DNA of 64,000 bases. Origin: Onchocerca volvulus. Its lineage: Eukaryota > Nematoda > Chromadorea > Rhabditida > Onchocercidae. Shown piece after piece: positions 1 to 64,000 of this stretch. The position numbers and the translations under genes were made by a program. Within the stretch, counting starts at the first letter, position 1; every line of letters begins with the position of its first letter. The stretch covers positions 24,742,317-24,806,316 of the forward strand of contig HG738137.1 of the NCBI GenBank assembly GCA_000499405.2. The letters are read 5' to 3'. The notes under the pieces were generated by a model. It was given only the letters and a program-made list of their open reading frames with translations, did no database searches and was not told the DNA's origin.

Positions 1-3000
1 CTTTCGAAGACCTAATTATTTTGCAACAATTGCATGGATTACCGCTTTAATATGTTCAATTCCACAACTATTTGTTTGGCATAAAACGTAAGTTATAACT
101 TTATCATAATGTAATTTGGTCAAATTATAATTACGATGTGTCCTAAATGCATGCATTAATGCATGCAGCAATTTAAATAGTTATGCAGTGCAGCACATTA
201 GCATTATTAATTATCATAACAACTTTCTTAAACCAAAAGTAAAATTTTTCAAATACAACTTCTTTTTAAAATTTCCTCAAGGATATAAAATGACATTTAA
301 TTTTAAAAAAATTCGAAGAAAAAGAAATTTCTGGTGGAAAAAGATAAAACTTTGAATAATGAAATTTTAAATCATAATATTTTTTTTAAATTATTTAAAG
401 ATTGATATTATTAATCAATAGCTGAAACCAGCTGTAAATGTTCGTTTGTTCAAAATCTTGAGCTTCAAAAATTTTCACTTATGGCCTTGAAATTTTGACA
501 CAACGTTACATTCGAATACGTGCATTTTTTTAAACACCTGCGTTTCTGTGGCTCAGTCTGGTTAAGTAGAAAAGAAAGAAAAGAGAAACGCGCGTTTCTG
601 ATGTTAGGGGAGATATCTGATATTTGAAGACATTGCATCGAAAATATTGATACTGTAGACTGATCGCAGACACACAAGTGGTTAACTTAAAAAGCCCCTT
701 TTTATATGGATCATCCTTGGTATTGATTATGGGGCGAAGATAACAATACATTAATTATAGAAAAGGTAGATTATCGGGACAAAGAATAAGAGACGGATAT
801 TCTTGATGAAAATCAACTGCTCTTATCTTCTTTCTTCGCGAATTATCTCTCCAAAAATTCAACTAAGAAGCAATTCAAGACACGATTTAATATTATAAGT
901 CAAAGAGCTAATCCATATAGTGCCTCATTTTAAAGTCTGGAAAAAATTGAAATAAAATAAAATAAAATTATGGAATAAATTGTTATAACTGCTCGGCATG
1001 AATATATTCAGTCCGCTTATTTGTTGTTTACCTGTCACAAGTGTGATAGATTAAAAAAAAAAGTAGGTGTGCCTATATAAAAACATGCGCCTATTTGAAC
1101 GCACGTTATATCAAAATTTCAAATTAATCGATGAAGAATTTGCAGCATTTTGTGAAAAGCCACCAGTAGCATTTACATTTTTATTTTTATAGATTATAAT
1201 ATTTCTCATTATTTCCTATCATTCTTACTTTTTTAATTATATAAAATTTACAGTTTAATTTAATCATATTTCTAAATACATGCAGTATATTGGAACCGTA
1301 ATAATTGTTTATTAGCTTACTGCAATAAAATGTTTTCCTGCAGAAAATACGGTGAATGTGCAACAATTTATGGACATGGTGTATCATTTCTAAAAAGTGT
1401 TTATGTGATAAGTTTTAATACCGTTGCTTGGTTAATACCATCGATGCTAGCAGCATTTTTCTATTATCGAGTATGTAAAACAATATGGTTATCACATCGT
1501 AAACAACAATTATTAGAAATGTCCAATTCATTATTTTTAAATAATGATTCCAAAAAAATTATCAGGTATTATTAAATTCCAACATCAAATTTATCAACAA
1601 TTATTTGATAATTTGTCCTATTTGAGTTATATGCATAACATTAATATTACTAATAAAAATAATTCAATTGTACTGATAATGTTTATAAACCGTGAAAATC
1701 TCAAAAACATAAAACTCTTTTTCCTAATTTTTTAATTATAATATAGTATAGCATATCGTATACAAAAGAAAAAAATTATTAATTAAATATTTAACAAAAT
1801 GTAGAATTTTCTTTTTGTTTTTTTTCAATTCGCAATAATTTTATCATATGTTAGTATAAATAAATATATTGTAATCATAAACAATGATTTAATTGATAAA
1901 GCGAAACTTCCAAAGTTTTTTCAACAAACTAAACTTTTTTAATAAATTTCTTAGCTAAACTTTTTGTTTAATTCTATCAAAATTGCGCAAAATTAACAAG
2001 ACCTTCTTTTTTTCAGTATTAAAAAAAATTTAATGAATATCTTTTTTTTTTTCAGTCAAGAAACGACATCTTATGTTATCAAATTACATAATGATACAAA
2101 GCATTGTCGTCAACAACTAGTGAAATTTAATCGCGAACGATTTCAAACAATTTGCTTAACAATGACGATTATTTTTTGCAATTTTTTTCTATGGGCACCG
2201 TTTTGTGTAGTCAATATTTTGCAAGCTGTCGCACCTCACATAATGAGTAATTTGAGAAATTTTTATCTACTTTATTCAAAACTGAATTAATGTCTGGTGA
2301 TTCTAACCCAATTAACAAAACATGCAAATGAGAATCCAATTAGAATCGAAAAATTATAGTGAAACATATTTCGGAGTCAATATTGAGAAAAAAAAAACTT
2401 CATTAATAACTGATGCTATAGAATTCCGATTAAAATGATAATTTAAATGCTTTCTGGTTGAATTGAAAATCGATATATGATATAAGATATGAAGTGTTAT
2501 ACCGTATATCGCATACAGTAACCTCCTACTATGTCGCATACGCCGATGTATGCAGTAATCTCGTAATCTCTTATAAAATATACGACAACTTATCACCATG
2601 TTTTCGAAGAATAAATTTTTGTAATTTATGAAATTACAAGCAAATAGTCATAAATTTCATGAAAATTTAAGCTTCAATTTAGCATGATGATGCTAATCAT
2701 TGCAAATAAGGAATGATTTCATCTTCCCAAAAGTACAACTTCAAATTGCAATTAGAATAATTACCTTTATTTAATTAGATCATGTGACTTTTGCAAAATA
2801 AGCATTTTACAATTATTATTATTCATATCTAACATTATTCTATCAACATGTAATCATACGTTTGACATTAGATTATTCGGATCAAAATAAAATCAATTTC
2901 ATCAGTTGAAATTTATCAAATTTGAAATTTTAGTTGAAATTTATCAAAATTTATCACTCTTCGTTATGTGCTATATCTTCTTAATTATAGAAATTGCATA

Positions 3001-3480
3001 TTTAAAATGTTAAAAATAGGCTTTCAAAAATCTATTCATGGCATTAATCATCAAAGCATTCCTTTAATTCATTCAGTTAATTAGGCTGTTAATAATTTGT
3101 GTCTTACTTAATTCTTAATTGATTGTGAACTTTCTTTTCTTTTTCCATATAAAATTAAGTGAAAAATTAAATAATTTTAATGTTTCATTAAAAACTTAGT
3201 TATTAATTGAATTCAATACTTTTCCTTTTGTATTGAATATTAGAATATAGAAATGAATATTTAATTATTAATTGAATTAAATACTTTTCTTTTTGTAGAA
3301 ATAACTATTAGAATTTAAAAACACATCTTAAAATTAAAAATTTGTCTTTTTGCAGGTTCACAATTAATCACTTATATAGTTATACTTGGGAATTTAAATT
3401 CATGCGTTAATCCATGGATTTATATAGTATTCAATAGGAATCAAGTTAAAAAAGCATTCACATTCACAAGTGGTAATTAG
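1..3480 (+). CDS. Class A neuropeptide GPCR, vasopressin/oxytocin (nematocin)-GnRH receptor type, 5' part outside window
   Basis: Four exons carry the receptor from TM4 to its C-terminus: 1-87, 1344-1565, 2056-2246 and 3356-3480. Phases agree at every junction (2, 2, 1). Exon 1 encodes TM4 (FATIAWITALICSIPQLF). Exon 2 starts with GECATIYG, whose Cys should be the extracellular-loop-2 cysteine, followed by TM5 and CKTIW. Exon 3 holds the third intracellular loop and TM6 (FFLWAPFCVVNILQAV). Exon 4 holds TM7, GNLNSCVNPWIYIVFN. The NSCVNPWIY signature and the WAPF motif place it with vasopressin/oxytocin, GnRH/AKH and CCAP-like receptors. I infer a Gq-type neuropeptide receptor in the plasma membrane. 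The C-tail is very short and stops at 3478-3480; a GTAATT just before the stop could be a donor to an unseen exon. Subfamily assignment is uncertain because TM1-TM3 lie outside the window. Confidence 0.85.
434..550 (+). repeat. Dispersed repeat copy R1 (in GPCR intron)
   Basis: The copy starts with GTAAATGTTCGTTTG and carries the shared core GAAATTTTGACACAACG followed by TTACATTCGAATA. The same order of words occurs at 53011 and 53341 (+) and, inverted, at 1007-1122. The right end of this copy diverges after about 550. Short reading frames across it (465-751) are not coding. Confidence 0.55.
1007..1122 (-). repeat. Dispersed repeat copy R2, inverted (in GPCR intron)
   Basis: Read on the minus strand it gives GAAATTTTGATATAACG, then GTTCAAATAGGCGCATG, and ends with TGTGACAGGTAAA. 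These words appear in the same order at 53394-53500. It lies in opposite orientation to R1, about 500 bp away, in the same GPCR intron. Confidence 0.55.
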
Positions 3481-6400
3481 TTTTTTTGACATAATTATGC
3501 TTAAATTAAATTTCCAAGAGATTTTGCGAAAAAAAAAACAAAACAAAATATTTTTAAAAATTCTTGCCCACAATAACAAACGTAAAAATAATTACTTTTA
3601 TTATTGAAAAATTCTAAAAAAACATTTTTTTTTCGTATTCGAAAAAAAAAACTTGTTTTTTTTTTTCAAATTAATCAATCAAACTAAAGTTTGTTCTTTT
3701 AAATAATGTATTCCATTAAACATTTATTCATTGGTTTAGCAAAATAATTTTGAAAATTATTAAAAAAATTATTATTCACCAGCAACAATGACTTTTTTCT
3801 TGATATATATTACAATTTTTCAATTTTAAATATTCAAGATTGAAAGTTTTCAAATTAATTTATTTATTGAAAAAGTTTAGAAAACTTAGTTCTTTTTTTT
3901 TAATCTGAAAAATTGAAGTTAAACAGAAATGTAATAGAAAAACATGGAAAAATTTATCAGGAATAATTTGGAGCAGTAATTTCGTAACAATAGCAATAAT
4001 TCAAAGTTAATCCAATTATCTGTAACATTTAAAATAAAATTTCCATTATTTCTTTTTTTTTTTTAATTTTAAAATTTTACAGAAAATTCGTTGTAGACAT
4101 CGATGAAATGAAATGACGAAAATTGGATGATTTATTCAATGAAGGATTGATTATTTTTATTATGGAATTTAGTATTTTATTGTTTTTCTAAATAATTTAT
4201 TATTTCATTATTTTCTTTGAAATTTGTTTTTTATTTCATAAATTTATTCAAATTTATACAAAAATATTCATCAAAAATGCTTCAATTTATACATGAAACA
4301 TTGCTGTGAAAGTAATATTTAGCCATAACATAGTGGTCAATAAAATTTAAAGTCAATTTGAATTGCAATTTCAATGAATTGACTTTAAATTTTATTAGCC
4401 ATTGTGTATGATTAAGTTATGAATTGAGACAAATAGTAAAACTTACCAATCAATTTGTATTGAAACCTTAAATTATATTCAGCATAATTAATTTATGAAT
4501 TAAAACGAATAGCTAACATATTACTTCGATTTTTTTCCTGTCTAGTATTCATCATAATTTTAAAATTCCTATTTTGTGCATTTGCATGATATCGTATCCA
4601 CTATATTATATTTAATAATGATGCTTTTGATTAATTATTTGAATAATTTATTTTGCCTTAATGATTTTTTAATTATAATTAGTATTGATATGTATATACA
4701 TATATGAAAAAAATTTATTTTCTTTAAAGGATTGATTAAAATTTCAATACATATTTGGAAATTTTTTTCGCCAAAAATCTTAATAATTTTTTAAATCCGA
4801 ACCATTTTGTTATTTTCTTTTTCAAGTTAATTGTAGGCTCAATTATCAAATTTTACAAAAACTTTTTCAAAACAAATATCATCCATCCATAAGGCTTTCA
4901 TTGTCATTTTAACAAATGACTTATTGAGATCAATTGTACGCATACTTACGTGTAATAATGCATGTATATTTTAATGTATAAAAATTGAAATTTGAAGTTG
5001 AATTTTGCTTTTATATTTTTTCTTGCAAAAGTTCTTCATAGAAAAGAATTAGAAAAATGTAATTGCTGGAGATGTTCTTGTTATTTTATTTAAAAGGAGA
5101 AAATACAAAAATGAAATTTTTTCTTCTTTAATTTGTGAATTTTATTCAAAAATTTTGCAACTAATAAATCGATTAATTCGAATCCATTCCATCAAATCAT
5201 AAAAATATTTCAAGATATCAATCACAATTCTAAAAATATTTCAAGATATCAATTACAAAATCAGATCATGTTTCAAACCAGAAATCTTATCAATCTTATC
5301 GTTGCAGCTTAAATGTTACTATTACAAATAATATATACGCAATGCTAATAAATTACAGCATACATCGAACAAGTAGTAGTAATAAATATTGTAAGTATGT
5401 AATAAGTATTGCATATCTGTTTACTTATTGCATTTAAATTTGAAAAATATATGAATTTTGTTATATTTTGACACAGGAAGCAATGATAAGATAAAATAAT
5501 CTATTAATTATTAGATAAAAAAAAAAAATTCCTCTCCTGCGTCTCTTATACCAAACTTTTTCAAAAATTTTCACTTCCTTTGAAACTTTTTACTTTTGTA
5601 AATAAATTATATCAATATCATAACTTATTCGTATATATAAAAAAATTTATTTCTCAAAACTAAAACTCATTTTTCTGCTTATTTTATAATGTCTTTGCTA
5701 TTAATTATGAACGATGCATGCTAACTCTCTCCAATGTTTTGAAGAGAATATACATTGATCGATATTATATTGAATTCTAGAAATTTAATCAGAAAATGAA
5801 TCTAACTCGGTCATACCAAAGAGATATAAATAAATTCCCAATTGAGCGAATTTTTAGGATATAAAATTGTTCAGTCAAAATTAAATCTTTATAACTGACG
5901 GACATTTCTATTTGATTAAAAATTGCGTTGATTGCTAGTAAATGTTCATTAATGACAATCAATGATTATAAGAGATGTTACATAATTCTTATATTTTTTG
6001 CTTATATTTTGAGCAGCAAAAATCTAGCAACCTAATTTAAACGATTTTTATTTTTCTAATCAATCATGTTTGCACCTCATTTGTGTAACACTTATTCTTT
6101 CTTCTTGAAGGTATATAGAAAAAAAAAAAAAAAGAAATGATGCGCGTACCTTCATTTATTGTTTAGCCTTTAATTAAATCGATTGATCAATTGCTATTTT
6201 CTATAAATTTGTCAATTTGCATAATTTTTATATAGTCCTATTTAAAACGCACATCGTCAATAATAATTCTTAATTGTCAGTTCTCTTCTGAATAAGAAAA
6301 ATGAAAAACATTTTCAAAATGCATTCATGTCGAACTATGGCAAGGTAAAACAAATTTTACAAGCAATAAATGATTAGATAACAAATCCGATTCATTAATA

Positions 6401-6898
6401 ATAACCACTCTGCGCAATCCCTTACGTACAAAATATAAAAATGAATAATAACCCGCGTCCTGATCACAATGATACAATGCCTTGACCATGTTTTGCAATT
6501 TTCAATATAAATTCATATTAAAAAACTTCCCTTTTATAAACAGAAAATTAAGGGTAATTTAAAGCAGAGAGTTGAAGCAATTTTAAACGCTACAGAAATG
6601 ACATGGATCAATTCTCTAATTCGCTATCAAAAAAGAACAATATCACCAACATCCTTTCCGATATTAAATTTGTAAACTACATTGCTTATTTCTATGATTT
6701 TATTTGTAAGAAATAACTCTTCTAGTTCCCACCAAAATTTTCATAGGATAGGAAATATAGAACACAAGATCAAAACTATTACTGCCTAGCATCTTTCATT
6801 TCCATCAACTGACTATATGAATATATGGAAATTTGGAAGAGATTGGATGAAAAATCAATAATATCCATCTTTTCCGTTAAGTGCATGAGCATGGGAAG
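3481..6898. other. Convergent intergenic region between GPCR and cul-4
   Basis: No gene seen. A+T-rich spacer between two 3' ends. It contains a perfect inverted repeat at 4339-4396, a short imperfect tandem duplication around 5200-5260 sharing AAAATATTTCAAGATATCAA, and long A/T runs. The GPCR 3'UTR and the cul-4 3'UTR must lie here; AATAAA-like words are too common in this base composition to fix poly(A) sites. Confidence 0.6.
4339..4396. repeat. Perfect 20-bp inverted repeat (hairpin or MITE-like)
   Basis: The left arm at 4339-4358 is AATAAAATTTAAAGTCAATT. The right arm at 4377-4396 is its exact reverse complement, with an 18-base loop. Weaker pairing continues outward (CATAACATAGTGG near 4324 against CCATTGTGTATG near 4399), giving a structure of about 85 bp. 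Confidence 0.6.
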
Positions 6899-16566
<9,668 letters not shown>

Positions 16567-17607
16567 ATAAAAAACGCGCTTTCACTTAAGCGCAAAAAAT
16601 GTTAACTTGCAACAAAAATACAGGACTTTCTCCAATGAAATCCTAAAAAAAGATTACAAAACAGTAGTGTTAGCAAAACCTAAATTCACTACTGTACAGT
16701 ACCGTAAGACTTCATTTTAGGCAATTTAATATTATTAAAAGATTTATTAAAAGATTTTATACACCGAACTTTAACGGAATTAAATTCAGAACGCAAAACT
16801 GAAGATTTACAAAATCAGAAAAAGATAAACTATATCCATGACATTAGCTATGGCATATGAGATATATCTTTATTATGCATAATTTATTGGAGTAATGTGC
16901 AGTTATCATCTAATTAGCCCTTAAGTAGCAATGTTAATTAGCAATTATCTAAAATAGCAATACTAGTCTTTAAATAGCAGTATTCTTCCACAATACTATT
17001 TTTCTTTCCTGATCGATGCTAACATATATTCGAAAGATACTACTATTAAGAAATATCCAGTTATTCTTCAAAATTACTTAGATGAAATTATTAAGTTAAT
17101 AAATAATTAACTCAATCTAATCCTCAAGAAAGACTTGGTGATTATATGAATAAAGAATATCTAAAAGAAGTCAAAAAGTCAGAAGGATCTTTCCCTAAAC
17201 TATCAAGCAAATCAATATTTCTCAATGATTACTTGTGATCTGTTAATGTGAATAATTCCGTGCCTTTAACGTAATCGTAAGGAATCCATCGACAAATACG
17301 TGAAATAATCCTTTGTGTTATTGATTAGCGAAGCAGAATTTTCCAGGATATTTCAAGTCTATCAGATCTAGCAATATATTCGATTTTACAATTACATCGT
17401 TACAATACATATATTACATTATTTACTGAAAAATCCGGATGCAAATCCGGATTTTAATTCGGTAGGTATTATCATCTTTTTCATCCTTATTACTTGATAC
17501 CTTCTACTAATCTTAATCTATTCTAGCAAACTGATTCGAATAACTGAATCATTTAAGCGACACATTTCACAAATACCTGGCTTGACCTTTAACCTCCATT
17601 AATTTAA

Positions 17608-18083
17608 TCAAAACGATGACGCGTTATAGCATCGCGAAATGCTCCACTTATAGCAAAATTCCGCAACATAAGGATCCACCCAGTTGCATAATGGATAATT
17701 TAGAGGAGGGGAATGCATCAAAACGGTGTGCCGGAACAATTTCTCTTCCCGAATTTTCTTGATAATTCCTAGTAAAATTTTTACTACCTCTATGTTACTG
17801 CAATATCGTGGAGGGAGAGGTAAAGGGAACTGTTTTATCATTCCATTTGATAGTAGCTCCCATCCCATGGTTCCCGATCAATATGACCGACAATAGCTGA
17901 CCAAATTCTGTCTTTCCCGCAGATTCTTGATGTCCGGTCGGCATTTCCCGGAATCAGAAAATGGCATTCAAATTTAGGCCGTCCGCATAGACCAGAAATC
18001 ATTCCGGTAATTACCACTAGGCAGAGAAGCCCGTCTGTCTTTTTCCATTGGACGGGCCGCAGGCCGTGTAATTCCTTCTTCAT
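17608..18083 (-). CDS. Doubtful small secreted-protein candidate
   Basis: I do not recognise a family. An ATG at 18083 opens 81 codons with a hydrophobic stretch (GLLCLVVITGMISGLCG) that could be a signal peptide, stopping at 17838. A second frame (17868-17608) overlaps it and encodes a Cys-containing tail (PLCNWVDPYVAEFCYKW, then SRCYNASSF). A phase-0 GTAATT donor inside the hydrophobic stretch and an AAAACAG acceptor before FPLPLPP would join the frames, but would remove half the hydrophobic segment. The alternatives are a frameshifted relic or non-coding sequence. The patch is richer in G+C than its surroundings, which is the main reason to list it. Confidence 0.2.
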
Positions 18084-18319
18084 TGTTACACTTATTAGCC
18101 AGAAAGGGAGGGGGGAGAAGGAATGAGCATTTTTAACCTTTAACTTCTCCTTCTCGCTCTTTGATCCTTTCTCTTTTTTTTTCTCTCTCCCATTCTCTCT
18201 CTCTCCCTCTTGTCTACCATCTCTAATTGACCTTTGTCTTCCTTTATTTGCTCCTTACTTTTGCTTGGAAACTTGCGGCTAACTTTGGCTAAATTATAGT
18301 TTGGTAATAATTTTTTTTT

Positions 18320-18565
18320 TTTCAATATTTTTCATGTCATTTCACGTAAACGTACGTAAACGCTACGTATTTTTACGTGGTTTTTACATTTGCTCTAACT
18401 TAAGAAATAAATTGTGGTAATGCTACGTATATGCTTATATTATCTGTTAGCAATTTTATTGTAATATTTTTCTTATCGTTTTACGTAAACTTTACGTACA
18501 TTTACGTGGTTTTTTCACTTACCCTAACATAAGAAATAGATTGTCATGTGTGATATATACGCTTA
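18320..18565. repeat. Diverged tandem duplication rich in ACGT motifs
   Basis: Copy 1 (18320-18437) and copy 2 (18459-18565) share, in order, a TTT..AATATTTTTC word, CGTAAAC repeats, TTTACGTGGTTTTT, a CCTAAC/TCTAAC word, AAGAAATA and a final TACG..TATATGCTTA-like end. ACGT occurs about eight times in the block. It lies 380-630 bp upstream of the first TPD52 start codon. Confidence 0.6.
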
Positions 18566-18948
18566 CAAATGTATATTAAATGATGAATTATGTATTTTTT
18601 CGAAACTGTAATGTCAGATGTCATAGTTCACAATCTTTCGTAAATTATAAGTTATGATTTTTTCATATATTATCGTGCAGGGTATGAATTTTTGATGTGT
18701 TATTGATAAATGGTATATATAGATGTTTTGCAATATACCTTCATACGTCATATAGTGAAATCATTCTAAGTGCATATCATTTGCTCGGTTTCATCTAGAA
18801 ATGTAAGCATTTTATTTGCATTTTATTATAGCGTATCGACGAAATAATGTTTTCAGACTTAAACTTTTAAAATTGATTTTCTTTTAGATTGGTGCTTAGA
18901 GGCGTTTGATCTGATTAAATTCACGATTACAAAGTTTAAAACAAACAA

Positions 18949-21900
18949 ATGGCAACAGCTGGATTAGAAGGTATTTAATATTCAGTATTCTTTTCACTCC
19001 AAAGTTTCACATAAAGCGCTAAAATTTTCTTACTGAACCATTTTATTGATCCAGTTATTTCTAATTCTTGGTTTTATATGGTGAAGAATGATGGAGTTTA
19101 AGATATTCGCATGCTTCATATAATTCTTCAGTAGTCAATGAAATATATTCTAAATTAATGGAAAATGAGTTAAAATAAAGAGCAAATAAGCATCAATATT
19201 GGTAGATAATTGAAATTCAACAAACTATTCAATTTATGATTTCTTGGAAATGGAGCAAAATATGTCATTCTTAATGTTTTAAGAAATGAGCTATTTTTTA
19301 ATGAGCATTGAAACTGTTATGTTGGACAATATATTTATGGAAGTACACGAGAAAAATTAATTATTAATTAAAGCGTTTGTACAGCATTAATTAACTTGTG
19401 AAAAGATTAGATCGACTAATAAATTCTATCGTAATCCTTGACTCTTTTTCTGTCTCTCATCAATATTGAGAGATTTAAGTTAATTGTGACTGTTTGCTAA
19501 TGGCACACTATAATGTTATAAAGATTGGACCAAAAATAAGTATTGGCTTGCGAAAAGTAGTTTGTAATACCACTCGTTAAAACGATAAATTTGTCTCATT
19601 TCATATAATATTAAATTTAAAAATCGATACTAAAATGTAAAAAAAAAGTAATTGATGAATGGAAAGGAGTGAATAATTGACAAAATTTAATGAAAAATGT
19701 GTTAGAATATTGGCAGAATATACTTTTTTTCCTTCATTTTATATTATGGATATACATATATAACAAATTACATTTCTCATTTCACATAAAATTAAATTTA
19801 AAAATCAATATTAAATTGTAAAAGTGAATGATGGATGAAAAAAAACAAATAATTGATAAAATTTAATGGAAATTGTTAAAATATTAATAGAATGTGTTTT
19901 TTTTTCTTCATTTTATGTTGTGGATATATACATATATGACAAATTTATCTTGTTTATTTGGTTTTCCTTTTTCATTGCATTAAGAATGATTATTAATTAT
20001 AGATTATTGCATATTACGCTATTCTTTATACTACAATATTGCTAAATTATAGGTGTTGATATGTTTTTCATCTACAACTGATATCATTATATATCATTTT
20101 GTGTGAGAAGATATATTGATTCATTAGTTTGAACAGAGTTTTTCGTTATTTAATGATTTACTTGATTTGATTAGCTGTTTTTTTTCCTCTTTCTTTTTTT
20201 TTTGCTGTTCATGGAACTTTTTTTTAAATTTATTTTCACAATTTTTCCTCATTTTCTTTATTCATCGTTTTTGTGCAAATTTTTTCGTCAATTTCACTTC
20301 TCTTTTCGTCTTCTCTTTTATCATGTTCTTCTAATTTCCCATACTATTTTTTCTTTTCTGAATTTCTCATTTCTTGGTCGAAAATAGTTTTAGTTGCGGG
20401 ATTACGAAAAATAACTTTGTATATAAAGCATGACAAATATTTAATAGAAATTCGATAAGTCTATCATCAAACATTGTTTGTTGCTTTGACATAATCATCT
20501 TAGATAAAGAAGATCAGTAATATTAGCTGTCAGATTATTTTTTCTACTATGATTATAATAGAAATTCTTAATAATTAATGTATTTACAGTGATTAAATTC
20601 GGCAAAGTTAATTCTGAAAATAATGAGTTGATTAGTTTTTCAGGATAATTTCTTATTTCCATTGGGTTGTTTTATTACTAAAGCACTAGTCTTTGTGAAA
20701 TATTATTTCGCTTAGGTTATTTGTTGATAATCTTAATTAGCTAATAGTTAATAATATTGTTCTTTCTGATTTAACGATTATTGAGATTATTTTCCGACAC
20801 TGTACTAATTATTTCTGCGATGAAATATTTGCAATGAATAATGTTTGATTTTCATACCATTTATTTTTACTGAAAATTGGAGATGTTAGATTGATGATGA
20901 TGATGGAATTTTTAGATATTTTTTTAGTAAAATAATATTTAGATGAAGATTGAAGAGATGAAAGGTGAAAGGTGAAAGGTGAAAGATAAGAACAGGTCGA
21001 ATGAGAAATCATTTCTTATGAAAACATAAATTCCATTCATATCACTAATTGTATCATTCCAATTTTCAATTATTTTGTTTTGTAGCTGTGTATGTGTGCA
21101 TGAGAGATCCAGGAGGAGGAAGCGTGGGCGGGATTGAGGAAGGTACGTGGGCGAGGATGAAGGAAGAGGATGAGGAAAAAGTGGAGGAGGGAGTTCGCAA
21201 TATATAACATTTCATTTAAATTAATCCAGGTTTTTAAATATATTTAAACATGATTTGATATGATATGAAATGATATACATATGTTATATGAAATTTGTGT
21301 AGGTGTTTTGCAATTTTGGCATTTGTATGAAGTAAACATACACATGCACACACACATGCAGGGCACCTAAATTTGTCGTTCGTACCATCTTTCCTTCTAA
21401 TCAATGATCAGTCCTTCTCTCTCTCTATATTTCTCATTTTTGGAAAATAAATTTCAATTTTTGGCTTAATTGATATGTTAATGATTATTTCTAAATAGGA
21501 CATTTTTAATAAATTAAAAATTTTTGGGGAGAAAACAAAATATGAAATTATAAGGTTTGTTTACGAGAAAAAGGAAAAGAATCTATTGATTGATTTTGAG
21601 ATAACTGAATACATTGTCTCTTTACTGCATAAATTTTGATTTGATTTTCTGATAATGATGATGAAGTGATAATTGTTAAGATAATATTTTCATGGAACAA
21701 ATATTTTTGAGAGAAATTTTGTTTAGGAAAAATCTAAAAATTTATAAGAAATCATATTGATGTTTCAGAAATTTTGAAGCAGGCATTTTATCACATTATT
21801 ACTTATTGATCAGCGAAAATTGGAACCATCCAGAAAGCTTAGTTTGGTTAATTAATGCATTCAAATGAGTATGATTTAGTTGACGCAAATACTAGTCCTC

Positions 21901-24900
21901 TTTTTTTCTTGAAATTTCGATAATTTCGATCAATTCTATGTTTAAAATTGTCAAAACTTGGCTAGAGGAAACGAATGATTGTTTAGTCGGAAATAATCAT
22001 TGAGTTTCATACAGAAAATTGCACTATTGATTATTAGTCATATCACTGTATGTGTGTGTGTCTTTTTTTTCTCTCACAAATATATTAGTTACTATTTTTT
22101 GATGTTTCTTTTTCTTTTTAATCTAACCAATGGACGGATGAGTAATGCTATGAATTTGCATATTGATTAAATGTCCATAATGTGTGAAAATTTAATAATA
22201 AAGACATACTGATATTGTGGTAGCAGGCGTTAAGGTGTTTTTTTGTGGTTTTCGTGTTGTTTTTTCTAATTAATATACTACGATTATGCATGTTAGTTTT
22301 ACTGATATTATTTATGGATAGCTGCTGTTAACGGAGGAATTCTTGATTGTTATTCTTTGAATAGTTAAATTCTGGTTTCAAGATACGATATTGGAACGAA
22401 ATTTCTGTAATTAAACAGTCTTAATTACTATACGTTTAAATGACCGTTCAATTAAAGGATAAGAGGATTTAATGAGGCAATTATGTAATATATTAATAGA
22501 TTTTAATGAGTTTAAAGACCTGTTATGAACGAATAAGAATAATCAGGATTTGAAAAAATTTTATTTAGCAATTGAAATTTTTTTTTTTTGCCTGGTTCTT
22601 TTCCGATCGTGAAGAAAAATTTTGCAATTAAAAATAATATTTATCGAAATTTATTAGAGAAAGATGTGAATACAATGATTGATGATCATCTTTGATCGTA
22701 ATATATTTCTTCGTCTGGCCATTTCAAATTTTTGTTTTTTTTTTTTGTGGATTTAGTTGGGATAGAGAAATCGTGATGAATGAAAATTGATAATGTTGTG
22801 TGGAATGGAATGCTATCTATTCAATTAGTTTGCGATTCTTTGAAATGCTAGTTTCTTTTTTTTTTTTTTTTTTTTTTTTGTATGTCCGACAATGTTTGTT
22901 TTCTTTGCTACTGTGAAGTTTCTATGAGGGATATGTACATAGCTGCTGTTTTTTATGAATTTCAAGTTCGAAAATGTAAGTATTAGAATGGAATAGAAAG
23001 AGAATATTTATTCCATTTATCTACCGGAAATTGATAATCTCAGATCAATGCCATTTTTAATCGTTTTCTCGACAAAAACTTTTTTTCTGAATCATTTTTA
23101 TCGCCAATTGTATAAATTTGCTCATTTTTTTCAAAATATATTCAGTTTCGGAACAGTTGTTCGTTTGCTAAGTGCACAGGTAATGATACCTCCCAAGAGG
23201 CCACCACCTCCTCAGGAGTTATCCAGAGTCCGAAAATCTAAAGCAAATACAGTAAACAGTCAAGAATTGTCATCTTTGGGAAGAAAAAAGGATGCCCAGA
23301 TGCAAGATGCTATGGATAAATTTGCCGATGAATTGAACAAATCATCGGATGACGAGGAGAATGTTATCGAAGGTCGGTGGTCTAAATTAACTTCTCATAA
23401 GTGGTTAGACTTATTCTTCAATCTATCTATTGCTTCATGCAGTTCAGATTTTAGATTTTTCCAAATTCAACTTTAGGTGCATTTATTGCATTCTTAGTTT
23501 TATGAAATAATTGTATAATAAATTAGCCTTTTGTTTTTTTTTTTTTTTTTGGAATTTATATTATTGTTGTTGTTATTGACCATTTGAAATTTATTGTTGG
23601 TGATTATTTGAACTTATTCAGAAGATGGAGTAGTAGAAGGAATTGCAACTTGTCCAAAGAATGTTGTTTTTTCCTTCGTTTTTTAAGTTATCTCTTAATT
23701 AAAAATAACGTTATTCATTCAGTTGTTCATTACTTATCTCATCGTTTTTTTTATTATTCTTTGTTAACGATTTATACTTGTTTTTATCTTTCTAAATGAT
23801 TTGAAGAGTCAAAAAAAGATGGAAGAAAAAATATATTAAATTTTTTAGCATTGTCTTGAAATATTTGTAGTTAATTTTTGTGTAATAAAATTGATTTCTT
23901 TTTTTTTTATCTGGAGACCAATTTGAAATCCTGCATCAATTAGTGTGTTCCTTGTAGCACTCTTCTCGACGTCGTTGTTGATCAGGATCTGATCTGTCTC
24001 ATCAAGTATTCTAAATATCCTACCTGAATATCTGTTCATTATTTTTTAATTTAATATCATTGACTATCGCAAAATAATATTTGATATTGAAAATGATGTA
24101 ATATACTTGTTAAATAATTATATCTTGAATATTTTGAACCTGACTTGAAATTCTTGTCTTATTTAATCCAGAATGAAGTGATGGAGAAATTAGAAAGCAC
24201 ATTTCAGCTGAATATTCAGTATGTCGGTTATTTTAATGATTTTTTTTTCTTTTTTTTTTTAAATAAGCTTGTTTCATATAATAGAAATGTAATTTTTCAG
24301 CTGGTGATGAACATTTCATTAATGGTACTTCAGTTGAACTTAGCGAAGTTGAAAAAGAGTTGATCAGAGAAGAACTGAAAAAAGTCTGTTCCTTTTTAAG
24401 GAGGGAATTTTATTTGATTTTCAAATTATTTGGCTTTGATATTGAAATTTGTTTCACGATTTCAGTTCGTCACTGTCATTTAAATCAGTAATTTTTTGAC
24501 TGTACAATCCAGATCAATTAATTTATTAAAACTTTTCAAGGATACATAAAAGTCCGTGATAGGTTAAGGCGTAATATATCTGCTAACGAAAACTGATTAT
24601 TAGTGTCTAGTATTAATTAACTTTGATATTGAAATTTTATTCATTATCTTCCAAAAAATTTATGAAATGTCGGATAGTTTTAATCTTCTCTCAACTTTGT
24701 AATCCATCCAATATTTTTTAGAAGATTCAGTTTGACTATCGAAATTTTAATTATTTTGTCCAGATGTTCATGAGGTTTAATATTTTTCAGACTGAAGAAG
24801 AAATCAATACATTACGTCAAGTGCTGATTGCACGTCAGAAGCATGCGAGTGATTTGAAACGAAAATTGGGCATTTCACCGTTTACTGAATTTACTGCTGA

Positions 24901-26542
24901 TATCAATCAGTCATTGCAACATGTCAAAGAATCACAGGCGTAGGTTTTGCTTGAAGGAAATGAATTCTAAATTTTTAAGTGTAGAGAAAATCTTATCTGA
25001 TGCTTATAATCACTATCTTTATATTAAGTATTTTACATTTCGCCTTTTTAGTAATTATCAAACTGTAGAATTTTTGGAATATCTTGATATCGCTGTCTTG
25101 AGTAATTCTTTGGGATTCGAAAAAGGATCGTTGATGAACAGTTATTTTGCGAATCATCTTTGTTCAACATTGTTTAAAACTTTCAAATTTTTGCAGTTAT
25201 TTAAAAAAAGATTTACGTCAAGTTTATTTAAAAGATTTGCTGTAGTCTCATGTAGTTTGGTCATTTTCGAGTTTTTCAGATATCAGAAGACATCGGAAGT
25301 GGTCGCAGGTACAGCGGATACTGTAAAAAGCAAGTGGAACGATATGCGTAATTCATCACTGTTCAAATCATTCGAATCTAAATTAGGATCAGCATACACG
25401 AATGTAAGACATTCCTCTCATATATATATATATATATATGCTTTCTATGATTAAGATCTTTTCAGTGTAATTTTTTGATACAGGTCCAAGAATATGCTAT
25501 GTATTATTACAGTTTTATAAAAATCACAATCTTTCTATTACATTTTTCTATTGTATTAAAATTACAGTATAACAGTCTTTCTTAAACTTTGTTAAGGATG
25601 TTATTATTCAAGATATACAGTGTTGGGAAACATGTCTGTTAATTAATTTCTTTTAGATTTTTAAACCTGAGATACATTCCATATATTTCAATAAATAACT
25701 GAAGATTTATACATTGTTGATAATATTTACTTGGTTTTTTATTTAATTTCAAATTAGGATTTAAAAATTTCTTGGCATTGGTTCAATATATAATTGGATT
25801 CCTTCCATCTCTAAATGCAAAAACAATCAGATTTTTATGTCTCATTTTCTCTAAATTAAACTATGGTTTATTCGGAGCATTTTGCTATAGAATATTTCAA
25901 GATTCCGGCAGTGATGGAAATAGAATAAAAAGATGAAAAGATTTATGGAAACTATTGATTTTATGTCAGTTTTTTGCTTTTACTGCTTGATTTTCGTTTT
26001 GTTTTAGCCTTAGAATTTTCTTTTTTTTTTTTCATGTCATAGAAAAAAAAAAAAAAAAACGAAGACATTAATTTCCAAATTTTATATCAAATTTGATCAA
26101 GAGTGAGAAAAAAGGGTGAGGAAATTTATATCATAAGACTAATTTAGTTAGATTTTATTTTTTTGGTCGTTATTATTTATTATTATTATTGACTGTTTTG
26201 TTGAGTATTCAAATCAGCTTGCAAAAAAAAAAAAGCGTTGTGTGATATTACCGATATCATAATTATGATATGAAGTAGGACAATTTTTTAATGGTAGATA
26301 TAATGCTATTTATTATATTCTTCAGATGATAGTTAAAACTGTTATTTGATCATAAATTTGATTAATTGTACTTGTTTTTTTACAAAGTTTAAAACTAAAG
26401 TGTTCGGCCTATTTTATATTTTTAGGCCAAAATGGCAGCATCCACAAGCATTGACCAAATTTCGGGCATGGCTAAATCATCATCCGGAACATCTAGTCAA
26501 GCTGATCCTACGTCACCATCCAATGAAAAAATGCAACTGTAA
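18949..26542 (+). CDS. tpd52: Tumour protein D52 (TPD52) family protein, alternatively spliced
   Basis: Shared exons: 24301-24383, 24791-24939, 25280-25403 and 26426-26542, with first exon 18949-18970 (MATAGLE). Phases agree (1, 0, 2, 0), giving 164 residues; the alternative first exon at 23183-23372 gives 220. The family core is clear: VELSEVEKELIREELKK, then TEEEINTLRQVLIARQKH, DLKRKLGISPF, AYQKTSEVVAG, and NSSLFKSFESKLGSAY. The first two segments form the coiled coil typical of D52 proteins, which homo- and hetero-dimerise and are linked to vesicle traffic. The donor after 24383 is the weak GTCTGT. The protein ends SNEKMQL, with AATAAA at 26677. It is transcribed away from cul-4. The family call is firm; the isoform structure is inferred from phase. 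Confidence 0.9.
19588..19945. repeat. Tandem duplication of about 175-180 bp in the first TPD52 intron
   Basis: Copy 1 starts near 19588 and copy 2 near 19763. Shared words in the same order are TCATTTCA.ATAA, ATTAAATTTAAAAATC, GATGAATGGA or GATGGATGAA, AAAATTTAATG, and CTTCATTTTAT followed by GTGGATATA or ATGGATATA and CATATAT. Diverged, non-coding. Confidence 0.55.
21086..21142 (+). other. Candidate in-frame cassette exon of the TPD52-family gene
   Basis: It is preceded by TTTTGTAG and followed by GTACGTGG. The 57 nt (19 codons) enter and leave in phase 1, so the exon can be added between MATAGLE and the exon at 24301 without changing frame. It would insert A-VYVCMRDPGGGSVGGIEE, a Gly-rich segment. 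The purine-rich sequence continues past the donor to about 21190. Confidence 0.45.
23146..23372 (+). other. Alternative first coding exon of the TPD52-family gene
   Basis: ATG at 23183 opens MIPPKRPPPPQELSRVRK and 63 codons ending in an acidic stretch (SSDDEENVIE), then G in phase 1 before GTCGGT at 23373. Phase 1 is exactly what the common exon at 24301 needs. An acceptor TTCAG at 23141-23145, or CACAG at 23179, could receive a spliced leader, so this is likely a second transcript start. The open frame continues up to an ATG at 23048, but that part is T-rich and lacks family similarity. Confidence 0.65.
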
Positions 26543-27125
26543 TGTTCAGGTTTATTTTCTGCTTCTTTTCTGTTTTTTTAATCAGATTTTTGATTTGAAA
26601 AATATCGATGAATTCAGAAAGAAATCAAGACCTCATCATGTATTTTAAGTGAAAATTTCGAATTTACTAAAATTATAATAAAAAATTATAATTTCTAAGG
26701 AAAACTGAAATTTTTGAATGTTCGAAAGAAAAGTGTATTCGAGTTTAAATTTCATCGCCACCTTCTATTGGTGTTTTTTGGAGGATGAATCATTTTGAAA
26801 TTTTGTTAAATTTCGTTACAACCATGCTATTACAGACTCTCGGGGCATTGAAATGTTTTTTATGCTCAAATAACTAGACATGAATGTCATCATTTTGTAC
26901 GAAAAGTGAAAAGTTTTTCTATCCAATGTTTCAGATAGAAATTTTCTATAAAAATAATCTCCAAAAACTTGCATAAATCAAATGATAATAGAGAGAGAAA
27001 TCATTTTTGATCTTAAATAACATTCATTGGTTCAGTTTCATGTTTCCTTTTTCAGGATTTCCTGACTCTGTCGCCTAGTTGGATATTGCTAGCGATATCC
27101 TGTCTTCTACAGAAAATGCGGTTTT

Positions 27126-27157
<32 letters not shown>

Positions 27158-30100
27158 CAATTTCAATAAGAGACGAAGCATTATCATTTTTGTTACAATA
27201 TTTTATCTTTCGTGCCACTTCATTACTCATTCTTTCCTATTTTCTCTATTGTTTCTTCTTTAACGTTCCATATTTATATTTTATTCCATTTTTAAAAATG
27301 TATTTTTCAGAATACGCATTTCTGTTTCTGTTCGTTTTTGTTTAATTATCTTTTTTCTTATATGAAAAATGAAACCCTCCATTTTTCAAATTTATTGCTT
27401 TTAGCGTTTTTAAAAATTATATTTTACAATTTGGGAATATGACGATATGTTGGGTATCGATTAATGACAGATCAAGCGTTAACATAATATAAAAATCATA
27501 CATGGGGAAATAATTCTGGTTTCTTATTTCGTAAAGTATTTCATTACAGTAATGCAAGATATTTGAAATTTAAAAAGAGATATTTACCGTATTTTTGATT
27601 AGAAAAATTGACCGGATCTGTTATAATCTGTCACAATAACAATTTTGTGATCCATGTATTTTTTTTTCTTTTGTGATATGATTTTCTACTTTCCTACAGT
27701 TTTTCTTGTAGTCGTATATATATATATATATTTTATATATATATATATATAAACAAACAACAATCTGTACTTTATTTTCATTTTTTTATATATACTTTGG
27801 ATCATTTATTGTTATAAATGTAATTGACTAAAATAGACTACCTGCAAAATTTAAAAAAGTCAAAACTTGGAAATAAATTTTGTTGCTTGAGATAGAGATT
27901 GAAGTATTTCTGAAACAAAGAATTTTTGCGAAATTTATTTTTTTTTTTAATTTTTGCGAAAATATGAAATTATAAATTATAATGGGGAAAAGAAAAGGAA
28001 AGACATAAGAGAGAAGATAAACGAATAATTTCAATGGGTAAAGTTGTTCATTTGGTATTTTTGAAGATTTTTTCTTGGTCTGACGATTAAAAAAAAAAAC
28101 TTTAAAAAAAAGTCCGAAAATTGAAAGAAAAAAAAACTTTTGAATAGTTCTAAATTGTTTCCGTTGGGAATTCTTGAATTTTCTGGATTTCGGATAAGAG
28201 CAAATTTCATGTAAGCATTTATCACATGATGAGTTTATAACCTCATTTCATGGAAATTTCTCTAAACATTAAATTTTTTACTTTCTCTTATACTGATATT
28301 CATTTTCTTTCCAGTTTTGTATTTTATATGTTGCTTAAAATAATTAAATACTTTTTTACTGTTCAAACACTTCAATAGAACACAGTATTTATTTTTTCCC
28401 CTTTTTTAAGAGTTAAATAATAGCAAAGATTACGATACTTGTCTCCATTATGTGACACAAGAGTTTAATTCCATACAAATTATTCCTTTCTATTGTTTTA
28501 AAAATTATGCCTGAAATCAGTATCGTTAGATCTTCTTTAATAGATCTAAAAAGATCGGCAGACGCGGATACTGTGTGCGTGTTGTTTACTGTATACCTAC
28601 CTGCATATCAGGTACTGTATGCTCTTATGAGCGTCATTTTCAACGAAATGTCTTCGAATTAGCAAAAATATTAGTGAAATTTCAGAATTTCACAAAATAT
28701 GAGATTAATACAAATATATTCCAGGAAACTAGTCATTTATCATCCTAAGTCGTAGTTTTACTTCAAATTTTTGTAATTTTATTTTTACAAAAATCCTTAC
28801 TAACCTAAAATTTGTCGATGATTCAATTCGGAATCTTTCCTGTGCTTGTTTCACTTTTTTATTGATGTTATTTTGATAGTTTCTGCTGATTTACCAACTT
28901 TACGAATTTTCTTGTTGTGAAAGTCAAAACCTGGTTCTGATTTAAATTTGCAGCAAATAATCGAAATTATCTAAATGGTATATATCTAAAAGTTATTTAT
29001 AAATAGTGATGAATGATAAGCATCATATTAAACTTATTTGGTTGTTTAGTTAGTTCTTATAATATTTATAGAAATTCCATTTTTGGTAGCATTTTTTCAA
29101 AAATTTCATTTCGGGTAGTTTTTTTTTTTTTTTTTTTTTTTTTCAGAAATATGAAGGAGCAAAATTTCAATTTGACTTGTACTATTTCAAAAAAAAAAAA
29201 AAAAAATGTGTGTACGGTATGATTAAATGATAGAAATCTTAATTACTATTACTGATTTTAGTGTTACGGTAATTAAGGCTAACATTAATAGTAATGATGA
29301 GAGCAATGGCAGCATAGAATGATAGCTGTTTCCAGCAATGATAAATTGAAAAAGTTTCAAGCATAAACAATAAATGTGATTGATTTTGGCGAATTAAAAC
29401 GGAAAATCTGTAAAATATAGAAAAAGAAAGGAAAGAAAAATATAAAATTTATTTAATTACGAATCACTTTTTCTCAGTTATTTTATTTGAAACGCGGTAA
29501 ATTGTAGTAAAAGTTATTATATAATTACTGGAATAGAAAATGGCAATTAACTAATTATTCAATTCTTTTTAGCTTCTTTTATCCTTTATTCTACAAATTT
29601 CTTTCTCTTATTAATTTTAAATGATGATATGTTCGCAGTTATTTATTGATAATTGAAAAAAAATAAAGTTAGTTAATTATCACTAAATGGAAAATAAAAT
29701 TTGTGAGATTAGTTAAAAAAATAAAGTTAGCTAAAAATGAAATTAGATAAAATTAGTTTTTTTCTTCATTTGCAATATGTATATATTATAATAATTGATA
29801 TTCCGAAATTTTTTTTTGCTTTTTTTTTTTTTTTTTTTTTTTTTGGTTAGAAATATATGAAATTTTTGGGAATTTCTCATTTGCCAAAAATATATCTTAG
29901 AAAACTTGAGCAGTTTATTTGTTTATTTGTTTACTTCACAGGTTCGACGATCAAAATGACACAAACAACCAATTGATCCGTTAAAAAACATATACAATAG
30001 AAATTTCAATCATAAACATTAAATTTTAAATGGTTGAATTGAAATTAATGCAGCCTTCATTTCCTTTTTTTTTTCTCTTTTGTTTAAAAATATGAATTAG

Positions 30101-31450
30101 AAAGAAAGTCGCAATTTTTGTTTAAAGAATAATAATTAATTATTTATTATAGAAATAGTTATAAATTATTTGTTCATTCGATTGATTGAAATTTAAAAAA
30201 AAAAACAATAAAAATAACACAAAAAAAAAGTGATGGCACACTTATGGATAATACATACATGAAAAGTAATAATATTTTTGATCAATTGTTTTATAAGTGA
30301 AAATGAAATGATAATTGAATAAAATTTATCTTTTAAGGAAAAGAATGATAAGGATTATTTTGCTATTTATCTATATATATCTAATTTGAGTAAAAATTGA
30401 TATTATAAGTTAAAATTAAACAAATCCCGATATATACCAGTAATAAATCAATGAATAATTAATAGTCATACAATTAATTACCTGTTCAAATTACCAATTA
30501 TCAATTTAAATAAATATATCAGAAGGAAAATAGAGAATATAATGATATATTTAGTATAATGATAAAATAGAAAATAATTAGCTTTTTTAAACGATGAAAA
30601 TTGATAAACATGAATGAGATTATTTGATTTGACATAGAACGAATTGTTTTTAAATATATTTCGAAGCAAAAATTTTATTTTTGATTAAAATATTTTAATT
30701 TAAACGTAACTTTTAATCAAAAATATCATAAATGATAATTTTACATATCAAACTGCAAAATTTTTAATGTTTCATAAATTATATTCAAAATTTTTAATGA
30801 AATCCCGGAGAAACTAGCAGATATAACGATTTGAGCTTAAATCCAATTTTCATATAAATTCCAACAAATTTTGAAATTCAGCAAAGATAAAAAAACTTTT
30901 CCTTACTATTTACACAAATGATGAATAACTTGATCTGACCTCTCAATTCGAAAGGTCAGGGCTATGCTCGATTTCTGGATCTAATTTTTTATAAGCAAAA
31001 AGGAAGCAAGATATTGTTGATCACATCGAATAACATTGAAAATCGCATACTTAAATAATGAAATATAAAAAAATCATTCAGCAAACGGAACCTAATCGTA
31101 ACTTTTTCAAAATTGTTAAATTTGATAAATTTAAATCAAAATTTAAATCTTTAAATCTATAAAAAATCCTTCGTAAAATAATATGAATTTATGGCTTAAT
31201 ATTTTCTCTTTTTTTTTAAACCATATTTGAATTAAATTCAATGAGATTTGATAAATTTAAGAGAAAAAAAAGACAAATTTAAATTTTGATTAATAAATAC
31301 CAATCGATATAGATCATAGCAAATATACATGAGAACTGGTTGGAGAAATAGAAAAAAAATTTTAAAAATTTAAGAATGAACCCGGCAGTAGTATAAATAT
31401 CCCGTTTTTTTTTTTTTTTTTTTCGCATATAGCATATTTTTCCGGTTTTT
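26543..31450. other. Convergent intergenic region between TPD52-family gene and doxa-1
   Basis: No gene recognised. Contents: an AATAAA at 26677-26682, a 30-base-scale A run near 27130, a (TA)n palindromic microsatellite at 27715-27751, a G+C-richer island at about 28545-28640, and several long T or A runs (29117-29143, 29820-29844). Short reading frames here are low-complexity. Confidence 0.55.
27715..27751. repeat. (TA)n microsatellite
   Basis: Two TA runs separated by TTT, self-complementary. No further signal. Confidence 0.9.
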
Positions 31451-34400
31451 CTAAAACCTTTCCGGTAATGATGACATCTTTCCGGTATATGCATTCCATC
31501 CGGTTACACTAATAGTTGTTTCTTCGATTGGGATTGTTGTTGTTGGGCTTGATGGTGTAAGTGATAATGTGCTATCACTTTCGTATTTCATCATTTTACA
31601 GCAATGCTTATCAGCATGACAAGTGATAAAAGTTTTTAATGTATATAATGATTTTGCTTGCAAAATTAGCAATATTCCACCATAAATTAAACTTGCGATA
31701 CCTATAATTTATCATATAATGTTATCAATCAATAATGCTATCTTTCAACATTACAGTAATTTTAAGCATTTACCATAACTATTTTCGAATAATTATACTT
31801 TAACTAAAATAGCAAAAAATGCTATACTCATAATTCATTAACAATATCAATCAATAATGCCATCTTTTAACATTGCAGTTATTTTAAGTAACTTACCAAA
31901 ACTATCTTCTAATATTATATTTTAATTGAAATAACAAAAAAAAATTTTATAACAAACTAATATCAGCAAAAGTTTTTTGTATTTTCTTACCGAACAACAA
32001 AATTGTGTGCAAAAATTGCTAGTTTTTTTTATTTCAAATTTTTGAAAATAAAATTTATTTTATACATCCATTAGTTGATATTTTAATATATCTAAGTTAA
32101 ATTTATTTTTTCCCAATTGAAAAGATTTGAAGAAAAAAAAAAATACTAACCAGCAATTAAAGTTGCATAAAAGCAAGTTGAAAAATGAAAATTAAGAATT
32201 GACATTGATCCATCGGATGAGGGAAATCGAATTTGTAAATTTTTAGGTACAAATGTAAAATAGATGAAATCAGCTGATAGAATTATTATACCAACAATAA
32301 AGACTAATTTGGCAAAATTATGTGGTACCAAACATAGCATTAAAATTTGAATAATCCAAAAAGCAAATGCTGTCCTGAAAAATTATTGAAAACAAATTTT
32401 TTCATTCGTCCATTTTTCAAATTATTTATTCTGATATTCATCTATTTTTTCCTTTTGCAATAAAGGATTTTATAAATAATTAAATGCAATATTTTTAGGA
32501 AAGGGAATTTTATGCATTTTTTATAATTTCTATTTTTAGGGAAGAGAATTTTATGTATTTTCATAATTTTTATATTCAGCTAATTTAAATTGGAATCGTC
32601 TTTTTTTAATTGATCAATTCAAAATGGGATCATTTTTATTTACTTGATTAATTTAAAATGAAATCATTTTTCGTCATCTTTATCTCCCTTCTTGCATTTT
32701 CTTGATGTGAAGAAGAAGTCATTAAAAATACAAAAAATAAAATGAAATAAATACTTTTTACAATAACCGAACTTTTTAAATTAATTTTCTAATTAATTTC
32801 AATTAATTTGTATTTTCAATCTAAAGTTGATATACTCAAAGTATGATTAAATTTTCAAAATCAAATATGACAATAAATGCTGGAATGATTAATCATTAAG
32901 TATTCCATTATCAAATTGATTTATAATGAATTAATTTATAATTTTCCCTCTTTTCTTCAAAATAACCAGTTTTGATTTTTTTGTAATTAAAAACAATTAA
33001 GGTTATATTTTAATGAATTTAATCATACCATAACAAATATATGGTATAGTGGCCAGCAAGACGATATTGCCGGCCCCAAATAAATCCAGCTCGATCAACA
33101 CTTAAATATTCGATTATTTTCAGAATTGGATACGGTAAACCTTTTTTCAAACTCTTTTCCAATTCTAATTCCATCGAAAATACTGAAAAATTCAATAGTA
33201 ATACAATATTTATGAATCTTTAATCGTATACTTTATTAATTAGCAATTAGTTTAAATAAAATTTTATGATATTAAAAAATTGCTATATTACGATATATTT
33301 ATCATGATTAATTAAGTTCTTCATTACGATACAGTTATTATGATATTATGACACATTATTATGATTAATTACAATACGCTTATTATGATTAATTACGATA
33401 CATTTATTATGATTAATTAGGATGCACTTATTATGATTAATCAAAATTACAATAAATTAATTAAATAACTTATTGTGATTAATTAAATTCTTCGTAAAGT
33501 ATTTTGTTTGCAAATATATCAATTTATAATTATATGTTCATAAATCTAAATCTATAATTATATTAAAAAAAATTTTTCAAAATAAAAAGATTCATTTGCT
33601 ATTTTTCTAATTTTCACGAATTCCCAAAATTCCGCCTATTATGAGAATTTAATTTGCAAAAATAAATGAGTCTAGCTTTTGTTAATTGAAGGGAAATGAG
33701 AAAACTTGTTCAACTGAAATAGAAACAAAAAAAAGAGACGAAAATTATGCGAAAGTTTTTTTTGATGATTGAATAATTTGAAATTTTGTGTCTGTTTTGG
33801 AAAACTGATTAAAAGTTACTGCTACCATAATCGTACTTATTATAAATGAAAAAGATGAAGATTTTCGAGCTGAATTAATTTGAATTAAATTAATTTCAGT
33901 TCATTAAATTGGATTCATTTGAAGTAGATTGATGTGAATTCATCAAATTTGATTAATATTGAATTGAATTAATTTCGTTGGTTTTAATAAAATAAAATTT
34001 TATTATCAAATCCTTAAAAAAATAAACAAACCATTTAAAAATTCGAAACGTTCATTATATTCTAAGTGATCCAATGAATGATGTGCTTTTTCGGATGTTG
34101 GCACACCTAAAATAAAAAACAAAAATTGGAATTATTAATTAATTGACTAATTTCGAGAATTCATTATTCTCTTAATATTTGGAATGTTTAAATGTAACAA
34201 TTTTAATAAAGTAAGTAATTAATTATTCGTTTTTTGTATAAACAATCTATAAATGCTACTTTCAATTTGAATTTAAAACAATAATAATCAAAATATTATG
34301 AAGTAACTGTGAATTACCATTTTTTATTCTTGAGCAAAATCAATATTTCATTCACAACTTGGTTTATGAATTTTTCATTTCATTTTAAACAGTTCAAATA

Positions 34401-37400
34401 ATGAAATAACTTATGAATTTTTGATTTTATATTTATCTTAATTCATAAATTATTTTATCGTTTAAATTTTTTTTTTTTTTTTAAAATGATTGAAATTTTT
34501 TGGGAAATTTTTAAAAATTAATAATTATACTTGTTAGAGTAACATTAAGATGTTTCAATCCCATACGTACACCAAGGATAGCATCTAATTTATCGGTTGT
34601 AAATGCTCGATAAGTTGAACAAATTTGTATACTTCCTTGATGCCAACTTGGATGATGAATACTTACTAAAATCTGAATAAAATTAAAACTAATCAAATTA
34701 AAAATCTCTTTCTATCTAAAGAAATTATTTTTAAAAAGAAACTATTTTTTTCTTTTAGGTAAACAAAAATTTGAAAAAAAAAGTCTTTCTTTTTTTTAGA
34801 AAAAAAGATTATTCCTTTCGATTCAAAAATTTACGACAAATTTCCGTAGAACAAAAAACTAAGATTTTTTCTTTTCTGCTATGTGCTAATTTTATTTTTA
34901 TCCTTCCTTAGTATTATTAAGTTTAATGCAACAATACAATCGCTTCTACTAAATGAAATGTTAATTTATTCTTGCTTAAAATATTAAGTAAAATTGATTA
35001 GCTATTAAAAGAATAGTGAAATTAATAAAATTATTGTTTGAGAACTGATTTTCTTCAATTTGATTTTTTTTATTTAATTTTGTTTGATTTAATTTTTATT
35101 TAAAAAGTGATTTTATTTAATTTCAAAATTAGCGATGACTTTAAAATTTTTGAAATTAAAAGCACTTTTTTGAAATTTCAACATTTTCTTATTAATAAAA
35201 TTAGCATTATTAGAGTTTTAAAATTCTGACTAAATTTTTCGCATTATTTCATCAAATTGTAAAGTGAATAATAATGCAATTTGGATTAGATTCTTTCTTA
35301 AAATGAAGATCTAAAATTTGTTATTTTAATTTAAATTTTTAATCATATTTTTTTAATTTTAATCACAGTTAAGACCTTTCTTTATTAATCATTTTTCTTT
35401 AATTAATCATTTTCTATCAAGAAATATAATTACTATGTAAGATTGAGAAAAAAAAAATTTTACAATTAATTCTTTTTCATTCATATAAAAAATAACAATT
35501 TTAGGACAAAATAAGTTCGATTCATTTCATTTCTATCCTAATTATATCATTATGATTGAATCAAAATTAAATTCACGACAAAAAAGATCTAAAAATGTTC
35601 AATAAAATTGAAATATAAATATGAAACTTAATAATTCCGACAAATTCATTCACTTTCATTAATTTCTTTTTTCCACACTATTTAATTAATAAATCAAATA
35701 CAGAAATTAATTCTTGATAAATTTTTCATTCTTTTAACTTAATCTCTCGATGTGAATTAATTAAATGTTGTTTCAAAAATGAGATTTAAAAAAAAAAAAA
35801 AAAAAGAAGAAAAAAAAGATGAAATATAGACAACGATTGAAAGAATCATTATGGTAATGGAATAGCGAGGAGGATTAGAAAAAAGTGATTTCTTTGTTTT
35901 AAATGAAATAATTCGTAATCCTTGATGATTGTATGAATTTTATTTCTTTGTTTCAAATCAAATGACTTTGTTTTATGTGGCTTTGTCAAATAGCTTTAAC
36001 CTTTATTCTATGCTGTAGTAAATCATACTAACAAAAGTACTCTCTCATGTGCTAACAGAAAAAAAAAGCTTTCTCATGTCACGCAGACGCTTCCTTGCGA
36101 ACGCAGACGCTTCCTTGCGAATCATTGTAAAGATTGGAATCAACGAGTGCAGTTGGATGTTCTGGCTTGGGTATTGAATTTCTCTTTGTTAGAATTATCT
36201 CCTTCGTTTTATGAAATCATCGTTTAAATTGTTTTAACGATATAAATTGATTTGTAATTGTTACGTGCGTTGTCATGTTATCTAATTTTTTGTAATAAAG
36301 ATTTAATTATCCAAGTTTGAGATACCGCAAAGTTTCGATAACAATATGATAAGAAATAAGAACCCATAATCATTGTCACGATTAAGAAGATCGGTGACAT
36401 AGATATATTTTAGTTCCATTATAATTTTGTCTTGATGAAGCCTAATTGAAAATTTTGATTTATTACAAAAATATTTGGAATTTATCATCGTGCATCTTTA
36501 TGCTCTTATAATTTAATAGTCGATTCCATTGCAATTTTGTTTTAATTAAATATAATTGAATCTTAATTATGCAACTTCATTCATCTTACTTTAAGCTGAT
36601 TGTATAAGTAATTAATTCTAAATTTCGAATTATCTTTTTTTACTCAAAAACTAAAAATTGAATGATTTTGATTGATTGGAAAAATATTTCAAATTTATCT
36701 TTATGCGTCTTTACGCTCTTATAATTCCCTAAATCGATTGGAAACAAGATTTCTATGGATTGAAAATATGAATAGAGACAAAATGTTTATCAAATTTGAA
36801 AATCTCATTATTTCTAAATGGTTATAAAATTTTCGCTGAAACTATTTCTGATATTTCATTCGTTTTGAATGGTTGAAATAATGGAAAGATATATTAAAAT
36901 AAAATGAATTTGAAAGGAATGAAATTAATTTTAGTAACAATACACAATCATTTCATAAATTTTCTTTTTTAAGTTTTTTGTAATTTCTAAATTAAAATTT
37001 TTAAATAATTTCATTCATCTAAAAATTCGTATTTCATTTTTTTTTTCTTAATCAAATATGAATATTTAAAAAAACAAGTTTTTCTCATAATTATAGTAAA
37101 AGGATTCATTTTGCATAAATTTCTTAACAATAAGAAAAAATTAAATTCGAATTCGTTAAACGAAATTAAAACAATGATCAATCACTGTGTAATTTAGAGA
37201 TTATAATCTTGTAATTAATCTAATTTATTTGTTTAATTTCGTAGTTATTTGGTTTTTTTTTTTTTTTATTGCTATATACTGTAATATATTTCATCTACTA
37301 TCTGCCAAATAATGAATATTTGAAGAAAAAAAAAAAAACAAGCGAATTTCTCCTTATAATTATAGTAAAATGATTAGTTTATAAAAATTTATCCAAGTAA

Positions 37401-37653
37401 AGAAATAAATTGGAATTCGAAACTTACTTAAAATAATTGCACCAACCGTAATGCTAATTACGAATGCGATCGTTGACGCTAATCGATAATGTCGTACACC
37501 GGGAAGAATAATTAAAAAGGCTAGAAATGGTGTAATAAATATTGATGATAGAGCGAAAATTTGTAAATCGAATACCACAGGTGTTCTATTATCACCAAAA
37601 AATGTTGGAGCACCATTTTCTCGAAATGCATCAAACCAACCTATCCATTGCAT
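31451..37653 (-). CDS. doxa-1: Dual oxidase maturation factor (DUOXA / DOXA-1)
   Basis: Six exons: 37428-37653, 34531-34665, 34032-34106, 33029-33182, 32151-32374, 31451-31701; phases 1, 1, 1, 2, 1 agree; 1065 nt, 354 residues, close to vertebrate DUOXA. It begins MQWIGWFDAFRENGAP. Exon 1 contains a membrane segment ending FLIILPGVRHYR, matching the ILPGIR motif after DUOXA TM1. Exon 2 carries the extracellular loop (CSTYRAF; GLKHLNVTLT with an N-glycosylation site). Exon 3 gives LEYNERFEF, and exon 4 YRLAGHYTIYLLW, the RLAGHY motif. Exon 5 holds further membrane segments. The last exon has a cytosolic tail with CCKMMKYES and Thr/Ser-rich sequence. DUOXA proteins take dual oxidase through the ER; in C. 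elegans DOXA-1 with BLI-3 supports tyrosine cross-linking of cuticle. The exon-2 acceptor was set at TTTTAG next to 34665 because an upstream CAG breaks the frame. Confidence 0.93.
33326..33442. repeat. 24-bp tandem repeat, about five units, in a doxa-1 intron
   Basis: Units share TTATTATGATTAATT preceded by an ACGATACA-type word. Clean 24-bp units start at 33371, 33395 and 33419; two rougher units precede them. It lies between exons 3 and 4 of doxa-1. Confidence 0.75.
36081..36120. repeat. Exact 20-bp tandem duplication
   Basis: ACGCAGACGCTTCCTTGCGA occurs twice, head to tail, with no mismatch, in a patch far richer in G+C than the rest of doxa-1 intron 1. No known element recognised. Confidence 0.95.
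36300..36321 (+). other. SL1 spliced-leader-like sequence
   Basis: The 22 bases match the conserved nematode SL1 leader at 20 positions, differing only at position 2 (A for G) and position 11 (T for C), and ending CCAAGTTTGAG. The next bases are ATACCG instead of the GTAA donor found in SL RNA genes. It is on the + strand, antisense within intron 1 of doxa-1. Likely a decayed SL RNA gene or the 5' end of an inserted copy of a trans-spliced mRNA; a functional SL RNA is unlikely without the donor. Confidence 0.6.
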
Positions 37654-37699
37654 TTTTGCAAAAAATCGATTTTTCGTTTGATTTCAATGCTGAAAATGA
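37654..37699 (-). promoter_or_regulatory. Probable trans-splice acceptor of doxa-1
   Basis: On the minus strand TTTTCATTTTCAG ends at 37690. It is followed by 36 bases without another ATG and then the doxa-1 start. A strong acceptor just before a first coding exon is the usual mark of spliced-leader addition in nematodes; an ordinary 5'UTR intron is the alternative. Confidence 0.55.
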
Positions 37700-40600
37700 A
37701 AATAATAATAAAAAATAATAGTAAACAATAAAAGTAAATAACAACCATAATAGAGAATAAAAGTAGTAGACAAAATAATAACAATAAATAACAACAATAA
37801 TAAAAAACAAATGTAGTAGTAATAAAAAAATTTTCAAAATAAAAACAAAATCAATAAAAGAGTAAATAAGTTATTAATTGGTTGATGTCGAAATGATAAA
37901 AAAATGAACAATAATAAAACATAATAGTAAACAATAACAGTAAATGACAACAACAAAAACAGTAGAGAGAGTTGTTAAAAATAGTTTAGTAACAAATAAA
38001 ATTTGAAAAATGGAACAAAATCAATAATTGGAATAAATAGGTTTATTATTTGTTTGATATTGATGATTGATTAATCATCCCAAATTGGTCGATCAGCTAT
38101 CTTATCGATATTCCTTTTGAATTATTCATTAATTGTAAATCAATAACAGCATTATATGCATTTAGCAATGAATATTCTGTCAACTTTAATATTATTAAAA
38201 AAATTAGATGAATATCATAAAATCATATTTTAAATACCATAAAATCATATTTTTATTATTTTATAATTTAATTTATATTTTCGGTTATTAAATATTCTTT
38301 TTTTGAGTTTATTGAATATTACTGAATGATATAAATTGATAATTATCATAAATAAAAGTACCAATAATAATAATAATAGTAATAATGAAAATAATAATTA
38401 TAAAGAAAGAAAGAGCGATAACAGTTGTTATAATTTCATCTTATTTCGCTGATGCCTTCAAATTCTTGAAATTCTAACTTCTTTTCCGATATTTGAATTT
38501 GTTTTAATATTTTAATTTTTAATTTAATTAAATATTCACAGTATTTTACAAAGTTATGTATTTATAAAAAATGAATGAATTTATATCATTCAACAGTACC
38601 AAGAACTGATAAAATATAAAGAAGACTGATGGAGATGATTAATTGATAAATGAAAATCTATATTAATTTCAATTATTAAATGCTATTTTAATTATTGAAT
38701 ATTGACAAATGATATTTGCTTTATGTTTCTTCTACAATATATAATTTTGTAAAATGTTATAAATATTTAATTAAATTGCAATATTTAAATTTTGAGATAT
38801 AATGCTTGAACATTCTGTAAAATTAATATTGCATACGAAATATGTCATGATAAATGTTTGTTTAAATATATTTTTTAATTATTTTTCACTTTTTATGCCT
38901 AATTTTTATTATTTCATTTCATTTCATTCGAATATTTATTAAAAAGTATCTTTTAAAGATGTCAATAAATTGATTATAGGACAGAAATTAATAGTAGTAG
39001 CTTTATTTTTAACTTCACTTCCTAAGTAATCACGGAATTTGAAGTATTCTTTAGAATCAGGCACAAAATTGAAAAATAATTAAAAAATGAATTTAAAACT
39101 TGATATTTGTTTTTGATATTTGTTCTGTTTGAAATATGATTTTATGTCTTTTCTACTTCGCATAAATAATAAAATAATAAAATATTAAAATAATTTGACT
39201 TTTTTGAAATACTGAAAGTAAACAATTAAGTTTTAAATTCATATTTTTCTAGAAATTTTTAAATTTCAAATATGAAAATTTTCAATAAATAAGTACAAAT
39301 GACACTACCATTATCAATTTATTCCGCATATTTGAAATAAAATAATTATTTCAAATAAAATAATTCGTATTTGATACTTAATTTTTGAAACTATTTTTTG
39401 TGAGTAAAACAATCGAATATTTTCGATTTCCAGTAATCATTACAGCAAAAAAGAAAACGAAGAAACTCATAAAAAGGAAATGAAAAAAAAAAAAAACTTG
39501 AATGAAATGAAATGAAATGAAATGAACAATTGAAGTGAAAATATCTGAAATGGAAAAATTAGCCAAATTTTATCTTTTTAAACGGAAAAAAGGAAATAAG
39601 ATCATTAATTTATCATTTCTTAAAAATTTCATTAATTTAAATAACAAAATGACTGGAATGAATTGATTCATAAGGAACCAGGAAATAGGAAAAGTCTTAT
39701 TTCTCCATCAAAATATGATTAAAACAAATTCTTTCTTCTTTGTTTTGTTTCAAAGGGTTTTTTTTTTCTTTTTTTTTATTTTTCACTTTTTTTTTCATGA
39801 GATATTACTTAATAAAGGAAATATTGCGTGACAAAATCTTAAGTGTTTAATACTACAAATGATAAAAAAAGTATTATGTGGTAAAGGCTACGCGGTAAAA
39901 TATATCTAATACGTGAAAAAGCAAAAAAAAATCGCAAAAAAAAAAATCGCAAAAAAAATTTAAATGAATTCTAAAAATAGTAATGATAGTTAACAAATAT
40001 TTTTTTAAAAAAAGTTCTTATTTATATAGAAAAATACTTATAAAATTTGCATGAGAAATGTTTGCAATTTATGTAATAACAAAGTGCCAACAAGTTTTCA
40101 TACGTGGATGTGTGACACGAAAATATGTACCTGTCCTTTTTTGACTATTACACTTTCTAAAAAAAAAGATAAAATTTTTTGACGTCAATAAAACTAGAAA
40201 ATTTTGGAGTGGAAAAAAAAAGAAGGAAAAAATTCTTAGAAATAAAAGAAAACTTGTTAAAACCTAAATTACTTTGATGATACCATTTTATGAACTAAAA
40301 ATTTCATTCTATCTGAAATTTATCAAATTATTTTGCAATCAAATAAATACTTCTTTGCATTTTATTTCTAAAAATAAAAAAAATTTTTTCAATAAATCGT
40401 ATCTTTTATTATAAAAGAAAAATCTGATTACTAACACTTCAAAAATTGTTATTGTTTGGTAAGAATTCCGATAATTTGATTAAATATTCTTCCATTTTTA
40501 CTTTTTTTTCAATAAATAATTTCTATCTACTTCTGTCTAATATTTATTCTTTCTAGTTATAAATATAGCGTAATTGCATCAAAGTAAAAAAAAAATAATA

Positions 40601-41820
40601 ATAAACATTTGTTTATTTAATATTTGATCAAATTATTAATTAAACAAATGAAATTTATTATGATATCAAAAAATATTATGTAAGTATTTTAGTATTAAAA
40701 AAAAAAGAGTAAAGAGTGATTAATAAACAAAACAATTATATTCAAATTAATAAGATTTTTCTTAATAATTAAGAACACTAATTAATTATTCAAATAGCAT
40801 AATTAACCATAATTATGAAAACAAAGAACATATTAAAACAAAAATGCTTCTTCGCTTTTGTTAATAAAACGATTATGGAAATTGTAAAAAAAATTTTACA
40901 TTTAAAAAAAAAAAATTGTGAAAATCTACTACTTTTTCCCACAAAACAGCAATTATTTCATTTTCATTGGGCAAAATTTCGAAAAAAAAAAGAAGAATTT
41001 TCACAGTTTGAAACGATAAAATTTTGAAGAAAAAAGAAAGAATTCTCATAGTTTTTTCTTTTTTAAATCAAAATTTGAACTTTTTTTTATGTTTTAAAAC
41101 TTATACTAATGTTAAGGAAATTTTCTGATTACATTTCACATTCAAATATATGTTCATCTAATTACTATTGCTGAAAAAAAAAATAATTAATTATAAAATG
41201 CTTGAAAGAAAGGAAAACCGAAAGAGGACAAAGGATAAAATTGGATAATTTATGCAATTTGAACAGTTACGATGGTATTCAAATTGTCAACAATTTTTCG
41301 TCAACGAAAAGGAATTGCATTGAATGAAATTTTCGAGATTAAATTTTTCAAGGTCAATTTTACAAAATACCAGAGAGATTGATTCTCAAGAATTGATTAA
41401 TCCATTTATTTCCTAACGTTTTGTTTAAATTCGTCGCATCATTTTATTATAATAGCAGTTATATCGATAGTTTAAAAAGATTAAATAAATTTTTTAATTT
41501 TATTTCCTTTTTTTTTTTTTTTTTTTGGAATTAAATTTTTGGATATGATTAAATAATAATTTTTTGATGCAATAAATTTTTGAACTTTATTTCTGCCATA
41601 TTTTTTTATTTCAATTTTTGCAATCTACAATCAATTTTTTTATTCAAATATTTTCAATTACAGCATAAAATTTAGATCAAATTTAAGATTAAATTTTAAA
41701 TAGAAATTTTTAAATGCTAAATCTTTTCTTTCTGAACTTACTTAATCAAATGACGAAATGAAATCAAAAATTAAATAAATGTCGAAAAATTATTATTTAA
41801 TTATAATTCAAGATATGGAC

Positions 41821-42080
41821 TGACCTGAATTTCAGATACATTTCTCATAATCCAATATGAAAAAAAAAAAAGAATTTTTAATTGATTGAATTCTATTTGT
41901 TAACTTCGACAATAATCGAAACGGAACTTTAACACAATTTATTCCATTTAAAAGAAAAAGAACCATAAATTTGATCAATGAAAAGAATATTAATAATAAT
42001 TCAAACTCTGACCTGTTTCTTTTTCGAGGTCAAATTAAAGACCTGAATATGAATAATACAAATAGCAGACCTGAGACCTG
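41821..42080. promoter_or_regulatory. Cluster of nuclear-receptor-like half-sites
   Basis: TGACCT occurs at 41821; GACCTG at 42010, 42040, 42068 and 42075; AGGTCA at 42027. The pair at 42068/42075 reads on the minus strand as AGGTCT, one spacer base, AGGTCT, a DR1-like layout. TGACCT at 42009 with AGGTCA at 42027 forms an everted pair. Function is inference; the nearest known gene start is doxa-1, 4.4 kb away. Confidence 0.3.
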
Positions 42081-43049
42081 ATACACTCATTACAAATAAG
42101 GGGTCTAATAAAGCCCAGTACAACCTAGTGCTAAACAAATCGATATTGGGTCAATATAATTTGCATATTAGATTTAAGTAATCATTAATTTAATGAAATG
42201 TAGCAATACGATAGTGAAAGATAAAATTATTAAATTTTATTGAAGTATTGAATTTCGATAAAATATTAATTGAAAATTCATTTCACTATTCTCTACAAGT
42301 AATCATTGAATAATCATTTCCAAATATTTTTAATACTTGTTTATCTTAAAGTGCAAAATTTCTATTTGAGCAATTCATTTTAATCATTTTTTATGATCTC
42401 TATTTGTTCCAAAACTTTAATTAAAACAAAAAATCATTTCCCTTCTTTTTCTTCAAAATGAAATTATACGTCGTAATAGTAAGAAGAAAAGAGTAAATAT
42501 AAAATTATTTTTAGTATAATGACGTAGCAAATAAATAATTAACCTAAAATTATAATTGATTCATTTCATTTGTTTTTCATTTTTACTTTATTTTTTTCTT
42601 TCTGGTTAAAGATCATGAGATAATTAATTAGTTGTATTTGCTATTCGGAATGCAAATATTGAGAACATAAACATGCATAAAACAATGAATTATTATTATA
42701 AACGATAAAAGATTACTTTTTTTGTTTTTTATTTTTTCATTTTTATCAAACAAAAAAAAAAAGAAAAGAAAAGAAAATATGATAAGTAAATGAATACAAA
42801 AAATTGAGTAATAAATGATTAAATAATTAAATCAATGAATAAGGTAGATAATTTGGATAAATGATTTGATAAGTGGATAGCTGATTTGAATTGATAATTT
42901 GGATAGTTAATGATCAATTGACCAGGTAATTTAGATAGGTTATTAGATAGTAAGATGGATAATTTAGATATATGATTAGATGGTTAGATAATTGACTCAA
43001 GTAAAGGATTTGACAAAATGATAAAGTTAATAGTTGATTGATTTGGGTA

Positions 43050-43197
43050 GATGATTTGTGTAGATAATTTAAGTAGATAATTTAGGTAATTGATTTGATA
43101 TTTAATAAATTGGGCAAATCACAGATGATTTGTGCAGGTAATTTAAATAGATAATTTAGGTAATTGATTCGATATTTGGTAAATTGGGCAAATGAAG
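43050..43197. repeat. Tandem duplication, period 74 bp, within a GATAATTT-rich tract
   Basis: Copies start at 43050 and 43124 with GATGATTTGTG. They share AGATAATTTAGGTAATTGAT and AAATTGGGCAAAT. The surrounding 42840-43220 is a looser array of GATAATTT, GATGATTTG and GATTTGATA words, suggesting an old short-period repeat. Confidence 0.7.
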
Positions 43198-46100
43198 TTG
43201 ATCTGTAGTAGATAAATGAATCGATATAAGATTAATAAGCATTGCAAATTTTTCTTACAATTTGTTTTACCATGAAAAGTAAATACTACAAAAATTTTAT
43301 ACTACAAAATTAAAATTTGGAATTTTTGCTTCTCAATGTCGAAAAAAAGAAGCAAAAAAATTAATTAATGCGTTGTTGCATTCTATTATGTACCAGAATT
43401 TATTAAAAAATGAAATGATATTTGATAGTTCGAAAATATGGCGACTATTTATTAAACAATCAATGATTTGAATAAACCATAAATAATAATTATTGGATTC
43501 GATATCCAATATTGCTGATTATATGAATTAAATTTAATTAATAGTTATTGATTTGGATATTTGATTTCGTTAATTATATGGATTAATTCCATGAATTTAA
43601 TGTTAGTTTTAAATAATAGAAAATATGGAAATAAAATGGAATTACTGCTTTATCTTATAACTTAATAATCATAATTTGATAACAGTTCTTAATTATCTAT
43701 CATTTTTATGAAGTGACGGTCTAATTAATCAAGTTTCAGGAGAATTTAGATGATTTGTGTAAAGTAATTGGACGTTTTTCACATCTGTTAAGCAAAAAAA
43801 AAAAAAAGTGAAACATCTATTTGTTATTGGTGTGATTGGCAGCATTTTGTTTCTATTTAATTTTGTATTGATTGTGTAAATAATTATTTAAAAACTATTA
43901 GTCTGTGTAAATCGTTATTTAAAAACTAAATTAAAATTATTATTGATAAAATATTGATTTATTTAAAAAAAATCGATATGATATATTAACGAAAAATGAT
44001 TCATTAGCTTGACAAAAGTAATTAGCATGAAAAATGATAGAAAAAAGCAAAAAAGAAATAATATTTGGTAGTAAAAATGAAATTCGACAATATTTTATAT
44101 TAAGTTCATTGATATTTTAAATTTGTCAAATCGCTATTTTTAATTTTCAGTAAAGCAAATTAAATTATTTATTGGATAAGTGAAATAAATTATATAGCAA
44201 TAAAATGATATGACTATCCTAGATTAGTAGTTAAGGTAGAATCATTTTTTTTTTAGTAATTATCATTGAAAAAGTGATAATTATTTGATAGCCGCGGAAA
44301 AACTTAATTTTGTCTTTGCGATGAAATCAACAATCAATTCTACTAATGCAATAGCAAGTTTAAAGAGAAAAATTCCAACCTTATTTTAATCAATAACTTT
44401 TCAATATTTGAATTGTTAGCTTTAAAAATGCAATCTTTGTATAATAAAAGAAAGATTAAGAGGAACAATGTAAATTTTAAAATGTTGAATAAATTTTTAA
44501 TATTCATTTCCTAGATTATATCGACGATTTAATATTTTATTAAGACAGAAAATAATAGTTGAAAAAAATACGAACAAGGCAAAATCATTGCATTATTTTT
44601 GTAAAGCATATACAACCCTGATCTTAATCGATATAATTATTATCATTAATTATCATTACTACATTATTCTATGATTATGTGGACTAATCAATAATGATAA
44701 TTCTGACTCATAACTAACTCTTACTTATGCTTTCATCTTTTCTTATTTATGTTGTAATCATAACCATGATTACTGATAAGCTTGAATATATTTATAAGAC
44801 ATGCATTTCATTATTGATTAATTAATCTAATAAGGATTTACCATATTTATTGCATACAAAGTCATCTATTTCAATAACTATTTCTTATTTTATTTTTGTT
44901 AAATTTTCTAACTAATCCTACCAGAATTGAATTTTAAATTTACCGGAAAAAAAAAAAAACAGACGATAATGTTACAAATTCTCGAATTTGTTATTAAATA
45001 TTTTTTTGTATTTTTTGAAGATTTCCGATAACTATTAATTTAATTTATAGCAATTATTCAAAAAATTAAAATACAGCAAAAAATCAGATTGCGCACTTTA
45101 CCGCTATCGATATTCAGTTATTCGGTATTTCAAGGTTAATGATTGATGTAATCTGTCGTCAAATTCTTCCCACCCTTTTTCGTTTTTTTTGTTTTCATTT
45201 TAAAGCAAAAAAAAGAAAAAAGAAAAAAAGTGGGGAGGAAAAATTCGGGAAAAATACCATTCCAGAATTTTTTACCTTTTAATTTGTTAGACAAATTGAG
45301 CACTTTTAAAATGCTAGAAAAAACAATAGAATAAACATATGTAAAAATGAAAAGAAAATAATTGCCACAAAAAAAACAAAAAATAAAACATAGAAATAAA
45401 AAAATAGAAATATAAAAATATATATGCAAAAAAAAATTAACCGCTTTTTGATTTTTTAAATTAAAAAAAAAAAAAAACTTATAAGAGAAATAAAAAAAAG
45501 TACATGCTTGAAATTGTATACAAATATAAAAATATATTTGCTCTTTTTTTTGAAAAAAAAATTTTATTCGAAAATGTTTTGCAAAATCTTTTTCAATTTT
45601 TTTTTTTAGCAAAAAATTTTGAAAATGTGAAATTTATCGTTTTAGTAATATCAGAAGTGTTAACAATATTTTCGTGATGAAAAAGATAAATACTAAAGTG
45701 GGAAGGAAAAAAGAAATCTAGAACTTTATAAAATATGATTAATACATCAATTTGATGATGTTGGAAAATTAGTTTACTTTCATTTTTTTTTTTTTAAATA
45801 ATATCAATTTGAATTAAGATTTCTTTAAAAAAAAAAAATAATAGAAAATAAAAAATGAAAAATACGGCAAATTCACACGAAACTGATAGTTTTGAAAAAT
45901 TATTAATTTCTTTCTTTTTTCGGGAACTCATTTTTTTTTTTTTTGGCAAATTCAAAATTACAATATTGTATGTGTCATACATAGATGTGAGTAAAATAAG
46001 ATATTTCTTGGAAAATTTAATATTTCTTAGATAATTTAATTAATTAATGAATGTTCCAATTTTTTTGCAATTAGTTTTCGGTTTTCATAATTTTGTAAAA

Positions 46101-47261
46101 TTTCAAAAATTTTGAACAAGAAAATAACAATTTTTGGAAGTGTAAAATAAAAAAATGTGTTTGAACAAGAAATTAAAATTTTTTATTAAGCCATAAATTT
46201 CTGCAGTTAAATCTTTCGTCTTCGAAAAAAAGAAAAAGGAAAATGATAAAACTTTGAAAGATAAAAATTTTCGCAATAATTTTTCGATTGCTCAAAAATA
46301 ATTTGCTTACTTTATTATTTAAATAGTTTGAGCAAAAATATGTTCAATTATTCTTTGGCATCTAGAATGATTCTAAAAGTTATTTTAGATTATTTTAAAT
46401 ATCTAAATAAGTCTAAAAATTGTTTTTGGTTACTTTTTTCTTTCCTTTCCAAAAATTCTTGAATTAAATTAATTAAAAGGGCGGAATGAGTTTTATGACA
46501 AGTGTTTACCATTTTTTGATTCGAATTTATGAAAAAAGAACCTGTTCGTCTTTATGTAATATTATTAACAAGTTTATGGCACTCTTACTTTCTTACAAAT
46601 TTTCAGTTTTATTTATGTCTTAAAAATTGGAAAAATTGTAAAACAAAAATTTTTCCTTCCAAAAACAAATAACTTAAAGAAAGAAATAGAATGGAAAAAA
46701 AGAAAGAGGGAAAAATGATGGTATATAATATATACAAAAAAGTTATAAATGAAATTTGAAATGAACTCTAAAACTTTAAATATTGAAGTAATGCTAAAAT
46801 TTTTCTATAATTTCAATTGGAAAAATTACATAGATGATAATATTTCCGGATTCCGGATTTGACATGATATTATTCTGGCGCTACAAATCATCATTATATT
46901 ATGTTTATTTTATTTAATTAATTAGTTATATTTAAGCAAATATATTCATATGCTTTGTCAATTTTATCAAATTCTATCGTTTAATTCCTTCATTAATTTC
47001 TTTTAATCCTACTAATTAAAATTATCTATGCTTCGTAAATCTGATCAATTATCATATGAAAATTACATGAAACAAAGCAAATAATGGAAATTCTTATTTG
47101 CTAATTAATTAATCATTCTGTTTGTCGTATCAAATTTAAAAATATAATAATTAATAATAATATATAAAAAAAGAAATATATTATCACTTTAAGCAAATAA
47201 ATTAATATATATCTTTCACTTATTTGTATATTTTCCGTTGCAAATGAATATAAAATATAAT

Positions 47262-47700
47262 TAACGGTGTTAATCACGTGGCGCAAGGTCGCAAAATACA
47301 ACTTTATAAGCGTTGATTACGTGATATAAGGCCGTAAAAGCGATTTCATAAACGTTGATCATGCGGCATGAGGCCGTAAAAAACTGCATTAATCACGTGA
47401 CATAAGGCCGTGGGATATGGTTTTGTACGTGTTGATCAGGTGGTATAGGGCCATAAAATACGACTTTATGCGTTTAATCACGTGGCGTAAGATTAAAATC
47501 GTGGATTATGACTTTACGTACATCAATCACGTGGATTGAGGCCGTAAAATACCGCACTAATCACATGGCATAAGGCTGTAAAACACGACTTTGTACACGT
47601 TAATGACCTGGTACAAGGCCATTAAAATATGACTTTATACGCGTTAACCACGTAGCGTAAGGCTTAGACACAAAATATGACTTTGCATGTAGTAGCCATG
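47262..47700. repeat. Degenerate tandem array with CACGTG-type cores
   Basis: About ten or eleven units of roughly 32-50 bp each follow the pattern GTTAATCACGTGGCATAAGG, then CCGTAAAATA, often CGACTTTATACGC. Perfect CACGTG sites lie at 47275, 47394, 47479 and 47528; other units carry one-base variants (ACGTGA, CACATG, CACGTA, CAGGTG). The block is much richer in G+C than its surroundings and has no reading frame. No known satellite recognised. Confidence 0.75.
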
Positions 47701-47789
47701 CTGAAGAAAGCCTAAATATAGGTAGATATAAATACTAATTACACGTATTGAATATAATGAATAAGGCGGAGAATAAAATATACAGTGTG

Positions 47790-47835
47790 ATTAACACGTG
47801 CAAGCCGTATTTTATTACGGCCTTCACGTGTTAAT
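47790..47835. repeat. Hairpin made of two inverted array units
   Basis: The arms ATTAACACGTG (47790-47800) and CACGTGTTAAT (47825-47835) enclose GCCGTA (47804) and TACGGC (47816) around the loop TTTTAT. In all 18 of 20 arm positions pair. The words are those of the neighbouring array (TAA, CACGTG, GGCCGTA), here arranged head to head. Confidence 0.8.
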
Positions 47836-48257
47836 TACGTCTTACATAAAGCGTTACCAATTTATTTGTTGATAACGCCCTCTGATGTTTCATCCAATCA
47901 TCAGCTATTAATATCTCAGCAAAAGTTTTCGTACTTGACAAATGGCAACAATTTTGAAAGAAAATAAGAAAAAAAAAAAAAAAAAAAAAACGGAAATTCT
48001 TTCAAAGAATCACTTTTACTGTTGAAAAATTTTTAAAATAAAGAAAAATTAAACTTTTCCAGTGAGAAAAAAAAAGAATTCCTAAAATGAAAATTAAAAA
48101 AGAACAATTAAACAACCATTTAATTACTTAGAAAATAACAAAAAAAAGTAACAAAAAATATGTTTTTGTAAAGTCTGTTGTTGAAAACCGCTTTTGTTTC
48201 ATATGTTGTGAATGAAAAAAAAAAGGAATGAAAGAGAGGAAAGAAGAAAGAAAGAAG

Positions 48258-48285
<28 letters not shown>
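48258..48285. repeat. (GA)n microsatellite
   Basis: About fourteen GA dinucleotides in a longer purine-rich tract. Confidence 0.9.
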
Positions 48286-48288
<3 letters not shown>

Positions 48289-51200
48289 GGAGATGATGAG
48301 ATTAATTATTGAACAAACGACAGTGCTACCCAAAACATTACAACTCACAAAAGTTTATTTTTAATTTTTCGTTTTACTCCTCATTTTCTTCTTCCCTTTC
48401 CTTCTATTTTTTCCTTTTTCCTTTCTTTTCTTTCTCCAAAAATCTTTTTAGTTAATAAAATTGATAACAAATATGAGAAGCACAACTAATTTTCACTTTT
48501 CATTTTGAAAATTTTTTTTCGGATGTATTGCTTTACATGTTTCTAAAAAAAAAAAGAAAAAAAAAGAAAAAAAAGAAAGAAACAACTACTTCAAGTAGAG
48601 AAGTTTTTTTTTTTTAGTTGTTCTCTATTTACTTTCTTTTCAAATCATATTTCCTTATCAATTTATTATAAACATCCGTCATTTATCTTTCTTTTTATCC
48701 TTCATCTTCAATTAAAAAAAAAAAAAAAAAATGAAATGAAAACTTTAAATTTGATGAAAATAAATTTATCTGAATTTAAATAATAATTTAAGAAATAAAT
48801 TTCATTCTTCCTAGCAAATCATATTACAACTTTGCATCCTTCACTTTCTACTAAAAGAAAACAAGTGAAAAAATAAAAAACAATAAATCTGATTGAAGTA
48901 GATTTATTTGAAAAGAAGAAACAATTCCAATTTATCTGATACAAAGAAAAATGGAAAAAAAATCATTTTTTTTTTTAAAAAAACTTGTCACATTTTGTCC
49001 TAGAAAATATATTCATAATCAAATTTTAATTGAAAAAAAAAAATTTTCTCGTTTTGTTCTAGAAAACATATTTTATTGTCAAATATTTCGTTAATTATTA
49101 ATTTAAAAAACTGTCAAATTTCGTTCTAGAAAGCATTATTTTCAAATTTTCTATTGTTTATTTTTATTTAATTGATGATACTGCAAATATATGCGTCATA
49201 ATTATTTAGATAACTTCAGGTAAAATTGATCACTCAGATATTTCAGATAAAATTGAAGATAATATAAATATGCGAAATGTCTTATATTATTTCAATAATT
49301 TATCCGATCTAAATTTCCAACAAGCAAAAAGGAAATAGGAAGAATTATTTGAATAGAAAAAATAAATAAATGAAATGAGAAAAAAAGAAAAGCTATTCAT
49401 TTCAGATATTTGATGTTACAGTAAATTATTGCTTTATATTAATTAGTAGTACAAGTTTTTGCAATACAAAATCAATTCTGATGCAAAATCAGTTTTTTTT
49501 AAAATCATTTTTAAATTTAAAAAATTTTATAGATTAATTAAAATAATTGCAACCTTGAATTTTAATTGTTTTTTTGTTAAGAAATATCTTTTTTGTATCT
49601 AATCCGATTATTCTCGTCTCTCTTTTTCTCCTCTCTTTCTCTCTCTCTCTTTAGGTTATATGATGTTTGTCCCTTTCTTATAGAAATACAATACTTTTAA
49701 AATTATTAATTTTTTCTGATTAAGAGAAGTGCAAATATGAATAATTTGATTTATCTAATCATCTTATGTGAAAATAATCATATCAGTATGGAAGAGCAAA
49801 ATCAAATTTTTCACTACTTATCATCTGAACTATAATGATTACCCGATCCATATTATATTTACCCATTCTTTCCTTATCTTTTCCTTCACACGAATTTATC
49901 CAATAAAAGAGTAAAATTCTTATTTGATTAAAAATTCCTGAAAAAATACTCATCATAACTGATAAGAAATAGCTATTTTCCCCTCCTTCTTCATACCTAA
50001 CTATCCAAAGGACAGAATGAAGAAGTCATTCATTTGATCAAAGATTTCTTGAAAAATTCTTCTTATCATAACTGATAATAAATATATTACCTCTAAATTA
50101 ATGATGATTATCCAATTCACAGTATTTGTTGGCGAATATTTACTTGTTCCTCCACCTTCATCATACCTATCTTTCCAAATGATAGAGTGAAGTTACTCAT
50201 TTGGTCAAAATTTTTTTTTTTGAAAAATTTTTATCATACCAATGAACGAAAGAATGAACCATTTTTTTCTTCTTTAATCGGTAATGATAGTAGTAGCTGA
50301 AGAATGAATTTCTTGAAATTATCAAATTCGTTTAACTAATTTCGACCAAAAAACAATCAAGTAAAGATGAAAACAGGTTAGAAACGGATATAACCAATAG
50401 TAGCCAAACAGTTCTTCATTTTGATCTTTTTCTCTCTTACACTCTTCAAAACTATCTCAACTCATAAATTAAATGTGGATTTAAATTTAAAAAAAAAAAA
50501 AAAAAGAAATTTTCAAATTAAAGAGGAAAATAAATGTATCAAATTAAACAGAGAAAGCACAAAAAAAAAAAAAAAAATGATTGGAAAAGAGGAAGTCAAA
50601 TGATATGAAAATAAAATTAGATCATATTACACCATATTGATATTTTTTTTCCAACTTTCAATTCAAAAAAAAAAAAAAATTCTGAAGAAATAAAATAAAC
50701 TTGAATTATTTCCATAACTTTTTCAAATTTAAAATCTAGAAATATTTGCAACGTTGAATGATTGTTTAATGAAAGGAAAATCACTGATGTAATAAAAATG
50801 GAATATTTTTTTCTTTTTTTTTTTTTTGTTCATTATTATTGCATTTTGATGCAATGATTATGAATTAAAATTTATTATGATTAGCCAAAATTTAACGAAA
50901 TAATCAGTTTCTTTTTTTTTTTTTTTTTTTTTTGAAATTAATCATTTATTGGCTATGCCAAAAATAAATTCTTTAATAAAACCTTTTTGCATGTATGATT
51001 TGTGATAAGTAAAAAATGTTTTTATTGATTTGATGACAAAGAACTAAAAGATTTCACTGTTGACTGCCTCATCAAATCACATGTATTTAAATTAAAATAG
51101 TTTAATCAAAGTATTTTCATCATCATTTAATTTATTAAGGTATTATTCATCACCACTTAATTCATATTAATTCATAATAGAAATTTCAAATTTCAAATTT

Positions 51201-52599
51201 TAAACAAAAAAATTCAAAATAGAAATTTTGAAATAAATCATAGTATTAAATATCAACATTTCTTTCTCATTAATAACACCAAATATTAAAACGTAGGATT
51301 TGGGGAAAAAAAATGGGGAAGAAACAGCTATTACTGTATTATCAAAAAAAAAAAAAAAAAAAAAAAAAAGGGAGCAATTAAAAAAAGGAGCAATTAATCA
51401 TTATCATAAAATCAAATCAATGAAAATATTTCTATAATAGAAAGGACTTTAACCTTAAAAATGAAAAAAAAAGTTGAGAATGCGAAAAAAAAAAAGTTAA
51501 AAATGAAGAAAAAATATTTTTATTTTTCAAAAGAATTTGATCAGTGCAAAAATGATGCAACAAAAATGAAGTAAAAAGACCATACGATTGATTGATACAT
51601 TTCCTGCATATTTGCATATCTTTTTTTTTTAATTTTTACATATATTAGTGGAACGGTTTGAAATGTTTAAATGTGTCAAATTGATGTACGCAAAACGAAT
51701 AAAACAAGTTAGCAATGGTAATAAACAATAATAGATTTTGATGATTTGAAAATTTTAGAATCGTATTTGTTGAGGAGAAGCAAAATTAAAATGGAATGTT
51801 TAAAATACCAGCCTTCGGGTTAGTTAGATAGCTCAATGCCCTACGGCTACAAATGACCATCAAATTCAGTTCTGACCAAAAATTTCTTCTAATCTCCTTC
51901 CTCTCTTCGACTACTAAATTACACTTTTATTCTTTACGCTTTATTTAATCAAAACAATCATGATTAATCATGATTGTTTGCGATTAGATAATACTTTAAA
52001 TAGGTTGTTATGCAACAGTCTTTGTATTAAGTGGATAAAAAAAAAAAAAGTAGTATTGTTATATCATTCAAAACCAGCTTAGAATAATGCTAATATAATG
52101 CATTCAGCAAATCGTTATCACTGTGATCAACTTGAATTTTTCCGCTTATATAACATTGTTTGCTATAACTAGATCTTTCGAAATCAATTCAGATTCATTG
52201 CTATTTTTGGAAAAATTTCTATTCGATGATATTTATTACGCGCTGTTGGAAACACAGAAGTGAGATTAACTGCAAAATAAGTTAACGATAATAGCAGTAA
52301 TTCTTAACAAATTACCTATAAGAATCAAAAATTATTGAAACTTATTAAATTTAGCAAATTATCTGTAATAATCAAAAATCATTGAAACTTATTAGATATA
52401 TGTGTACTTGACGGAATTGAAATTAAATAAACATGATTTATTAGGTAAATATGGTCCAAAAACAAAATACGAAACTTTTACAAAGTAATTCATTAAATAT
52501 AATCTGTAAAACAAAAATACAAAACGAATATAAAATCGAAAATAAATTCTGAAATGTCTTGAAAACTTTGAAAAAAAAAAGAAAATTTCGGATTTTAAA

Positions 52600-55500
52600 T
52601 CATTTCCCAGGTGTTAAATTGTGTGGAATTTCCCGGAAACAATTCTGATATATGTTAACAAATGAAGCAATGTCAAATTTTTGAATTGCTTCAAAAATTT
52701 TTTCTTGATTTGTTGTTTTTGAGAAGCGCATTTCAACTGCATGGCTACAACTATCCGTCATGTCCATTTTTTGATCTTTTTGCAGATCGATCGGTTTCTT
52801 TGTAGCTATTAAATGTTGAAATATGCCAACTAACATATGTCCCCAAATTCGTGTCGAGCAAAATAGAGCTGCACCAGCATCATCCTGAAATTAGATAAAT
52901 AAGTGACAATTTTATAGTAATTGAGAGGGAAATATTCGGAACGGATAATTTATAACATTTATATTTTGTTAAAACAATAAAATTATTTGGAAAATCTATA
53001 TAAATAAAATGTAAATGCTCGTTGTAGCTTTTGACACAATGTTGCAAGTTCTTCACCGATTGCTTTGAAATTCTGATACAACGTTGCATTCAAATAGGCG
53101 TGTGCTTCTATATAGATTTATCTACTTTATTTACTTGTCCGGTAGGATAAACATGATTCCCGCCAAAACGCTGTAAGGATAAACACGTTTCCCGCCAAAA
53201 CGCTGTGAGGATAAACATGTTTACCGCCAGAACACTCCGACTAACAGATAAACTGAGCTCAACCTGTCATTAATTCAGCTCAACCTGTCATTGATTCACT
53301 GCTAGATAATAGTCAACAAATAATCCATATGAATGAAAATGTAAATGCTCGTTGTGGCTTTGGCAATACCGGTTGACATATTTTGTTTATCTGTTTGCTT
53401 TGAAATTTTGAAACAACGTTACATTCGAATAGGCGCGTGTTTTATATAAATATGTTTTATATGAATATCTACTTTTAATCTGTTTTCCTGTGACAGGTAA
53501 AATTAAGTGAACGGAATTTTTATTTATATGGACTAGCTGGATGGCCAAGCTCCGCCTGGCCGGGTACAATTAGTTATAAAGTATAGTTAATTAAAGGAAG
53601 AATATTGGAAATGGATAATTTATAAAAACATTTGTATTTTATATCTGCTAAAATAATAAAAATCATTTAGAAAATTCCAAGATTTAGCTGATTAAGAAGA
53701 GAATATTGGAAATGAATTACTTACAAACACTTATGTTTTGTACCTAAAATAATAAAATCATTTGAAAAATTATAAAACATAGTAATTAAAGAGGAATATT
53801 GGTAATAATAATTTATAAATCTTTATATTTTTTGTATCTACTAAAATAATAAAATTATTTGAAAAATTATACAATATATTTAACTAAGAGGAAAATATTG
53901 GAAATGGATAATTATAAAAAATGTTTATAAATTTTTTTTTTCGTATCTGCTAAATAAAAAAATCCTCGAAAAATTACAAATAGTCAAAAAATCAAATCAA
54001 ACAAATTATTCGCTTATTTCATGAGTGAATTAGTAAAAGAAGACGGAAATTGAAATAAAGAATATGTTCGTAGATGTTAAATTTTCTTTCATTATTTAAT
54101 TTTTTTTCAATATTTGATTAAAAATTGAGCGAACATTTTGTGTTCTGGATAACCTTCGTTTGTACTTGAATGAATTTTAATAAAAAGAAGGGAAAAAGGA
54201 TGGGGATGAAAAAAAAAAAAATTATCTTCCCAAAGAAGATTAGGAGATTGATCGGATTTAAAATATTGAGATAAGTCATGAGAAAAAAGCAAAGACTTTG
54301 TTGTGAAAAAGATTTTTTAGTGGCAAAAATTGGAAAATGAAATTTTTCTTTGAGAAATTTAGGAATTTCTGTAACGAATTCGCTTTATAAGTGCAAAAAA
54401 AAGGAAATAGAAAATTTACATTATGTTTTACATTATGTAAATGAAAAGATTGCAAAGATTGATGAGAATTCGAAAGAATAATGCAAAGATTGAGGAGAAT
54501 AAATGTATATACGGATAATTGCGGAGGAGAAAAAATAATAAAAATATTTTAGAATTAAAATTATAATTTACGAGATGAGAAAAAAAAGAAAAGAAAAAAA
54601 ATGAACAAACCCAACATGCAGTTTCATTGCCAACAATCGGTGACCAGAAATAATTAGATTTATCTTTTACCGGATTGATCGATTGAATATTAATTAGCTG
54701 AATTTGATCTTGCTTAATAAATTCGGTTGCTAAAATATATCAAAATATGAATATATATATATATATATATATAAATTATTGAATTCAATTCAAATTACTA
54801 AAATTATGAGTTATAAAGTTTTGAAAAAAAATATGTAAATTAAATGAATTATCATAGATCACTGAAATATCAAGAAATTTATTCATATTTCTTTTGTACT
54901 GTATCTTTTTTTATCACCCTTAATTAATTATCACTGACCATTATCTGTGGTAGCAAATCCTACAATCCAACATTTTTTCTTTTTTAACTTTAAGATATCA
55001 ATATTTACGATTGATGATCGTAGTAATGATGGTCGAACATTTAACTGAGCAACTCGTTTTGGTGCCGGTATTGGTGGACAGAGCTGAAAATGTAAATTTA
55101 TCTCAAAAATATAAATTGGCTAAAAAATTACAACTGAAAATCTAGACATCAGAATATCTTGAATATACAGTAATTTAATCAAAAATTTAAGCAAAAAATG
55201 CTTACTGTAGACCAATGTTCTTTTTTATAGATCTTTGAAAAAAGAAATTACGATAGCAATTGTTGAAAATACTGTATATAATTTATTCTCATACTAGGCA
55301 CTTTTTTAAATCTTATATTGAAAGAAATACACAACTTTTAAGTAATATTTTTATTAGTAATCTAACATTAAAAAAAAATTTGTTAAATCATTAAATTAAT
55401 CAATTTTCCATCTTAAACAACTTGAAGAAGTTTCGGATCATTTTTCATTTTTCACATTTAATTTTTCAAAAGAAACAAAAAAAGGAAGGGAAAGAAGACA

Positions 55501-58200
55501 GACGAGAACAAATTATAAAAAAAATGATTTATAAAAAATATGAAGAAGACAGTTGTTGCAAAAAGAATTTTACAAAGTTCTTCAAAAAACTTCTCCACGA
55601 AAAACTTTTTCTTTCACAAGAAAGGCAGTAAATTTTACAAAAAAAGAAACAAAGTTTATATTTGAAATTTTTTTTTTTTTTAACATATTTATTGTTTTCA
55701 TTTACGTTTTTAATTCCTCACTAAAAAAGACAGTAATATTTTTACGAATGAATGATCATATCTTGGAATTTTTAACATGTTTATCATTTCATTTATTCGT
55801 TCCAAATAAGGTGTAATAACCTGCCCAAAAGATAGTTGAAGAAAAAAAATGAACGTTTTTTAGAAGAAATCAATCATTAATTGACAAGCAGGTTGTCAAT
55901 TAATGATTGATATCTCGACAAAACACTGATAATATTTGTCGAAATACTAATACATTTCTAATGAAAAAAAAAAAAAAGTGATAGACGAAAAGAATTTATA
56001 AGTAAAAATTTATAGTGCCGAAATTTTTAATTTGCAGTACCGAAATTTTTATAAGTACCAAATTAAATCTTTTGTTGAAATTTTTCAAAGAGAAGTTTAA
56101 AATTTACGAGCAATCTTACAAAAGAATTTTTATGATAAGTTGTAAAGTTTCCGAAAAATTTTTGTATCATTAAAATTTGCAAAAAAATTAAGCGAAAAAA
56201 TTTTTGAAAAATAAAAATTGAAAAAAATATGTTATGATATTAATCATATGAATGATTACTGTTGATATTGTCATCTCGGGAATTTTCAATATTCCCCATG
56301 TATCGCCAATTTCGACAACTTCAGCTGGTAACGTTTTCGGTCGTTTCAATGATTGTACAGTAACTACGAATTCGGATAGTCTAAAATTCTATTTAAGATT
56401 TATTGAAATTCATTACCATTCAAAGTTTTAATATTTTTTTGTTGCAATATTATTGAACGATTGATTTGTTTCAATTTTTAAATTTCATCCAATTTTCAAT
56501 TCGTCAGTGGAAAGTGAAAATTAATTAAAAATGCTATCGGTAGGTTTGCAAAAAATTCAAAACTTTCAGAAATAAATTTAAAACTTGACGTTTTCAATTA
56601 ATTTTTATTTTTCACTGACTGACTCGAAAACTGAATGATTAAAAGTCGAAGCAAATCGAATGATTTATTATTGAAATTAATTATTATTGAAAGTTTTGTT
56701 TTTCTTTTTTGCCGCAAAAGTTTTAAATTTTCCATCAATCAAAATTTAAATTAAACAATTTCTGATTTCAAAATAAACAATATTCATTTTGTTGACAGCA
56801 ACAAATTTTTATCCAAATAATTTTTTCATTACATTTTCCGTAAATGATAATATATAATGATTGAAATCATTAATCTGGAAACTGTATTTGTTGTTATCAT
56901 AAACATATTCTTTTTTTTTTTTGATTTCCTTTTAATCCTATTTTCTTTTTTTTTTCGATTTTCTTTTATTTTCTTGAATTTCTTATTTTAATTTCATTTT
57001 TGATTTAAAATAATGAAAATTGAAAAGTTTAAATGAATCGTATCTTCCCCCAGTTGTAGCATTCATTAAACAATGCGATGAAGTAAGTATTAATTGAGTG
57101 GAAATAATCGTTCCGGTACAACTCGTAACAATATTTGATGATTCTTCACGTGAAAATACCTAAACATTTTGAATTTACATTTTCACACGTTTTGTAAGAT
57201 TAATTACATTAGTATTTCATTAATTCAGTTAAAAAAAATTTTTTTTTTTTAAAAATTTCTTAGAATTTTTCGAATTCTTGCAAATTTCTTAGATCGATCT
57301 TTTTTATTTTAAAATCATTTTTTAGGAAAAAAAAACAATAACATGTGCATTTTATGCATGAATATACGCTGAGCAATTTCATAGAATTGAACTTATCTAG
57401 CATGAAAAGAAAATACAATCTTATTATTTCAAATTTAATAATTGCTTTGAAATATTTCAAAATATTTCATTCGATAAATTCCAAATTTTCAAGAATATTA
57501 TCTATTTAAAAGAAACAATTTGGAATTTTGGATATTTGAAAATTCGATTATTGGTTTTTATTTCCTGATTTTATTGAATGTTTACTTGAATTGGTAACTT
57601 GAAGAATCTCAAATAATGAAGCAATAATTATTGTTAATAAACGTATCAGGAATGTGTCACTTTCCATCACATTTGAAATCTAGTAACTCATTAAAATTCG
57701 AAGTCTTATTAAAGTAAACAAAAAGTATTACAAAAGAAAATGAAGCAGAAAAAAGGGAAAGAGGATTGACAAGAAGAATTAGGTTAAAATTATTAAAATT
57801 TTAAAATTTGGATGAAAAATTGAAAAGCTCAGTTCATTTATACCATTTTATCCAATTTATTAGCGTATTTTTTGATTTATACAAATAACAATTGTTCTTA
57901 ATCAATGATTTATAACCTTCCAAATTTCCTTTGTTTATTGATTCAAAAACTAAATTTGAAAATTCATCCAATTTCTTTTTCCGAAAATTGGAAGATTATA
58001 AAACAAAACTTGTAATTTTTATTTATTAAAAAGAAATGAGAATAATATCATATAAAAAATGATACTTTAACAAGAAAACCAAATCGATTCCATTCTTTTT
58101 CTTCACCACCAATAATTGCCATAATATCAGGAATTAAAAATAATATGATTGATAATATGATAATGGTTGATAAATTTAGAAAATGCATCACCATTATCAT
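52600..58200 (-). CDS. Trypsin-fold serine protease homologue, catalytic Ser replaced by Ala
   Basis: Six exons: 58072-58200, about 57047-57159, 56260-56380, 54939-55083, 54611-54729, 52600-52884; about 303 residues. A signal peptide (LSTIIILSIILFLIPDIMA) is followed directly by IIGG (residues 29-32), the S1 N-terminal activation motif, with no propeptide visible. CTGTIIS and ILTSSHC hold the cysteine pair and catalytic His72. GDTWGILKIPE places Asp107 as the likely triad Asp. CWIVGF follows. The active-site motif CxGDSGGPL reads CWDDAGAALFC, so Ser is Ala212. An active protease is therefore not expected; a secreted pseudo-protease with a binding or regulatory role is an inference. The exon 2-3 junction has no GT donor: the sequence reads GGGGGAAGATA, and only a break after GG keeps frame. 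That could be a rare non-canonical intron, a sequencing error or early decay. The intron before the last exon carries repeats R3 and R4. Confidence 0.8.
53011..53298 (+). repeat. Dispersed repeat copy R3 with internal minisatellites
   Basis: Starts GTAAATGCTCGTTGTAGCTT and carries GAAATTCTGATACAACG and CATTCAAATAGGCG like the other copies. It is followed by three 32-bp units (53145, 53177, 53209) sharing GGATAAACA and CCGCCA.AAC, then two 21-bp units (53257, 53278) of GCTCAACCTGTCATT. Lies in the last intron of the protease homologue. Confidence 0.75.
53341..53575 (+). repeat. Dispersed repeat copy R4 with a G+C-rich end
   Basis: Starts GTAAATGCTCGTTGTGGCTT, contains GAAATTTTGAAACAACG and TTCGAATAGGCGCGTG, and then TGTGACAGGTAAA. 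It ends near ACTAGCTGGATGGCCAAG, where GGCCAAG and CTGGCC face each other in a small G+C-rich stem. Together with R3 it forms a direct pair 330 bp apart. Confidence 0.65.
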
Positions 58201-60087
58201 TATCACCAAATTTAGAAGAATATAATAATAGCGAAAGAAGCAAATTTTAATATTTGTAAGAAAAGAAGCTTTTAAATAAGACAGATAAAATAGATTGAAG
58301 CAAAAGATTATTCGATTGAATCAGTTGGAACAAATGGTTTGCAATTTATTTCAATTGCCGCTTCCTCGCAAATGATTGTTAGCTGTGATAAGAATGGATT
58401 GATATAATAGCTTACAAATATAAAAAGATATTTATCATTTTTAAATTGTTGTTAAACTACTTTTCTCAAATTTCCAACATATGACATCATTTCCTAAAAT
58501 AAATCTCGAAAAAAAAGTAAAAAAAAAAGAAGGAAAAGGAAAAACGAAAATGACAACATTTTGATAAGAATTGATTGATTTGATGCTAATATGAAAATAT
58601 AAAAATGAATCAGAAAAATTTGATATATTATGAGTGAATACATATGCTTTATTTTTTTTTTAAGATTTATTTAAAGGATTTATTAAGAAAAAATTCGTTT
58701 TTTTTTTCTTTTTTTTTTCACGTATTTTTATTAAAAAAATAATAAAAGATGGTGTTTATCGCCATTTTATTCTTCAAAGAATTAGTTTCAATATTTAAGA
58801 ATATTGATAATAAAAATACCGTAAAAATGTCTACGAATGAAGCAAAATTTTAGAATTTTAGAAGTACACTATCAAACATTTAATATGAAATTAGTTATGA
58901 GTTAAAAAAAACCAATTTATCGAAATCATTTTTTACCACTTCTTTGTCATTAATTTTTAATAATTTTTTGAAATTTTAGAATAAAAAATGAAAATTATTT
59001 TTTCTCATTATCAATGCCAGAAAATAATGTTTAGATCGAAGAAATGTTACTGTCATTCAATATTATCCACCAAAGAACAGAAACAGCATAACATCTGTTG
59101 TGGAAGGTTTGAAATTTGATTAGAGTTGTGGAAGGAATAGATTTATAATAATTCCTTTATTCAGAATAGTAATAATCAGTTGATACGTACTTAACAGTAC
59201 AATAAATATCAGATGAATGGAATGAAATTTGTAGATAAGTGAAGTAAATTGTGTGATGTTGATTGGATTTGGAGAAGAATATCGGGAGCTCGGACAATAG
59301 AAAGAAAACTTTAGATCGCCTGGTCAGTACCAAAACAATTTAAAACAATGAAAGATGAAAAAATGATCTTGGTATTTGAACTCTACTGGAGTATATTAAC
59401 TGTTAAGAATTGGCGGTATTGAAATAAAAGACAAATGATGTTGATAATTTTGAGAAAAAAATTGTTCATAGAGGAAAGGATATTACAACAGTTTGATTGG
59501 ATTTAAAGATAATAACAGTTTACAAGCACATCTATGGCCTTATCTATAAGCAGAAATATTTTGATGTGGTTGTAAATGAGTATGGAAAGGGCAAATTTGT
59601 ATTTTGACCCCTGTTTGCCTTCTTTTAAAGAAGAAATTGTAAACAGAAATGTTTTGAGCGTGGACAAGAACAAAGAGAGATAATTTTACAGAGGAAGAAT
59701 CAATAAAAAGAAAATTTCACAATTCTTTAACCATTTGATTATGTATTATCCATATTAGATAATTTCGGCTTTCCCGACAACATCACTTAGAACAAGATCA
59801 AACAAATGATATTTTCATTTTATTATAGTATTATTGTGATATTGTAGTGTTATCATTATCATTTATTATCATTATACTGTTATCATTTCCTCCATACTGC
59901 GATGAAATTTAACTTTCATTAGTATAACTAATAAAATTGAGATATAATGAATGTCCAAAGAAGATAAGATTTGATCGATTAGCAAGATGGAAAAGATTTA
60001 TTTAATTTCATATGATTATGAACAAAAATAGAAACTGAAACTTTTTTTTCAAGAATAAACTACATTGAACATTTAACAAACAACATA
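58201..60087. other. Intergenic region between protease homologue and TMEM70-like gene
   Basis: Mostly A+T-rich. The part at about 59040-59720 has fewer homopolymers and short coding-looking stretches on the + strand, for example KHIYGLIYKQKYFDVVVNEY from about 59523, interrupted by a stop. A shifted frame continues with FDPCLPSFKEEIV. I cannot assign a family; it may be a decayed gene or retrocopy. Confidence 0.4.
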
Positions 60088-62086
60088 TTAGCTTGTCAAT
60101 TTAATATTTTTTGTTAATTTTTTGAAAATTTCAACATCCCCGTAAGTTTCCTCGTTCAAAGAAAGCATCAAAGGTTTCCCATGTATTACAACTGTAGCCA
60201 AAGGAAACCATAGTTTGAACATATCTGGCGATCGATTCGAATCTATCACATCTTCTGCTCGAAACCTCAACGCTCGCTTACCCAAGAAAAATCCAAAGTG
60301 TATTGATGTGAAGATCTAAAATATAGCATTTATATCAAAATTAAATCTTTGTTTTTTTCTTTTCTTTTTTTCAAAAGATATAGAAAAAAATTCAATGTAA
60401 GCAAGATGATATAATTTCGAAGCATGGGAAATATTTAAAGATATGAACTAATCTCATTTTAAATCTTTTTCATTTTAAATGCCGACAACAAAATGTAAAT
60501 ACTGCTTATTAAGAAGAGAATAAATACGGCAAACATTTCTCTTGCAGAGTTTTTCAATCCAGATAACTTAGCTAAATAAATTATGATTAATGATTATAGG
60601 ATCAAAAAGTCAGCAGGAAAACTGGAGATTTTTAGAAAATATTTTTAAAAAACATACTTCCGTATTCGGATTATAATACAAATCAACTATATATCGTTTC
60701 ACTAAGATTTGATGCAATAAAATCGGTGTAAAAGCATATAAAATGAAGAATGAATCCACAACTATAAATCATATTAATAAATGTTGAAAAAAACAATTTC
60801 ATCAAAAAATATTCCATTACTTTACATTGTTGTTTACTTTGAAAAGTATAAATCAGAATGTAAAAAAAGATAGAAAATATCAGTTATTAATTGGTAATAA
60901 TGCTAACAGTGTAAAATTTAAAATTATCAAATACATAACAAGTGAAATGAATTTATTTCTAGCTTTCATAAAATTCAACTTGGACAAAAGAATGCGATGG
61001 GCATGTGAAAAAAGCAGTTCTTCAATGTTAAAGTACGATAATGAAATACACCAAAAATTCCGTATAATCGAAAGTACAAATATTTGGATGGCAAAATCAT
61101 ATAATTCAAATAACTTACGATCTAATCAACAGTAAATCAGTATAAATTTCTTTTCGACGACCAACTCACTATTGTAACAGAAATCAACAAAAGCATATTG
61201 AAAAATTCGCGATACCAAAAAAAAGAAAAAAAAAAAAGCAAAACATAAAATCAAACCTGCAGCAACATTTCCAGTTCCTGGTTTTCGAGCTGCAAGTTGC
61301 GATATTATTGGTATCATAGCAAGACCAAAAGCTGAACTAGATAGCGATAATATCTGAAATAAAAAAGAGTGGAAGCAAAAAAGTTAAGAAAAGTAACTTG
61401 ATTAGTTGAAGTGATACTTTAATGAAAAAAAATTAGGATGAGTATTGAAAATACTAACTTTAGCAGCAAACACCATTTTCGGTGATAATATTTCACCTTC
61501 TCGTACTACTTTTAATGCAATATCCTTATTACTATCAGCCAGAATTGAAAAACCTAAATCTGAGGCTGGAATAGAACGCAAAGGTACGAATGCTCGTGAC
61601 ATAGCTTTAGAATTTCGGCTAATATCCATTGTTTCACCTATAATATTGCAATTACTTATTTACTAATATTTGAATTTTATTATTAAGAAACCATTTTTGA
61701 ATCAATAACCATCAAACTGTCATTCTTTTCCGGATTCCGGATACCTATGACATTTACCAATAGCATTTTGAAATGTTAGGTGAAATTCGATTCTTTAATG
61801 CTTTCTCTGCCCATATGAATGCAACAAAAATCAATTCAAATCATTAAAATATAAGGTATTATTAAGCATGTAACATTATTTCTTCATAATATTAAACAAT
61901 TATTGCATAACCAATAACTTTATAGGGCAACAAGCATAATTTAAAAATAAATGGATCCAAGTTTAGAAATACGAATTTCAAATTTCACTAACCATGATCC
62001 GAATGCATTGTAGAAAACTTCCGTATGTAAGCAAATCTAGAGAAGTTGCGGAAATCTCTAAAACACGCAATTCGACAAAAGGACAT
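60088..62086 (-). CDS. TMEM70-family mitochondrial membrane protein
   Basis: Five exons: 61993-62086, 61459-61637, 61257-61353, 60658-60761, 60088-60315; phases 1, 0, 1, 0 agree; 702 nt, 233 residues. The N-terminus MSFCRIACFRDFRNFSRF followed by RKFST is basic, lacks acidic residues except one Asp, and looks like a mitochondrial presequence. Two hydrophobic stretches follow (LSLSSSAFGLAMIPIISQL; FFILYAFTPILLHQIL), separated by an Arg/Gly-containing loop. Then comes KRYIVDLYYNPNTE, which matches the conserved HxxxxxYVxxLYY region of TMEM70/TMEM186 proteins. The C-terminal matrix domain reads LRFRAEDVIDSNRSPDMF and VVIHGKPLMLSL, like the V-F-x-x-x-D-V and GKPLF elements of TMEM70. Known members assist assembly of ATP synthase and complex I in the inner membrane. 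TMEM186 or TMEM223 relatives remain possible. Confidence 0.75.
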
Positions 62087-62109
62087 TTCGATTGGATTTC
62101 CTCCAAAAA

Positions 62110-62178
62110 TTATGATGAAATTCTCATATGACACTTGCGAATTGCAGCATATGAAAAGATATTTCAGAGAGGGACCTG
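62110..62178 (-). promoter_or_regulatory. Acceptor and two overlapping upstream ORFs of the TMEM70-like gene
   Basis: ATTTTCAG ends at 62176 and could accept a spliced leader. Between it and the chosen start at 62086 lie two tiny ORFs, 62150-62124 (8 codons) and 62127-62110 (5 codons). The stop of the first overlaps the start of the second as ATGA. They should lower initiation at the main ATG if the 5' end is as inferred. Confidence 0.4.
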
Positions 62179-63105
62179 AAAATTTCATTTCAAATAGAAA
62201 TCTCAAAATTTCCTTAAATGAAGTAACAATGTGCTAATTTCAATACAGAATAAGATCTCGTCACTTATTTTCCATAAAATCAGTCATAAGAAGGTATTTA
62301 ATTATCTTAAGATCATGATCACGCTATCCTTTAAGACTAGATTTGAATTTGTGCCACATTCATTTTCCAATATTGCTTTTTTTATTATTAGGAAAATAGG
62401 CAACATAATACCAAATAAATAAGTAATGCCACAGAATATAAAAAGCTTTATTTTATAATATGTTATTTGAAAAACTTACTTTAATATTAAAACATTGCAG
62501 ACGAAGGACAATATTAAGTAAACAAAATGATATGATGAAAACTATAATTCCAACAAGACTGCTATAAATTTACTGACTAGTACACAAGAAAAAACACATT
62601 TTTGCTTTCGTTAGATTTCAACAGTGCTAACGAGAAGAATTCAAGAGAAATACTATTAACAACATAATAATAATAACATATTCAGCTAAATAATAAAGTA
62701 AAATTCATATGAACATATTCCAGTTTATAAAAATAAAATCATACCTGTGTATATATCACGTTTCTAGAAATGTGTAAATTAACAAAAAGTGAAATATATC
62801 ACAATTATCCTAGACATTTTCTTTGAACATACATCATTCTTGCTTTTCGTTTTAAACATGCCACACTTTGTTTCATATTCTTTTCCTACAAATGATATAT
62901 GATATACAAATTTCACTTTAAAAGAACTTATTTATGTTTAAGTAATTTATATATAAAACCTGCAGAAAAATGTTGAGTTTGAATAAAAATAAAAATTAAA
63001 AAGAATGACGCAATATTCAAAATAACACAATGGACACAATTTATATAAATTAGAATAACTGAACTGAAAGTACTTCCTTATAAATCGTAACATAGTTCTA
63101 CACAT
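62179..63105. other. Spacer between TMEM199-like and TMEM70-like genes
   Basis: No gene seen. It separates the TMEM199-like stop from the TMEM70-like start region, both on the minus strand, with about 1.0 kb between coding ends. The distance and the shared orientation would allow a two-gene operon, but no distinct SL2-type signal is visible. Confidence 0.5.
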
Positions 63106-63786
63106 TCACTTGTTTTTCTTCATCATATCACTTTCTTCAATCTTCTCTTTCACAACTATCTTCTTTGTCTGAAAATTTTTAATCAAATGTCTCGAAATTA
63201 TAGTGAAAGTGATATGAAATCTCTTCAAATAAATTTTAATTTACCACTGAAATTTTAACAACCCTTGCATGTTCATAAATTTTGAATATAAGTATGAACT
63301 TATGAACCTTTATTGGTTTTTCTCCCAAACCATCCATTCCTTTCACTATAAAATATAAATCGGCGAAGAAAATAACAGTTGCAATTGTTAAACCAAGAGC
63401 TATTCGAAATGCTACATCCAAATGTACATCTGGATAAGCATAACCGATTCCTAAAATATCAAAAATTTTGATATCGATGGAGAAAAATTGAAATTATTCC
63501 AACAACTGTGAAAATATTAAAGGGAAAGAGATATAAACAACCAGTTCACAATTTAAAATCGAAAAACTGTGAAGAAACTACAGTGAAACGAATTCTGAAA
63601 CATCATTTGGACATGATTCCAGTATATATTCAAAATATTAAAAAAAATAACTTACATAAATTTACCGAAATATCCAAATGAAAATGTCAAAAAATATTTA
63701 CCGAAATATCCGAATGAAAATCCACCAGCTACTGTGAGAAGCGTATTTAATATTACTATCAATTGTCGATTCACTGCTTTCATTTC
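63106..63786 (-). CDS. TMEM199/Vma12-like V-ATPase assembly factor, 3' part
   Basis: Three exons are visible: 63702-63786, 63308-63450 and 63106-63168 (phases 1, 0); upstream exons lie beyond the right edge. Exon 1 reads EMKAVNRQLIVILNTLLTV and ends FSFGYFG, the first membrane segment. Exon 2 reads AFRIALGLTIATVIFFADLY then FIVKGMDGLGE, matching the second membrane segment and the AELYVMVRAMEGELGE end of human TMEM199. The last exon is Lys-rich and ends MMKKNK, which puts Lys at -3 and -4, a KKXX ER-retrieval signal. Vma12/TMEM199 proteins act in the ER in assembly of the V-ATPase membrane sector. Reading through the GTTCAT donor after 63308 would give a different tail ending KISVVN; I prefer the spliced form because the KKXX end suits the family's location. 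Confidence 0.78.
63661..63721 (-). repeat. 36-bp tandem duplication carrying two 5' splice sites
   Basis: TTTACCGAAATATCC followed by AATGAAAAT or GAATGAAAAT occurs at 63661 and 63697 on the + strand. On the minus strand each copy contains the exon end GGATATTTCG and a GTAAAT donor. The offset is exactly 36 bp, 12 codons, and the sequence between the two donors is open in the coding frame. Confidence 0.85.
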
Positions 63787-64000
63787 CTACAACAACAAAA
63801 ACAGAAATGTAGTTCTTTTCAATCATTATTTTTTCCCCAAAAGAATTGAAATTCAGGAATATTTTACTTGTAACAATTACAGAATTCTAAAACTACTGCT
63901 CCTGTTTATTGGCAACGATGTAAGACAACATTACCATCAGTAAATTATAATAATATTTCTCAAAATGCAATATTTAAGGGCAAATGCATTTTTTTTCTTT
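63787..64000. other. Probable intron of the TMEM199-like gene
   Basis: No exon seen in this edge segment. The + strand frame at 63734-63943 is antisense to the exon and then runs into A/T-rich sequence. Confidence 0.5.

What the first reader, a model, noticed from the sequence alone, without database searches (positions are those of the whole stretch)
47262..47835. CACGTG-cored degenerate array ending in a head-to-head hairpin
About ten units with the order TTAATCACGTGG / CATAAGGCCGTAAAATA / ACTTTATACGC stand in a 15-kb gene desert. Six perfect CACGTG palindromes occur between 47275 and 47830, in sequence where G+C-rich hexamers are rare. Unit spacing alternates between about 32 and 42-50 bp. 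The array is followed by a 46-bp hairpin built from the same words in opposite orientation. It could be a young satellite, a remnant of a palindromic mobile element, or a cluster of bHLH (E-box/G-box) binding sites. I do not know this repeat.
Basis: partly seen in the sequence, partly recalled or inferred. Interest (0 to 1): 0.75.

Follow-up and report, generated by a model that had tools for sequence, protein, structure and literature searches.

The report
Old one-locus minisatellite with inverted unit
A short stretch of what looks like a filarial worm chromosome holds ten worn copies of a 43-letter repeat plus one flipped copy that folds into a hairpin; searches found it at no other place in that genome, and it looks like an ordinary, old, decaying local repeat rather than a gene switch or jumping gene.

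Summary
The array is real. Ten head-to-tail units of about 43 bp lie at 47270-47691 (+), and one more unit lies in reverse orientation at about 47787-47838; it is the 'hairpin'. Six of the window's seven CACGTG sites fall in this block because CACGTG is part of the unit. It is intact in 4 of 10 direct units and no better conserved than other parts of the unit. Spacing does not alternate: units 3-6 and 7-10 are a duplicated 168-bp block (75% identity, K2P 0.32). The inverted copy is a much better palindrome than the unit consensus. Genome searches found array and flanks only here, apart from one stray pattern match, while a control query found a dispersed family. A 200-kb sample held one comparable locus-private, transition-rich array. 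Best explanation: an old, single-locus, decaying minisatellite made by slippage or unequal exchange, with one unit inverted and its arms matched by hairpin template switching (inferred). A young satellite is contradicted; a mobile element and a bHLH cluster are not supported. The one unusual trait is 41% G+C against 20-24% in the flanks. A genome-wide count of CACGTG pairs did not complete, and no other filarial genome could be searched.

The parts
47270..47691 (+). Ten direct units of about 43 bp; majority consensus TTAATCACGTGGCATAAGGCCGTAAAATACGACTTTATACGCG
   Evidence: Model matches; unit boundaries; alignment A1; lenient TRF
47355..47522 (+). First copy of a four-unit (168 bp) higher-order block, units 3-6 (34, 43, 42, 49 bp)
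   Evidence: Global alignment to 47523-47691: 124 of 165 identical, 7 gap positions, K2P 0.32
47523..47691 (+). Second copy of the block (169 bp), units 7-10 (34, 43, 44, 48 bp), sharing the short unit and an insertion at about the same place
47692..47786 (.). Spacer of 95 bp without a clear unit
   Evidence: 47694-47745: 193 of 300 (+) and 164 of 300 (-) shuffles match the consensus as well; 47735-47795, which overlaps the hairpin's edge: 36 of 300 (+) and 7 of 300 (-); no model match; no direct repeats
47787..47838 (-). One unit in reverse orientation, forming a hairpin with two 23-nt arms (87% complementary) and a 6-nt loop
   Evidence: Inverted repeat I2; model match 47791-47830 (-); fold -23.4 kcal/mol, z -7.3 for 47790-47846; alignment

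Best explanation
This is an old, locus-private, degenerate minisatellite. A short G+C-richer, imperfectly palindromic sequence was multiplied in tandem at this one site, probably by replication slippage or unequal exchange (inferred). A four-unit block was then duplicated (shown by alignment and shared indel states), and the copies drifted apart by point changes, 74 of 89 of them transitions relative to the consensus (shown). One unit beside the array lies in reverse orientation (shown) and is a much better palindrome than the consensus (shown). The likely cause is hairpin-mediated template switching, which can invert a spacer and make two arms match (inferred). The CACGTG words are part of the repeated unit, so they cluster because the unit is repeated. 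No present function is shown, and none is needed to explain it.
For: Repeat structure. Single locus: the 574-bp query found only itself and its own hairpin. A two-unit consensus query found four places, all in the array, at E<=10. A 24-base pattern with up to 3 mismatches found 3 matches, all in the array. A second pattern found 6, of which 5 are in the array and 1 is at C5:8225069, with no model match around it. The tested flanks matched only themselves (the right flank also its own hairpin). Positive control: a 221-bp query from 53380-53600 gave 49 matches including itself, 40 of 896 candidates scored, the others at 70-92% identity, so divergent dispersed families are detectable. Same kind elsewhere: in 200 kb of sampled genome, L042:8756-9197 is a 26-bp unit x17 array, also found only at its own locus and also transition-rich, 63:16. 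Age: K2P 0.32 between block copies. No excess conservation of CACGTG, no covariation above shuffles for the unit hairpin (94 of 500 shuffles reach the observed percentage paired), no Rfam match in the window at gathering scores. Template switching between inverted repeats homogenises arms and inverts spacers in yeast (PMC8604942, abstract read).
Against: G+C is 41% (47262-47700) against 20.5% and 24.2% in the 1-kb flanks. Against the majority consensus, G+C-to-A+T changes are only 33 of 74 transitions, where 65% would be expected at 25% equilibrium G+C (p=0.0004; 59% and p=0.013 if the equilibrium is 30%). Passive decay alone does not predict this; GC-biased conversion between copies, selection, or a wrongly polarised consensus could. 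The spectrum is more transition-rich than 2.3:1 (p=0.005; for the L042 array p=0.07). Consensus palindromy is only weakly significant: fold p 0.010-0.034 by register and strand against single-base shuffles, while the local self-complement alignment score, which does not count G-T pairs, is not significant (p=0.39). Only 1 comparable array turned up in 200 kb, so the class rate is very poorly known. The genome search warns that no match does not prove rarity. No other filarial genome could be searched.
Confidence: 0.78

Rival explanations
1. A homotypic cluster of bHLH (E-box/G-box) sites acting as an enhancer, for example for the DuoxA-like gene whose 5'-most recognised exon lies about 9.6 kb away on the minus strand.
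For: Six CACGTG in 556 bp out of seven in 64 kb; rough clustering probability 7e-8 if sites were placed independently, an assumption that tandem repetition breaks. DuoxA matches at 32146-32382 and 37360-37683 on the minus strand. G+C kept high.
Against: CACGTG intact in 4 of 10 direct units; core mean identity 0.87 against 0.79 elsewhere, a value that 10 of 42 six-column windows reach (the core and windows overlapping it among them, but also AAGGCC). Clustering follows from tandem repetition. No binding or expression data available. Genome-wide pair count did not complete.
Confidence: 0.07
2. Remnant of a non-autonomous mobile element with an internal array and a terminal palindrome, such as a Helentron-associated element (HINE), or a foldback element.
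For: HINEs can carry a short tandem array and a palindrome at the 3' end (PMC7492417, passages read); here an array is followed by a hairpin.
Against: Neither the array, the hairpin, 370 bp on the left nor 269 bp on the right matched another place in the genome; no plasmid match and one 27-bp match at E 0.6 among phages. The hairpin is one unit of the array, not a separate terminal module.
Confidence: 0.07
3. A transcribed hairpin locus (small RNA or structural RNA).
For: Strong hairpin at 47790-47846 (z -7.3); the block folds better than 20 of 20 shuffles on each strand; by self-complement score 3 of the 10 direct units (3, 7, 9) have p below 0.05.
Against: No Rfam match in the window at gathering scores; no covariation beyond shuffles; on the + strand only unit 4 of the ten direct units folds clearly better than shuffles (z -2.3, the others -1.1 to +0.8); stem short for a microRNA precursor (recalled knowledge).
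Confidence: 0.04
4. A DNA fragment of bacterial or viral origin that became tandemly repeated.
For: Higher G+C than its surroundings.
Against: A degenerate 24-base unit pattern had 2 matches in the prokaryote genome collection, in a Woesearchaeota and a Heliophilum record, close to my own rough estimate of chance (about 0.5, from no call), and 0 in viral contigs; no plasmid match.
Confidence: 0.02

Closest known systems
Degenerate minisatellites (short tandem arrays, unit about 10-100 bp)
   Same: Head-to-tail units of 43 bp, 10 copies, higher-order block duplication, found at one locus, apparently non-coding.
   Different: Much higher G+C than flanks and one neighbouring unit inverted into a strong hairpin.
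Quasipalindrome template-switch mutations (PMC8604942: abstract read; PMC7202029, PMC8794818 and PMC3820800: seen in the listing only)
   Same: Inverted orientation of a quasi-palindromic unit and better-matched arms.
   Different: No ancestral or related sequence here to show the event itself.
HINE / Helentron elements with central repeats (PMC7492417, passages read)
   Same: Tandem array with a palindrome at one end.
   Different: No dispersed copies found; the palindrome is itself a unit; terminal modules not seen.

Membership tests
Minisatellite | Tandem head-to-tail units of about 10-100 bp | tested here: met
   Ten units, period 43
Minisatellite | Copy-number change among individuals | not testable with these tools
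   One assembly only
Abundant satellite DNA | Long arrays or many loci in the genome | tested here: not met
   One locus by DNA and pattern search, apart from one stray pattern match
Young satellite | Homogeneous, little-diverged copies | tested here: not met
   Mean pairwise unit identity 67%; block K2P 0.32
HINE / other non-autonomous transposon | Dispersed copies of the flanking modules | tested here: not met
   Tested flanks matched one locus; control query dispersed
HINE / other non-autonomous transposon | Defined termini and insertion site or target-site duplication | not tested
   With a single copy there is no empty site to compare
bHLH site cluster | CACGTG preserved better than surrounding repeat sequence | tested here: not met
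   4 of 10 direct units intact; 10 of 42 six-column windows as conserved
bHLH site cluster | Protein binding or regulatory activity | not testable with these tools
   No ChIP, ATAC or reporter data
Structured RNA | Covariation supporting the hairpin | tested here: not met
   Percentage paired reached by 94 of 500 shuffles, covariation score by 98 of 500; 10 sequences give limited power
Quasipalindrome template switching | Arm homogenisation or spacer inversion relative to an ancestor | tested here: inconclusive
   The inverted unit is a far better palindrome than the consensus unit, but the ancestor is unknown

The most novel reading that the evidence does not exclude
The array is kept G+C-rich by selection as a regulatory cluster of CACGTG sites near the DuoxA-like gene, or is an example of GC-biased conversion acting on a private palindromic minisatellite while the A+T-rich genome around it drifts.
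Probability: 0.1. Interest if true: 0.45.

Novelty: new member of a known kind. Interest (0 to 1): 0.18.

Why it matters
Mostly as a caution: a striking cluster of transcription-factor words can be a by-product of an old tandem repeat. If the high G+C proved to be actively maintained, such private arrays would be natural records of conversion bias or selection in a very A+T-rich parasite genome.

Tried and rejected
Considered and rejected: (1) units 11 and 12 between the array and the hairpin; I drew them by eye, but they did not beat shuffles convincingly, so I end the array at 47691. (2) A conserved RNA hairpin per unit: on the + strand only unit 4 of ten folds clearly better than shuffles (units 3, 7 and 9 have self-complement p below 0.05), and covariation does not exceed shuffles; the excess of G-T over A-C pairs (33 against 13) comes partly from two pairs whose commonest form is G-T (13 cells). 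(3) Transitions as a sign of something special: array 522:121 pairwise, nine other window repeats pooled 145:77, single ones from 5:4 to 24:4; by alignment to a consensus, array 61:9 and L042 63:16. The bias is shared by a comparable array, so I do not count it as special, although it is stronger than the pooled control. Brugia malayi SNV ratios are 2.10-2.60 (PMC8575316, passages read). (4) Other core sites in the genome: of five exact TTAATCACGTGG sites listed, two are in the array; I fetched the other three, three of the one-mismatch sites and L013: no model match in 7 of 7. Genome-wide, the 12-base core with up to one mismatch is rarer than its reversed control (107 and 103 against 280 and 256). 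(5) Literature: five repeat- or genome-related searches, of which I saw capped listings; no title or abstract start shown described this repeat. That is not proof of absence.

Limits: the base rate rests on 20 of 60 planned random 10-kb stretches. No other filarial genome was searchable.

Full report
What is there. The block contains ten head-to-tail units at 47270-47691 on the + strand, with lengths 43, 42, 34, 43, 42, 49, 34, 43, 44 and 48 bp and majority consensus TTAATCACGTGGCATAAGGCCGTAAAATACGACTTTATACGCG. A sequence-only model of these ten units finds them again at E 3.5e-13 to 3.1e-6, which is by construction, and finds one further unit that was not in the model: 47791-47830 on the - strand, E 0.0044. 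The only other matches up to E 10 in the window are two at chance level, E 0.24 and 0.76. The two halves of the array align at score 109, against at most 28 in 500 shuffled pairs. Tandem Repeats Finder with standard settings has no row for the array; with lenient settings it reports period 43, 10 copies, score 291, against at most 103 in 500 shuffled blocks.

The spacing. It does not alternate. Units 3-6 and units 7-10 are two copies of one block of 168-169 bp: both begin with a 34-bp unit lacking the same stretch and end with a unit carrying an insertion at about the same place. The copies are identical at 124 of 165 aligned positions, with 33 transitions, 8 transversions and 7 gap positions, K2P 0.32. 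With a nematode mutation rate of a few 1e-9 per site per generation (recalled), this means tens of millions of generations if neutral. The array is old, not young.

The hairpin. The arms 47787-47809 and 47816-47838 are 87% complementary with a 6-nt loop. Nearly the whole hairpin aligns to one unit, better in reverse orientation (36) than in forward orientation (18). The consensus unit itself folds as an imperfect palindrome, with p 0.010-0.034 by register and strand against single-base shuffles, while its local self-complement alignment score, which does not count G-T pairs, is not significant, p 0.39. The inverted unit is far more palindromic than any direct unit (self-complement score 52 against 12-32; fold z -7.3). 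The simplest account is template switching in a hairpin, which homogenises arms and inverts spacers in yeast (PMC8604942, abstract read). This is inference: no ancestor is available. Between the last direct unit and the inverted unit lie 95 bp without a clear unit.

CACGTG. Six of the window's seven sites are here, but the genome sample has 22 in 200 kb, so the window's total is ordinary. Within the ten direct units CACGTG is intact in four. The six core columns average 0.87 identity against 0.79 elsewhere, and 10 of 42 six-column windows reach the core's value; these include the core itself and windows overlapping it, but also AAGGCC. The clustering is therefore explained by repetition of the unit. 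A genome-wide count of CACGTG pairs was asked eight times and never answered.

Where else. The genome is 94.7 Mb in 115 contigs. Contigs of 28.3, 25.5 and 16.6 Mb fit Onchocerca volvulus, whose X scaffold is 25.5 Mb and whose four large scaffolds span 16-31 Mb (PMC5310847, passages read); this identification is inference. The full block, the hairpin, a two-unit consensus, the right flank 47692-47960 and the left flank 46900-47269 match only this locus. Pattern searches with up to three mismatches gave 3 of 3 and 5 of 6 matches inside the array; the sixth has no model match around it. The search does find divergent families: 53380-53600 gave 49 matches including itself, with 40 of 896 candidates scored. 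The tool warns that a missing match does not prove rarity. The plasmid collection gave no match, phages one 27-bp match at E 0.6, viral contigs no pattern match, prokaryote genomes two pattern matches, and Rfam no match in the window at gathering scores.

How usual. In 20 random 10-kb stretches (of 60 planned), one array had at least eight copies of a unit of 25 bp or more: L042:8756-9197, unit 26 bp x17, matching only its own locus, 31% G+C against 24-27% beside it and also rich in transitions, 63:16. The window itself has one more such row, weak and A+T-rich, at 42845-43178 (period 33, 9.9 copies, score 77). So at least two strong private degenerate arrays exist in this genome, and the true rate is very poorly known. 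What remains unusual is the strength of the G+C excess: 41% against 20-24%. Relative to the majority consensus, changes towards A+T are fewer than the local composition predicts (33 of 74, p 0.0004, or 0.013 at 30% G+C). Gene conversion favouring G+C, selection, or an unreliable consensus at this divergence could each cause this.

Context. The array lies between a DuoxA-like gene on the minus strand (Pfam matches at 32146-32382 and 37360-37683) and an unassigned minus-strand ORF at 52600-52890 (no Pfam match). Ten of ten ORFs tested in the interval have no Pfam match; not every ORF there was tested.

Verdict. A real but ordinary kind of object: an old, private, decaying minisatellite with one inverted, hairpin-forming unit. 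Regulatory and mobile-element readings are possible but unsupported.

Noticed in passing
window 53380-53600: Part of a dispersed repeat family: 49 matches genome-wide including itself, with 40 of 896 candidates scored, the others at 70-92% identity.
   Followed up: partly
L042:8756-9197 (G000:C3:1476709-1477150): A second locus-private degenerate array, 26-bp unit x17 with a 176-bp higher-order period, transition-rich.
   Followed up: partly
window 47262-47700: G+C of 41% with flanks of 20-24%, and fewer changes towards A+T than composition predicts; cause not settled.
   Followed up: partly
window 19594-19945: A 176-bp direct duplication with 24 transitions and 4 transversions between its copies.
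   Followed up: no
window 18353-18599: Two copies of a roughly 129-bp repeat with TACGTAAACG-like and TTTACGTGG words.
   Followed up: no
window 32146-37683 (-) and 24858-25454 (+): Exons of a DuoxA-like gene (two of the three ORFs tested between 31.4 and 37.7 kb match Pfam DuoxA) and of a TPD52-family gene.
   Followed up: no
window 53144-53233: A short 32-bp tandem repeat (2.8 copies) with a relatively G+C-rich unit, just left of the dispersed repeat.
   Followed up: no
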